Shown here: positions 1 through 64,000 of the stretch, one piece after another
Numbering within the stretch: the stretch's first letter is position 1
Layout: each line of letters opens with the position of its first letter
From: Terramyces sp. JEL0728
Lineage: Eukaryota > Chytridiomycota > Chytridiomycetes > Rhizophydiales > Terramycetaceae
Assembly (NCBI GenBank): GCA_027603945.1
Contig: JADIIU010000017.1
Span: 62,001 to 126,000 of the forward strand
Length of the DNA: 64,000 nt
Reading direction: 5' to 3'
Position numbers and translations under genes: made by a program
The notes under the pieces: generated by a model
The model's input: only the letters and a program-made list of their open reading frames with translations
Told to the model about the DNA's origin: nothing
Database searches by the model: none

Positions 1-1343
1 TTTTACAAGCAGGGCTGGATCAAGCTCTGGAAATCCTTCGTCAACATCAAATGGAGAGTGAGTCGGGAATGGGGGCTAGGGACGAAAGAATCCAAATACT
101 GGAAGGAAAACATCAACAATTGCTCGATCAAATGATGGGTAATTAAATGCTTATGTTAGACAATGTGCTCCAAACCTGTGTCACTACTGTGTCTGAATCG
201 CTGTTCCAGTTGGATGCTGTCGAAGAAGGAGCAAAAGTTTCTCCTGAATTTGTACTTTCTTTGATTGAAAGAGCTCAACAAAGATGCACTGAATTCTCTA
301 CCAGTTTTGTAAAGTTTGTGAATGGCGGTGATCCAAAAGATGCAGTGACTACATCTTCCGCATTTGCTCAAGCTATAGCTGAACTGCTGCGCAGCGGTAA
401 AGCTGCAATTGGCTTGGCTCAAGAAGAATCGGACGGAGATGAAATCCACAAGTCCTTGGCTCTGTCTGGGCAAGCAACTGTCCAATTCTTTGAAAAAGTA
501 AAATCTGCAGTACTGTCCCAAATACCAGCACAAAAGAAACCAGAATACATTGTCAATATTTCAAGAGAGACCCAACAGCAAGTGAGCCGAGCAACGCCAT
601 TATTAGAAAAAATTGTCGGGTCAAAGCAAAACAAAATCGAAGGAGATTTGGGAGATGCTGTCGAAGGTGCGATGGGTGCTGCAGCGAGAGCGATAGAAGA
701 AGCTAGCAAACGTTTGCAAGCACTGCTTCAAAGCCAAGGACCAAACCTCAATGTCAACTCTGCAATTCTCCAAGCTGCTATTGCAATAACCACAGCTATT
801 TCCAATTTAATCAAATGCGCAACTGCATCGCAACAAGAAATCGTCGCCCAGAACAAAGGAAATGCATCATCAACTGCATTCTACAAAAAGAACAACAAAT
901 GGACGGAGGGTCTTATTTCTGCTGCCCAATCTGTAGCCACTTCTACCGTGTACTTGGTGGAGGTAGCAGACGGGCTTGTCCAAGGAGTTAAATCGTGGGA
1001 ACAACTTGTTGTCGCTGCTCAAGATGTCAATGTATCTACCACTCAACTAGTTGCTGCTTCAAGGGTAAAAGCAACACTGTATAGCAAAACACAAGATCGC
1101 TTGGAGGCAGCAGCAGTTCAAGTGCGCGAAGCAACCAAACTGTTGGTAAAAGCTGCAAAAGATGCGTCCAAGCTCTCTGCCGAAAGAGATGCCAGAGAAC
1201 AGGTTGGGAAAATGTCAAAGCACGAGGCAAAAGTCAAGGAAATGGAACAGCAAGTCAAGATTCTCGAGCTGGAAAAGGAGTTGCAAACTGCCAGATACAC
1301 TCTTGGCGAAATGCGCAAAGCTGGGTATCACGAAGAAAGCTAG
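1..1343 (+). CDS. SLA2: SLA2/HIP1R-type endocytic adaptor, C-terminal part (5' cut by window edge)
   Basis: Exons 1..138 and 160..1343. This is the C-terminal part of an endocytic adaptor that ties clathrin-coated membrane to F-actin. The gene enters from the left edge, so the ANTH domain and most of the coiled coil are missing; codons run from base 3. The first exon encodes the end of a coiled coil. A 21-nt intron at 139-159 is required because the upstream frame otherwise hits TAA at 144. The second exon encodes about 394 residues, an alanine-rich helical bundle matching the talin/HIP1R I/LWEQ (THATCH) actin-binding module, then a charged dimerisation helix. AATAAA follows the stop at 1351. 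A talin would share this module and cannot be excluded from the fragment alone, but the short coiled coil directly upstream favours Sla2. Confidence 0.85.
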
Positions 1344-1379
1344 CTTTTTGAATAAAGAAATCTTGTTCTTACTTTTTGG

Positions 1380-1395
1380 TTAGGGCTAGGGCTAA
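1380..1395 (+). promoter_or_regulatory. Tbf1-like (telomere-repeat-like) element upstream of RPL4
   Basis: The sequence TTAGGGCTAGGGCTAA lies 50 nt before the RPL4 start codon. Its two TTAGGGCT/TAGGGCTA halves match the consensus known for the fungal factor Tbf1 (ARCCCTAA on the other strand), which binds ribosomal-protein promoters in several yeasts. No other ribosomal-protein gene is in the window to compare, so a regulatory role is inferred. Confidence 0.45.
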
Positions 1396-1445
1396 ATTTT
1401 TTTTTATTCCAATTCAGCACTTTTCCTTCTTTACTTTTCAGAAAA

Positions 1446-2558
1446 ATGGCTGCCAGACCAACCGTTACTATTTTCAACGTCAAAGGAGAACAAGCTGCTA
1501 CCGCTACCCTCCCAGCTGTGTTCACTGCTCCAATCAGATCAGATATCGTTCAATTCGTCCACACCAACGTCGCAAAGAACAAGAGACAAGCCTATGCTGT
1601 TTCCGTCGAAGCTGGCCACCAAACTTCCGCTATCTCATGGGGTACTGGTCGTGCTGTCTCTCGTATTCCTAGAGTTTCTGGCTCTGGTACCCACAGAGCT
1701 GGCCAAGCTGCTTTCGGTAACATGTGCCGTGGTGGACGTATGTTTGCGCCAACCAAGGTATTCAGAAAATGGCACGTCAAGGTCAACCAAAACCAACGCC
1801 GTTTCGCCACTGCTTCCGCTTTGGCTGCAACTGCCCTCCCATCCTTGGTTTTGGCTCGTGGACACAAGATTGAACAAATCGAAGAAGTCCCACTCGTCGT
1901 TGCTAGCGACATTGAATCATACTTCAAAACCAAGAAGGCTGTTGCTTTCTTGAAGGCTATCAACGCTTATGCTGATGTTGAAAAGGTTGTCGAATCCAAG
2001 AAATTGCGTGCTGGTAAAGGTAAATACAGAAACAGACGTCACACCCAAAGACGCGGTCCTTTGGTCATCTACAACGAAGATGAAGGTATCGTCAAGGCTT
2101 TCCGCAACATCCCTGGTGTTGAAACTGCCTCAGTCAACTCATTGAACTTGTTGCAACTCGCACCTGGTGGTCATTTGGGCCGTTTCGTTATCTGGACTCA
2201 AGATGCTTTCGAAAAGTTGGACTCCATCTACGGAACCACCACTGAAGTTTCCCAAGTCAAGAAGGACTACACTCTTCCACACTCCATCATCACCAACCCT
2301 GATCTCCCAAGATTGATCAACTCTGAAGAAATCCAGTCCGTTGTCCGTGAAGCTGGCCAAGCCATTGTCAAGAGACCGTTCACCCAACGCAAGAACCCAT
2401 TGAAGAACAATGGTGTATTGGTCAGATTCAACCCATATGCTCAAACCTTGCGCCGTCGTGAAATCTTGGCTGAAGAAGCTCGCAAAGCTGGAAAGTCAAC
2501 CAAGAAGGTTTCCAAGAAGGTCATTAACAAGGAATTCATCGGTGCTTTGTTGCAATAA
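1446..2558 (+). CDS. RPL4: Large ribosomal subunit protein uL4 (RPL4)
   Basis: Single exon, 370 residues, a usual length for eukaryotic RPL4. The protein is a structural component of the 60S subunit whose internal loop lines the peptide exit tunnel. The conserved N-terminal core is complete, including the Gly-rich tunnel-loop stretch with [14 protein letters not shown] near residue 78 and the [14 protein letters not shown] segment near residue 137, followed by the eukaryote-specific basic C-terminal extension. The ATG is preceded by AAAA and by a pyrimidine-rich stretch ending in AG that may carry a 5'UTR intron acceptor. Codon use is strongly biased compared with its neighbours, as expected for a highly expressed gene. 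AATAAA overlaps the stop codon. Confidence 0.97.
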
Positions 2559-2559
2559 A
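2554..2559 (+). terminator. AATAAA polyadenylation signal overlapping the RPL4 stop
   Basis: AATAAA shares three bases with the TAA stop codon (2556-2558). The same arrangement is seen at other gene ends in the window and implies very short 3'UTRs. Cleavage position is not visible. Confidence 0.6.
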
Positions 2560-2683
2560 TTGAATACATCTTTGCACACTAATATAATAATACTTTATAT
2601 TTGGGGTTTGAACAGACTTGTCATTTATCTGTCACGTGCTCTTGAAGCGAAGCTCAAAACTTTCGACTTTGTTTTCCCCAAAG

Positions 2684-3229
2684 ATGCAGAGAGGAGCAAC
2701 GACAGCTTTGAGAAGACTAATGACGGAATATAAAGAGCTAACTTTAAACCCACCAGAAGGAATACAAGCAGGACCTATGCTGGAATCAAATTATTTTGAA
2801 TGGGAAGCACTCATAAGTGGACCTGAAGGCACTCCATTTGAAAATGGAATATTTGTTGCAGAGCTGAAATTCCCAAAGGATTACCCACTATCGCCTCCAG
2901 TAATGAAATTCACAAGTGAGATATTCCACCCCAACGTTTATCCAGGTATTCTGCCTTAACAACAGACGGAACTGTTTGTATTTCTATACTACATGCTCCT
3001 GGAAATGATCCAAATGGTTATGAACATGCTAGTGAAAGGTGGTCTCCAGTCCAGTCAGTAGAAAAGATCCTGCTCTCTGTCGTGAGCATGCTGGCAGGTA
3101 ATTTATTGTTAAAAAGAACCAAATGTTGACAGTCCAGCGTCAGTGGAAGCAGCGAAAATGTGGAGGCTGGATAGAAAGCAATTCGATTCTATTGTGCACG
3201 AGTGTGTAACAAAGAGTTTGGGATTGTAA
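2684..3229 (+). CDS. UBC7: Ubiquitin-conjugating enzyme E2 G type (Ubc7/UBE2G)
   Basis: Exons 2684..2945, 2966..3097, 3117..3229; 168 residues. This E2 transfers ubiquitin in ER-associated degradation in yeast and animals. The HPN motif (FHPN) is followed by the catalytic cysteine in [10 protein letters not shown], and the long acidic loop [10 protein letters not shown] after the active site is the hallmark of the Ubc7/UBE2G group. It ends in KSLGL as the family does. The two introns are 20 nt and 19 nt; the first splits the Asp codon just before the active site, and reading through either one destroys the family match. The ATG at 2684 gives the usual N-terminus; an upstream in-frame TTG is not used. 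AATAAA starts one base after the stop. Confidence 0.95.
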
Positions 3230-3276
3230 GAATAAAGCAGAATGTACAAATTCCATATATTAAGTTTGGATCGTAT

Positions 3277-4167
3277 TTAGTTAGTTTTTGCAAGTTCATT
3301 GATTGATTCGAACACGAAAATTGCAGCTCCGTTTGTAGGGAATGAACGTAGGAAGCAAGGGACAAACCCTCTGTAGAATCCCTTTATCCCCTCGGTCTTT
3401 AGTATATACTTGAAACAGTTATAGATATTCGTGTATGGAGGGTTTACATCTGGCCTTGTCATTAACCTGTTTTTAATGACATCTGTGTTAAATATAATTA
3501 CCGCAAGGAAATGAAATTGTCCAGAATGTATTAGCAGCTAAACCGCCTGCCAGGAAAGGAATCATGGACTGATCTACATATTTTGACAGCTGCTTTGAAT
3601 ATACTTCGTATGATCCCCATAGTACCCAGAACCAAGATCTAAACAGCAGACACCCGTCCAACCCGCGATACAGCCCTCTAATTCCACTCTGACGGTACAA
3701 TTGCTTTGCACAGTCGATTGGGCCGCTGTATTTTTTAGTTTCATATTGGATTTGCAGTTTGCCTTTGAGTAACTCAATTGGAGATGCAACAAAAGAAACA
3801 ATAAAGCCGGCGCCTAATCCAGCTATTGCATGCTGTCCAACTGTAAGAGGTTCGTCGCCATTTTTTAATAGTAATCTGAAATTCGTTAGGGATCCTAATT
3901 GAACAGAATCCATCAATGCCCATCCAAATAGCGGCGGGGTAGCGCCTATATTAATCCATTGTACCTTTATACATTGCAGAGAATCCCTCTTTTCTTATCG
4001 TAGATATGAGGCAGTCCATTGGACCTTTGAATCGCCCAAACCCGCCTTCCGTTTGCATGCGCACCTTGATGGTATCTAATTAATCACAAAGTACCAAAAG
4101 GATGGCCAATTACCAGCTTTGTTGCTCCTGAAAATATACCTGCAATAAACCCAACAAAGTTTTCCAT
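3277..4167 (-). CDS. Mitochondrial carrier family protein (SLC25), first of two in the window
   Basis: Complement of exons 3277..3482, 3502..3945, 3965..4075, 4095..4167; 277 residues. The protein has the threefold repeated six-helix fold of inner-membrane metabolite carriers. The three signature motifs are visible: HPFDTIKVRMQ, SPIELLKGKLQ and SFPCDVIKNRL, each at the end of an odd-numbered helix. All three introns are exactly 19 nt, and two of them fall inside or next to a signature motif. The RSWFWVLWGSYE region resembles the carnitine/ornithine/glycine branch, but the substrate cannot be fixed from sequence by eye. It is convergent with UBC7, with 47 nt between the stops. Confidence 0.9.
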
Positions 4168-4343
4168 TTTTTGCAAGATTTTCATCACCACAAAATTGTG
4201 GGCAGCCATGAGAGTGAGCATTGGCGCATCTATCCTAATCTACTATCCCATTGAGTACAACTTTGGTTAGTGGTCCAGATTGTGGCGCTAGTTTCAACAT
4301 TTGTGGCTTGAAATCAAAGCAAATTCTTTGCCAAAAACCTCAT

Positions 4344-7160
4344 ATGTCAAATATATTTGTTTTTACGTCAAAAGGGAGTGTATTGATAAAATATGAACCG
4401 GAATGTACAATCGCATGGTTACTGGAAAGCTGCACAGAGCGACTTACAACCAGAGGACTTACAGAACCGCTGACAACTGTGAAGACGGACGATGGACGGA
4501 CAGTTGATCATGAAGACATGATAGAAAAGATATCGCAGGAGCACCCAGTAATCGTTTCTAATCTAGGCGCTCTTACTATTGACTAATTCAGAACTTTCAA
4601 ATTTACCAGTAGTTGCAAAAACATTCTTTTTGCCCAAAGTATTAAAGCAGATGGAAAGCGATGCGCTACAAAGAGCTCAGACAATCGCATCTGGAAAACC
4701 AGTCGGAGAGGATTCACAAGCAGAGCTATCCAAGCTGCGAAGTCAGACACTGAAAAAGTTTTCAACTGGAACTGGATTAACACGGAGGGATGCAGCTAAA
4801 AGGAGCACTCGATTTGGTCCATCTGCAGCCGCCTCTGAAGATACTAAACTTAACCGTTTAAGTACTTTATGGGATAAATTAATGGTTGAAGATGAAGACG
4901 AATCGGTGGATCCTATGCATTCGGAGGAGTCAATCAAAGGATTTTTAGACCGTTCGTCTCGTATGTCATCTAATTCCACAATTAACATCGATGAAGATAC
5001 TAATGAACCCCATAGAAGATCAAAGTCTCATAGTAAGTCTCCGTCAAGAGCAGCTTCGCCTGCAAGAGATAGAACTTCAGTCTTGAAGAGAGACAGAAAC
5101 AGAAACTCAAAGACGCTATCTACTCGTTCGGACGCCTTGGCCAACCAGATTGAACAGATGCTGGATGATGTGAACAAGGCAGAGGTACTTTTTAATTAAT
5201 ATAGAATGAAAACAAAGAAGAGCGAGTAGGAAAAGTGCTTTGTGTTAACTCTAGGAAACCGTCACTCTTACTCAAACAACGACGATCGTTACTCAAACAA
5301 CAACTGTCGTTCAAGAGACAGTAATATTTGCTAATTTGTAGGTTGTGCCAATTGTTCCTAGCGGAGGAAAGAAATTGCCCAAATGGCATCCAGATTATGG
5401 AAAGGAGGAGTCATCAGTCCCAAGTGTGCTAAGTAGCATTCCTCCTCCCCCACCGTAATTGCAGATTAACAATAGTCCACCGCCAGTAATTCCAGTGGCT
5501 CCGTATTCTTTTACTAATGCAGACCGTATATTGACAATTAATAATAGTCCTCCACCACCAGTTGCTGTTCCGCCACCGTACTCTGTTACTAATGTAGACC
5601 GTGAGTAATTTCTAAATATAGACCTCCTCCTCCACCAGGCATGGGTATTCCACCTCCACCACCGTAATTAGTTACTAATTATAGACCACCGTACTTATTA
5701 TTAACAGTAGTCCTCCAGGAATGGGCGGACCACCTCCACCGTAAATAGTTACTAATTATAGACCACCGTACTTATTATTAACAATAGTCCTCCAGGAATG
5801 GGCGGACCACCTCCACCGTATGCAAATACTAACTCTAGACCGTACTTGAAAGACTAACGTAGACCGTAAGTATTGTTGACAATAGACCTCCAGGAATGGG
5901 CGGACCCCCAGTTCAAAAATCTGGTGGAGATATGCAATCAGAGTTGATGAATGCTCTCAAAGATCCTAACCTTAGAAACAGATTGAAAAAGTCCAAACCA
6001 AAGGCAGTGGTTGATCCAGATGCTGAAAAGAAGGCAAAGGAGGCTGAAGATGCCAAATTGACCCCTGAAGAAAGAGCTGCAAGGGAGCAAAAAGAAAAGG
6101 AATTGGCTGCCGAACGTGAAAGACAACGCGAAATTATCCAAAGACAAGAATTGATTACTGAAATGCTGGGCTATATGGAAACCCCAAATGGTTCTATTGA
6201 AGATTTGCTCGATAACAGTCAGAAATCTACCAAGTTTGAACGTGGTTTCATCTACTTGATGGTTCGAAGAAATTGGGTACAAGCTTGCAGAGTTAAGCAG
6301 CCTCCGCCAACGGACGTGCCTAAACCACAAGGTAGCAATATTTTGATATTTTAGGCAAGGAAAAGTATGTCCCATGTCAAGTTTATACCGGTATTGAAAT
6401 CACTAGTGCTATTAATTTGGAAGACAAAACTCCTGAAGAACTAGCCGAATTATTCCCAAATGAAGACCAAAAAATTTACACCGCACACATGTACCGATTT
6501 GACAACTACTACAAGAAGCACACTTTAGACGAAATCGCACTGTATAGAGGCAGAAATTTCCCAAAGCCTGCAGAGCCTTTCGAATTGCCAGAGCCGGTTA
6601 AAACCAACACTTTGGAAAGCTTGAACAGATGGGAAGCTTGGTATCAAAAGAAGCTTGAACATTCGCAAACTGATTCGTGCCAATTTGATTTGATTTACAA
6701 CAAGTTATTGACGAACGATTTGACACTTACGGCTGTGTTCGCTCAATTACAAGGAACTATATCTGAAATCAAAGAAATGAATGAAACAGTTTCCAGCACA
6801 TTTGCAGACATACCAATCAAGGAGCTCGGAGAATTAGTAATGTCGATTCCAGACAGAATCAAGGCAGTTGCTAAACAATTGTACCACAAGAACGGGATTA
6901 TTATTAAAGACACTGATCTTAAACTCACGCCGGCTTTCTTGCAATCGTACAATGATCCAAACGCTACCCCAGAGCTTGCTGAGAAAGAAAAGAGTGCTCC
7001 ACAGACACTCGAACTACCACCAAGAAACAAGCGCGAATCCTTTGTCAACTTTGCTGGTGTGCCAGTCGAACAAGTCGTTCCATTAATCAAATCCCTCAAC
7101 AATAGAAGAAAGATGAATCTCGAAGAGGACAAGGTGTCTAGAAGATATACGCTGTGGTAA
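4344..7160 (+). CDS. Proline-rich WH2-like protein, 18 exons with 3- and 6-nt micro-exons
   Basis: Exons 4344..4547, 4567..5184, 5205..5234, 5255..5320, 5342..5454, 5476..5502, 5523..5525, 5548..5577, 5598..5600, 5622..5663, 5685..5690, 5711..5740, 5762..5767, 5788..5817, 5839..5841, 5863..5865, 5886..6331, 6355..7160; 821 residues, one frame throughout. The N-terminus is a small beta-rich domain that could be ubiquitin- or RA-like. A Ser-rich linker follows, then a polyproline tract with repeated PGMGGPPPP units as in FH1 or WASP-type profilin ligands. Next comes a WH2-like segment (MQSELMNALKDPNLRNRLKK) and a helical region of about 370 residues I do not recognise. It is not a formin, as no FH2 domain is seen. 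An actin-assembly role is inferred. The start is uncertain; 4344 is the first in-frame ATG. Confidence 0.7.
5455..5885 (+). repeat. Array of 12 tiny introns separated by 3-42 nt exons in the polyproline tract
   Basis: Introns at 5455-5475, 5503-5522, 5526-5547, 5578-5597, 5601-5621, 5664-5684, 5691-5710, 5741-5761, 5768-5787, 5818-5838, 5842-5862 and 5866-5885. All are 20-22 nt, start GTA or GTG, have a TAA-type branch site and end AG. All lie in phase 2 after CC of a proline codon. The exons between them are 27, 3, 30, 3, 42, 6, 30, 6, 30, 3 and 3 nt. Segments 5664-5740 and 5741-5817 form a 77-bp tandem duplication differing at two positions, so two introns were copied together with coding DNA. 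Confidence 0.75.
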
Positions 7161-7164
7161 TAAA
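7159..7164 (+). terminator. AATAAA overlapping the stop of the WH2-like gene
   Basis: AATAAA shares bases with the TAA stop at 7158-7160, as at RPL4 and clathrin light chain. Confidence 0.55.
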
Positions 7165-7254
7165 TTCAAGCCAGCGTAGTTATTTGGACATTTATTCTGT
7201 GCATTCCAATGCCTAATTTCTTTCAAGTGTAACAGATTGCTAATTATTGATTTA

Positions 7255-9024
7255 TTAATAATCTGGATTAAATTTTCTAAATGGGCGAGCTTTTCCCTCT
7301 TCTCTGGGAATAGTACTTGGTGCCCTAAGTCTTGTTGGAGTCGCAATCTTGGTTGGAGTGGCGATTGTCTTGGTTGGAGAAGTTTTGTTTGATTGAGTGA
7401 CGCTTTTTGACTGTGTTACGCTTCTGACTGGTGTTATTTGAGTTGCACTTTTTATTGGAGCCGGCGTAACTTGAGAGCTCTTTGCCGTTGTTTTTGTTAA
7501 ATTACTGATAGAAACTCTAGGGGATGGATAGCTGGATCTTGTTGGTGTACTAAGGGATGGCTTCGTTGCAAGTTTAGATGGAGTGGTGATTTTCGATTGT
7601 GGTAAAGTAGACAGCCTGCTGCTTACTTTTGGAGCTTCACTGATTGACGTCGACGAACTTTTTGGTCTAGGTAAAGGAATACCGCTCTTTAGAGGAGTGG
7701 CTGGTCTAGGAAGCATACTCATGCTAGCATGTTTCTTTTCCTGGGCTTTTGGTTTCAAATACCCCGTTGTGTGTCTCTTGTATCCTGAAAGCGGGTTATC
7801 CAAAGGTTCTACATCGTCTGGTTCTTTCATTTTTACAGATAATGCTTTTTGAACAGCATTCGGGTCATGATTGGCCAATCTTTTAATGTTTGATTTAACC
7901 AAACACTCTACATCCAAGACACTGTTTTCTCTATAGTACAATACGAATGAATCAAGTATTTGTTTGCAGTCGTGTAGCGATAAACTGGCTAAATCCAATT
8001 CCGAACAAAGCTTCTTTACAAAATCAGGAGTGATTTTGTCATTTCCATTCATTATTAAATTTCGCAGCTTCTTGCAATTTTGGATAATGGCAGAGAGTGA
8101 CAGATTTGAAAGCAAACAAAATGACAACGAAATCAACGCCAATTCAGGACAATTGCAAGAAAGTGCAACAATTGATTCATCAGACAGCTGTAAACAAAAA
8201 TCCAGCTGAAGCGAAACCAAAGATGGCAGGTATTTTGTAATATGGATAACCTCAATATTCGTGATTTCTGAATGGGTAATCGACAGTTTTTGTAATTTAG
8301 AATATCCAATTTCCCTATAAACAAACTCTGACTGTTTCAGATTATTGAGGGCAAGTTCGTTTAAACCCAGTGAAATGAGATCCATCAAACTTGAGCATGT
8401 GATTAATCCAAATGTAATTGATAACGATTGCAGTTTTAGTTTCTTTAGCAATGGTAAACAAGAATCAGTAACAAACGATCCCTGTAATAGCAATTCATTC
8501 AATTCTGTTTGGTTGTCAGTAATGGATTGCAAAACCATATTTGAGATATTTCCTTGTATTTTCAAATAATCCAGTTCCAACTGCTGCAAGAGAATATCAA
8601 TATCGCCTACCAATAGTCTATCCGTTGAATGGAATGGTATAGTCAACTTCCTTGTCTTTTTGTACTTTAAAATGGTTTTCAAAGACCGGGAATCCAAAAC
8701 AATGTTTTCGTAAAACACTTCGATGGCAGCTTTGGACCAATGCTTGTTTACTAGAAATAATGGTGGCAAGTCTACATAGTGGAAAACCTTTTTCAATAGT
8801 TTGGATGGCAAGTATGCTAAAATTGATACTTTTTGTGTGTTAGAATCAAACAAGAATCGATTTAACAGGATTTCCAGTTCCTGATCAGTTTCAATTTCTA
8901 TTTTGTGTACTTTTCGTTGAACTCGTTCCGGGTATTCGTCAGCTGGCACTTGAACTGTTTCGAATGAAATGGTTTCGTCGTTTAAATCAATGAGCTCTCC
9001 GTCGTCTGTATCGTAGAGAGACAT
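7255..9024 (-). CDS. F-box / leucine-rich-repeat protein with Ser/Thr/Pro-rich tail
   Basis: Single exon, 589 residues. An acidic N-terminus is followed by an F-box-like helix set near residues 68-105 (LPSKLLKKVFHYVDLPPLFLVNKHWSKAAIE, given as LPSKLLKKVF...VNKHWSKAA). About eight to ten leucine-rich repeats of the F-box type come next (for example LPSLVSLQLDFCLQLSDESI and CPELALISLSFCLLSN, near residues 265-310). From about residue 400 the protein becomes a low-complexity tail rich in Lys, Thr, Ser and Pro with repeated ATPTK/TPTR units, predicted to be disordered and a likely phosphorylation target. Family knowledge suggests an SCF ubiquitin-ligase substrate adaptor. The substrate is unknown. 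It is convergent with the WH2-like gene, with 94 nt between the stops. Confidence 0.75.
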   Translation of the reverse strand: MSLYDTDDGELIDLNDETISFETVQVPADEYPERVQRKVHKIEIETDQELEILLNRFLFDSNTQKVSILAYLPSKLLKKVFHYVDLPPLFLVNKHWSKAAIEVFYENIVLDSRSLKTILKYKKTRKLTIPFHSTDRLLVGDIDILLQQLELDYLKIQGNISNMVLQSITDNQTELNELLLQGSFVTDSCLPLLKKLKLQSLSITFGLITCSSLMDLISLGLNELALNNLKQSEFVYREIGYSKLQKLSITHSEITNIEVIHITKYLPSLVSLQLDFCLQLSDESIVALSCNCPELALISLSFCLLSNLSLSAIIQNCKKLRNLIMNGNDKITPDFVKKLCSELDLASLSLHDCKQILDSFVLYYRENSVLDVECLVKSNIKRLANHDPNAVQKALSVKMKEPDDVEPLDNPLSGYKRHTTGYLKPKAQEKKHASMSMLPRPATPLKSGIPLPRPKSSSTSISEAPKVSSRLSTLPQSKITTPSKLATKPSLSTPTRSSYPSPRVSISNLTKTTAKSSQVTPAPIKSATQITPVRSVTQSKSVTQSNKTSPTKTIATPTKIATPTRLRAPSTIPREEGKARPFRKFNPDY

Positions 9025-9144
9025 TTTTAATTTGGAACTTTGAAAGCGTTCCCTTTTATTTTTGTGTGGCTTACAACTGGTTCAATGTCAATGAATCTTA
9101 TCGATTTGTATATGTTATTTGAAACATCAATTAAGTAGAATTTA

Positions 9145-9946
9145 TTACAATAGAAAATTTTTGGATACAATCTGCATATTCCCATCAATCTGCCGCTTCA
9201 TTTTACCGACAAATTTACTAGATCCGCACACAAAGTAAGCTCCATTCAAGTTATTTGTAAATTCGCTTACAAAGAACAAGTTGGGGAATTTCTTTTTCGT
9301 TGAATTGATTAGTTCAGTAGAGCTAGTCCCAGTAGGCATTAATATCAGTGTAGTTTTCAGAATGCAATTCAGTGGAAAGTTTCCATTCTTTTTTGTCGAT
9401 AGATTATGGCCAAAACAGTATCCGTTCAAGTGTTTTTTGATTAGGATTTCATCTCCTCTTCTAATATTCAAATGGCTCGGATCTACGGACCGGTAATCAT
9501 TCACAACCTGCATTAATTCTTGTTACTGTTGCTCTAGTTGGGTAGAATATACTGGCAATGATCCTTGATATTATCGGCTCGGTCAATGGCAGATCTGTTA
9601 CGAAATACACTTCTTCTTGGTTGCCAAAGAAGTTTTCTTGTTCATTCTGAATGGTAGTGATCGTTCCTGAAGAATCAAATTGTGGTTGGAGAAAGATTGC
9701 GTCCTGCATGTATTGTGGGATATCAATCACACTTGAATTTGACTCTTCATGTTGCATTGGCTTTATTTCTATCTCTTCATCGTCCTCTATTGGATTGATA
9801 TTAATGATAAGCGGTCTCTCCTCCATTGCTTTCTTTGGCTGTTTCTTGAATTTGAAATAGCATAGGATAATCAGTGTATCTACTATTGAAAATGCTATTA
9901 TCGCTGTTACTATCCATAGCAGGGTGGGAATTGAAGATTCCGACAT
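9145..9946 (-). CDS. Single-pass membrane protein with C-terminal SH3 domain (Fus1-like layout)
   Basis: Complement of exons 9145..9507 and 9527..9946; 260 residues. A short polar N-terminus is followed by one transmembrane helix (about residues 8-30, LLWIVTAIIAFSIVDTLIIL) and a stop-transfer cluster KFKKQPKK. The acidic cytoplasmic part leads into an SH3 domain from about residue 141: ATVVNDYRSVDPSHLNIRRG starts it and GNFPLNCI ends it. The 19-nt intron falls exactly at the start of the SH3 domain, and reading through it ends in TGA after a few codons. The layout resembles yeast Fus1, but no orthology is claimed. It is the last of a run of minus-strand genes, most encoding small membrane proteins. 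Confidence 0.75.
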
Positions 9947-9969
9947 TTTTTAGCAAAGTGCTCCAGCCA

Positions 9970-10250
9970 TCAACCTGAAGTAACTCGATTGAAATCTTGT
10001 ACTTTAAATACTCTAGTATAGACCTCTTGGTACGGATCAAGATATGGATCGCACGAAATTGGCCCTGCAATAGAAGCATGTCTATTCCAGGTCTTTTGAT
10101 GCATTAAAGTTACTCATCTATCCCTATTTGGCGCAAAGATGCGACACTGAAGATACAGTAATCCGCAGAGTAGAGCTCTCTTTCCATAAGCCGCTCATCC
10201 AACTTGGGAATATCAGTGTGAGATCTCAAATAATACTCTTGAACCATCAT
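9970..10250 (-). CDS. Small hypothetical protein
   Basis: Complement of exons 9970..10081 and 10114..10250; 82 residues, starting MMVQEYYLRSHTDIPKLDER. I do not recognise the family. The reading frame has coding-like composition in both exons and no membrane segment. The join uses a 32-nt intron, longer than usual here. A 21-nt alternative (10093-10113, ending AAAAG) would instead read into the next gene, so the longer form is preferred. The gene lies between two membrane-protein genes on the same strand, 24 nt upstream of the SH3 gene and 31 nt downstream of the previous stop. Confidence 0.45.
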
Positions 10251-10281
10251 TTATTTTCAGATTTACTAGCACTATAATAGC

Positions 10282-10561
10282 CTACGGTTCAACTACAACT
10301 ATGGTAGAGTCAGACTTTATTGAAGGCTTCTTGCCGATACTCTTTGTTTTTGCAAGGGGAAAAGCTTGGAAATCACCCGAATAACGAATAGAAAAAGACC
10401 GATATATACTCTCCTTATTGATCTTTCGATCTGTTTTTTGTGTTGGTATCTATATTAGCAAGTATTACAGATTGCATTCTGATTGCACAAAGTAGGAGAA
10501 TGAATAGACAGAGGATTACCAGTGAAAATCCTACGATCACTAGAAGCACTGCATGGTCCAT
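10282..10561 (-). CDS. Small single-pass membrane protein (86 aa)
   Basis: Complement of exons 10282..10449 and 10469..10561; 86 residues. The 31-codon first exon encodes almost nothing but a transmembrane helix (AVLLVIVGFSLVILCLFILL), with no cleavable signal, so the protein is probably inserted with its basic tail in the cytoplasm. The tail has clusters such as KTDRKINK and KSIGKKPSIK. The 19-nt intron follows the helix. Without splicing the frame ends soon after. There is no recognised domain. It shares the exon plan (31-codon membrane exon, 19-nt intron, hydrophilic tail exon) with the gene at 11527. Confidence 0.6.
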
Positions 10562-10849
10562 TTTTAGTAGAAAAAATCGGACTAAATTTGGATGATTTTA
10601 ATATGGTTATGGGGGCAACGTTTCGTTAATCAAACTGTCAAAAGTCCGATTAGTCATTATGCGTGCGAAGGAATACGAAATGCCATTGAATGTCTACTAC
10701 TCCGAATCAGGTTTGTCTTTTACATGCAAAGATGGGTTGTATTTGGCTCCCATTGCGTTTTGAATTTGCTTTGTTTTGTTGGGAACGCGATTTATGGGGC
10801 TCATAGGCGTAACAAAATTGTAAGGGCTGTACCATTTAAAAAAACACAT

Positions 10850-11331
10850 TTATTCAGAATTAATAGGCTCGATATGATCATTAATAGTTACAATATGATT
10901 CCCGGCAGATTCAGCTATTTCCGGCTGCTTTCCAGTGTCAGCTACCAGTAAATCTGCAGTAGTCTCGTCATGCTTGGTATATACCGTCGATTTCTCTGAT
11001 GCATCAATGTCAATTGTGTCTTCCACGGACCGCAATGATTCCTCCTTTTTCGCCAGTATCTCCTCAAGCTCTTTCTCTTCAATTTCAGTATAGTCCCTGA
11101 TTTTCTCTCTTTCAAAAGTCTCGTACTCTTGCTTCCTATTAAGTGTGTCTATTCTAAATATATTTGGAGCAGTAAATGATTTGCGTATATAATAAATGTC
11201 CTTTGGTGGTTCTATTGCGGTGGTTCGCTACAGTGAGTGAGAGTTACTGAATTGTACAGGTAGTAGACCAAGCCTACAAGAGCGAATAGCAGTAATCCAC
11301 CAACTACACTCCCAACGACCTCGAAAAGCAT
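10850..11331 (-). CDS. Small single-pass membrane protein with acidic, coiled-coil-like tail (153 aa)
   Basis: Complement of exons 10850..11227 and 11248..11331; 153 residues. The first exon (28 codons) carries a Gly-rich transmembrane helix (VVGSVVGGLLLFALVGLVYY). A 20-nt intron follows directly after it. The second exon encodes a cytoplasmic tail with a charged helix around YETFEREKIRDYTEIEEKEL that could form a coiled coil, and then an acidic Thr/Ser-rich end. There is no recognised family. It belongs to the cluster of small membrane proteins at 9.1-12 kb. Confidence 0.6.
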
Positions 11332-11526
11332 GAAAAAATGAAAAATAACGGTTACACAAAGTCAATAAAAGTAATGGTTACACAAAAGTCTCACTACCAT
11401 TCCATTGGTGAAAATTCTTTTTTCAAGCATGAATGCAGGAATGGTTGATTGAATACCCTTTCGAAACAACATGTGGCTTTGGCCGATTCAAGAACGCGTT
11501 GGTAAACAAACAGTTATCAATTAATT

Positions 11527-11950
11527 ATGGAAGATTTAATACTACAAATAACTACTCTTACGTCATTGGTAATCTTTGTTGTCTTTGCAATCTGCTGCTT
11601 CAATTGCTTGGGGCGAAAGGTAATTTGCCCTAAAATAGATGCGAAAAAGAAACCAAAAATTCAAGACTCTAGGGAATGAACACTACAATTCAATGATAAA
11701 TAAGCTGGATGATGACTCATGTGATATGGTGTCTACTGCCATTGACTCTAATACCACAATCACGCATAGTAAATCTTCACAGAGCATCAACGTCGAACCA
11801 TCAGTAAGTCCGCAATCATCAGTCTACAATTTGGATATATCAGATGAAATTGACGATGACGTAATCGTTGAAATCCCACCTATTACACGATACGCTTCAT
11901 ACTTTAATATCACCGCCAGCACTATTGAACACGATTCGCACCAGCCTTAA
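11527..11950 (+). CDS. Small single-pass membrane protein (134 aa)
   Basis: Exons 11527..11619 and 11639..11950; 134 residues. The first 31 codons encode a transmembrane helix (TTLTSLVIFVVFAICCFNCL) with cytoplasmic-side cysteines that could be palmitoylated. A 19-nt intron follows, then a basic stretch KMRKRNQKFK and a Ser/Asp-rich tail ending in SHQP. Family unknown. It is divergent from the similar gene at 10850-11331, with 195 nt between the start codons. The shared exon plan suggests common origin or exon shuffling, although the tails are not alike. Confidence 0.6.
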
Positions 11951-11983
11951 ACATTCTTACAATAAATTATTGCCTTTTTTGTT

Positions 11984-12769
11984 ATGGCTGTTGAAATTGC
12001 GTCTTGTCAAATTTTCCCAATTAAAATGCCAACTACGCCAGCATTCGCTGTAGCTCTAAAAGCACAGGATGAATACGTTCAAGAATACGAATCGGGGTTG
12101 AATGGATCTGTTGTAAGCGTTAACGGCCCCGTGTCGATTGTCATTGCGAATTACGATTATCGTGCAGTCATTGTAATACCAAGCGATGGTTACAACTTGC
12201 CGCAAAAAGGAAAGATTGGCAGGCTGGCAGTTGCAGTAGTGTTGGATTCAGTAGTGATTTTTGCTCAGACTATTCAAGCTCAAACCACCATTCACGTCAA
12301 AACCCACCAAACCCTTACTCATGAATTACCAATTGTATTGAAGGAAAACAGTGTTCTCCAAGTCAAATTAATGATGGTTGAAGTATTGGGCGAACAGAAG
12401 GGATGTTCCAGATGGCCTAGTGTTGCATCCACTCAAGAAACCCTGGATGTCAATGAATACTCGGTCGACTACAAGCAAGTACGGTCACTACAATGCATCC
12501 AAAAAGAAATCTTGTTGGCATTGACAATCAAGAACCAAAAAGAAATCTGCGACTTGAACCCACGAAAATTACCAGACTCTACTTTTACTGTACCTACCAA
12601 ACTCGTAACTAGCTTTCCTGTGTGTATGAAATCTAAACATGATGCGAATATCTTGTTTAAAACCGGTGGAATTCGGAAGCGAAAAAGTGCTGATTTTAGA
12701 ATCAAGAACCCTGTACTGAAGCATAGGCATAGTATTGCTGCATTTGCCAAGTTGAAGATTTCTGAATGA
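11984..12769 (+). CDS. Hypothetical protein (261 aa)
   Basis: Single exon, 261 residues, ATG at 11984. The first 150 residues are rich in Val, Ile and Thr and predict beta strands, which would suit an Ig- or arrestin-like sandwich. The C-terminal part is basic (GGIRKRKSADFRIKNPVLKHR) and could bind nucleic acid or membrane, or act as a nuclear signal. No family was recognised and no signal peptide or membrane helix is seen. It starts 33 nt after the previous stop on the same strand. Confidence 0.6.
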   Translation: MAVEIASCQIFPIKMPTTPAFAVALKAQDEYVQEYESGLNGSVVSVNGPVSIVIANYDYRAVIVIPSDGYNLPQKGKIGRLAVAVVLDSVVIFAQTIQAQTTIHVKTHQTLTHELPIVLKENSVLQVKLMMVEVLGEQKGCSRWPSVASTQETLDVNEYSVDYKQVRSLQCIQKEILLALTIKNQKEICDLNPRKLPDSTFTVPTKLVTSFPVCMKSKHDANILFKTGGIRKRKSADFRIKNPVLKHRHSIAAFAKLKISE

Positions 12770-13334
12770 TTACTAATAAATATGCTGTACCTTTAAATAG
12801 TAGCCCTATACTGTATTGCGGAAAGTGCTAGTTATAGACAGGTGTTATTACCAAGAGATTATTCTCTCGTCAATATTGTGGAAATCTGACGCGACTTTTA
12901 TGGTATTGTAACGAAATTGAAAAACTATCTTCAAACCATAGCCAGTTGCGACTATCGTGATACAAGCAAGCTACCATTATGGCGATAAACCCAAATCAAG
13001 CGGCATTGCATATTGCCGCGTCAATCTACTCTAATCTTTGGCTCGGTTGATTATTCCTCGATATTTTCTCGGATTAATCTACAATATTTATGTAGAGTTG
13101 TCGTAAATCAAAAAAATGATTTAGATCTCTCTGTATTCATATGATGATTCTGTAAATTCGCCGCATTAAAGCAAAAGAATGTCTGTGTAACCATGGATTA
13201 TTTGAATGCAACCATTAAACCAGCATCATTCCCATTGCGCATCTGTTGCGCATTTGTGATTCGAAACAGGGCAAACCCCCACTGTTTGATCCTTGTTTCT
13301 GAACAGAATCTCGACTTTGACAATCTGCCTTAAA
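12770..13334. other. Intergenic stretch without a supported gene
   Basis: About 565 bases with no open frame worth calling and no tRNA or snRNA pattern I can see. The end (about 13290-13315) has a pyrimidine-rich segment ending in CAG that could be the acceptor of a 5'UTR intron for the following gene. Short GCGCAT direct repeats occur near 13237 and 13248. Confidence 0.4.
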
Positions 13335-13859
13335 ATGGAATTGACCAAACGAAAAAACTTGCCTCAACTATTCAAAATGTCGAAATTCACAGATAAAATT
13401 AAACACAGCGCAGAGAAGGTAAAGCGCAACATGACCTTCCGCAAGAAGAAGCAACATGAACCTCATACAGACAACTCTGACCCAGTAAAGGAAATTCAAC
13501 TATCTGAAGTTAAAGAATCTTTTGAAACCGATTCTACTCTTACGCATGAAGAAACTGCAATCGAGCAAGTAGAAACAGTTACCCAAGAAATTGGAATGGA
13601 GCAAGAAACAGCTGCTCAAGAAATTGTAATGGAACAGGAAGCCGTTACCGAACAAGCTGTAGTTGAATCTGAACCGCAAATCAAAGTACCGGCAGAAAAA
13701 GTAGTTACAGTCGCAGTAACTAAAATACCTGCTGCAGATAAACCTGTAGCTAAACGCAAGTGGTGGGTACCATTAACTATATTTGGCTGGCTGGGTGCAG
13801 TTGGCACAATTGGAATACTGGTGTTTGCCAAACAAACAAACTTTTTTAAACATATATAA
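13335..13859 (+). CDS. Tail-anchored membrane protein with Glu/Gln-rich cytosolic part
   Basis: About 174 residues from the ATG at 13335; a second in-frame ATG at 13377 is a good alternative start. A basic N-terminus (KFTDKIKHSAEKVKRNMTFR) could be an amphipathic membrane-binding helix. The centre is built from loosely repeated EQE/TQEI/VMEQE units rich in Glu, Gln, Val and Thr. A single hydrophobic segment (WWVPLTIFGWLGAVGTIGIL) lies about ten residues from the C-terminus, a tail-anchor topology. The family is not recognised. It extends the local group of small membrane proteins. Confidence 0.6.
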   Translation: MELTKRKNLPQLFKMSKFTDKIKHSAEKVKRNMTFRKKKQHEPHTDNSDPVKEIQLSEVKESFETDSTLTHEETAIEQVETVTQEIGMEQETAAQEIVMEQEAVTEQAVVESEPQIKVPAEKVVTVAVTKIPAADKPVAKRKWWVPLTIFGWLGAVGTIGILVFAKQTNFFKHI

Positions 13860-13896
13860 AATATTGTATTCCAAGTCTATTTATAACATTGCGTGG

Positions 13897-14325
13897 TTAA
13901 ACAATGCTTGCCCAAACCAGTGCCATGAGTAGACCCAAGGTAAACCCAACTGCTACTTGCGCGACAGTGTGCAGTTTGTAATAAACCCTAGAGACCATCG
14001 TATACAACAGCAATAAATAAATAGGCAGTCCGTAGTATCCGTATTTGATTGATACGTAATTTGCGAAAAACGAGAGTGTCATTGAATGTGAGCTGGGCAT
14101 GCCGTACCCTTCCGATTCCATATATTCATCCAGAAGCGACGATTTCTTTACTGCTCCCGAAGGTCTCTTTTCTTTTATTACTCGTTTAAGGATCTTTGCC
14201 AACAGCGCAGTTATAACCCCACCTGCAGTGCAAGATATTGTTGCGAGTGATTTGGTGTGGACGATCAATATCAGCACGGCCAGTGGAACAAGGTATCTTG
14301 TATTCCTATTCAAGTATTTTCCCAT
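13897..14325 (-). CDS. DOLPP1: Dolichyldiphosphatase (PAP2 family)
   Basis: Single exon, 142 residues. The protein dephosphorylates dolichyl diphosphate in the ER, recycling the lipid carrier for N-glycosylation. The three PAP2 active-site motifs are present: KRVIKEKRP, GMPSSHSM with its catalytic histidine, and SRVYYKLHTVAQV. Four or so hydrophobic segments surround them. It is shorter than yeast Cwh8 or human DOLPP1 (over 230 residues), lacking N-terminal helices; a missing 5' exon is possible, though the ATG at 14325 has no obvious acceptor upstream. The next gene starts 136 nt away in the opposite direction. Confidence 0.82.
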   Translation of the reverse strand: MGKYLNRNTRYLVPLAVLILIVHTKSLATISCTAGGVITALLAKILKRVIKEKRPSGAVKKSSLLDEYMESEGYGMPSSHSMTLSFFANYVSIKYGYYGLPIYLLLLYTMVSRVYYKLHTVAQVAVGFTLGLLMALVWASIV

Positions 14326-14461
14326 TAAATTTAAAAATGGAAAAATCTTTAGTTATGGCATAACAAGATATCTTTTGGTTGATTTCGCCCGTAATCTCGG
14401 AGAAATGCATTGTTTTTCCCCTTCCACACCATAAATAGTTTGGTTTTCAAAAACAAACAAA

Positions 14462-16179
14462 ATGGACGCATCCTTCATCGTCGCCAATTCCCTTGCCAAC
14501 AACCGCATTGTAGTGTTCGGTAAATCTACCTGCCCATACACTCTAAAAGCCAGAGAATTACTAGAGAAATACACGACTTTTGAACTCTTCTTTGTTGATA
14601 AACTGGAATTAGGCTCGGAAATCCACAAGCATTTGGTTAAAAAGACTCGGCAAAAGACCGTCCCTTATGTGTTTATTGACCAAGACTTTGTTGGCGGATC
14701 TTCAGATTTGGTTACATTCCATGAACAAGGAAAGTTGGAAGGATTCAAAGAAAAACGATCTGTGTCAAAAATAGTCTCCGAAGCAATTTCAAAGCACAAC
14801 ATTGTTGTATTTGGGAAAACTACTTGTCCATACACTGCACGCGCTCGGCTTTTATTGGAAAAGAAGAATATTGACTATGGTGTGTTTCTTGTTGATGAGT
14901 TGAACAACGGCCAGGAAATACTGAATGAACTACAAATTCTTACTGGCCAAACTAGTGTTCCTTCCATCTTTATCGGTGGTAAACATATTGGTGGCTCTTC
15001 GGATCTGGTTGAACTGGATGAACAAGGCAGGTTGAATCAATGGGCTAAACCTGATCCAGCTCATAAAAAAGTAGATGCATTGGTAAGCGAACATCGTGTA
15101 GTTGTATTCGGCAAGTCTACTTGTCCATACACCAAGAAAGCAAAGGAATTACTTGAGCAAAAGCGTATTTGGTTACTGATTTAGAAATTGCTTTTGAAAC
15201 CGCTGATTTGGATTTACTTGAAGATGGGAGCGAAATCCAAGAGTATTTGGAACTCAAGACTGGACAAAAATCAGTTCCGAATATATTCATTCATGGCACC
15301 TCTGTTGGCGGAAGCAGTGATTTGATTGCACTGAACGAAAAAGGTGGATTAGATGGATTGAAAGAGCCAGAATTGGTTTTGTATGATCATTTGGTTGCTT
15401 ATTTCCCAGCTAGAGCTCGTTTAGCCATGCTTGAAAAGGGATACAAGTTCAAACACATCCTTGTTGATATTTTCAACGGAGAGTCTTTGAAACCAGAATT
15501 CTTGAAATTGAACCCAAAAGCTACTTTGCCAGTGCTTGTACACGGCGATAAGATCATTCCTAGTGTAGGTTCTCCTTAACAATAGTCTTATGAAATCGTT
15601 GAATATTTGGATAGTTTGGATGGAAAGCCGCTCGGTGGTGGTGTTTCTTCAATCAAGGACTTTGTCGAAGACATTGCTTGTTGGGACGGAAATACCTACA
15701 TGGCATACTACACCCCACAAGCCGCTAAAGGGGTCTTTGCCAGTCTAAACAATTTCAAAACAAAGTTTTGCGAAGCAAGGGCAAAAGAAAATCCAGAGTT
15801 GGCAACCTTGTATTCGGAAAAGATTGCACAGTTACAACATTCACCAAGTGAAGAGGAGGCTTTAGAATGTGTTGCAGATGCCGGCAAGTATTTGGATGCT
15901 GTTGAACAAAAAGTGTCAAATACCGAATATATCAATGGTGGTGAATATACTATCGCGGATTTGCTTGTTACTTCTATGCTTGTCCGCATTGCTGCTTCTG
16001 GCCAACTTGAAAAGATGTTGGCAGATAGACCTTCATTGAGTAGCTGGTACTCTAGAATGCAAAAGCGACCAAGCTATGACAAGTGCTTCAGGAGCCATTT
16101 GACCCAGAAAGCTCCTGGGTTGTTGCTACTGCCAGTTGTTGGTCCTGCTTTGATGTGCAAATTCCTTGGAAGATGTTAA
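14462..16179 (+). CDS. Triple glutaredoxin - glutathione S-transferase fusion
   Basis: Exons 14462..15164, 15185..15564, 15586..16179; 558 residues. Three consecutive glutaredoxin domains each have a CPYT dithiol active site (cysteines near residues 24, 121 and 221), a TVP/SVP loop and a GGSSDL glutathione-binding motif. A complete GST-like part follows: a thioredoxin-fold half (YFPARARLAMLEKGYKFKHI... LPVLVHGDKIIPSS) and an alpha-helical half. The C-terminus ends in a hydrophobic stretch, LLLLPVVGPALMCKFLGRC, that may anchor it to membrane. The 20- and 21-nt introns are essential: the first restores the third glutaredoxin, the second joins the GST halves. It would reduce protein disulfides or glutathione mixed disulfides. 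The fusion order is unusual. Confidence 0.88.
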
Positions 16180-16272
16180 ATAAATATTTCATTCTCATTG
16201 AATTTTCTGGTATCAAATATTGAGTATGTCCGAGAGTGTAAACTTTGCAAATCTCCAATCACTTGAAAAAAT

Positions 16273-18227
16273 ATGGAGACGGAATTAAAGACACTGTTTG
16301 AAACTAATGACGATCTGGTAATCGAATCGCTTGCTTCAATCTGCAGATCGTATCAGATAACTGAAGAAGATTTGTTTTGTAAATGGGAATCATTCTCAAT
16401 CAGTCACCAACTACCATCGAAAATCACACTGAATTACGTTACTCTGCTAAGACAAGAGTATTCAAGCCAGATACATAACAAGAAGAGTATGGATGCGCTA
16501 TTGAAACGAAAATCCGAGGATCTGGTAAAGAGGAAACAGAATGACTTTCAAACTCCACGGAAAAAGAAGCCATTGGAGATGCTATCTTCGCCGCCATTTG
16601 GTGGATCCGCATTCTCTCCTGGCGAAAGAGCTCCAAGAACACCTGGCACACCTTCGACGCAATCAAAGAGATTCCAAGACAGATTAAACAAGGGCAAGAA
16701 GGAAGCTGTTTTTAATGAACATATACCATTTAGAAACGACTTGAATTCCGTTTCTGTTGCATTGATAGAAGGGCAACAATCTGTTGGGTATCGGTACTTG
16801 TATGAAAAGCTGACCGAAAAGGGGGACTTGCTGGATGAACGGTTGAATAAATTTGCAAAAATAGTAATGGAAAGCATGCTAGAAAAAGAGAATGAGGTTT
16901 CGAATGTGGAAAGTGATTCATTGAACGAGGAATATCCAGTTTCGAAAATAGACATTGGTTCATTTTACACTCATCCAAATACTGTTGTCCAGGAGCCGCG
17001 ATACTATACTGGACAAATTTGTTGCGATTCTGTGGATGGCCGATTGAATATTCATTCTTGTGTCCTGGAAACATCAAGGTTGATTGGAAACGGAACTCGT
17101 GTGCAGCTAGATTTCAATCAGCTCTTAGATAAAGGAGAAACTCTTCATTTATATCCCGGACAATGCATTGCCTTTAAGGGGATCAACAACACCGGGAATT
17201 GTATTTCTGTTCAGGAACTTATTTCAATCCCTGAATTAACTGGCAACAGTGTTACCGGATCGGATATGAAGCGAATGTAAGTTATCCTAATATAGGTATA
17301 CATCCGAGAAAACTGTTTCTGTCCTTGTAGCAAGCGGTCCTTACACTCTTCAAGATTCTTTAAAGTAGTATTTATTAACACAGTTATGAAGTATTGGAAG
17401 AATTGGCCAGCGTGGTTGAATCAAACTCTCCAGACGCTTTGGTATTAATGGGTCCTTTTGTGGACTCTAAACACTCGATGGTTCAAACAGTAGGTTTATA
17501 CGCTACCTTTAAAACCCAAGTTGCAGATAGATTAAAGCGAATGAAAAAGTATTCCATTTTAATCTTAGAGCAAACTCTAATTTGCAAATCGTGCTTATTC
17601 CTAGCCAAGATGAGCTTGTGCTTGAATGGCTGGCTTTCCCGCAACCACCCATAGGATCTGCCATGTCAGAACAAGATAAATTACGCAAACTAGAATTACT
17701 TGGGTTGTTTGATGAAAATGGAGTGCTAATTTCGAATATGTTTCCTAATCCTTGTCAATTTTACATTAATGAACTAGTCTTTGCATGCAGTGCTCTCGAT
17801 GTTGCTTTTGACATGACATCTAGTGATGTATTTGTTGGAAAAGACAGAGGAGACAAGCCGGATGCCATATACAACCAAATCATTCAATCTCGTCATTTTT
17901 ATCCCCTTTTCCCTCCTGCAACTGAAGCCAAAATTGATTCTGCTAGAGCACTCAGCAATGAACAAAATGCTCCATGTGCACTTCAATGTCTGCCTGATTT
18001 CTTGATTTTACCGAGCAAGCTGAAGCAGAATATCAAGACTCATGGCGAGTGTATATGCGTCAATCCTGGTAAAATTGCCAAAGGTCAGGTTGGTGGGACA
18101 TTTTGTTTGATTACAGTCCATCCTATGCAAACTCAAGGTAGCAATCTCTAATCTAGAAATGAGCGACGATGATGTCATTACCAGTGCTGTTGTGGACAGA
18201 TCAAGAGTTCAAATAGTCAGAATTTAG
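16273..18227 (+). CDS. POLA2: DNA polymerase alpha subunit B (primase complex)
   Basis: Exons 16273..17276, 17296..17364, 17384..17548, 17569..18137, 18157..18227; 625 residues, normal for the family. It is the regulatory B subunit of polymerase alpha-primase, needed to start replication. There is an N-terminal helical domain, a Ser/Pro linker with TPGTPST (possible CDK sites), an OB fold, and the inactive calcineurin-like phosphoesterase domain beginning VSVLVASGPYTLQDSL and including ALVLMGPFVDSKH and VLIPSQDELV. The introns are 19, 19, 20 and 19 nt; each is required for the phosphoesterase domain to read through. Confidence 0.93.
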
Positions 18228-18280
18228 TAATAAAAGAGTTTCCAATCAATACGCGTTTCCTGAACATGCTTGAAAGTCTT

Positions 18281-18424
18281 TCAGCTATTGTCTCGATTAC
18301 CATCAACAATGTCATAGTCACCAGCCATCAGGCTTTCAAAGCATTTTCCAAACAACTCTAGCAAACTCCGCTGGATGAGCCAACTAGCAATTCGGTATAT
18401 TATTTGAATAAAGTAATGGTACAT
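18281..18424 (-). CDS. Possible small protein (47 aa), uncertain
   Basis: An ATG-initiated frame of 47 residues (MYHYFIQIIYRIASWLIQRS... to DGNRDNS) starts four bases after the stop of the minus-strand lipase gene. Composition is coding-like with a hydrophobic N-terminus. The opposite strand also has a 31-codon frame here, so chance cannot be excluded. No family is recognised. Confidence 0.25.
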   Translation of the reverse strand: MYHYFIQIIYRIASWLIQRSLLELFGKCFESLMAGDYDIVDGNRDNS

Positions 18425-18427
18425 ATA

Positions 18428-20982
18428 TTAGCTGCTTGCTTTTAACGGCAGATCTGGGTGAAACTGTTCAAAAACCTTCAAGATTCCGAATACAGAAGTA
18501 TGATCGCTTATCATGGTTCTAGAAATGATAATTTCTTGGAATTCGTCTTTGCTGGCCCAACGGGGGGTATACGCATATTTGTAATCTGAAGCAATATGCG
18601 TTACTTCAACTACACGCTCTTTGATTGCCGCAGTGAACGCTTGAAGGGTTCTTTTGCCTCTACGGCGCCTTCGTTCGCCATCTGATGGAGTGTCTAAAAT
18701 AGCAGGTCTAGTGGAATGATCTCGCAGTTTTTCTAAATACAAAATACGGCCAGGAATAAACATTGGTGTTCCTGGAACAGTTATGGAAGGCACAATAAAG
18801 TGTTGATCATTTTCAGAGCGCCATTTCTTTGGAATCGAAAGTGTGTGCGCTCTGATCTTTTCAATTTCGGATTCGTCAATGTTGGTATCTTTGTTGTCTG
18901 GAATATTTCCGTTCCTCGTTCTTTGAAGTAAAGTCTTTCTTTTTTCAGAATGGAAATATCTATTTGCAATCGCAGAACCAAATATCTTGTATTTTGGCAA
19001 ATCGCAGTTGTCGAGTAAGCGAACTACATCCGCTTTCAAGATATCCATGGTATAGTGGGTAGTACGAGAGACCGAATCATCTCCAGCAACAACAGATATA
19101 CAGAAATCATCAAAGAGCGATGTTGTCAACTCATTAGCCACGCCTCCAGGCATCGAATATCCATAGCATCTAGTTCTAAAGTATCCTCTTTTGCGAAGAA
19201 AGTATGCAACTAGAGCGCCAACAGCCTGATATTAAGAATAACCTACCGCTCCTAATGAATGTCCACAAACAACAATATGGTAATTGTGTATTTTTGATTC
19301 CCTGTTGCCAACAATGTTTTCCAAAACTTGGTTGGCGATCATATCGTCTACAATGTTCTTGGCGGTCAAATAGAATCCAGAATGAACAGTGTACAAATCT
19401 GCATTTGGCAAATCGGTATCCAAAATAATTTGATCGAGTTTCAAATCAACAAGAATATCTGAAGCCGAGTATGTCCCTCGTATAGCAATGACTATAGAAT
19501 TCCAATCGTGATCTAATGAAACCATGTAAGGAGATTTGAACAAGTCGTTCAGTGGAGAGTAATGAACCAACATATCCAGCTTGCGGGTAATTTCATTGTC
19601 TAGTTGAACATAGGCCATATTGGCATAGTGGGAAAAGTGAATTACGTCCAAGATGTCGTGCTGAGTTAGTTGATAATTTTCCTTCTTTGTTGCAAATGCA
19701 TAAGAGCCAAAGCTCCAATCTTGAGACAATCGCTTTTTTCTTTCTTGCATTTCAATCAAATTTGGATCTTTTGGCAGATTTACTGATCTTGATCGTTCCA
19801 AGAATTTCTTTTTGTTGAATTCCGGCTTGAAAAAATTGATTGCGTTTCTGAATTTGCTGCTTCCAAAGGTATCACTGACGGGTCTTTTTGATTTTATACT
19901 TTCTGCAATTGTGGTTCTGCTTCCGGATGGTTCATCAAATGAAAATGTTCCAAGAGTAGACTCACTACCCTTTGAATGTTGTAATCTAGAAAGCGAATGT
20001 GGTTTTTCATGTTCATTCATGACAAGGGAATCCAAACCAGTTTCAACAAAAGTTCCAAATTGCGGAATGTCCAGCTTAATCTTTGGCAACTCTCTAACAG
20101 TATGCTCATTGTCAACGTCTACGGTATGAATGTCTTCTTGGCTGTACCAACTATTCCAGTTCAAGGTAGGATTTATATTTCTGGCTTCGGCGACTTCTCT
20201 GGCTATTTTCTGTTCTCTCTTCAGGAGAATCAACCCTACTGCAATATCTGACGGAGCCCAATCAACGTCTTTAAAGTAATCCGCAAAAACCATAGACACA
20301 TCAGTCAATACCGCTTGGCCATCGCTATTCGACAAGTTTGAAGAAGAGAGGAGCCATTCGAATCTTCTCTTCCACATGAGGATATAATTGTTCCAATCCT
20401 CAGATAATAATTTCTTTGACTTTGAACCATACATCAAAAAACCAACAATCAAAAAGAAGAGAGCACAAGCAACAAATTCCCAGATCGTTACCATCCTAAC
20501 TAGAGAGATATTGAATCTGCCGTCTTGTTCAACACAATAAAAAGATGAATCAACAGTGACTTTGGCAAATGTTACTGAAATTCCGTAAATCTGCAGCATA
20601 AGGTCAAATATCAACAACGCTGTCTCCGCATGTCCCCATTTACTATATTAGCTGATCCGTACCTCATGTTTCTTCTAGGTCCTGGATTGCTCACTGTCCC
20701 ACTCATACTAATTTTCATATTTATCGCCTCCAATACAATAGCAATTAATCCCAATACCATATTTGCAGTTACATACAGCCCAACGGTATTATACAAATTA
20801 CAATGATCTGAATATACAACTACGAAAGCAAGAATTAGGATTGGCAGCCTGAATTAGTGATAAATACCAAACTAGACGGAAAATCAGCATGATGCTAACA
20901 CTGACATACAAATCGTCTGGTGCGAGATCCAGTCTTCTATTGCAGAACACATACCGTCCCTTTCATTAGCGTAATTTACCAT
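18428..20982 (-). CDS. Diacylglycerol lipase-like enzyme, paralogue 1
   Basis: Complement of exons 18428..19225, 19247..20642, 20663..20848, 20868..20959, 20980..20982; 824 residues. It is built like sn-1 diacylglycerol lipases: N-terminal FCNRRLDLAPDDL segment, four transmembrane helices with the conserved SGTVSNPGPRR loop, then an alpha/beta-hydrolase domain with the nucleophile elbow GHSLGA, a GDD Asp region and a late His in MISDHTS. A long Ser-rich insert and an unusual basic RRRRRGKRT loop occur. Exon 1 is the start codon alone. Introns are 20, 19, 20 and 21 nt; the last cuts right after GHSLGA. The start is confirmed by the same structure in the paralogue at 31565. Confidence 0.9.
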
Positions 20983-21297
20983 TTTGAAATTGTGGAAGCT
21001 TGAAAGTGGCTAATTTGGATTTTGGATCAGGGCAGCCGAGTAATAAAACTAGACTTGAGCTTAAATTTATACTCCAACGCAGCCCAAAGGGAAGCGATAC
21101 GGAAGTGCAGCATTCTGCTTTATTAGACTTATTCTTTGATTTGGGTAATGCATTTTTAAGCGAATCAGGTGACCAAAGTCATCTTTGTATCACAAACGCC
21201 AAAGACTGGCTACCAAATTCATTTAGATACCAGAATGGTTGGCAGGAATTATCCAGATAGGAATTCAATAGCCGACTGGGGTTCATACCATCTGACA
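20983..21297. other. Divergent intergenic region with an ATG-less open frame
   Basis: The region lies between the divergent DAGL and HNH genes. On the + strand bases 20988-21260 stay open (ending WLPNSFRYQNGWQELSR) with coding-like composition but no ATG and no acceptor I trust. It may be a gene relic or an exon of an unseen transcript. Confidence 0.3.
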
Positions 21298-21378
21298 TAG
21301 GATAAACGCAGTGCTAATTCACTGTAGGATAGATGCAGTGTTAATTCACTGTAGGATAGATGCAGTGTTAATTCACTG
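21298..21378. repeat. Three 27-bp tandem repeats upstream of the HNH gene
   Basis: Units at 21298-21324, 21325-21351 and 21352-21378. Units 2 and 3 are identical; unit 1 differs at a few positions. Each unit contains CAGTG-TTAATT-CACTG, an interrupted palindrome. They end 79 nt before the HNH start codon. Confidence 0.85.
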
Positions 21379-21457
21379 GAATTAATACCAAGAGTCAGAT
21401 TTAAAGTAGTAATCATGTGATAAATTTGTTTCGTCATTTTTAAAACTTAATCTTTCA

Positions 21458-23569
21458 ATGGAGGGTGATATTCTCAGCAGGAGTCTCGAACTGAATGAGA
21501 AAATTAAACTAAAAATCAGCGAATTCCCGTTGTTCAAGGAAGTAGAAGCAAGAGTAAGAGACCTGCAGTCTTTAATTGAATTACAGCGAAAAGTTTTGGC
21601 TGGTGAAAATGTTTGTACAAAAGTCAGGAATATTGAAACTGTTAAAAAAGCTGCAGTAGTAGAGAATCTTGAAGCCATTAGTAACATTGAACCTATCAGA
21701 GATGAAGCTGAATTTGAAAGATTTCTATTTGAATCAGTAACTAACGCTGAACCAACGCTTGAATCCAAAACAGAAACCCTGGTAGAGCAACTGGATTTAA
21801 ATCCGAAAGGAGATTCCCCAAATCAAAGCGATGAAGAAATGGACGAAGAAAATGACATTTATAACAAACCAATAGATTTCAAATCTCTTTTTGAATTAAA
21901 CTCTAAATTGGATGAAGAAATGGATGAATATGAAGATTTATTCAAGAAGAGAAAGAGAAGAGAAAGAAAACCAAAAGTAAAGAAAAAGTCGAGGATAGAA
22001 GAATCGAATGATATAGTGGTTGATCAAAGTAACTCTGGAAAAGGTCTTATCTTGGTGGAAACTATCAGCGATGGCCATAGATTGGAAAAGTCGAAAAATA
22101 AAGATCCAAATAGAAAAGAATATGTGGATCGTGTACTGCCTGAAACTCTGAAGGTTGTCAAACTGCCAGTTTCAGAACCTATTTCGTCTGGTGTTCAAAA
22201 ACAAAGCAACCGAAACGCGAATGTAGATTCCTCTAACTCGTTGTCTCAAAAGAATGTCAAGCGAACAGTGCCAACGAAAAAGTCAACATCAAGCAATTTG
22301 CTTCAGAAATGGGCGAATGAGGCCGCCAATGAAGATGAAATTTTCAATAATGCCCTCAAATTTATTATGAATGCACCTCCACTCTCTCCAACAAAGCCTA
22401 CGCCTGCTATATCTTCATTCTTTGAAATTGAAAATCGAATATCAGGACGACGAACAAGCTTACCAACCGAGTCAAATGGTTTGGCATACCGCTTCAGTCC
22501 TACCGACACATTAAACGCAACTTTTGATGCCAGGATAGGAAGGTACATGGTAAGAAATATGAATTCCAATATATCGATAACTAGCGTGGATGCTCCATTA
22601 CCTAAATTCAAGAAAATTAGCAAGGAAGAAGCTCAAAGGAAGCTGCAATCTGTAAAGGTACAATTAGATCAAAAGGGGGAATATCAAGATGAAAAAATTC
22701 CGCCAAAATCTTATTCTACACAAAAGAGAAATTCTTATCCTCGTGGCTATGATTTATCGTGCACCACAGAACATGCAGCACATGAAGATGAGGTTGTTGT
22801 TGCCAGTGGGCAACTAAACTCTCCCAAGCAAGATAAACCTAGAAGCACTTCTGTTCAGCCATCCCAGTCTCACTCTTCAGATCTTACGAGATTTAAATGC
22901 AGTTCTCGGCCATCCAGTCAGCATTATCCACCTCCCTTTCGCTCAAAGGGCAATCCATCTGTCTCCAGACATGAAAATAGAAAGACAAAAGAACCTTCTT
23001 GGGATTACTTTAAAAAGAATGAAGAAAGGGAGAAAGACGCAGTTGCAGATGAGGAAATCGCTTTTATCACTGATATCTTGAATATCGATTCTGGCAAGAT
23101 TGCAAAAAAGGAGGAGGCATTGCATTTACTCCAAAGCTATGTAAAGTCAAAAAGATTGGGGTTTACAAATCCTGCAAAAAGGTTGTTTACTAAAACTCTT
23201 GACTTTGAATATTTTCATGAAGAATACGAATGTATATATTGTGGGGAACAGAAACGTTTAACTACGGATCATGTTATACCAGTTAGCCGTAAAGGAAAGA
23301 TCAAAGTCAAGTCCTGCAGCACTTGCAATTCATCAAAAGCCGATCAAAGCTTGATTGAATGGGTTGAGAGTTCCAGAAAGTCGGGAAGAATAAAGCTTGC
23401 GCCAACTTTATACCAATTCCTCCTGTGCACCAAAAACCACCAATTGTTGGAATTGGCTATAGCAGATATTTCTAAATTTGCGACCTTTGAAGAGAAACGC
23501 GATTATTTTGTAAAGCACTGCTTGCCTGAATGGAATGATCTCCTGCCCAAAGAAGAATTACTGTTTTAA
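21458..23569 (+). CDS. HNH-nuclease-domain protein with long disordered N-terminal region
   Basis: Single exon, 703 residues. Residues 1-50 form a coiled-coil-like start. A highly charged, low-complexity region follows with a nuclear-localisation-type cluster (KKRKRRERKPKVKKKSR, near residues 165-185) and Pro/Ser motifs. The C-terminal domain (about 590-640) is a zinc-type HNH endonuclease fold: CIYCG, then LTTDHVIPVS with the catalytic DH pair, then SCSTCNSSK. All expected Cys and His residues are present, so it may be active. I know of no standard family with this layout. A DNA-repair or nuclear-nuclease role, or domestication of an HNH from a mobile element or bacterium, is inference. Confidence 0.75.
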   Translation: MEGDILSRSLELNEKIKLKISEFPLFKEVEARVRDLQSLIELQRKVLAGENVCTKVRNIETVKKAAVVENLEAISNIEPIRDEAEFERFLFESVTNAEPTLESKTETLVEQLDLNPKGDSPNQSDEEMDEENDIYNKPIDFKSLFELNSKLDEEMDEYEDLFKKRKRRERKPKVKKKSRIEESNDIVVDQSNSGKGLILVETISDGHRLEKSKNKDPNRKEYVDRVLPETLKVVKLPVSEPISSGVQKQSNRNANVDSSNSLSQKNVKRTVPTKKSTSSNLLQKWANEAANEDEIFNNALKFIMNAPPLSPTKPTPAISSFFEIENRISGRRTSLPTESNGLAYRFSPTDTLNATFDARIGRYMVRNMNSNISITSVDAPLPKFKKISKEEAQRKLQSVKVQLDQKGEYQDEKIPPKSYSTQKRNSYPRGYDLSCTTEHAAHEDEVVVASGQLNSPKQDKPRSTSVQPSQSHSSDLTRFKCSSRPSSQHYPPPFRSKGNPSVSRHENRKTKEPSWDYFKKNEEREKDAVADEEIAFITDILNIDSGKIAKKEEALHLLQSYVKSKRLGFTNPAKRLFTKTLDFEYFHEEYECIYCGEQKRLTTDHVIPVSRKGKIKVKSCSTCNSSKADQSLIEWVESSRKSGRIKLAPTLYQFLLCTKNHQLLELAIADISKFATFEEKRDYFVKHCLPEWNDLLPKEELLF

Positions 23570-23744
23570 TAAAGATTTAATGACCAGGAGCTGTTCTTAT
23601 CTAGCTTGATAGTTTTAATTTACTAATCGTAATTAGACTGCTAATAGTGTGCGTGTTTGGATTACAGATGGTAAAGCCAGTGATAAAATTCAACATTGTT
23701 CTGCAAGTTTAGGACAAAATTAGATCAGGTTTATTACAGAACAA

Positions 23745-25262
23745 CTATTCTTTTGGCTCATACATTTGTTGCAGTTTTTCATACAGAGGTTGGTCACCTA
23801 ATGTTTTCTTTATAGGATCTTCACGGTCTACTGATACAAAGGAAAATGTCGCCATTCGTCCGACTGGAGAATTTCCCAGTGCTTCTTGCGCACCAGCTGG
23901 TGATAATCCCAAGGCTACTCCTGAATTATTAAACGTTGGACTTTCTGAAACAAGTTCAGCATTTGAAGTTGAAATGTGTGGCCCTGATATGTCGGAAATT
24001 CGCAGCGGAGTAGGTGAAGGTTGTAGATTCATGTCAAGGTGTGGATACAGTGGCTGCATTTCGGATATAGTTGGCATTTTGATTGTTGGAGATATTTGCG
24101 GGCTACTTTCCAGTGTTGGAGACAATTGTGGACCTGATATCACAGACAGCCGTAAAGGTGATGGTGAATACATCCTATCTAGACCTGGCCCAGATAGTTC
24201 TGACAAACGAAGTGGAGATGGCGAATATGCTCTTGAAACTGGATTTGGAGTTTTTAAAATTGGACCAGAAATATCAGAGAGTCGCGCTGGGGAAGCAGAG
24301 TATCTCTGTTGGCTGTTTCCCAGTGGTGATTTACTTTGTCCAAGAGTGAGGCCATTGTCACCAAGGCTGCTTCCAACTGATAATCTATTGATATTGAGAG
24401 ATTCAGAGGGTATTTTGGCTCTTGAAATGTCTGGTGTGACCTCCTTGCTAACTCTTGCGCTGCTGACGTTGCTATTTCTAATCACACTACTTCCTAGGGA
24501 GAATCCACTTCCAATCCTTGGTACTTTTTCATCAGAATTGACAAGTGATTCCAAATCAGATCCATTTGTTGCAAATCCAATTGGGTTAAACCCTAGGCTG
24601 TCAACTCTCTTTTGATTTCCGAGAGCTTCAAGAGAAAGCCTCATTAGTGCGGGTGCAGGAGGAGGCATTTCTAAATCAAACTCTGTAGATTCTCTGCTTG
24701 GAGCATGTTCATTTTTGTATTTTCTGTTGTAATAGTATTTGAATCCGACAAAGAAAGCAGGTAGCACAATTAGCATAGCTAAGAGGGAAGCAAATACAAC
24801 TGGCGTCTGTGCAGCTTGCTTGGCATTGTTTTTGTCTTTTTTTGTTCCATCATCGTCATTCGAACTCGTGGAATTATCATTTGAATTATTGGATGGTAAT
24901 TGCACTTGAATAGTAGGAGCAGCTGTTGCAGCTGGAAGCACAGTTGAATCAACTTCGTTTCTGCCCAGTCCATCATGATGGCGATGATGCCCTTTCCTCC
25001 CCGAGTTGAATACATCTGGTTCATCATCGGACATAACAAATATTCCTGGAGGTGGAGGGCCTGGTGGTGGAGGGCCAGGAGGAGGGCCATTCGCATCCGG
25101 AGGTATACCAGGGAAATTAGGTGGAGGTATAGGTTGATTTTGAGAATCAGTTGAAGGTATTTGTTGGTCAGCGTTGTTTGATGATTGACCAAATCCGCCT
25201 CTTCCACCTCCATGGTGCCTTCTGGCATAAATAAATCCAATTAATAATACACTAATTTTCAT
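23745..25262 (-). CDS. Type I single-pass membrane protein with cytoplasmic SPxRLSxISGP repeats
   Basis: Single exon, 505 residues. A short signal peptide (MKISVLLIGFIYA) is followed by a His/Gly-rich and proline-rich ectodomain with PPPGPPPPGPPPPG and many Asn/Ser residues. One transmembrane helix lies near residues 152-172 (VVFASLLAMLIVLPAFFVGF). The cytoplasmic tail is Ser-rich and holds four copies of a motif resembling YSPSPLRLSxISGPxL, with phosphorylatable SP pairs, plus a fifth looser SP-rich stretch. The family is not recognised. It may be a wall or surface sensor whose tail docks a partner through the repeats (inference). It is convergent with the HNH gene at 175 nt. Confidence 0.7.
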   Translation of the reverse strand: MKISVLLIGFIYARRHHGGGRGGFGQSSNNADQQIPSTDSQNQPIPPPNFPGIPPDANGPPPGPPPPGPPPPGIFVMSDDEPDVFNSGRKGHHRHHDGLGRNEVDSTVLPAATAAPTIQVQLPSNNSNDNSTSSNDDDGTKKDKNNAKQAAQTPVVFASLLAMLIVLPAFFVGFKYYYNRKYKNEHAPSRESTEFDLEMPPPAPALMRLSLEALGNQKRVDSLGFNPIGFATNGSDLESLVNSDEKVPRIGSGFSLGSSVIRNSNVSSARVSKEVTPDISRAKIPSESLNINRLSVGSSLGDNGLTLGQSKSPLGNSQQRYSASPARLSDISGPILKTPNPVSRAYSPSPLRLSELSGPGLDRMYSPSPLRLSVISGPQLSPTLESSPQISPTIKMPTISEMQPLYPHLDMNLQPSPTPLRISDISGPHISTSNAELVSESPTFNNSGVALGLSPAGAQEALGNSPVGRMATFSFVSVDREDPIKKTLGDQPLYEKLQQMYEPKE

Positions 25263-25565
25263 TTTATAATTGTAAATTAAAATCCAGCGAATTTCAAACT
25301 TGCCGTGTTTGAGCCTTGGCTGACGCCAAAGGTTTGAAACAAGTTAAAAACAAGGGACAGAAAAGACTTGGAATTGCGTACAAGTTAGGTTATCTAATCA
25401 GTGCTTTAATTCCACCATTTTTAGTTCTCTTTGTTTGCACCAGTGGAAAATAGTGCGGCATAGCATAATTCCAGCGACTGCTAAATCTAGCCTAATATTG
25501 ACGGCAAGAATTACAAATAGAGTAATAGCCTTGAGTTCTTGGCAAACTTGTGAAATGGGGTGCCA
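25263..25565. other. Intergenic region with a short hydrophobic open frame
   Basis: Within this region, bases 25313-25453 (+) are open with a basic segment (KQVKNKGQKRLGIAYK) followed by a hydrophobic stretch (LGYLISALIPPFLVLFVC), a pattern seen in small membrane proteins. There is no ATG and a TGA lies directly upstream. Given that start codons can stand alone in their own exon in this genome, a missed exon is possible but not shown. Confidence 0.25.
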
Positions 25566-26478
25566 TTAAGATTTATTATTCTTGCGCCATTCGAGTAGCC
25601 TCGTTTGTATCTCACCCCACAGAATGTATCCATAATTCGTGTAAAGTAATCCATACAAGGCACCACCTAGATGCGCGGCATGATCGATACTTCTCCATCC
25701 AAGAAGTAACCCAGCAATATCGAATCCCATCAATAACGGAACCAGATGCTTCATTTCAAACTCTACTCCAGGTAAAAAGATAATGTAAATTTTACCATTT
25801 GGGTTGAGTGTAGCCGTACCAGTTATCAACCCCCAAACACCTGCATTAGCCAGTATTACCTCCACTGGCACCAAGAGAAGGCAAGATTGCTCTTCCGATA
25901 TAAGCAGTTGCCAATACGGAGCTCAAACTACTGACAATACACGTGGACAAATAAAATGCAATCATCTGCTGATCACTAAATCCGCTGTAATGTTGGTATG
26001 CAGGAAAGAAAGAATATAATCCCATCATGTTCAATCCAAAATGCCAGGCGGCTCTGTGTGAGAATGTTGAAGTAAGCAAAGTAATTGGAGATGAGGTAGG
26101 GGTATGCATGAAATACCTTCCCATGAATCTATGGTTTCTAGGAAACTGCCAAGCTAAATCAGCGACCAAATACCAATAAATACCAGCGAATTGATGGCAA
26201 TAATTGGCAAACATAGTTTCTGTGCATCTGATAGCTGGCGGTATTTGTTGACTGCGATGGTTTTAATTCGTTCAAATACATTCTGCCTCTCATGCAACTT
26301 CAAAAGAGGAGGCGGCGGTTGAAATATATCCAGTCGTTCAATTATACTTCTTTGACTGTCCTTTAGTAATTCATTTGAACGGTAAATATGAGCTGAATTA
26401 ATGGTATTTACCAATGGTGAACGTAGCTCCAACGAACCCGGCAGAAAATATTACTTGTCTCCTTAGCGTTCTGAACAT
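25566..26478 (-). CDS. PARL: PARL/Pcp1-type mitochondrial rhomboid protease
   Basis: Complement of exons 25566..25840, 25860..26153, 26174..26392, 26412..26478; 284 residues. It is an intramembrane serine protease of the mitochondrial inner membrane. The basic N-terminus MFRTLRRQVIFSAGFVGA fits a mitochondrial presequence. The core has the WQFPRNHRFMGRYFMH region, the first-helix histidine region STFSHRAAWHFGLNM, the catalytic serine in LGASG, and the catalytic histidine in DHAAHLGGALYG. Introns are 19, 20 and 19 nt; the last interrupts the codon after GASG. The start at 26478 is chosen because the spliced N-terminus gives the presequence. Confidence 0.92.
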
Positions 26479-26615
26479 TGAAAATACACAAAAATTCTCG
26501 CTCAAAAATGCAGGTGTGCAACCTGCCAGTGAACAGGCGATTCCAGTCGATCTTTTAATGATTCGCTTCACCTGCTATGATTCACCGACAAAAACAAAAA
26601 CAATTTAATTCTATA

Positions 26616-27846
26616 TTACTTTTTACGTCTCCAGTCTTCATACGGCACAATACAACAGAAATCTTTGATCAATTCAATGACTATGAACTGCCATGTAATA
26701 AACCCACCAACAATTGCCACAACACCTCTAATTATCAACTGCTGTCTGTTTGAAGTGGCATCTGACGAATCCCCGCAATAGTCACTTTGAGGAAACCGCT
26801 TACAATAAGTTTGCGCATCAAATAACGTATAAAAGAGAGCGAATGCTTGCAAAATACTTCCCACAATTGTCGCAACCTGGGTTAAATATAAATCACCATT
26901 ACTCGCACTCTGATGAAATTCTTTCTTCTGTCGTATGGATACAGGCACAAGAATAGCATCTGCGTATTCCCTGCGTTACTACAAAAGTACCTGGTATAGT
27001 CAATACAATAAACAAGAGTCTGTAGAACCACGAACTGAAATCGACCCTCACTAGCCCTACAATGACTGCATAGATCCGCTCCAAGAAGATTCCGGTAAAC
27101 AAGCAAAAGAGAATCTTCCAGCTGACATATTGCAGTTCGCCCAATTGGAAAATCTAGTTAGAATACAATTTACTTTGTAGCAATACATTATAAGAAAAGT
27201 AAATGAAGAAATATTGACCAGTAACAGCACTGTATCAACGAAATAGCTGAACTTTCCTCTATAAATGATTTTTTCTATTTGGGGCTGCAGTGTTTCCACT
27301 ATTCCTCTATTTGTAGATACAACAGTTGAATCCTCTGCGACTTTATCCTTTTCCGGCTCCTTGACTTCAATTACTCTTTCTAATTCATCCTGGTTTTGCA
27401 TTCCAGAACAAGCGAAAAATGACAGCCTCAAAGCTTCATCCATGTGGCTGGTTGGTGAAACAGCAAAGACTACAGTAAATAATACTCTCTTGGTTTGTTT
27501 CGCATTTCCCAGTACCTCCTTTTGATTCCACATTTCAGTAAATGCGAATCCAACAGATAGACTTTCTGCGACAATTTGTAGCTCAGAATCAGTCAAGATT
27601 TCATTCTCTTCCTGCCAACAGGCCTGCGCATCGAAATTTAGAGTTGCGACAGGAATGGAACAAGGAGCAGCGCTATTGCACGCGACAGATTATGAATGCC
27701 AGGGTATAGCAAGCGGGATTTATTCCATTTTAGCCATGTGCAGATTACATCCATATTGATTGTAATCGACTAAATAAATCGAATTCCCATCCCTTTGTTG
27801 GCGTAACCCAAACAAAGCAAACAAGCCAACTTTGCAAAAATGTCAT
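26616..27846 (-). CDS. Multi-pass membrane protein with signal peptide and luminal domain
   Basis: Complement of exons 26616..26959, 26991..27153, 27174..27672, 27749..27846; 367 residues. A signal peptide (MTFLQSWLVCFVWVTPTKG) leads a luminal domain with cysteines, and about five membrane helices follow in the C-terminal half. Introns are 76, 20 and 31 nt. Instead of the 31-nt intron, two canonical introns (26971-26990 and 26877-26902) can be removed, which also keeps the frame but replaces a cytoplasmic loop. The start codon at 27846 lies inside the first exon of the opposite-strand coronin gene. Family not recognised; a receptor-like or trafficking membrane protein is possible. Confidence 0.6.
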
Positions 27847-29421
27847 CTCGATTTGTCCGCGGTACTAGCTTACTAACCTAGCATCTAAATGTAAATAACG
27901 AATAACGAATAGACAGACATGCTTTTGGAACCCCAAATAAAAAGGAAAGTTGCTTTGACAATCTTAAAGTAACTCGTAGTGCATGGGATACCAACTTGGT
28001 ATCCGCCAATCCACTATTTGTCGCCGTTAATTTGGAAGCTGGCGGTGGTAGATCTGAAATTGATCGTAGGTGGTGCTTTTACCGTACTCGCCCATTCTCA
28101 AACTGGAAAACTTCCAGATAACTTGCCTGTGTACAATGGACACACTGCTGCTGTTCTCGACACTGATTTCAATCCATTTAATGATTACATTATTGCTTCA
28201 GCGTCCGAAGATTGCAAAGTATTTGTAACTAATGTAGGCTATGATCTGGAAAATCCCTGAAGGTGGATTAACTGAAAGTATATCAACCCCAGTATTAACT
28301 TTGGCAGGACACCAACGTAAAGTAGGTCATGTATTATTCAACCCTGTTGCAGATAACATTTTGGCCACTACTTCTGCAGATTTCCTTGTAAAGATTTGGG
28401 ATATTTCTACTGGACAAGAGAAATATGAATTAAGTGGACACACTGAAATTATCAATTCCATCAGTTGGTCTTGGGAGGGCAATCTTTTGTTTTCTGCTTG
28501 CAAGGACAAGAAATTGCGCGTATGGGATGTAAGGGCTGGAAAAGTTGTGCAAGAAGCAGCTGGACACCAAGGTGTCAAGGGATCCAGGGTTATACCTATG
28601 GGCAATTCGTCTTATATTACTACCACTGGGTTCAGCAGATCAAGCGACCGCCAAGTATTTGTTTGGGACTACAAGAACTTGTCTCAACCGCTTAAACAAG
28701 AAAATATTGATACTGCTTCAGGATTGTTGATTCCATACTTTGACTCTGACACAAACATGTTGTACTTGGCAGGGAAAGTAAGTTTGCACATTATGGTTTT
28801 GCAATTCTGCAAATCGACATTTAAATAATCATTTACGGTAGGGTGATGGTAATATTCGCTACTACGAATGGGTTGAAGAAGAAAAGAACCTTTATATTTT
28901 GTCTGAATACAAATCTTCTGATCCGCTTCGTGGGTTGTGCTTCCTTCCAAAGAGAGCTTGTGCTATCAATGAGGTTGAAGTCGCAAAGATTTTCAAGGTA
29001 CATCCAACTATGGTTGAACCAATTTCTTTCAAAGTTCCAAGAAAGGTACCTTTCCTATTTACTGTAGTCTGACTTGTTCCAAAGTGATTTATTCCCAAAC
29101 ACTATTGGTCCTAACCCAACAATGTCGGCAGCTGAATGGATTTCTGGCAAAACTGCTGCACCAAAGTTGATTAGTTTGGAAGCTGGGTTTGTACCATCGG
29201 CACCAAAAGAATTCGTTACAACCGGAACTGCAAATGCCACCCCAGTGTCTACTGCTCCTCCTCCCCTCAATGAAAAGGAGGTAAAGTTATCTTAATTTTA
29301 GTATCAAGAACAGTACCATGCATTGCGTAAAGAAAACGAAGAATTAAAAGGTGCTATCACTCAAAGGGATATTCGCATTAGACAACTGGAAGCTCAACTT
29401 TCAAACATGTCAACTCAATAA
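27840..29421 (+). CDS. CRN1: Coronin
   Basis: Exons 27840..27861, 27882..27890, 27913..28047, 28070..28218, 28238..28777, 28842..29045, 29068..29280, 29302..29421; 463 residues. It is an F-actin-binding WD40 beta-propeller protein that works with Arp2/3 and cofilin. The conserved coronin start (SRFVRASKYRHAFGTPNKKE) is only produced by splicing a 9-nt exon. The propeller includes GKLPDNLPVYNGHTA and the GFSRSSDRQVFVWD segment typical of coronins, and the C-terminus is a short coiled coil (QYHALRKENEELKGAITQRD). Seven introns: six are 19-22 nt, one is 64 nt and falls in the last propeller blades. Confidence 0.96.
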
Positions 29422-29476
29422 AATTTCGATTTCCTTTATTTGTTATAAAATTGGAATAGACAAAGAGCAAAGTTTG

Positions 29477-30523
29477 TTACCAGCCAAATAGCAGGTCTGA
29501 AATTTTTTCAAAAAACCCTGATGATTTCATATTTAACGTCACTTGTCTATTCTCGCTTCTTTCCTGAGGATAGGCTTCCAGAGCTGGGTAAAGATTTTCA
29601 TTAGGTTCAGATTGGAAGGGTTGCGGCTGTGCAAAAGAAACAGGATCTTCATGGACAGTAGGGTAATTTTGAATCCGGGTTTCTTTTAATATCGGCTTAA
29701 TTGCCTTGGCTGGGGTCATTAGACTGGCTTCTGTCAGTACAAGACTTCTTTTAGGTTTGAGTTTTGAAGGGGTCTCCATATATGCTGATGGCGACTCCAA
29801 TCCTAGTTTCTTTTCAGTTCCAACTTCGCTTTTTCTTTCACTTGAAACCAAACTATCTTTTCGATCGAACGAGCTGCTTTTTTGTTCTGAATCTTTTCCA
29901 AGGTGAGTATTAAATAGATCACCAACGCGAACGCAAATAACCCATGAATCGTCAAAGGTTTTGCCATCATACCGCATTGCAGCTTCCACACTGGTAGCCT
30001 GAAGATACGTCACTACCATGTAGTTTTTCCCCTCTTGTACATTGATATATGCAACGGGTCCTAATTCCGTAAACATCTTTTTGATGAATTCATGTCTATG
30101 CGGTGGGATTCCAATGACTGTAATTGTAGATCCGTTTAAAATTGAAACCGGAGTGTTCAGGTTATCTACAGACATGTGAGAACCAGGAGTGTGTGGGGAC
30201 TGATAATTTTGTGCTGGTGTTGAATGTGAAGATAAATTTAATTTTGGAGTAGCACGTTTTGCCGGCGAGGAGGAATACAACATTGTGGTAGGAGGTGCGT
30301 CGTCATCAAGAGGAAGACTGGCAGAAGATGGAGATCCATAAATACCCGGTGTAAGAGACCGCTCCCTCGACCTTGATCTCAATTGACGTGGTTTTTGTAT
30401 ATTATTTGGCGGTGTTTTTGCAACCTGGATATTAAGAACATCTACTGTCTTGATTGGCCGTTTGCCTCCTCCAAGTGAGTCTAATAATAACGGTGGGTAG
30501 TATGCAGGCGTATTTTCAGTCAT
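29477..30523 (-). CDS. NUP35: Nucleoporin Nup35/Nup53
   Basis: Single exon, 348 residues. It is an inner-ring nuclear pore protein. The central RRM-like MPPN domain (about residues 130-205) is clear: STITVIGIPPHRHEFIKKMF at its start and AAMRYDGKTFDDSWVICVRV at its end. Disordered Ser/Pro-rich regions flank it. The very C-terminus, SGFFEKISDLLFGW, is the amphipathic helix by which Nup53 binds the nuclear membrane. It is convergent with coronin at 55 nt. Confidence 0.9.
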   Translation of the reverse strand: MTENTPAYYPPLLLDSLGGGKRPIKTVDVLNIQVAKTPPNNIQKPRQLRSRSRERSLTPGIYGSPSSASLPLDDDAPPTTMLYSSSPAKRATPKLNLSSHSTPAQNYQSPHTPGSHMSVDNLNTPVSILNGSTITVIGIPPHRHEFIKKMFTELGPVAYINVQEGKNYMVVTYLQATSVEAAMRYDGKTFDDSWVICVRVGDLFNTHLGKDSEQKSSSFDRKDSLVSSERKSEVGTEKKLGLESPSAYMETPSKLKPKRSLVLTEASLMTPAKAIKPILKETRIQNYPTVHEDPVSFAQPQPFQSEPNENLYPALEAYPQERSENRQVTLNMKSSGFFEKISDLLFGW

Positions 30524-30611
30524 TGTTGGATGGAAGGTTTTGGCAAAAAAATATTTGACTCACTTTAGGATGTGACTCGAATTGAAAACCATCGATGGTG
30601 GAATGCACCAG

Positions 30612-31238
30612 TTAGTAATAAGTTTTATTTAATAAACGGGTTTCCTGTCTGTTTCTGGACCTGTTTATCAAATTTTTCCTGTCAACAAATGTGTCCCAGC
30701 TAATCCCAAATGTATTAAACCAAGGGTTGCATATTTCCAGCTTCTGCCTTTGGGTTGTCTTGTTGAGATTGACAGTCCAGTCGAAATAGGTTCCCCAATC
30801 AGTGCAGGCTTCCGCGCCAATGGTAATATTCCTCCCATGTCTCTCTGCAAACCTTGTAAACAGCAGCTCAGAGGAAATATTTGTGGATAAAATTGAAAAT
30901 TCAATGTTGGCGAGTTGGCTTTGGGATTGTCCAAGAGTAAAATCCAACAGCTTGGAAGCGATTCCGTTGCCTTGCTTGGATTTCATCACTGCAATTTCAT
31001 TGATCATTAGTGTGTCTCCTTTAATATTTGGAACATAGGATTTCGATCCCAACAGCAACGGAGTGGTGGAATAAAACGTTGCTAGAACGTAGCCTACTAA
31101 TTGGGTATTGTGAAATGCCAAGGAATGAAAAGAGTGTGATTTGGAATTATAGTTGGAAACTGGATTTTGGAATTCTTCAGGGCTAAATTAGAAAATGGAT
31201 TACCCAGAAATTCCTGATAACTGCCTTGTGGATACCAT
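30612..31238 (-). CDS. GNAT-family N-acetyltransferase
   Basis: Complement of exons 30612..31182 and 31204..31238; 201 residues. The acetyl-CoA-binding core is visible: a beta strand LMINEIAVMKSKQGNGIASKL with the Q/R-x-x-G-x-G/A loop. The substrate is unknown. Without the 21-nt intron the frame has no ATG; the spliced exon gives MVSTRQLSGISG, so I chose this start. The first exon overlaps, in antisense, the start of a + strand frame at 31195. The C-terminal 50 residues are Asn/Arg-rich and not conserved in the fold. Confidence 0.75.
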
Positions 31239-31480
31239 CAACTTGGGGATATTTGGTATATTTAATGGCTGCTCCAAAGTGTTTATCAGGTATTTAATTT
31301 TCATTGAATTTTTGAGACAATTTTTAGACACATGTCAATTATTCCCCCACCGATCCCTCCAAGGTTTTGAATGTTGTCCTAAAGGAATTTGAATCCGTAA
31401 GCTGGTGTTAGTTGCAGACTGATATCTCGGGTGATATTCCCAGCGCTACAGTATCTGAACTGTTTAAATCGCCAGTCTGA
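31195..31480 (+). CDS. Small hypothetical protein overlapping the GNAT gene head-to-head
   Basis: Exons 31195..31278, 31328..31396, 31418..31480; 71 residues, starting MDYPEIPDNCLVDTINLGIF and ending in VSELFKSPV. All joins are phase 0. The second intron is a typical 21 nt; the first is 49 nt with a GTG donor and is less certain. Composition is coding-like across all three exons, but no family is recognised. Its first 44 bases are complementary to the first exon of the GNAT gene, an arrangement also seen at the coronin start. Confidence 0.4.
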
Positions 31481-31564
31481 AATTTATACAATCTGAAATA
31501 TCAAGTGGGATTTTGGTGTGCTCAAACGTTAAACAAACAAAATCCACGTTGGATTTTACTCTCT

Positions 31565-33865
31565 ATGGTACATTCTGCTCACCTTAGCCTCGATATCTCT
31601 TTTGCTATAGAAGGATAGAGCTATCTCCAGATGACCTATATTTCCCGGCATCGTTTGTCGTATTGTTCAGATGTGTATCGTAAAATCAAATAATACTAGA
31701 ATACCAATATTATCGATCGCGCTTTACCTGGCACTAAAGGATCACTGCGATTTATTAAAAACGATCGGGTTGTACCTCGCAAGCTACTTGATTCTATCAG
31801 CCGTACTCTTATTGTCAGAATTATCCTGTGTTGTATGTTCAATGTCGGGTACTGTGTGTAATCCTGGCCCAAGAAGAAAATTGATGGGACCGATTGGACA
31901 TATTGAAGCGATATTAATGTTGCTGGAGCATCTCCTTCAAATTTACGGAATTTATGTAGCATTTTTTCAAAACGGTGCATACAGCAATAGTTTAGCATGC
32001 ATCCCATTCAATCTCAATCTGGTAAAGATGGTTATCATCATGGCATCCGTCTCTTCGTCCTTTTTTATATTTCTAGTATCGTTTTTCCTGTACAATTCAA
32101 GATCAAAGAAACGCGTCAGCACCAATTTTGGTAAATACATGAAACTTTGGAAAAGAAGGATAGAATGGCTCTGCTCGCCTGTCCGTAATTCTTCAGACAG
32201 CGAAACTGTCATTGCAGACGTTGCTTCTGTACTTGCGGACTATTACAAAGATATAGACTGGAGTTTGACTGATCTGGCTGTAGGGTTGATTCTCTTGAAA
32301 AGAGAGCAGAAACTTTATTCGTTATTGAAAGGAAGGTTTCAAAGCGAGGAAAGGTTAGCACAGAGCGCGAGCTTGGATACGCTATCTAATACTGATGGGC
32401 AATGTTTAATTAATGATCCAGTAGAAGAATCCAATGAAAATGGCGACTTGGCGGTAGTAGCAGAGATAAAAAGAAGCCAGAGTAAGGGATCCAACTCCTC
32501 ATTCAAATCTCAAAAAGGTGGCCGACGGTTCACTGATACCACTACATCCATCGCAAAAGGCAATAAATTTAGGTCCTTCACATCGATAGAGTCTAACGAA
32601 CCACTGAAAACCAAAGGCGGCCTGACAGACTGGAGTTTCTCTTGTTATTCATTTGCTTTATCCATGGAAAAGACAGATTTAAAACAGCCTGATATTATAG
32701 ACATCCTACATTTTTCGCACTATGCAAATATGGCGTATATCCAACTTGATAATGAGATTACTGGAAAATTAGATATGCTTATTCATTTTTCCATCAGCAA
32801 CGACCTGTTCAGATCTCCATATATGATTTCATTAGACCACGACTGGAGCTCGATCGTAATTGCAATTAGAGGGACTTATAGTGCCGCAGATATTCTTGTA
32901 GATTTGCAATTTGATCCGGTAATCCTGGATGAGGATTTGGACAATGCTGAAAAATACCTGGTACATTCTGGATTCAAGAAAACTGCGCTGAATATAGTTA
33001 AGGAAATCTGCGATAATCAACTACTGGATAAAATCATCAAAAATGATCATCAAAAAGAATCGCAATACCAGATCGTGGTTTGTGGACATTCTCTTGGCGC
33101 TGTAATCATACTTTAAAATAGGGCGTAGCATCTTTGGTCGCATATTTTTTGAGAAAAAGAGGTTACAATCAAAGTAGATGCTATGGCTATTCAATGCCTG
33201 GAAGTGTAGCGAATGAACATGCTTCTAGTATCTTTAGCAGCTTTTGCATCTCAATAGTCTGTGGGGACGATATAGTGGCCAGGACAACTCACGAAACTAT
33301 GGAGAGGTTAAAAAGTGATATCCAAAGACTATTAAGCAACTGTAATCTTCCGAAATACAAAATATTTGGTTCGGCAGTGGTAAACAGATTCAGAAATACC
33401 GAAAGTCGAAAGACTTTACTGCAAAGAACGCAGAATGGAAATATTCCAGACAGTAACCACAGTATGCTCCAAGAAAGTGAAGTTGCCTATTTGAAAAAGG
33501 CGCTAAAGGAAAAGAAATCCAGTAAACTCCCAATGTATTTGCCAGGGAGGATATTGTACATTGAAAAAGTGAGAGACAAGGAAAAGATTATTGAAAAGAT
33601 GGCGGAAGGTGGTTTGAACAAAAGACCCAAAAGGGGGACTGCTACACTGCAAGCATTCACCACGGCAATCAAAGAAAAGGTGACAGATACTATCCATCGC
33701 CCAGTGGATGAAAAATACCTCTATAAACCAAGGTGGGCAAAAAAAGAGGAATTCAATGAAATGCTAATATCCAGAACAATGCTTGGAGATCATGTTGCTG
33801 TTTTTGGGATATTGAAATACTTTGAAAATGCGCACCCGGAATCAATCCTCTCAGTTAAAAGCTGA
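31565..33865 (+). CDS. Diacylglycerol lipase-like enzyme, paralogue 2
   Basis: Exons 31565..31567, 31588..31679, 31700..33101, 33122..33865; 746 residues. It is a close paralogue of the lipase at 18428-20982: YLFCYRRIELSPDDL start, membrane helices with SGTVCNPGPRR, the ILHFSHYANMAYIQLDNEIT region, GHSLGA nucleophile elbow, GDD region and LGDHVAV histidine. The first exon is again only the start codon, the second exon is again exactly 92 nt, and the intron after GHSLGA is conserved; the intron after the first membrane pair of paralogue 1 is absent here. Introns are all 20 nt. The middle Ser-rich insert is shorter. Confidence 0.9.
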
Positions 33866-33884
33866 AATCTAATATATATGTTTA

Positions 33885-34851
33885 TTATTTATAATTAGTG
33901 CAGAAATATAGCATATTCTCGTAAACGTAAAAGTTGATTGCATGAACAGGAACAGATCTCATCAGCTGCATCGACATTCCCCTAAAGAATCCTCTGACGC
34001 CGAATTCCTTGTATCTTTCAGCAAAATAATGGGACACGCTCTTTTCATGACCTGAAAATGCTTCCTTTTGAACGATAGATTTCAAACTAGCATTAAACAC
34101 ACTTACACATCTAATGGGAAAACAAGAACCCACGAAAGTGCACCGGAAATACCGCCTCCAGCAAGCGACACCCAATGTTGAGGCGATCCATCTTCTGTTT
34201 TGGGCCCGTAGTATTTAATTGTCTCATATATTGCAAAATAAGATCCACATCCTAGGATTTCCATTGGCGCATGTATTCTATATCCAGCTATCATTAGCTA
34301 CTCTGTACTGTATAGTCCAAAGAAACCACCTTGTCGATAAACGTGTGCAATCCATCCGCCTAAACTTTTCAACTTTGCAGATCCTTCCTCTACTTTTTGC
34401 AGCTGCCTCCTAACCTATTTTAAAGGCCAATTACTTTGATAAATTCAATTGGGGCTCCAAAAACAGACATTGTCAAGCCAGTTCCACCACCAGCAATAAA
34501 AGACGGAACCACTGCTGCCAGCACGCCTTCTCCTTGATACACCTTGTTAAATTTATATACTTTTTTCACTCGTTCTTTTCCACCGCTATACAAGTTCCAG
34601 CTAATTGCGCGCAGCGTGGTTGAGGACGCCAACAACGGCAAAATTCCACGGTAAAATCCTAATATTCCTTCATGGTAAAATGTACTCTTGATACAAGAGA
34701 ATGCAGAGGGATATTTAAATGCCTGCATTCTCGTTTTCACTGAATCAAACTTTACATTAGGAAAAATTACTGGATAGCCGATTGAAACTGAAATCAACGC
34801 ACTTGTGGTTGCGGATATTGTTATAGCATTAGCGTTTATGAATTCACTCAT
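33885..34851 (-). CDS. Mitochondrial carrier family protein (SLC25), second
   Basis: Complement of exons 33885..34086, 34107..34287, 34309..34414, 34435..34851; 301 residues. It is a six-helix inner-membrane carrier. The signature motifs are somewhat degenerate: P..KFDSVKTRMQ in repeat 1, APIEFIKVRRQLQ in repeat 2 (restored by a 20-nt intron) and FPLDVLKSIVQK in repeat 3 (restored by a 20-nt intron). Introns are 20, 21 and 20 nt. The substrate is unknown. It is only distantly related to the carrier at 3277. Convergent with DAGL paralogue 2, 19 nt apart. Confidence 0.87.
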
Positions 34852-34938
34852 TAAGAGGTAAGAATATTCAGCTCGAAAAAATTACAAAAAGCAAACCACG
34901 TGATATAATATTTAATTTGCTCCGCAATTGTTGGTAGT

Positions 34939-35886
34939 CTATTCCATCATTGCTCCATTATTTGCCAACTTGTCGGCCATTTCATTTCCATAAATCCCTT
35001 TATGCGCTTCTACGTATTCAATTTTAACGTCGTTTCGAGCAGAAAATAGCAAATCCAATTTCATCCACAAATCTTTGTTTGAAACGGGTTGTCCATTGCT
35101 AGTTTTCCAATCCCTTCTTTTCCAATTTTGAATCCAATTCTTTATGCCATTGATTGTGTACTGCGAATCAGAGTAAATTTTGACATTTGGTGTATCCTTG
35201 AATATCTCGAGGGCTCTTATAATCGCAAATATTTCTGCTCGGTTGTTCGTTGGGCCGTCCAAATACCTTTCGGATACATTTCTTGGATCTCCATCAGCAA
35301 CAAATATTCCAATTCCAGCTCTAGCACCAGCCTTACCATTCCCTCTGCAACTTCCATCGGTGTATACTTTTACGGATGCATCTATTGGAGTGCTGGATGC
35401 AAGCGTATCAACAGGGGTGTTATCAGGATTCTGCAGCTGCACAGGAAGCATTATACTGTGGGAGATTGATCCCTCTTTTGCCAACTCGAAAGCTTTCCTG
35501 AAGCCAATCAAGGTAGAGTCTCCCGAGTACTGCAGAACGACTCCGGTTCTGCTTGAATATAGACAATCAAAAGCCATCCACAGTTCAACATTTGCAATTG
35601 GTTGGTTCTTGGCATTCCTCCAATTGTTATGTTTCCAGCCACTAACCCAGGTATTAATTCCATCAATCACATACTTTGAATTGCAATATATAGTTACGCT
35701 ACGTGACTGTAAGGTCCGCTTTAGCGCTTCAATTGCAGCAAACAAGATCGCTTGGTTATTGGTCACTCCATCCAAAAACCCTGCAACGTTTCTTGAATCT
35801 CCGTCTCCAAAGTAAATTCCGATTCCTGCTCTTGCCCTTCCATTCCCCCGAAATGTCGTGCTTAAAAAGATTTCTGTCAACCTCAT
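34939..35886 (-). CDS. Tandem RNase H protein: degenerate first domain, intact second domain
   Basis: Single exon, 315 residues with two RNase H domains. The C-terminal one (about 170-315) has all catalytic residues: VYTDGSCRGNG, NNRAEIFAII, IYSDSQYTING and EAHKGIYGNEMADKLA, as in RNase H1. The N-terminal copy (about 1-140) is clearly homologous (FRGNGRARAGIGIYFGDGDS, NNQAILFAAI, IYCNSKYVIDGINTWVSGWK) but its acidic residues are replaced: Asp to Ser, Glu to Ile, Asp to Asn, Asp to Phe. It is a pseudo-nuclease that may bind hybrid or regulate its partner. No classical hybrid-binding domain is present. Confidence 0.88.
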   Translation of the reverse strand: MRLTEIFLSTTFRGNGRARAGIGIYFGDGDSRNVAGFLDGVTNNQAILFAAIEALKRTLQSRSVTIYCNSKYVIDGINTWVSGWKHNNWRNAKNQPIANVELWMAFDCLYSSRTGVVLQYSGDSTLIGFRKAFELAKEGSISHSIMLPVQLQNPDNTPVDTLASSTPIDASVKVYTDGSCRGNGKAGARAGIGIFVADGDPRNVSERYLDGPTNNRAEIFAIIRALEIFKDTPNVKIYSDSQYTINGIKNWIQNWKRRDWKTSNGQPVSNKDLWMKLDLLFSARNDVKIEYVEAHKGIYGNEMADKLANNGAMME

Positions 35887-35929
35887 AACAAAATGAAAAA
35901 ACGCATCGATAATTATTATTAGGAAATTC

Positions 35930-37161
35930 CTAAAGTAGAGTATTTATTAGATAGTAACCAGCAAGTGCAACTCCCAAAACTACCAGAGTGATAACACGAA
36001 CTTGATTAATGTAAAAGAATCTCGACCATCTTTGCGAGGTAACTTGAGCCAAGTTGCAGCGCAGAACTGGTCTCGCCATATCATCAGTGGCGCGCTCCAG
36101 ATGATATAACGCAACTACTGGATCATGGTCGCTCCAGCTGTATTCTTCTATGCGAATGTAATGTAGGGGGGAGATGGTGTGATGGCCAGAATTAAAGTGT
36201 AATATCCTATCACAATAGGCTGGTAATCTTGTGGTTGAATATGCTCTTGAACCCTCCAGTTTCTTTTCCATTTTAAGTTTGTATGACGGTGTGAAACCTA
36301 TCATGGCTTCTTTGAATTGGGCTAGGGTTCCTTGTTGAACAGATCTGAGATAGTTTAATTCGTCCAAAGCGTTTAATTCCTCCACGTTATTCTTTTGAAT
36401 AAGTTCCAGAACTTTAGATCTCTTTGGTAAAGAAGCGTCATTCCCGATAACACCGTGTGCCCACTTTTCCTTTGATCCTTTAAATCTAAAGTTCAAATCA
36501 CCAAAGAACCAAATTACTTCATGGTTTTGGGGCAGAGTCACATACGGTATATTCCTAAACGGCTTCATCACCAAGCACGATAGGATATGGTCTGCCTCCT
36601 CCTGTCTCCAAATACAGTTGGCTTCGCCTGCATGTGGATGGAGGTGGGAGCTAATAAAGCAAAACGAGCTGCTCTGCTCTGGATATTTTTCTAGCTCGCA
36701 TTCAAATGATATCGCTATTGCACCTTTGTTTACATATACTCCTCCTAGTCCTGTACCGATTGTTCCCGTCGCCAGTTTGTTTACCAACGTTCCTGCTGTT
36801 AACTGAGAATACCTTGTTTGATGAACACCAGCATACCTATTCCTGCTGTTTTCCCTGCATATAATGGACAGTATTTTGCACCATGGCCGTGGATTTTAAA
36901 CAGTGCACTTTCTACACGATTTATCCAAGGTTCTAAGCCTGGTATGTGCGTAGCTCCCTCTCTGGTAGGACTCCAAAACGACTGATAAACCCCAATACGG
37001 TGGAGATGAGTTTGAGGCAGCAATTCCTGAAATCCAAGACAGATAATGTCGGGTGAAGGTGAGAGGGATCTTTCAAGCCAGTGAGAGATATCTTGCAGCT
37101 GTCCGTCTTTTAGCTCGTTTGTTGCCACGTTCCAAGTGCCTACTTGGACTGTTATTTTCAT
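35930..37161 (-). CDS. Inositol polyphosphate 5-phosphatase with C-terminal membrane anchor
   Basis: Complement of exons 35930..36792 and 36813..37161; 403 residues. The catalytic domain starts almost at residue 1 (VGTWNVA) and has the family motifs: GFQELLPQ, SHLHPHAGE, WFFGDLNFRF, PAYCDRILHF and SWSDHDPVVA. It would hydrolyse the 5-phosphate of PtdIns(4,5)P2 or related lipids. A hydrophobic helix at the end (RVITLVVLGVALAGYYLINT) makes it tail-anchored, so it acts on the cytosolic face of a membrane. The single 20-nt intron is needed to restore the frame. Confidence 0.92.
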
Positions 37162-37210
37162 TTTGAGATGCCGAACAGACTTTTGAAATCAAGTGCAGAA
37201 TTTCAACACC

Positions 37211-37366
37211 ATGCTTGCAGTTTGGCTGAAACCTAGCCTACCTAAAGCTGACTTGGAGAAGTGTTCCTTGAGGATTGTTGAAATGCATTTTGGTCTCTGT
37301 AGAAATCCCTTCGAGCAAGTATCCTACCAGCTTGCCGCTCTCGGCTTTACATCAACAGGTCGCTAA
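37211..37366 (+). CDS. Possible small protein (51 aa), uncertain
   Basis: An ATG-led frame of 51 residues (MLAVWLKPSLPKADLEKCSL... LAALGFTSTGR) in the gap between the 5-phosphatase and the NIPA-like gene. Composition looks coding and there are three cysteines. No family recognised; it could also be an exon of a longer unseen gene. Confidence 0.3.
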   Translation: MLAVWLKPSLPKADLEKCSLRIVEMHFGLCRNPFEQVSYQLAALGFTSTGR

Positions 37367-37474
37367 CCGAATTAAACAAAAATATTAAAGAGTTTTGTGT
37401 ACATCGGCGGAAATACCATTACATGAAACACGGTCGGTACGTCATTAAGATAAGAAAAAATTAAGTAATGAACC

Positions 37475-40059
37475 ATGAACACACGCACAGCTGGACCTTC
37501 AGGAAATGGTCCGCATCTAGAGAATCTATCGGGACAGTGCATTCTATTTGATGGCAGCTTGGGTTTTTTGTTTATCTTCAAGTGGCTTGAAGTATTTACT
37601 TTGTTGAAGGCAGGGAAAAATGTTTTGCGAAATTGGCCAATGTTGATACTATTTCATATTACTTCAGTAGTGGGGCAAGCCCTTGTTGTCGGGAATTGCT
37701 CCACTGACACCGACTGTCAGTCATACACGCAACGATTACAAGCATTAACTGGATACAATACACCACAGTCTCAAGCCGGATACGCCTGTCTCAACAACAA
37801 ATGCTCCTATATAGTGTCACCAGGAGCAATATGCAGACAAAGTTCAGATTGTTCAGAATATGTATTTTTAAAAAATGCTATGGAATTAAATCACACCTAC
37901 TTGTACCCAACAGATAATATAGAGCAGTACATGGCAAATATATGTTCGCCAAATTTTTGTACTATTGAATCATCGTGCCAAGCAGTTTCTGATCCTTTCA
38001 GTTCCACAATGTCTATATCGTTGGATCTGCAAGGTTGCTGCGGCGGAATTGCAGAAAAACAGCGCTGTGAACCAGTGCTGTATAGTGTAGGAACGTGCGC
38101 TGGACAGGCAGTCTGCACACCAGATATTGATCCGTCAAGCAATGAAAGTAGATGTGTGGTACCCACAAAAGCGTCAACAACCTGGATCGGGATTATCCTC
38201 AATTTAATATCTGCAACCACCACTAATATTGGATTAAATCTGCAGAAACTGGCACTGCGAAAAAGGCACGAAAAAGTTGTTCGCAAAAAGGAGAGAGAAA
38301 CAGTAGGTCTCGTCTATCATTTGGCTTCGCTCCGTTCGTCTGTGAAAACATTTTACAGGAACTTGTCAAACGCTAGTTTAAGTAATAGGTCTGGTGCCCA
38401 AAGTTTGGAAATAAGCACACCCGCTGAAATACCAATGGAATCCCTATCTAGAGATCATTCTATCAGACAGCACGGAGAAACCAGAGTTAAAAAAGTGCAG
38501 TCTTTCCCTACTGCAGATAAAGACAAAGCTGAATTCCAAAAAGATTTGAGGATGGGGAATTTATTTAGAAATCCTGTAATTTGTTTTTAATTTAGCGATG
38601 GTTGTTGGGTATGGTTGTATTCATATTCGGAAATATCTGCAACTTTTTAGCGCTGAACTTTGCTGCCCAGTCGTTGTTAGCTCCTATTTCGTCGATTTCG
38701 CTGGTTGTAAATGTTATTGTAGCACCTCTTATTAACCATGAAATCTGGACTTATAATGATTTAGTTGGAATCTTTCTGATTGTATCGGGATCTGTGGTTG
38801 TGGTGGTATTTGCTGGGTCTCCAGGAAAGGATTACGATGTATGTGTTTTACTGAAGCTTTTCCAACAAACCCCAACCATTGTTTATCTATCTGTCGTTGC
38901 ATCTTTGATTACCACCGTCTTCATTGGAATTTGCATTGTAGAAAAGAATCTAGACCTTAAAGACAGTTCCGATGAAGTTTTGAAAAAAGCCATTCAGGGC
39001 GATTTGGTTGCTGTTGAAACCAAACCTGCCAAACCCTCTCGGCACACTCCTGAAATTGTAGTTTCCGACGAAGAAATGGAGGGAGGCGAGGCTATTAAAA
39101 GAATAGTTACAATTTCCACGCCTGTCAGGGCAGATCAGGACTCTTCCGATGAAGACTATTTGTCGAGAGATGAAACGTCTTCGATTGATAACGAAAGCGG
39201 AATAGAAATGATTGTGGATGGAAATAATGAAAAAATTGACACTATATTGAAATCCAAGCCTGGTGATAGAACTTCAGTTCACTCTGTTTCGCTGACTTTT
39301 AAAATCAAGAAACCGAATGACAACACTGAAACTTCACCTGTGGATTCCCTAAAACCTCCATCCCCCATCAAAAATGAAATCAATCCTGACGAGATATCTG
39401 CCACCAACTCTGCGTCAGACATTTCTCAAAATGCTTCAAACCCAATTATTCCTGATGTTCCTGAAGCCCCCACCTTAAAAAGTAGATTTATTGCGCATAC
39501 AAGAGACTGGCCAGTGTTTAAACAACTATATAGCCTTAAATTAATTCCTGTCCTTCCCCACAAGATTCCCTTGACTTCCTTTTTTGCCCGTATATTTCTG
39601 CCTTTTGGTTATGCCGCTTTTGGGGTAATTATATTCTTAAATTAGGGATTGATGGGGACTTTAACTGTGCTGTTTGCCAATGCTACTATACATTTGCTTT
39701 CTACATCCATTTTTGGCAGCCAGAATCAATTCAATTCGTTCTCTGCTTGGCTGTTTACTTTTATTACCCTCAGTACCGCAGTAGCTCAAGTGTATTGGAT
39801 AAACATGGGGCTGGCCAGATATGACGCATTAATTCAAATCCCTGTGTACTTTGTGGTGTGGACTATATTCGATGTTGTTGGTGGTGGTGTGTACTACAAT
39901 GAATTTGCAAATTATACTACCACTCGGTTTGTGCTATTTATCTTTGGCATTGTTATTATCTTTGTGGGGGTAATTGTCTTGGCAGGTAGGCTGAAAACCC
40001 TAGAAGTAGACTCTATGGATCCAATCACACCAAGTGAATCTGAAAAGAATGAAGTTTAA
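37475..40059 (+). CDS. NIPA-like (DUF803) magnesium transporter with Cys-rich ectodomain
   Basis: Exons 37475..38575, 38596..39624, 39646..40059; 847 residues. The membrane core matches the NIPA family: RWLLGMVVFIFGNICNFLAL, SLLAPISSISLVVNVIVAPL and the late AQVYWINMGLARYDALIQIP, giving about nine helices. Unlike usual NIPA proteins it has an N-terminal hydrophobic segment and an ectodomain of some 170 residues with about 15 cysteines (CSTDTDC, CRQSSDC, CCGG), as well as a long Ser/Glu-rich loop in the middle of the core. The introns are 20 and 21 nt, both inside membrane helices. Transport of Mg2+ is family knowledge; a sensing or adhesive role of the ectodomain is inference. Confidence 0.85.
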
Positions 40060-40159
40060 TTTGATTTATTAATAAATGTGGATTTAGTATAACAACCAGC
40101 GTCGACCTGTTAGTATTTCCAACATGCAGGACAGTATTTGAAGTTTTTGCAAGGGATGC

Positions 40160-40228
40160 CATTCAGCTACTACGCAGTGTGTCGTTCAGCTACGATGCAG
40201 TATGTCATTCAGCTACTATGCAGTGTTA
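40160..40228. repeat. Three 23-bp tandem repeats at the AlaRS start
   Basis: Units at 40160-40182, 40183-40205 and 40206-40228, core TTCAGCTACTA(C/T)GCAGTG. Because each unit is 23 bp, ATG(C/T)CATTCAGC occurs both at 40156 and at 40202 in different frames; only the ATG at 40202 is in frame with AlaRS. Confidence 0.85.
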
Positions 40229-43200
40229 GTCACCCATATCCCAGGATTTGCAAGCCACATTGGGTTTAAAATTTTTCAAACAAGAATCTTGCTACAAAGA
40301 ATGACAGAGTGGACTGCAAGTAAAGTCAGAAAAACATTTATCGAATATTTTGAAAAGAATAGCCACAGCAATATTGTTTCATCTTCAACAATTCCTCATC
40401 ATGACCCAACGCTGCTGTTTGCTAACTCTGGAATGAACCAGGTACATTTGGATTTATCCTAGTTCAAACCAATCTTCCAAGGGACAATTGACCCCAACTC
40501 GGACTTTGCAAAACTAACTAGAGCTGCCAATTCACAAAAGTGTATCCGTGCTGGTGGTAAGCACAATGATTTGGAAGATGTCGGCAAGGACACTTACCAT
40601 CACACCTTCTTTGAAATGCTGGGTAATTGGTCATTTGGGGACTATTTCAAAAAGGAAGCAATTGCCTTTGCCTGGGAATTATTAACCGTCGTCTACAAGT
40701 TGCCAAAAGACAGACTTTATGTGACCTACTTTGAAGGAGATCAGAAATTAGGGTTGGGACCTGATTTGGAAGCCAAACAAATGTGGTTGGAAATTGGAGT
40801 CCCGGAAGACCATATTCTTCCTGGTGATTCAAAGGACAACTTTTGGGAAATGGGGGACCAAGGACCTTGTGGCCCTTGCTCTGAAGTCCACTTTGACAGA
40901 ATTGGCGGAAGAAATTGCAGAGAATTGGTAAACATGGATGATCCAGATGTGATTGAAATTTGGAATTTAGTCTTTATGCAATTCAACCGCGAGGCTGATA
41001 GATCCCTTCGCCCACTACCAAACAAACACATTGACACTGGTATGGGAATGGAAAGACTAGTGTCTATTTTGCAAGATAAACGATCCAACTATGACACTGA
41101 TGTATTCACTGGAATTTTCGCAGCAATCCAAAGATTGACTGGTGCTCGTAGCTACACCGGCAAGTTGGGTGCTGAAGATGTGGATGGCATTGATACTGCT
41201 TATCGTGTAATTGCCGACCATGTTAGAACATTGACTTTTGCTATTTCTGATGGCGGTGTGCCTAGCAATGAAGGCAGAGGATATGTATTGCGCAGAATTT
41301 TAAGGAGAGGTGCGCGATACGCCCGCAAAAAGTTCAATGTTCCAATAGGAACCTTCTTTTCTTCGCTGGTTGATACTGTAGTCTCTGAAATGGTAGATAT
41401 TTCTAATGCAGGGTGATGCTTTCCCGGAAATTCGCAAAAGAGTCGACGACTTGAAGGAGATTTTGAATGAAGAAGAACGCAGCTTTGCAAAAACTTTGGA
41501 TAGAGGAGAAAAGCTGTTTGCAGACTATTTGGCTAAATCAAAGGCACAAAACCTAAAATTGATATCTGGAAATGATGTATGGCGGCTGTACGACACTTAC
41601 GGCTTCCCTGTAGATTTGACCAGATTGATGGCAGAAGAAAACGGCATTGGAATCAACGAAAGTGAATTTGAACTTGCACAAAACGATGCCAGAGTTAGAT
41701 CTCAAAAGAAAAAGACTGCAGGCAGTGGAGAAGCAGTTGCTTTAGATGTTCATGCTCTTGGTGCTATTGAAAAGAAAGGAATTGCGCCAACCAACGATGA
41801 GTTTAAATATGGTAAAATTGGTTTTATAGATAGGATTTGACGATATCAAAGCAACTATCAAGGCAATTTACCTGAATGGGCAATTTGTCGATAATGTCAA
41901 CTCTGACACTGTCCAAAATACGTTTGGTATAGTTCTAGACAAAACCAACTTTTATGCGGAGCAAGGTGGCCAACAATTTGACACTGGAAACTTGTCGGTT
42001 GATGGGCAATTGGATTTTGCTGTGGAAGATGTGCAAGTATTTGGGGGTTATGTTTTGCACATTGGATACTTGAAATATGGATCAGTTCAGGTTGGCGACG
42101 AGCTATTATGCTCATATGATGAATTGCGCAGATGGCCTCTTAGAAACAATCACACTTGCACCCACATTCTCAACTTTGCGCTCAGACAGATTTTGGGTGC
42201 AGTTGTCGACCAAAAAGGCTCCTTGGTTGCCCCTGAAAAATTCCGATTTGACTATTCTTGCAAGAATGCTCCTTCTGTTGAAGAGCTGTCAAAGGTTGAA
42301 GCTATTGTAAATGAATTTATCAAGAAAAACAGCTCAATCTACTACAAGGATGTCCCTCTCGCACTCGCAAAGCAAATCAATGGGTTGCGTGCTGTTTTTG
42401 GGGAAGTATACCCCGACCCGGTTAGAGTAGTTTCTGTTGGCAATGATGTTGATGAACTTTTAAAGAATCCAAGCAATCCCGAATGGGCAAAAACCTCAAT
42501 CGAATTCTGTGGTGGAACTCATGTTAAAAAAACCGGGGACATCAAACGATTTGTTATTTTGGAAGATGGAGCATTAGCCAAAGGTATCAGAAGAATTATT
42601 GGTGTAACGGGCGATGAAGCATTGAAAGCCCAAAGAGATGCTGATGAATATGAAGCCAAGGTGAATGACTTGAAGAAACTTGATGTTTCGCAATTGGAAT
42701 CTGCTATGAAACTGTTGGGCAAGGTAATTTAAACTAAAACCAGGAATTGGAAACTGCTGTGATTCCAACTGTAAGGAAAAACGAAATCCGAAAGGAATTC
42801 GATCAAATCAAAAAAGAATTTGACGAAAGTGAAAAATCTCGTAAAGCTCAGGAAAGCAAAAAGGTTGATATTCCTAACACCAGGCTGTTGACGAAATCAA
42901 AACAGTATTCACTGAAAATCCTGACAAGAATTTTTATGTTGCTGTTATTAACACCACTGGCAACACCAAGGCGTTATCTCAAGCTATCAGTCACGTAAAA
43001 GGGCTGCCTGGAAAGGCTGCTCTCCTCATTGCTGTTGACCACCAAAATCAGAAGGTAAACCACCAGTGTGTTGTCCCACAGGTATTTGTTGAAAAGGGAT
43101 TAAAGGCATCTGAATGGGCTCAAGTAGTTGCAGATGTAGTTGGCGGAAAGAAAGGAGGAAATGATTTGTCTGCCCAGGGAGCTGGTACTGGAGTGTCCAA

Positions 43201-43255
43201 GACTGGCCATGCAGTTACCCTTGCTGATGAATTCGCTGCTAAACTTTTATTGTGA
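40202..43255 (+). CDS. ALA1: Alanyl-tRNA synthetase, probably dual cytosolic/mitochondrial
   Basis: Exons 40202..40441, 40463..41392, 41412..41811, 41834..42723, 42744..42863, 42884..43255; 983 residues from ATG 40202, 950 from ATG 40301. Charges tRNA-Ala. The class II catalytic core ([44 protein letters not shown]), the editing domain with HTCTHIL and CGGTHV zinc ligands, and the C-Ala domain ([12 protein letters not shown], read as [11 protein letters not shown]) are complete. The 33 residues before the second Met are basic and hydrophobic without acids, like a mitochondrial presequence, so alternative starts could supply both compartments as in yeast. Introns: 21, 19, 22, 20, 20 nt; the last has a GTT donor. 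Confidence 0.95.
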
Positions 43256-43437
43256 GGTTTGAAATAAATATTTGATTAATCACTGTACATTCTTGCCCCT
43301 CGCAATAATAAACCAAACAAATTCTGGAATTTTGCGGCGTTTTCAATCATGTCAGCGTGCCACATCCCAAAAAAGCAATTGGCGCATCAGCGCGCCTCAA
43401 ACTGATGTATATCTAGCGATATCTAAAACGCTCTCCA

Positions 43438-44415
43438 ATGATCGGAATAAACAGCACGAATGTTGTAAAGAACTCTCTTGGAAACCAACCTTGGAAGCAA
43501 GTGACTTTGGGTATGGTTGTCGGATTGTTGTTTTGCGCATTGCTTATCCTTTCAACTGCTGTTTATAACAGAACGTATCTACCATTCAAAAGCAAACAGC
43601 TGCCCTACCTGGGGATTGGCTATTTGGCTAGTGTGTGCTATTCCTTATCCCTGTTGCAAATCTTTGAGATTGTCGATCAAACAGGATTTTGGGCAGACTG
43701 CAATTTTTGGTTCCTATGGATGCAGCTCGTCTTTGGATGTTCGTTAACGGCACTTGTTTTGGCATTTCGTATGCTCAGGCTCTACTTTATCATTGTCCTC
43801 GTTAAACCGGCGAAAGGCTTTTGGTTTTGGGCCAGGCTAGTCTCTGTTTACCTCCCAACCATTTTGTTGTCTGTCCTATCATCAATCTTTCCTGGGAAAT
43901 TTGAAAGTGCAGGCCCAATAGTCACAGCAGTGTCGATTGATGGAATACCTGGATGTACAGTACTTCCTTCTGCAACATGGTTCCTATATGCCTTATACAT
44001 TTCTGTCCTCCTCCAAATTGGATTTCTCTGGACATTAACGTTCTTGGTATCTAGAGTGAGAACAAGTTTCAACGAGTTCAAAGAAAATCTTTTGTTGAAC
44101 TCAATAGCTACGATACTATTTTTCCTATCATTTGGATTAGTTACGACTGGGGCATCATTCTATGTATGGGGGAAGATTGCTTTAGTCTTTTTAGGTACCA
44201 CCTATGCTTTCATCGCTGGAGTAGGTCCACTGTTATCGCCGCTACTAGGATTTGTGGTTGACAAAGATAGCTATCTAATTCAATTTAAACGAGGATTAAG
44301 GGATGAAAATTTACCTACTGGATTGGCATATAGTGTTGGCGACACAACATCCATCGGTCAATCAGTTAATAGCTTCCCGGTTACAGCAAAAACAACGAAC
44401 AAATCATTTGCCTAA
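43438..44415 (+). CDS. Seven-transmembrane receptor-like protein
   Basis: Single exon, 325 residues. Seven hydrophobic helices are well separated, starting VTLGMVVGLLFCALLILSTA (helix 1) and ending LVFLGTTYAFIAGVGPLLSP (helix 7), with a short extracellular N-terminus holding one NST glycosylation site. Helix 3 is followed by FRMLRLYFI, resembling a G-protein-contact region. The cytoplasmic tail of about 50 residues is Ser/Thr-rich. No RGS domain is attached. It may belong to fungal GPCR-like families, but no signature fixes the class. Confidence 0.65.
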   Translation: MIGINSTNVVKNSLGNQPWKQVTLGMVVGLLFCALLILSTAVYNRTYLPFKSKQLPYLGIGYLASVCYSLSLLQIFEIVDQTGFWADCNFWFLWMQLVFGCSLTALVLAFRMLRLYFIIVLVKPAKGFWFWARLVSVYLPTILLSVLSSIFPGKFESAGPIVTAVSIDGIPGCTVLPSATWFLYALYISVLLQIGFLWTLTFLVSRVRTSFNEFKENLLLNSIATILFFLSFGLVTTGASFYVWGKIALVFLGTTYAFIAGVGPLLSPLLGFVVDKDSYLIQFKRGLRDENLPTGLAYSVGDTTSIGQSVNSFPVTAKTTNKSFA

Positions 44416-46670
44416 ATAATAAACTGTTTTAATTTTAATATAATTCAAACAGGATTTCGAGAGATTATAGATACACTTTGTGCTGGATTAACAAATGGCA
44501 ACTGAAAATGAAATTGCTTTTTTAATAGGCAGTAGAACAAAGCCAAAGATTGCAGTTTATGCGTGATGCTACGAAAACCAACACCGCAAGTAGTTAAGTG
44601 ATTGACAAAAGTTGGAATATTGCTTATTTCAGTCAAATACTCCTATTTGAAAGTACTTATTTTTATTAGAAAATTAACCTTCATTTGATAATCAAGCAAT
44701 AACCAGATATGCAGTCATTCTCAAGAAAAGGCGAAGAAATTGTATCAAAATAATATTTATTACCAAATCTGTCAAATGTTTCAGATAACAATCAGCAACT
44801 TGCAATGCATGATACTTTTCATATTTATTAAAACTGCCGCGCACGATAGTAGTCTGACTGAATATTAGAACTACATTTTCAATAGATTGCGTTCGTGAAT
44901 GGAATTAATTTTGGAGATTGGAGTACACCTCATAATTAAAGGTTGTTGGATTTGAGATCTTGCTTCAGCAGCCAGATAGTTATCATTTGGTCCAATTTGT
45001 AAACAAATGTACCATTTTCCACACTGTACGATAGAAGGAAAATGTCTGACTGCTGATAATCAGAGTTTACCAACAAGAGTTTAAACTTTATTCTAAACAA
45101 ATCCTAAAGTTATAACATCACCAGAATGTACCAATATGTTGTACAGGTAGACTCTCATGGATTGTTGATTATAAAAGTTTTTAACACTTCAAGACTAAAC
45201 TCTGACTTTCTTGAACTAATAGCATGAGGGGATTGTCGGTGATTCAGTTCACTGCTTGTTAAAGGATCCGAAATATTATCTTGATATTAGCTCCACCAAC
45301 CTAGTGAATTAAAAAAAGGAAGCACAAAAGGGATAAACTTAGTTTATTGAAAGAAAGTCGCTGGTGTAAGACATATATGGAGACAAAACTCAGTCCAATC
45401 CTGGCAGCGAATATCACACCAGCCTTTTGAAGAATTTTATTTAAGTCTATGAAGAGAGATGTATTCTTTTATACCATAATAAGTAATTTATTGCACAAAG
45501 TATTCGCAACTTATATCTTGATTGCATGACTCAACGTAATCTTTTTCAGCAGTACTTTGTGGAGTTTTGAAGTCCTGCACATTTCGAATTAGACAACTTC
45601 AAATTAACCATTTTCGATTTCAACAGTTTCATTGCAGTGATTTAGTAGTAATCTAACGTCGATTAAGTTTGTCTTGAGCAAAGAATGTGGACGGCATAAG
45701 ATTGCTCGCTCGACATCCAATTTTGGAAATATTCTTCCGAATTGGTTTGGGTTAAATATACGATGAGTTTTGTTTAATTTTAAGTCAAGAATTATCGCTG
45801 CGCACAACTTTTACTGCCAATACTTTATTGAAGATGTAATGGTCTTTGGAATTTAAAATTAGGTTATCTAACCTTTTACTTGTAATAATTATGGAAGCAG
45901 CTTTATAAAATATTCAGAGTTTGAAAGGGAATCAAATGTGTTTGTAAATCCATGAATTTAGTTTATCTTCCAGCAGAAATCCATATCCATGCTTTGATCA
46001 ATGGCTGTCACATTTGCACTTTACCAAGTTTGATATCTTTTAGATGGAACCGAGCTGCTAAATCAAAATTTGGATGTGTTTCAGTGGAGTGGTATGTCCA
46101 ATGTTTAGATTATCCCTCTGATGACTTATTAGCACTTTGAAATCATGGCACAGGGCCACACTGCTTTGACTTTTGGGAGTAAACAATTAGTCTGGAATGT
46201 TTGAAATATTTAGTAGCGTGTGTGTTGCATAAATCCACTGTTGAACTAACTGAACAATTAGAGTAAATCTAGGGACAATAAAGGAATTAGTTTGTATTTT
46301 CATTAATACGCTAGATCTGAAATATATGTAGTTATATTACATTTTACTTTGAAGTAATAATAATCTGATCCCTGCAGTTTCCAATCAGTTAACAACAGGT
46401 AAGTGAGTTTGGACAACTTTGCTTAATGGTATTCTCAACAGCGATAGATTAATATAACCGAACTGGTGCTTGGAACCAATTTGAAATTACACTTACTGGA
46501 CTTCAACTTATAGGCCAGACCCTGTCCATGATTTTATTTTATATCCAAGACAGAATAATTTCGATATACCAAGCTCTCGGCTGCTTCGACCAGTCACAAC
46601 CTATTGATCAGCGAATAAGCAATTATTATCTAAAAACATTTTATTTAAACAGAGATTGAACTCGAGTGCC
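44416..46670. other. 2.25-kb AT-rich stretch without a supported gene
   Basis: This is by far the longest gene-poor segment in an otherwise dense window. Frames are short and broken. Two relic-like pieces stand out: an F-box-like frame at 45952-46140 (+) and a Leu-rich frame at 45604-45807 (-, ending KTNLIDVRLLLNHCNETVEI) that resembles leucine-rich repeat sequence. I found no tRNA, no terminal repeats and no transposase. Confidence 0.5.
45952..46140 (+). pseudogene. F-box-like fragment, probably a gene relic
   Basis: A 62-residue ATG-led frame in which LPAEIHIHALINGCHICTLP and SFRWNRAAKSKF resemble an F-box (helix, LPSL turn, basic helix). It ends in a stop and no leucine-rich repeats follow in frame. 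The intact F-box/LRR gene at 7255-9024 shows the family exists in this genome. The assignment is weak. Confidence 0.3.
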
Positions 46671-47782
46671 TTATGTTGAATTGCCCAGATTATCCTGAGC
46701 CGATTCATGAAGAACGCGTTCCAGCTCTTGTGGATCGTCATTGTTGGGGGCTTCTTGCATTGATCGTCTCATTGCCTCCATTATCATTAATTCTTCAATG
46801 TCGGCACCAAGGTAGCGATAGGCTTGGTTAAAGGAGACTTACCTTGGAGATAGGCAGCAGAAGGATCCTCAGAGCTTCTGGCATTTCTAGCCAATTCTCT
46901 GGCAATTCTATTATCGTTTTCACCATGTCTTTCGTACAAATTAGCAGCTAATCTATTGTTAGAGTGGATTACATTGCTGCATTGGCCAACTGGGCTTCAC
47001 TAGGTTAATCCAATATTACGTTAAAACTTGAATTTGTCTACGTCTGGCATGGTTAAGAGCTGCTCTTTGTTCTTCCAGTTGGCGTTTTCTTTCCATATCC
47101 TGTTTTCTTTGCTGCCAATCGGGACGAAGATCATCTAGCATAAGAGAACAAATAATTTAAGAATCAGAAATATAACCAATCCGCTCTAGTGACATACCTG
47201 ATGTTACTACAGTTGGATGTTGATGACTAATACTCTTTCGCCTGGTGCTACCATCGTCAGTGTATCTTTGTTTGAATCCAGTAGAGTGATATGCATTATA
47301 AACTACTCCAAAATGCGGCTGACAGCAATATGGACACTCTGCTGGATCAAATGTTGTTTCTGGTCTTTTTATTTGAAGGAAACAGTCTGTACATATCGGT
47401 TGATCACAGCATCTCGTATAATTGATATTTTTAGGATAATACTAATTGAGCAACAAACTACCAAGAAACAAATAGGACATTCTATTGGGTCTCTTTTCAA
47501 TTCCTCTAAACTGGTATTGCTTGCAGTATCGGATGCAGCTTTCTTGTGCTTTAAACTGGATAACGAGCCGGATTTCTGAGATATTGGCTGATTTTTCGTT
47601 GCAGTAAAGTCTTCAATGGAATCTACTCCGGGGTAAAATGGACTTAGCCGTCTGTTTAAAATGAACTTGTGTATTGCTTCCTTATCGTAGTCGTTCTTCA
47701 GTGGATATAGATTTCCGTACGGATTTAGTCTTCCGAAATCTACAAAGACCTCTTTCTCATCCTTGCTGTTTGAATGTCCCAT
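46671..47782 (-). CDS. SIP5: SIP5-like RING-type protein
   Basis: Complement of exons 46671..46822, 46843..46952, 46973..46999, 47020..47134, 47198..47441, 47462..47782; 322 residues. It matches the fungal Sip5 family: N-terminal MGHSNSKDE (a myristoylation-type start), then a RING-like double zinc site CPICFL...[16 protein letters not shown]...[11 protein letters not shown], and a helical C-terminus with [17 protein letters not shown] and UIM-like ([17 protein letters not shown]) segments. Yeast Sip5 is linked to the Snf1/Glc7 glucose pathway. Introns are 20, 63, 20, 20 and 20 nt; one exon is only 27 nt. The 63-nt intron is exceptional here. Confidence 0.85.
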
Positions 47783-47849
47783 TTCGAATTAAGGAAATTC
47801 GAGGCTTGAAATTCGTGGGATAAAATTCTGGTGGCTTTCTCTAATCACA

Positions 47850-48582
47850 ATGGCAGACTTTGGAGACTTTACAAATGCAGATTCAGATCCAACAGCAGAT
47901 TTTTTAGCTAGAGAGCAAGCTATTTTAGGGGCAGATGCAGCTTTATTTGGAAATCCCATGGAAACAACACCAGCAGCCCCAAAGCAATGGGAAACACCAA
48001 CCGATGACTTGTTATTTGGTGATACTCCCGCTGAACAACCCCTTATTGAGTCTAATCCATCTCCTGTAGATTTTGGAGCATTACAGCAACCAGTAGATTT
48101 TGGAACACCAATTAGTTTCCAACAAGATAGTCTCCAAGAAAGCGTAGCTCAATCTATTCCCGAGCCAGTGCAAGAAGTTCAGTCCCAAGCTCTATTAGAT
48201 TGGCAAGTGGAATTCGATAGGAAAGTCGTGGAAAGAGACGAAATGGCCAAAGACAAGCATGGTCGGATTTTGAACGAGGCAAAAGAAGCGCTGGACAGAT
48301 TTTATGCTGAATACAATGAAAAGAAGCAGAAATCAATCGCCAGAAACAAAGAATTGGAAAAGAATTTGATTGCTGCCAGGGACGACAATACCTCAGGAAC
48401 CGTGTGGGTACTTGCTGCTAATGTAGGAACGTGTATTGAAGCAGGTTGAAGGATCCCAAAAGAAGCAAGACAAGAAGGACGACAAGAAGAAGGAAAAAGT
48501 TGTCAAGGCCGATACCTCTCGCTTCAAGCAAGTTCTCGTTTCCTTGAAGAACGACAAGGATGCACCTGGAATCAAAGTCTAA
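47850..48582 (+). CDS. CLC1: Clathrin light chain
   Basis: Exons 47850..48407 and 48427..48582; 237 residues. It regulates clathrin triskelion assembly in coated vesicles. The N-terminus MADFGDFTNADSDPTADFLA has the acidic/aromatic pattern of the family, the central helix (about 110-185) binds the heavy chain, and the end WERVLKQVEGSQKK... DTSRFKQVLVSLKNDKDAPG is typical. The 19-nt intron falls exactly between Trp and Glu of the conserved WERV. Divergent from SIP5, with 67 nt between the start codons. Confidence 0.94.
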
Positions 48583-48586
48583 TAAA
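48581..48586 (+). terminator. AATAAA overlapping the clathrin light chain stop
   Basis: AATAAA shares two bases with the TAA stop (48580-48582); the ARP3 start codon follows 65 nt later. Confidence 0.55.
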
Positions 48587-48650
48587 TCACTATTTTTTAC
48601 TTGTTAAATTTCGTTCAAGGTGGCTGTTTCCTTTGCAATCTAATTCAGAA

Positions 48651-50050
48651 ATGACTTTGGGTTTACCGACGGTTGTTATCGACAATGGAACAGGGTAAGC
48701 CGACTACTAATAAGATATACAAAGATGGGTTACGCTGGGAACAACGATCCTCAGTACATCATTCCAACTGCAATCGCAACCAAAGAAGCGGCAAACAGGA
48801 CCGGAAATCAAGCTGGAGGGACTTCCAAAAAGGGAATTGAAGATTTGGACTATTTTATTGGAGATGAAGCATTGGCAAACTCTAAAACTTATGCTGTCAG
48901 CTACCCTGTCCGCCATGCTCAGGTTGAAAACTGGGATTTGATGGAAAAGTTTCATCAAGCGTGTATTTTTGAATATCTCAGATGCGAGCCTGAAGATCAT
49001 TGCTTCCTGTTGGTATTTGTCCTTTAAATCTAGACTGAAGCGCCTTTGAATGCACCTGAAAATCGTGAATATACGGCAGAGATCTTTTTCGAATCATTTG
49101 GTGTAAAAGGCTTATATATTGCAGTGCAAGCAGTCTTGGCTTTGGCCGCTTCTTGGACTTCGGGCAAAGGAGAACAAACACTTACCGGGACCGTCATTGA
49201 TTCTGGTGATGGTGTTACTCACGTTATCCCAGTGGTAATAGAATGCTAAAGCTAGGCTGACGGATACGTTATCGGATCCTCAATCAAGCATATTCCGATC
49301 GCTGGCAGAGATATCACCTATTTTGTACAGCAACTGCTGCGTGAAAGAGAAAATTCAATACCGCCTGAAGAATCTCTTGAAGTTGCAAAGAGAATCAAGG
49401 AAACCTATTCATATGTGTGCCCAGATATCGTAAAGGAATTCAGAAAGTATGAGCTTGAAGGAGATAAATGGATCAAAAGACATGAGTTCATCAATGCGTT
49501 AACCAAAAAAGTATATTATTTTAACACAGCCATACCATGTAGATGTTGGATTTGAGAGATTTTTGGGGCCAGAAATTTTCTTCAACCCCGAAATTGCCAG
49601 TTCAGATTTCCTTACTCCATTGCCTGATGTGGTAGATCAAGTAATTCAAAGCTGTCCTATTGATACTAGACGTGGGCTCTACAAAGTATTCTTTTTTAAT
49701 ATCAGCATATTGTATTATCCGGTGGGTCGACTATGTTCAAGGATTTTGCGCGTCGTTTGAATAGAGATATCAAAAAAATGGTCGATGCTAGACTTGCGCA
49801 TTCTCAGCAAGTATCCCAAGCGAATTTGTCTTCTGAAGCTCAAATTAAAGCTCGGCAAATAGATGTAAATGTCGTTTCTCACAGAAAGCAGCGTTACGCT
49901 GTATGGTTTGGTGGTTCATTGTTGGCAGATACGGTAATACAACATTAATTTTAGCCTGACTTTTACAGCTACTGCCACACCAAAGCACAGTATGAAGAAT
50001 ATGGACCAAGTATTGCCCGCTACAACAAAGTTTTTGGTTCCATTTTGTAA
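48651..50050 (+). CDS. ARP3: Actin-related protein 3 (Arp2/3 complex)
   Basis: Exons 48651..48694, 48715..49012, 49034..49234, 49256..49510, 49530..49685, 49706..49933, 49955..50050; 425 residues. It is a subunit of the Arp2/3 actin-branching complex. The nucleotide-binding motif [17 protein letters not shown] spans the first intron. [36 protein letters not shown] and [20 protein letters not shown] are diagnostic of Arp3 rather than actin. Six introns of 20, 21, 21, 19, 20 and 21 nt. It is probably functionally linked to coronin, SLA2 and clathrin light chain in this window. Confidence 0.96.
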
Positions 50051-50155
50051 CCAGCAATAAACCAATTTTAAATGCGATTTTGGCCCTAAAGATATCCGCC
50101 ATTCGTTTGTTAACAGACACTGCTGAATGGATACAAGTCACATTTAATCAATATA

Positions 50156-51052
50156 TTAGTGATCCACTTTGAGGGAGAAATCAATATGGGGAACACTCTG
50201 AGTAATGCTTCCAAAACTTAAAATGTCAACATTTGGCGACATGAACGGTGCAGCGTTAGTTAAAGTTAGCCCGCCAGACCCTTCAATCAAAAACCTATGG
50301 TTCCCTGCCCATTTCGATTTCAAATTCCCAGCACAAACATGAATCCCAGGACCATCGAAATTATCCAGCATAATAATATCAGCGCCAGCTAATATAGCCT
50401 CGTCTGCTTCTTCTTCGGATCTGCATTCGACTTCAATTTTCAATGCAAACCCGCCAACAGAACGAGCTTGCTTCACTGCATCTGTAATCGAACCAGTGGC
50501 CCAAATATGATTGTCTTTTAACATGATCATGGAAGATAAATCCATACGATGTTGATCAACTCCACCGACTAAACTTGCATATTTTTCAACAATTCTAAAT
50601 CCTGGAGTAGTTTTGCGAGTAGCAGCAATTACTCCATCCCATTTTTGTTCTTTCTTCAATTTCCACAGTGCCCTGGCTCTTGTTGCGATACCAGAAGCCC
50701 TTGCAAGCATGTTCAAAGCAGGTCTTTCCCCTAGTAATAATTTTCTTGCTGGTCCAGTAACTTTTGCTACTTTTAGCTTTCCAGTTGGACCTGGGTTGAA
50801 TTCCTCTCCTTCCTTCAAATACCATTCAACTCTATTATTATACAAAAGTTACTTGCAGCCAACTTGAGCAAATACCTCGTTGAAGAAGGGAACACCAGCT
50901 AGCACACCACTGGCTTTTCCAAATAAATAGGCGACCTTTTCATTGTCGCCTACGACAAAACCTCCATAATCAAAACTAGGAGTGTCTTCATCAAGCCATG
51001 AAGAGACTTGCTTTTTCCAGTTTGTTGGGAGTAAATGTTCCAAAGACGACAT
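50156..51052 (-). CDS. BNA6: Nicotinate-nucleotide pyrophosphorylase (quinolinate phosphoribosyltransferase)
   Basis: Complement of exons 50156..50831 and 50853..51052; 291 residues, standard for QPRTase. It converts quinolinate and PRPP to nicotinate mononucleotide in de novo NAD synthesis. Motifs: [10 protein letters not shown], the loop [29 protein letters not shown] with the KDNH motif, and IIMLDNF. The 21-nt intron lies just before VEWYLKEGE and splits a Lys codon. Its presence argues that the organism can make NAD from tryptophan or takes up quinolinate, unlike reduced intracellular parasites. Confidence 0.95.
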
Positions 51053-51197
51053 TTAAATTTGAATCAGAAAAAATTAAAGTGTTTCGAAAATGAAGCTTTC
51101 AATCTGCAGATAGTCATCAACCCTCTGAATTAACAGAGAGGGAACACAGTCTACCTGCTTCCGCCATGTATTAAATTTAACCAAAGGGCGATTAATC

Positions 51198-51319
51198 TGG
51201 TGCAGAAATATCTTGCGGGTTCATTTAAAGATCGTGAGGTGATGACTAACAGTCGGCCATGCTAAGGTATGTCGGCCGGTGGTGATGATGGGGAAAATGT
51301 TTGGTAAATTTCTGCACCA
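51198..51319. repeat. 122-nt segment bounded by a perfect 12-bp inverted repeat
   Basis: TGGTGCAGAAAT at 51198-51209 pairs with ATTTCTGCACCA at 51308-51319, ending two bases before the quinone-oxidoreductase start codon. The interior contains TGATGA-type boxes near 51240 and 51286. It could be a 5'UTR hairpin or a small structured RNA; nothing proves either. Confidence 0.4.
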
Positions 51320-51321
51320 AA

Positions 51322-52360
51322 ATGAAAGGAATTGCAATTTCTTCATACGTCAAAGTAGTTAGTAGCTAAATTAGTCTGTCAGCGAGCTTCAAATTTCAGA
51401 ATTACCAAATCCCAAGTTGGACGGAAAGAAGGATCAGTTAGTGATTAAAGTAGTAGCTTCAGCAGCCAATTTCTTTGATATACTTCAAGTGCAAGGAAAA
51501 TATCAGACCCAGCCTCCATTCCCATGGATTGCTGGATATGAATTTGCAGGAATTGTAACTGAATCTACTTCGCCTGGATTTAATGTTGGCGATCGTGTAT
51601 TTGGTGGATCTCAAGGAGCCTATGGGGAATACGTCAAAGTTAATGTCAAGACCAACCCCGTCTTACACATCCCTGACGGTTTGTCGTTTGAAGAGGCTTC
51701 AACTCTATATATAACCGCACCCACTAGTTATCTTGCTATTTTTGAACGAGGAAAAGTACAAAAAGGAGAAACCGTCTTGGTTCATGCAGGTGCTGGCGGT
51801 GTTGGGTATTTATTTGTTAAATTAGCTTAATGGCGGTGCAAATGGCAAGGGCTGCTGGTGCGTTTGTTATCGCAACTGCATCTACTCCAGAAAAGTTGGA
51901 AATCTGCAAGAAATTCGGTGCTGATGTTGGAATTAATTACAAGGACAAGGATTGGATTCAACAAGTCAAGAAAATCACAAAAGGAAAGGGATGTGATGTA
52001 ATTTACGACCCTGTTGGACTGGTTGACCAATCTTTAAAAATCATTGCTTTCAATGGTAGAATCCTTATTGTTGGATTTGCAGGAGGTGCTATCGAAAAAA
52101 TTGCCATGAACAAATTATTGTTGAAGCAATGCTCGGTAGTTGGGGTCTTTTGGGGAGGCACTACTATTAGCGACGCAAAAACTGTGCCAAAGGTATGGCA
52201 TGGAATTTTAAACCTCATAGCCGAAGGAAAGCTTAAAGCCACTGTATTTGAAAAGATTTATCACGGAATAGACACCGTCCCTTCGGCTTTGGAAGCTTTA
52301 GGCAACAGGGAAACTTGGGGTAAAGTGGTGATCAGAATGAACACTGGATCGAAATACTAA
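51322..52360 (+). CDS. Zinc-independent MDR quinone oxidoreductase-like protein
   Basis: Exons 51322..51354, 51375..51805, 51826..52360; 332 residues. It belongs to the NADPH:quinone oxidoreductase branch of medium-chain dehydrogenases. The catalytic domain has PFPWIAGYEFAGIV and GDRVFGGSQGAYGEYV without zinc-binding cysteines. The nucleotide-binding fold is restored by a 20-nt intron in the GAGGVGLMAVQMARAAGA segment. The first exon is only 33 nt. Substrate unknown; quinone or enone reduction is the family activity. Confidence 0.9.
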
Positions 52361-52373
52361 AAAACATGCATTT

Positions 52374-55300
52374 TTATTTTGAAACTTCACTTTGACTTCC
52401 TTCTTCTGTTCCAGATTCACTGACGCTTCCCACATCGCTGTCGACTGGCCGTGCAGCTGTTTTAGACCGATCCTCTTCACTTTCTTCAGATTCATCGCCA
52501 GTTTCAGATTCGTCGTCGCTTATACTACCTTCGGATTCTTCACTAACACTGCCTTCACCATCTTCAGACTCTTCGCTAACACTTCCTTCGTCGCTGTCAG
52601 TTTGCTTAGCCTGTTTCTTCTTACTTGATCTATTCCCTGGTTTTACATTCTTTTGAGGATAAACTGGCTGTGTTGGCATCACTCCCAAGTAAGGTCTGGA
52701 TATTGGATTAATCGATTCAAATGCCGGAGTTGGGGCTCTGTGATCTTTTAAACCAAGCGGTTCGTCTGCAGAATCATCTGAAACCGACCCATTCGAGTCA
52801 GTTTCTTCTTTGGAACTGGATGTGGTGAGGGAGGTATCTGTTGCGGACTCTGAGCCGGTGTTGCTGGTATAATCTGTTGATACCGATTTAGGTTTTGGGA
52901 AACGAGGCTGTTCGTCGTCACTTTCTTCCGAGCCGGATTCTGAAACGCTCCCCAAACTAGATCTAGTTTCCTCTGTCCCGCTGTGATCGTCGCCATCGTC
53001 CTGGTTACTTTCTGTCCCGCTGGTAGCTTTCGATCTTGCTTCAGAGCTTTGCGCATCAGATTCCGAAGAGCTAAGATAGGCAGAAGAAGCAGTCGAGGAT
53101 CCACCAGTTTTCCAATTAATATTTGGCAACGAAAATGGATTGGCGTTTGCCCCTGGGGATACAGATCTGCGGTTTTCGTATGTGTTTGTAGGAACTGCCA
53201 AGTTTTGGACTGGATGATGAAGTTGATCTACCAATGTGCTCATTTGTGAGATATAATTCAACATTGTTTGAATCAACATTGGATTTGGCTGCCTAGCTGA
53301 CCCTTGCAGCAGTTGCGTCATTTGATCCAGAATAGGAGCCACTTTTCCAGCAAATACAGTGATATCTGTTTGCGTTTGAGTCCTAATATTACTTTATGCT
53401 TACGGAGGCGGTTGGATATAACCAACAAATCCAGGAACCATCCCTCCGCCAGGGACCATTCCCGGCGCTGGCCCTAATCCAGTCAACAGTTGTCCGGTCG
53501 GATTAGCACCGTGTTTACGGAACATTTCTCTTTCTTGTTGACGCCTGTCCATTTCAGCAAATAATCCATCGTGTAATTTTGGTTTTTCATCGGTAAAATT
53601 GTAATCCACCAGAATTTCTCCAGCAGTGTTTTTTTTCTTGTACATTTCCTTTTCCTGCTTGATCCTGCTCATTTCAGCCATCAAGCCAGCGTGTAAATCG
53701 GGTTTCTTTTGAACTATTGTGTGATCTTGCATATTTGCAGAGCTTATTTGCATATTTTGGATTCCAATAAGTGCGCCGCCAGCATGTTTCTTCAGCTCTT
53801 TTTCTCGCTGTCTCCTATCAACCTGTCCCAACAAACCTATTTCATGATGCATCTTGTCATGCGGATCATGAACTGTACCCAGTAACGGACCAGCCAAAAA
53901 CTCTTTCTTCCCCACACCTTGATTAATTCTTTGCACCAAAGAATTCTCATTAAACAGCTCTTCAACTCTTTCAGGCTCTATCTGTCTGCCTTTTGCGCTC
54001 AGCTGAAATCAGCAATAATTACCATAAGATTTACATCCTGCTTGGCATTTGACACTCCGCTGATAAATGGACCAGACTGGGTAGGTCTATTGGTTGGAAT
54101 TGTATTTTGCGCCAGCAAAGAGTTGTTTTGGATATTGGAAGTTTTTGCTCCTGCAGTAACAAAAGGTCCTCCACCAAGTGGCAGTTTAGAGTTCTGCGCA
54201 GGTCTAGCAAGCAAAGAGTTTTGGGTAATATTGGACGCTTTTGCATTGTTACCGATATCAAACAACGGTCCACTTGCGGGTATTTTTGCAGAGAGGGGGT
54301 TAGATTGTGCCAATAGTGAATTTTCGGCAATATTAGTCCCGGTTTTGGGAAGACCGCCAATTAATGGGCCTCCAGTGTATTTTGATTGCATGACTTGAGC
54401 TTGGGCCAACAGTGTGTTTTGCTACATTAAAATAAGTGTACCGGAATACTGTCAGTTTTTGTGTTATTGACACTATCAAACAACGGCCCTGAGCTAACAC
54501 CTTTCTGTGCTCTGCCTTGTTGCACAGATAACAGCGAATTTTGCGCAATTTCATTCTTGGCTTGAGGTAATGCACCAACTAATGGACCATATGCGCTTGT
54601 ACGTTGATTGAACCCTTGATTCTGCCCCAAAAGAGAATTTTCCTACGATTATTATATACTCACAGCTATTAGAGCATCAGGTTTTGCAGGTGCAACATTG
54701 TTTAAGAATGGACCTGCACCAGAAACAGTGTTTCTATTCGATTTATCTTGTCCCAAAAGGGAAGATTGCTAGATTAATGGCGCATTACATTAATTGGTGC
54801 ATTCGGATCATTCAGGTTCAAGTTATCCAGTAATGGCCCTGTGGTAGGATTCTTGGATAGTGGCCCAAGTACTTGAGCAAGAAGGGAATTTTCTTGAATA
54901 ACAGAGTCTTGCTTGTTGCCATCCAAAAAGTTGCCGCCTAACTGCAAAGAAGCACCTGTCTGCTGTTGACCCAAAAGTGAATTTTGCTAGAATTAGAAAA
55001 AGCTACTCCAATAACATCAGCTTCTTTTGTATTTGAAACATTAAATAATGGCCCACTAGCAACATTTCTAACTTGAGAAGTTCTTTGCTGCCTATCAAGC
55101 AAAGAATTTTCCCCAAATTGAGCTGGTGCTTTTTGATCGTCAAAGTTTAGGGACGTATGCCTTTCCTTCTTTTCTACTTCTTTTGAAGGAGGGAGGATAT
55201 TTCCAAATAACGGACCAGCAGGCCGCTTGACTTGTTCTTTTTCAGCCATTCTTGCCAAAAGAGAATTTTTACCGTAAACTGCAAAATCGTCTTTCTTTCT

Positions 55301-57620
55301 TTCAACCTCCAACAATGCCTGGTTTTCTTTAAAGGCTTGCAAATCAACATTTGGATTAACACCATCAATTTCTTGCACCAAAACTTCCTCGTCTTCGCTT
55401 TGACTGCCTTCCGATGATCGCTCCACTTCAGATTCACTACCGTTGCCATCTTGACTACTTTCCATTTCCGAAGGTTCGTGTTCTGACTCTGGCACATTTT
55501 CTGGTTCGGGTTGAGGTTCGGGTTGATTGTAGATATCTCCCAACATGCTAGTCAAAACCGGTCCAATCCAAGGTATAAAGCTACTCATTGCACCAACAAG
55601 TACTGTAGGATGAGGCTTACCAACTGGGATGTTGTATGCTTGAATACCTTGACAAATCTGTTCCGCCCACACATACAGCTGCAAAAATTTAAAGTCCATT
55701 TCTTTTCTATCATTGACACTTCGTTCCCATTCTCCTTTTGCAATTGCTTCACACCAATTCAACAGTTTCTTGTCCTTAGAAAATGTAATCTTTTGTCGAA
55801 GGTAATGTGCAAAAGTTGTATGGGTTTCAATTACCGAACAAACCGGCATTGTTATACCTCCGACCTCGCCGAGGGACAAGAATAGCTGAGTTGGCCAAGG
55901 AACATCTTTTCTACTTCTATTCTTTTCTGGTACTTTACTGATTTCTAATAGTTCTTCTTCAATAGCTGGCCCTTGCGAATCAATACCGAAAGCAGACAAT
56001 ATGGCAGTAATCCATTTCGATAGCTCGTGCGTGCTTGGAGTTAGGACAAGTACGTCTTGAGGAGGTCTGTTATCCAATCCTGAAATATATTCATTCAACT
56101 TTTCTACCCCTGTAATTTCGGGATATCCTCTTCCAAAATTTGTGGTAAAAGTTCTGGATCTTGCATGAGTTACCTGATCAACTGTGGAAGGCAATTCAAA
56201 AATACCCTCAATCTTTGCCATTGACACGCTTTCGGTAATGGCTTCATTCGCTTTTTCTGGCCAAATCGTACAGATAGACCTAATATCTTCAATTTGAAAT
56301 ACTGGAGGCTTACCCTTTTTGGCGCTACTGGCTTTGTCATAAAACAATAGAGACCCTCTCTTGGACAAGTCCGTTGGCATATGTTTCTTTTTCCCAAAGA
56401 GTTTAATTCCACCTTGGGTTTCATACGCTTCTGGTCCAATTTTCGAAGTGACCACCACATGATATTGCTTCCAGGTGTTTGAATACGGCAATCTTAGCTG
56501 TAAAGCGCCTTCGTGTCTAATTTCTCCCCGAAACACCTGCGATTTGAAAGGCTCCACTCCAAATTCTCTCCACACCCCAACCATTGTTGGCCGTCTCAGC
56601 AACTTGTATGTAAAAAGCGAATTCAATTTTTGTAATTCATACATGGCCAGTCTGATTGCCGCAATCCAATGGTTAGATTGGACAACTGAAGCACTGGAAA
56701 ATAAATACAAATTAGATCCTGCATTTGAAAGCGCAAAGTTACACGTATAAGGGATGGGAGGGCTAGGTGCGGTCGGGAAGGCAACTGATACACTAGAGTG
56801 GAAGATTTCTGTCACACAAGATGAGATATTTATGCAGACCGGTACATTCTGCTGTTGTTTAATTGCAGCCATCAATTCAAATGGTGGGTCCAGTTCATTC
56901 TTTAAAGATTGTTGAATAGGTAGACTGGCAGTATAACTAAAAGATGCTATCGTTAAATAATTCAAAAGCTATTGATCTGCCAATATACATATATTTTGGC
57001 TACACAGTCCGCAGATTTACTTACCCAGTTCATCTGGCACTTTCCATAAATTCAATATTGGACCCCATAATTCCATCCACCACTTGCTCCAGAATGCGTT
57101 CTTGTCGGCAGCTTGTCCCGTAAGATTATCGGCAAACAAGGTCTTCCCACTAGCTCCCAGCAAATTCAATTTATAAACAAATCCACAGTAATAAAATTTT
57201 CCATTCAAGGTCTTGAATAGTGAATCCAATTCTTGGAAATCTGGGGATCTAAATGCTTGCGGTTCATTTGGCAATTCTTTTGTTGTTGGTGTACCCGACT
57301 TTACTTTTTTAGGCTCTTTAATCATTGGAATTGGTTGTTCTACTGGTGCCTGCAATCCCTGCAGTGCGAGCAAGGCATCCTGCTTCAAATCTTTCTTTGC
57401 CGGCTGTGTTGGTGCATTAATTACAGATTCATCTTTTATATTCTCTTTTGTAATCGTATCAGCTGGAGGATTGTCCAATTGAATTAATGGCTTCCTTTCC
57501 AGTTGAACCAATGGCCTCTTTACTTGCGATAATCTTTTCGGAGTTTCATCTCCACTCAAGTCAGAATGTGAGGACTCTGTCGATTCTGTTTCTAACTTTT
57601 AATTTTAACTTACCACTCAT
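52374..57620 (-). CDS. CAF120: CAF120/SKG3-like PH-domain protein with about 13 NSLL repeats
   Basis: Complement of exons 52374..53382, 53404..54002, 54035..54421, 54442..54642, 54664..54768, 54789..54986, 55007..56946, 57025..57591, 57614..57620; 1670 residues. In yeast, Caf120 is a Ccr4-Not-associated PH protein and Skg3 a cell-polarity relative. The N-terminal PH region (about 135-290: GKFYYCGFVYKLN, then SNHWIAAIRLAMYELQKLNS) and the following conserved block (VFRGEIRHEGALQLRLPYSN) fit this family. An acidic linker leads to about 13 repeats with consensus (Q/E)NSLLxQ...GPLx, then a Ser/Glu-rich tail. Introns: 22, 78, 20, 20, 21, 20, 32, 21 nt. Four sit at the same place in successive repeats. 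The stop is 13 nt from that of the quinone oxidoreductase. Confidence 0.82.
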
Positions 57621-57642
57621 ATTCGCGATTTGAAATCAAAAA

Positions 57643-60600
57643 ATGAAAAGTCATGATTTGCAACTGCAAGGGATTTATCAGCTGCGAAATCAAATAATAA
57701 AGGACAGAGAAGCCAGTGGAAAGACAACTGAAACTGTGGATAGAGAGAATAAAGAAACCAACACACTAGAGGATAAATCCTTTGGCCAGGCTAATACCAT
57801 CGATAAACAAACTGCCAATTTGGAACAGGCGGGTTTCAAAAAGGCGGAATCTTCAAATATCATGGATTCCAAACAACTCAAAGACAAACAACTCAAAGAC
57901 AAACGGCGCCAAACCAACAGAGAGATTATTCACATCCTGAAGGAGTTGATTCCCGATTTAAAAACAAAGTTCAAGACCAAAAAGACAAAATCTGCTAAAA
58001 TTGACTGTCTGTTACTACTACTCAATGGAATCAATTACAATATTATTTTCAACAAAGATTTGGACAATTTACTGTATTGTTTCGTTTAGTAATCGTTGTT
58101 AATCCAGCTTGTATGACCATTTCATTTTGAACGAGCTGCAAACAAAAATTCTGATTGAAGGATTCATTATAGCCAAAAAATATTTGGATTTGTTTTGTTT
58201 GAAAATCAAGAAAAACAAACGATATTCAGAGTTCTTTCTTGACTTGATTCTACAAAAGCTGTCAATCAAGTTGAATGGAGCAACAGATCCAGATGCTATT
58301 GCGAAAATGGAGATGGATATTCCAAGCGAAATGTACAGTCCAAATTTGACTGATCTTGAAATGGAAGACTGTTCTGTGGATTTTTTGCCTCAGTTTACAG
58401 TTTCAAAAAGTGGGGTCAAGGAACGAGAAACGTTTGGTAATATTAAAGTCATGAAAATACTTGAACAGTTATTTCTGCTCTTCAGCAACGACTACAAAAT
58501 GCCGCCAGAGTCAATTCTTTCAAAAGATTATTTATTGATTATGAAAATATTTGAAATTGGATTTAGTCACAAGCTGATTTGTATAGAAATACTGCAAGAT
58601 ATCAGTAGTTATTATTCATCTGTAAAAAATAAAAACACCAAGAATATCAACGCGCTGATTGGTATTTTGAAAAACAAAAAGAAACCAGTGGACAAAGAAT
58701 ACATTATTCCGCTGATTCATGTGCTGTCAAAGGAAAAGGAATATTGGAGTTTTCTGAAACAATTAATCACAAAGAATTTCAGTTTACCAATACAAAATTA
58801 TTTAATACAAAACATCACCCCTTTTAGCGTGAATGTGCTGGGGCTATTGATGGAGAACCACCAAATCCAATGTTTAATGGTTTCGCTATTGGGTAAAGAC
58901 TTGCCCACTCAAATACAAGCTGCAAAGCAATTGGCTCTTTTTTCTCTTGAAAAATCATCAGCATCTACCACAAGGGAAATCGACTTTTACATGTATCATT
59001 TCAATATTTTTGTAAATGATATCAAGAGCGAAAACGAAATGGTCGGCTATGCTTTATTTATCCATTATGCAATCAAGCACTGCAAAAAGAAGGAATATTT
59101 GTGTTCTTATCTTTCAATATACTTTGAAAAAATACTAAAGAATAGTACAGAGCAGCAAGAAAAAGCAGTTTTATATTCAATATCTGGACTGCCCTTTGAC
59201 GGGAAAATTATTTCAATTCTACGGAAAAAGAGTATAAATACTCGAGTCAATTTGTTTTTGTACTTGAAACGGCTGCTGAAAACAGATTATTATTTAAACA
59301 GGCAGATCTATCGGATAATCTTTGGAGTTGAATTTGATTGTAATGTAAAGTACTTTATACCACTGGATGAGCTGGACTTGAGCCTCCAAATTGTAGATAT
59401 ATGTCAAGATATTTTGAATTATGGTTTAAAATATCATTATATTTGTTTGGATTATTCTATAAAAGATTCAGATTTACTTGCTAGTGTGGAAATTAGAGCG
59501 AAAAGTAACACCCAATCATTTCCTGTAAGCAAGACCCAGAAATCTGTCGATTCAAAAACAAAAAGTAATCCAGAACCGAATGTCCAACAAACAAAAAAAG
59601 CTGAAATTGGAGGAGCAGAGAATAGGGAAAGTGCTGAATCAGGGGACAAGGAAAATAGAACACCGAGTGTACAAGTAGGCAAGAAAAAGGTACATGGCTG
59701 GAAGAGTGGATCAAGAGAGCTCCAAGAATCAAAGTTGGGGCAAATTGACAAAAGTTTATTTGAAATTCATCTGGAAAATGAAATCCTAAAAGAGACTGTT
59801 GAAAAACAAGTGGATTTGGAATTCAATAACCAAATCGACAGCATATTAAATTTGAATGTTTCACCAGGTGTTCAGGATATCCCTGTTGTACAAGAACTAG
59901 CAGCAAATATTGAAGAACAGCAAAGAGAGGCTATAGACAACCCAATAACTGCTATGAGCAGATCTCAATCCCCAAAAAACAATTTAGAACCAAATATTGA
60001 CGCAGGTTCCAAGAATGACTATCCCAAGGCACAAATGGGAATAATTGAAAAACTCACGCTGGAAGAACTGAATCAAAACTTGGAAAAAATCAATTTACCT
60101 CTAATAAGGACTCCAATATCCAGTCCTGGTAGACTCAGTATCGAATTAGGCGAGAATATAGATAAACAGCCCATGAAATCAAAGAGAAAATCAATCAGAT
60201 TCGATAGTTCACCTCAGGATTCCCCTCCAGTTGTAAATGAAATATCACTACCTAATATTGATTTCTCTCAAGTGGAAATTCAACTGGCGGAACAACTGCA
60301 ACATAATGCGGACCAAGAAGGTTTTTATTCAACATTCCAGTCTGGATTGAAGAATACAGTCAGCGAAAAAGACATTCTAAAATCAACCGGTGCGTCTTCT
60401 AAACAATGCGAAACACGAATTAATACATCATCCGCAAAAGATATTGAAAATAAACAGAATGCACCTCCAGAATGTGTAGATCCGCCTCGTTCAAGCTCAA
60501 TAAGTGCAGAGATTGAACACAACACTTCTACGCGGCCAACAGTGAAAAATCAAAGTTATTCTACTCCAGAAAGAAATAGTATGTTGCATGACAATGTGGA

Positions 60601-61852
60601 TGATGGGCTGAGTGGAATAATGGAGCTGGACGAGTTGGAAAATTCACCTGTCAAGCCATTAGGAATGAACCTAGAAGCTGTGTGGAGAAAGTTAGGAGCA
60701 AGTTCGCCAATAATGGATGTCAGTATGGATGCAACTTTTAACAGCTCTACTCATCGATTTGTTGAACCAGATAATGGACAAAATATTAAACCAGCATGTA
60801 TTATCAATATACCAGCCCTTCAAAGTGTTAATGTGGAACAAAATATACCAACAGCTACTTTTGAACAATTTGGTCCCACTTTGAGTTTAGGCAGCCCAGC
60901 CAACAGTAAAGCTATCAAGGACGCAATTGACCAGTTGATGCATTTCAAAAAGGAAACCCCCAATGTGCCAGTAAAAGAGCAGAAACCGGAGGAGTGCAGC
61001 ATATTTACAAAAGAGGAGCACCAAGATACAAGTCCATCTAGGAAGGACGGGGAAAAGCTATCCACAATACCACAGACAAAACACCTCTCAAAATCAATGA
61101 ACATGCTGCCCAAAAAGAATAATTTCAAGTCCGAGATTTCACAGATAGAAGACTCTATTTATGGTAAGTATTAGTTAACGCGAGATATTTCAAGAAATTT
61201 GGCACCAGGCGAATCAATGATTATTCAAACTGCTGCGCCAATATCTATACCGATTATGAAGAAAACCTTAATGAAAGCAGTCGAGCTATCAGTTAAGCAT
61301 TTGAAATTTGAAAAGAGCTTGGGCCAGGTGAACTATTTTGCTCTATATGCTGATGGTCTAATGAACGGATATTTATCAAACGCAAATTTATCTGTAGATA
61401 TTCCGCAAAGGTTCGTAGAAGCGTTACATCCAACTTTAAAGGAGGTATTCCTTTTGGATGCATCACTTTTTGGAGAAGTACTGACAGAATTAAGTCTTGA
61501 TTACCACCCAACGCGTACTAACCCCGATGATATGTTATTTGAATGGATCCAAGGTCTAGTTTCTGTCCATAGGCTGCTGCAGCCGTTGTCAATTTCTTTC
61601 AAGCAAATGGAATCGCAGCTAAAAAAACCAATATCCCTTGGCCAAGCGCTAGTTTTAGTTAGGGACAAGATATCCGTAATCAAACTGACTTCTCAATCAA
61701 AGATAACCGAAAATGATACGATACGTATTCAGTCAACCTTTGATTTGAATGGCACGTTTGGCTCAGTCAATAGAGTTTACAATGCTGCAGCACCGTTTGA
61801 TGTTCCTCTAAAAAATTGGATGAAAGTTTTGTTGAAAAATACGTTTGAATAA
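57643..61852 (+). CDS. Large protein with HEAT-like N-terminal half (1389 aa), function unknown
   Basis: Exons 57643..58088, 58108..61163, 61185..61852; 1389 residues. Introns of 19 and 21 nt join what otherwise look like three separate frames. The first 150 residues are charged (SKQLKDKQLKDKRR contains a 15-bp direct repeat). Residues about 150-620 are helical and resemble HEAT/ARM repeats. A long disordered stretch follows with KRKSIRF (a PP1-docking-like pattern), many SP sites and MELDELENSP / MDVSMDATF. The last 230 residues are a folded, conserved-looking domain (NYFALYADGLMNGYLSNANL... WMKVLL). A kinetochore-scaffold role is conceivable from the MELT-like and PP1-like motifs but is speculative. 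Confidence 0.65.
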
Positions 61853-61881
61853 AGATGTATTAGACTGTTGTTGAATATGAT

Positions 61882-62043
61882 TCAAATAAACAGGGATACA
61901 GTTGCCAAAATCCATGCTTTGCCGGTATTAATGCCCTGAAGGAATTTAATGGTGATACCAAAGCAGCCAACAGGGTAAAATCCTTTGTTGTAAACCAAAG
62001 ACGCGTACAGGTTTGTCCAAATTAAAAATTCAATTGCAGTCAT
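61882..62043 (-). CDS. Small two-helix membrane protein (53 aa)
   Basis: Single frame of 53 residues, MTAIEFLIWTNLYASLVYNK... AWILATVSLFI, with two hydrophobic stretches around a glycine-rich turn. Its ATG (62043-62041) overlaps the ATG of the opposite-strand RRM gene (62042-62044) in the palindrome CATG. The antisense frame here is also open but lacks an ATG. No family recognised; size and topology fit small organelle or ER membrane subunits. Confidence 0.45.
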   Translation of the reverse strand: MTAIEFLIWTNLYASLVYNKGFYPVGCFGITIKFLQGINTGKAWILATVSLFI

Positions 62044-63616
62044 GTCAGTGTCAACGACCAAAGCAGCATCGACGCAACCAAATACAAAAGCAACAATTCA
62101 CGTAACAAATCTAAATAGAGACAAAGTCGTATTAATGAAACTGGCCAAGGACTTTCCTGGGTTTGAACGCATTTCATTTTATTCAGAGTATATTTTCATT
62201 TCCTTCAAAAGTTTGCAAGATGCAACCAATGCAATAGATTATATTCATACAAAGGTAAAACAGAATTTATGCAGACTGAAATGCTTGCCGCGTATGCAAA
62301 GAACTTGGCAGTTGCTCATCAGTATCCACCTGTTCAGATATCACCAAATCCAACACTGTATGTCGCCTTACTACCACAGTTTACCGACCAAGAATTCATA
62401 AACTTGATAAAGGAATATCCTGGATATGAATAGTACATATAACTAACCATAGCTGTCGCTTCTTTTCTAACCATGCCCTTGTCTGTTTTAAGACAACCGA
62501 CAATGCGACATTTGCACTGGAAGATCTGAACAACACGACAAATTTACACTCTAATTATTCCAACAAAGGCAAGCCAAGCAAGTACGCTGGCTACAAGGAA
62601 GGGCCGGAATTCGTCAATCTGCAGCCAAAGAGAACAATTTACTTGACAAAGTTTTCTGAAAAACCAAAGGGTTCATTGCTGAAAATATTTATGGACTATG
62701 CTGGGTTTCAGAAAATCGCATTTTATCCAGACTACTCCTTCATCTGTTTTGATACTATTGATAATGCCAAAAATGCAATTGACACTGTTCACCAAACTAC
62801 TCAAATGAAGGCCAGTTTTGCAAAAGCCGAGTTTGGGCCGTTTAGCATCTCTTCTCCTATTGCTGGGCCAACAAGTTGTATAATTTCGGTATCGGATTTC
62901 CCGCCTAGCTTGAATTACCAGGATTTCTGCGAAATTTTTCACTGTTTCCTTGGATGTGAAAAAGTATTATATTCACCTGCAATTTGCTACGCCTATTATC
63001 AAGATGCGCAAGCAGCAACTGAGGCATTAGAGAGAATTAATTCAAAGACAAATTTAAACCTTGTTTTCGCACTTGACTGTAACTATTTTGCTAATTTAGC
63101 TTATGACGAGATGGAAGAGAAAGAAAGTACGTTTTATTAACTGTAGGAAATGAAAATGCTCTAAATTTAGGCTATTCAATCCAAACATCGCCGTTCTATT
63201 CAGCGAAAGAACCGAATTTCTTTGCAGCACCAGCAGCAGAAACAAATTTATTTCCATTCTACAACGACAACATTGAGAAATTCCCATACTTTAATGACCT
63301 GCCAAAAGATAATCTACAAGCTAGAGAGATATTTCCAGCGTTAGACCGAATGCACACATCCAGTCCAAAGCGCACCACAAACAAAGCCCTTAGATCCCAA
63401 ATAGATGCAGCGAAAACACTGTTTGATTCGCTACTGGAAAGAATTGATAAACCCACAAGAGAAATTGCATGTCAGACCGAGTCTCTGAATGAGTACAACC
63501 AATCGCTGGAGTTGTTGAAAAAAGAAAACGAACGGCTAAAACAGGAAATAGTGCAACGAGATATGGAGAGTGACAGATTGGGAATGTTACAAGGAATATT
63601 GGACATGTGCGAATAA
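62042..63616 (+). CDS. RNA-binding protein with four RRM-like domains and a C-terminal coiled coil
   Basis: Exons 62042..62254, 62275..62432, 62453..63126, 63147..63616; 504 residues. Four RRM-type units can be aligned by their first strand: TIHVTNLNRDKV, TLYVALLPQFTD, RTIYLTKFSEKP and CIISVSDFPPSL, each followed about 30 residues later by the aromatic RNP-type strand (EYIFISF, NHALVCF, DYSFICF, AICYAYY) and an A..AI/AL helix. Three 20-nt introns are required. A Phe/Pro-rich linker and a Leu-heptad coiled coil (LELLKKENERLKQEIVQRD) end the protein. Repeats 1 and 3 share a (D)FPGF/YAGF pattern, pointing to internal duplication. A role in mRNA regulation is inferred. Confidence 0.75.
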
Positions 63617-63662
63617 AGGATTCGTGTTTCTTTTTATTAATGCGACTAGTTTTAAAGTGTTG

Positions 63663-64000
63663 TCACCACAATTCGCGGTGATATTTCCCTTCTTTTACCA
63701 GCGTGTTCACATACTCTATTGCTTGCATCATTGAAAGCGAATCTTTGTCTGCGTAATACTTGATCAGCGCATCATGAACTCCCTTTCCCATTGGTCCCGA
63801 CCCACAAACATAAATAACTGAATTCTGTAACTCAAGCGCTGGAATACAATCTTGAACATATTTGTATTTGCTTTCCTGTCTTGATAAGCACTCAATCAAC
63901 GTCGTGTTTTTACACAATTCTGGCAAATTGTAAATTCCATCTTTGTCGGTTCTGTGGCCATAAACTACAGTTACATTTTTGTAATCTTGCAAATCTTGTA
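63663..64000 (-). CDS. FAD/NADPH flavoprotein reductase, C-terminal end (5' beyond window)
   Basis: The last 109-112 residues of a diflavin or related reductase (cytochrome P450 reductase, Tah18/NDOR1, or sulfite/methionine-synthase reductase type). The NADPH-binding part VIYVCGSGPMGKGVHDALIK and the terminal aromatic residue in KEGKYHRELW are typical; the final Trp stacks on FAD in this family. The frame is open to the right edge, so the FMN and FAD domains lie outside. Which subfamily it is cannot be told from this piece. It is convergent with the RRM gene, 46 nt apart. Confidence 0.82.
   Translation of the reverse strand, partial: QDLQDYKNVTVVYGHRTDKDGIYNLPELCKNTTLIECLSRQESKYKYVQDCIPALELQNSVIYVCGSGPMGKGVHDALIKYYADKDSLSMMQAIEYVNTLVKEGKYHRELW

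Follow-up and report, generated by a model that had tools for sequence, protein, structure and literature searches.

The polyproline gene in the window

Terramyces sp. JEL0728 belongs to the chytrid order Rhizophydiales and has a genome of 15.0 Mb in 231 contigs. The window, the 64-kb stretch of DNA analyzed here, gave no hits in Rfam and tRNA scans and contains a gene (HDV01_002232) whose polyproline tract is split by closely packed, intron-like units. The full-splice frame of this gene was open through 17 introns of 19–23 nt, and without splicing no frame crossed the array region. The gene and its ordinary introns, the latter supported by the spliced open reading frame (ORF) and by splice-site scoring and, unless noted otherwise, removed in the GenBank protein of this gene (P0001), are:

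4344..7160, + strand: host gene HDV01_002232; ATG at 4344, stop codon at 7158-7160, 821 residues once spliced
4548..4566, + strand: ordinary 19-nt intron, upstream of the array
5185..5204, + strand: ordinary 20-nt intron
5235..5254, + strand: ordinary 20-nt intron with GTG donor, separated from the 5185..5204 intron by a 30-nt exon that P0001 includes
5321..5341, + strand: ordinary 21-nt intron
6332..6354, + strand: ordinary 23-nt intron, downstream of the array

The predicted protein consists of an N-terminal region, the polyproline tract, a basic LRNRLKK motif and a conserved C-terminal region. P0001 matched residues 430-821 of the 821-residue model at 100%, and homologues were found in Boothiomyces (92–93% identity) and in two other chytrids, Lobulomyces and Podochytrium (37–40%). 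No Pfam family scored above cut-off in the window protein, and the FH2 domain, the criterion for a formin, was absent from the gene by Pfam. The first-pass annotation had called the protein WH2-like. The motif on which this rests is visible; however, Pfam yielded no WH2 profile match at E 10 in P0001, P0002, P0003, P0004, P0046 or a partial model of gene 3 (see below), and the likeness amounts to the LRNRLKK/LKNRLKK motif and nothing more.

Anatomy of the 12-intron array

Sequence anatomy confirmed the 12 GT-AG introns of 20–22 nt that had been proposed for the tract (five of 20 nt, six of 21 nt, and one of 22 nt). All 12 donors are in phase 2 after CC, and the array introns tile positions 5455-5885. 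The internal exons measure 27, 3, 30, 3, 42, 6, 30, 6, 30, 3, and 3 nt, and all four 3-nt exons read ACC. That any combination of exons stays in frame, as had also been claimed, follows from all introns being in phase 2. The features of the array are:

5455..5475, + strand: array intron 1, 21 nt (anatomy, scoring, parser)
5503..5522, + strand: array intron 2, 20 nt (anatomy, scoring, parser); kept as peptide in P0001
5523..5525, + strand: 3-nt exon ACC (anatomy)
5526..5547, + strand: array intron 3, 22 nt (anatomy, scoring, parser); retained in P0001
5578..5597, + strand: array intron 4, 20 nt (anatomy, scoring; the parser offers an alternative)
5598..5600, + strand: 3-nt exon ACC (anatomy); skipped in P0001
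5601..5621, + strand: array intron 5, 21 nt, GTGAGT donor, alternative donor at 5605 (anatomy, scoring, parser)
5652..5820, + strand: 77-bp tandem duplication, 2.2 copies, with introns 6-7 and 8-9 and their exons (Tandem Repeats Finder)
5664..5684, + strand: array intron 6, 21 nt (anatomy, scoring, parser); removed in P0001
5685..5690, + strand: 6-nt exon ACCACC (anatomy); included in P0001
5691..5710, + strand: array intron 7, 20 nt (anatomy, scoring, parser); removed in P0001
5741..5761, + strand: array intron 8, 21 nt, near-copy of intron 6 (tandem repeat and core comparison); removed in P0001
5762..5767, + strand: 6-nt exon ACCACC (anatomy); included in P0001
5768..5787, + strand: array intron 9, 20 nt, near-copy of intron 7 (tandem repeat and core comparison); removed in P0001
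5818..5838, + strand: array intron 10, 21 nt (anatomy, parser); retention is in frame without a stop and gives the peptide YANTNSR
5839..5841, + strand: 3-nt exon ACC (anatomy)
5842..5862, + strand: array intron 11, 21 nt (anatomy, scoring, parser)
5863..5865, + strand: 3-nt exon ACC (anatomy); skipped in P0001
5866..5885, + strand: array intron 12, 20 nt (anatomy, scoring, parser)

Eleven non-overlapping intron-like units were counted in 460 bp against 0.22 expected at a rate estimated over the whole window, array included (Poisson p ~1e-15). Dinucleotide shuffles (n = 500) contained at most 2 such units, and 460-bp tiles outside the host gene at most 3 (2,234 tiles, 264 kb, both strands). 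These counts ruled out a chance origin of the array.

All 12 array introns resemble the spliceosomal introns of this genome in GT...AG ends, a length of 19–23 nt, and intronic donor and branch/acceptor signals. On the intronic position weight matrix (PWM) alone, with the introns at window positions 5400-5900 held out of splice-site training, they ranked from the 35th to the 96th percentile of genome introns. Their exonic donor context, in contrast, departs from the genome norm, with C at position -1 in 12 of 12 (genome: G 57%, C 3%). At a penalty of 0 per intron, the splice parser returned exactly the 12 array introns. Penalties of 1–3 left 10 of the 12, introns 4 and 5 being replaced by a retained stretch and a 17-nt intron at 5605-5621; a length histogram made without splice-site models contained no GT-AG introns of 17 nt. 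At a penalty of 4, nine of the 12 were returned, and at 5 seven, or five when introns of up to 75 nt were allowed; here the parser read through introns 2-3 and 10. Within the window array, introns 4/5 are the least secure.

Intron lengths in the Terramyces genome

Intron lengths were sampled in 264 kb, comprising the window and 20 stretches of 10 kb at fixed, non-random coordinates (1.8% of the genome). With a hidden Markov model (HMM) without splice-site models, 89 of 160 GT-AG calls measured 19–23 nt. Two decoy dinucleotide pairs gave 11 of 154 and 12 of 140 calls in this range. Of the 174 calls made after training, 145 fell within 19–23 nt, four were shorter and 25 measured at least 24 nt, six of these at 40–50 nt. 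Half of the latter (3 of 6) look false, two having scores below 0 and one ending in a complete 20-nt intron. The actin gene contains four introns of 21–22 nt whose removal, read by eye, restores the actin sequence. Introns of 19–23 nt are thus the norm in Terramyces sp. JEL0728, actin included. Longer introns may still exist in this genome: in gene 3, the GenBank model P0046 agrees on one intron of 40 nt.

Similar arrays in a formin and in a third gene

A DNA search with the array, which skips simple repeats, retrieved a formin on contig C106 as its sole match besides the window. The pattern CCGTA-N(14-18)-TAGACCGTA matched 33 times in the genome, and its reversed control twice. Of the 33 matches, 20 fall in the C106 formin, 8 in a proline-rich gene at the start of contig C106 (gene 3), 2 in a copy of gene 3 at the end of contig C11, 2 in the window gene, and 1 on C167, which looks like chance. 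Isolated ACC matches on C37, C56, C96, and C167 were likewise rejected as arrays, since they stand alone and look like chance. For 3-nt exons of arbitrary sequence (TAAYNNTAGNNNGTA), no overall excess was found genome-wide (at least 116 matches vs at least 135 in the reversed control).

The FH1 array of the C106 formin comprises 32 introns in 952 bp and, according to the parser, 22 exons of 3 nt. A further four introns, located on the 5' side of its polyproline part, are not in these counts; the FH2 domain match starts ~60 bp past the last array intron. Gene 3 holds 35 introns in 1,551 bp and 11 exons of 3 nt (parser). Three introns of this gene were left out of these counts, two located between its two sub-arrays and one downstream of both, and three in-frame introns that the parser read through were added by hand. 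The N-terminal part of gene 3 could be parsed only when introns of 40–48 nt were allowed. No Pfam domain above cut-off was found in gene 3, and a homologue search returned nothing beyond the Terramyces record itself; from its look, it may be SCAR- or Abi-like.

Together, the polyproline parts of the three arrays contain 79 introns, all in phase 2, compared with 23 of 149 in the genome sample. The excess has p 8e-65 if introns are independent, which duplicated introns are not. Among the exons are 37 of 3 nt, all NCC and 35 of them ACC, and 12 of 6 nt. At donor position -1, C occurred in 71 of the 79 introns vs 3% genome-wide; a C at this exonic position should weaken pairing with U1.

One or two introns of the array type also split proline runs on contigs C64, C140, and C220. 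The gene on C220 has its intron within a P8 run and contains GDLLSQIRQGTQLK, taken here as a WASP WH2 motif. Together with the formin FH1 array, which shares the architecture of the window gene, this WASP-looking gene lends indirect support to the earlier proposal of a link to actin regulation. Introns following a proline run (CCACCGTA..AGNCC) gave 25 matches vs 3 in the control, and CCGTA..AGNCCNNCGT gave 8 vs 2; CCTCCGTA..AGNCC showed no clear excess (5 vs 3). At the matches on C6 and C50, the branch motif typical of this genome is missing. A second formin, on contig C8, has an unsplit FH1 region without array-type introns, and uninterrupted runs of at least seven CCN codons occurred as 18 overlapping matches at ~10 places in 15 Mb, with up to ~11 codons on C164. 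Introns in proline runs are therefore recurrent yet not obligatory.

The contig ends of C11 and C106, which carry the copies of gene 3, overlap over 967 bp at 98% identity and represent an allele or paralogue pair. In the 526 bp of shared array, the introns differ by one 1-nt insertion and four substitutions, and the exons by one added proline codon, located in a longer exon, and one substitution. These differences spare every GT, every AG and every 3-nt exon. For the 1-nt difference in intron length to do no harm, the intron would have to be absent from the mRNA.

Probable inclusion of the 3-nt exons

Intron cores in the formin and gene 3 arrays were no more alike (similarity 1.29 and 1.30) than random genome introns (1.41), and their few near-copies are neighbors or module repeats. 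Tiling of these two arrays revealed no broken or leftover unit without splice sites. As the cores have diverged while AG, NCC, and GT are intact, the junctions are unlikely to be remnants of unconstrained intron interior. The window array, with a core similarity of 2.94 that partly reflects recent duplication, is younger (2.94 vs 1.41) and bears less on this test of site decay. The occurrence of NCC in 37 of 37 single-codon exons follows from a proline codon that is split after CC, which demands NCC. Their first base was A in 35 of 37, as compared with 43 CCA among 98 whole proline codons in longer array exons (p 1.6e-8); an A would be expected if this base doubles as donor position -3.

With all exons included, the proline runs of the formin measure 8, 8, 8, 8, 8, 7, 7, 5, and 5. 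Chytrid formin homologues were represented by 33 of 41 formin matches (P0005-P0037), which are predicted proteins, some of them partial or without runs, and whose runs vary in length. Among these, eight was the modal run length (117 of 258 runs of at least four prolines), and P8 accounted for 54 of the 78 runs preceding G[MF][GSM]. The two closest homologues (P0005 and P0006) end in 5,5, like the C106 formin. Fitted to the homologue runs before G[MF], inclusion of all exons scored -13.8 log units, skipping of the 3-nt exons -29.7, and skipping of both 3- and 6-nt exons -29.9. The coefficient of variation (CV) of formin runs of at least four prolines was mixed in this respect (0.17 with all exons, 0.22 without 3-nt exons, 0.15 without 3- and 6-nt exons). 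Runs in the window gene separated the readings weakly (8, 6, 9, 9, 8, and 8 with all exons vs 8, 5, 8, 9, 8, and 6 with skipping). Among the measures of run length, it is the fit of the formin runs to those of its homologues that separates the readings. The four indirect lines of evidence (intact junctions, NCC throughout, the first-base A, and the formin run lengths) suggest that the single-codon exons of the arrays are constitutively included in the mRNA.

Interpretation of the arrays

We consider it probable that the tract is a coding polyproline sequence made of tiny, symmetric phase-2 exons, many of a single proline codon (A/CC), between constitutively spliced spliceosomal introns of ~20 nt; removal of the array introns at the RNA level is predicted from genomic sequence. 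Recognition would probably proceed by intron definition, in which pairing takes place between a donor and the branch point and AG ~20 nt downstream of it. Each intron would be removed singly, and the 3-nt exons would therefore be kept. The product would carry runs of about eight prolines with GMGG after them, as in the FH1 region of chytrid formins, where such runs form profilin sites.

Several observations sit uneasily with this explanation. P0001 contradicts part of it by skipping two ACC exons and keeping introns 2, 3, and 10; the penalized parser reads through 2–7 of the 12 window introns and three in gene 3; and 71 of 79 donors carry a C at -1, with its expected cost to U1 pairing. Longer introns are present (25 of 174 calls of at least 24 nt, and 40–48 nt needed for gene 3), and the homologue proline runs, taken from predicted proteins, are of variable length (117 of 258 measure 8).

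Neighboring introns might instead leave in pairs, as merged introns of 44–47 nt (or 68 nt), so that the 3-nt and perhaps the 6-nt exons never reach the mRNA. Such merging preserves the reading frame, and P0001 merges introns at two places (4-5 and 11-12, by which two of the four 3-nt exons are skipped), as does the strictest parser penalty for introns 11-12. Calls of 40–50 nt also occur elsewhere (6 of 174), and the 40-nt intron of gene 3 agrees with P0046. However, three of these six calls look false, a parser that allowed up to 75 nt joined no pair at penalties 0–4, and P0001 itself splices introns 6-9 singly and retains both 6-nt exons. Merging would also leave unexplained the intact AG, NCC, and GT amid diverged cores and the 37 of 37 NCC, and in the formin the P8 pattern is restored by full inclusion only. 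We regard merging as unlikely. The first-pass annotation had instead viewed the locus as a splicing-tunable ruler, whose regulated output would be the count of prolines and PGMGG units, set by exon skipping and intron retention. The uniform phase 2 and the symmetry of all exons keep every combination in frame, and 10 of the 79 array introns could be retained with a gain of ~7 residues and neither stop nor frameshift; retention of the other 69, however, would lead to a frameshift or stop. The ruler found no support, because homologues commonly have P8 (54 of the 78 runs that precede G[MF][GSM]), to which the all-exon formin runs correspond. Skipping would need introns of 44–47 nt, and the rarity of such introns (6 of 174 at 40–50 nt), with the short-intron norm, favors constitutive splicing of adjacent sites. 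Regulated variation of this kind appears quite improbable.

An ordinary minisatellite, or a degraded gene without function that looks intron-like by chance, would account for the 77-bp tandem repeat, yet the unit counts exclude chance, the gene is conserved in Boothiomyces (92–93%) and in two further chytrids (37–40%), and its full spliced frame is open; we give this explanation almost no credence. A further proposal concerns persistence and is compatible with constitutively spliced single-codon exons: the introns may be selected because they break CCN repeats and thereby protect profilin-binding runs from slippage. Introns occur in the proline runs of six genes, uninterrupted runs of at least seven CCN codons are scarce, and the C11/C106 pair differs by one proline codon within an exon while its intron sites are kept. 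Against this, uninterrupted runs do exist, up to ~11 codons on C164, and the FH1 region of the C8 formin lacks such introns. Selection of this kind is possible, though doubtful.

The arrays themselves were probably enlarged by local tandem duplication of units of one or more proline codons plus an intron. Since short direct repeats (CCACC/ACC) flank most introns, slippage or unequal exchange would copy an intron together with whole codons and leave the frame intact. In the formin, near-copies are found at introns 6/7 and 14/15, which are adjacent, and the pair 4-5 recurs as 9-10. Growth from duplicated units would fit both the phase 2 of 79 out of 79 introns and the exon sizes of whole codons. 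An origin from introners or other mobile elements was rejected, as the cores of formin and gene 3 are no more alike than random introns, local near-copies aside. A broader proposal is that a protein repeat grows here in genetic units of one codon plus one spliceosomal intron: in several genes, formin FH1 included, the spliceosome would assemble the polyproline tract codon by codon from tandem units of A/CC plus a ~20-nt intron, and these would be kept for exact lengthening by single residues and for shielding from CCN slippage; here we consider the case evenly balanced.

Comparison with known systems

Ultrashort spliceosomal introns have been described in Stentor (15–16 nt), Mikrocytos (16–17 nt), the Bigelowiella nucleomorph (18–21 nt), and Trichomonas (at least 23 nt), and the Stentor branch point is a few nucleotides away from the intron 3' end (PMC9505925, PMC10245619, PMC12316389). 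As in these systems, Terramyces spliceosomal introns are very short and mostly of a narrow length range. Unlike them, for which the available parts of these reports describe no packed arrays, Terramyces packs 12–35 introns per tract with 3-nt exons, in a 15-Mb chytrid genome. Dictyostelium formins generally have their introns 5' of the FH1 region, according to the available part of the source (PMC555941), whereas the C106 formin has introns inside FH1. The P8GMGG repeats of the window gene resemble formin FH1 tracts, although, unlike formins, this gene lacks FH2.

Schistosome micro-exon genes (MEGs) have introns of ordinary size and exons that mostly exceed 3 nt. Terramyces shares with them tiny symmetric exons, here confined to the tract (11 of 11 internal exons of the window array are multiples of 3, and 6 of 11 measure at most 6 nt), and differs in that both exons and introns are minimal and that the product is predicted to be constant. 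Most of the MEG coding region consists of tiny symmetrical exons, and the products, some of them secreted, vary by alternative splicing, as far as the accessible text goes (PMC4350168). Among plant microexons of 1–15 nt, exons of 1–3 nt exist and are missed by annotation, according to the portion available (PMC8831610). The 3-nt exons of Terramyces differ from these in forming tandem arrays. Plant microexons occur singly between ordinary introns. Fibrillar collagen genes contain repeated 54-bp exons, symmetric exons that were duplicated with their introns. As in collagen, a repeat protein would have grown in Terramyces by duplication of symmetric exons and introns, with a unit as small as a 3-bp exon plus an intron of ~20 bp.

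In the literature searched, which included few subscription papers, no report was found of tandem arrays of single-codon exons, nor of 20-nt introns in chytrids, and the accessible parts of two papers, one on a Rhizophydium genome and one on chytrid WASP/SCAR, contain nothing on such features. The parts are already known, and their combination seems to be new.

If the arrays are spliced as proposed, 32 introns leave less than 1 kb of formin pre-mRNA, many of them separated by 3-nt exons, and one-codon exons between introns of ~20 nt would push the splicing machinery to its physical limit. Judging from spliceosome size, two spliceosomes would hardly fit on neighboring units, which would make the arrays a natural test of intron definition, of splicing order, and of the smallest exon that can be joined. 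Tandem duplication within codon repeats would, in addition, be a visible route of intron multiplication.

Proline-rich gene models

Constitutive splicing of single-codon exons would also explain odd peptides in proline-rich gene models of Terramyces and a related chytrid. P0046, the GenBank model of gene 3, contains intron-like peptides similar to those of P0001. The intron-like peptides and skipped exons in P0001, P0046, and P0002 were taken as gene-finder errors, although these models are the sole independent opinions and partly contrary. In P0002, the Boothiomyces orthologue of the window protein, the peptides YEYINTS and YSININSR stand inside proline runs. As both back-translate naturally to GTA..AG introns, of 21 and 24 nt, the Boothiomyces polyproline tract is probably split by introns too.

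Intron-rich polyproline arrays in other genes

The case of the window gene HDV01_002232 was exceeded by that of a formin on contig C106 of the same Terramyces genome, in which 32 introns of 20-23 nt each split the FH1 region, leaving 22 exons of 3 nt. In a third gene, on the same contig, the polyproline tract held 35 introns; the gene also carried six basic repeats of the (F/L)QDQLK type and matched no Pfam family above cut-off. This gene occurred in two copies with 98% identity, both at contig ends (C106 and C11).

C106:24923-25874 (L032, 1349-2300): formin FH1 array, directly upstream of FH2
C106:1-2800 (L040), minus strand: third polyproline gene; copy in L042, at the end of C11
L046 (C64), L047 (C140) and L048 (C220): three further genes, each with one or two phase-2 introns within proline runs

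Across the arrays of the window gene (5455-5885), L032 and L040, exonic position -1 was C at 71 of the 79 donors, versus 3% in the genome, a context that U1 would have to tolerate. One of the genes in L046-L048, in which GDLLSQIRQGTQLK was read, appeared WASP-like by eye.

GenBank models of Terramyces (P0001, window gene; P0046, third gene) and Boothiomyces (P0002, orthologue of the window gene) included peptides resembling retained 21-24-nt introns. P0002 ended in a peroxidase domain, perhaps a gene fusion created by annotation.

Other open reading frames in the window

14435-15184: ORF with three tandem glutaredoxin-like CPYT motifs
18428-20647, minus strand: long ORF pair with lipase-like GHSLG motif
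31635-33865, plus strand: long ORF pair with lipase-like GHSLG motif
34939-35943, minus strand: ORF with two tandem RNase H-like halves, recognized by eye

The two GHSLG pairs, related to each other and opposite in orientation, looked like a gene duplication.
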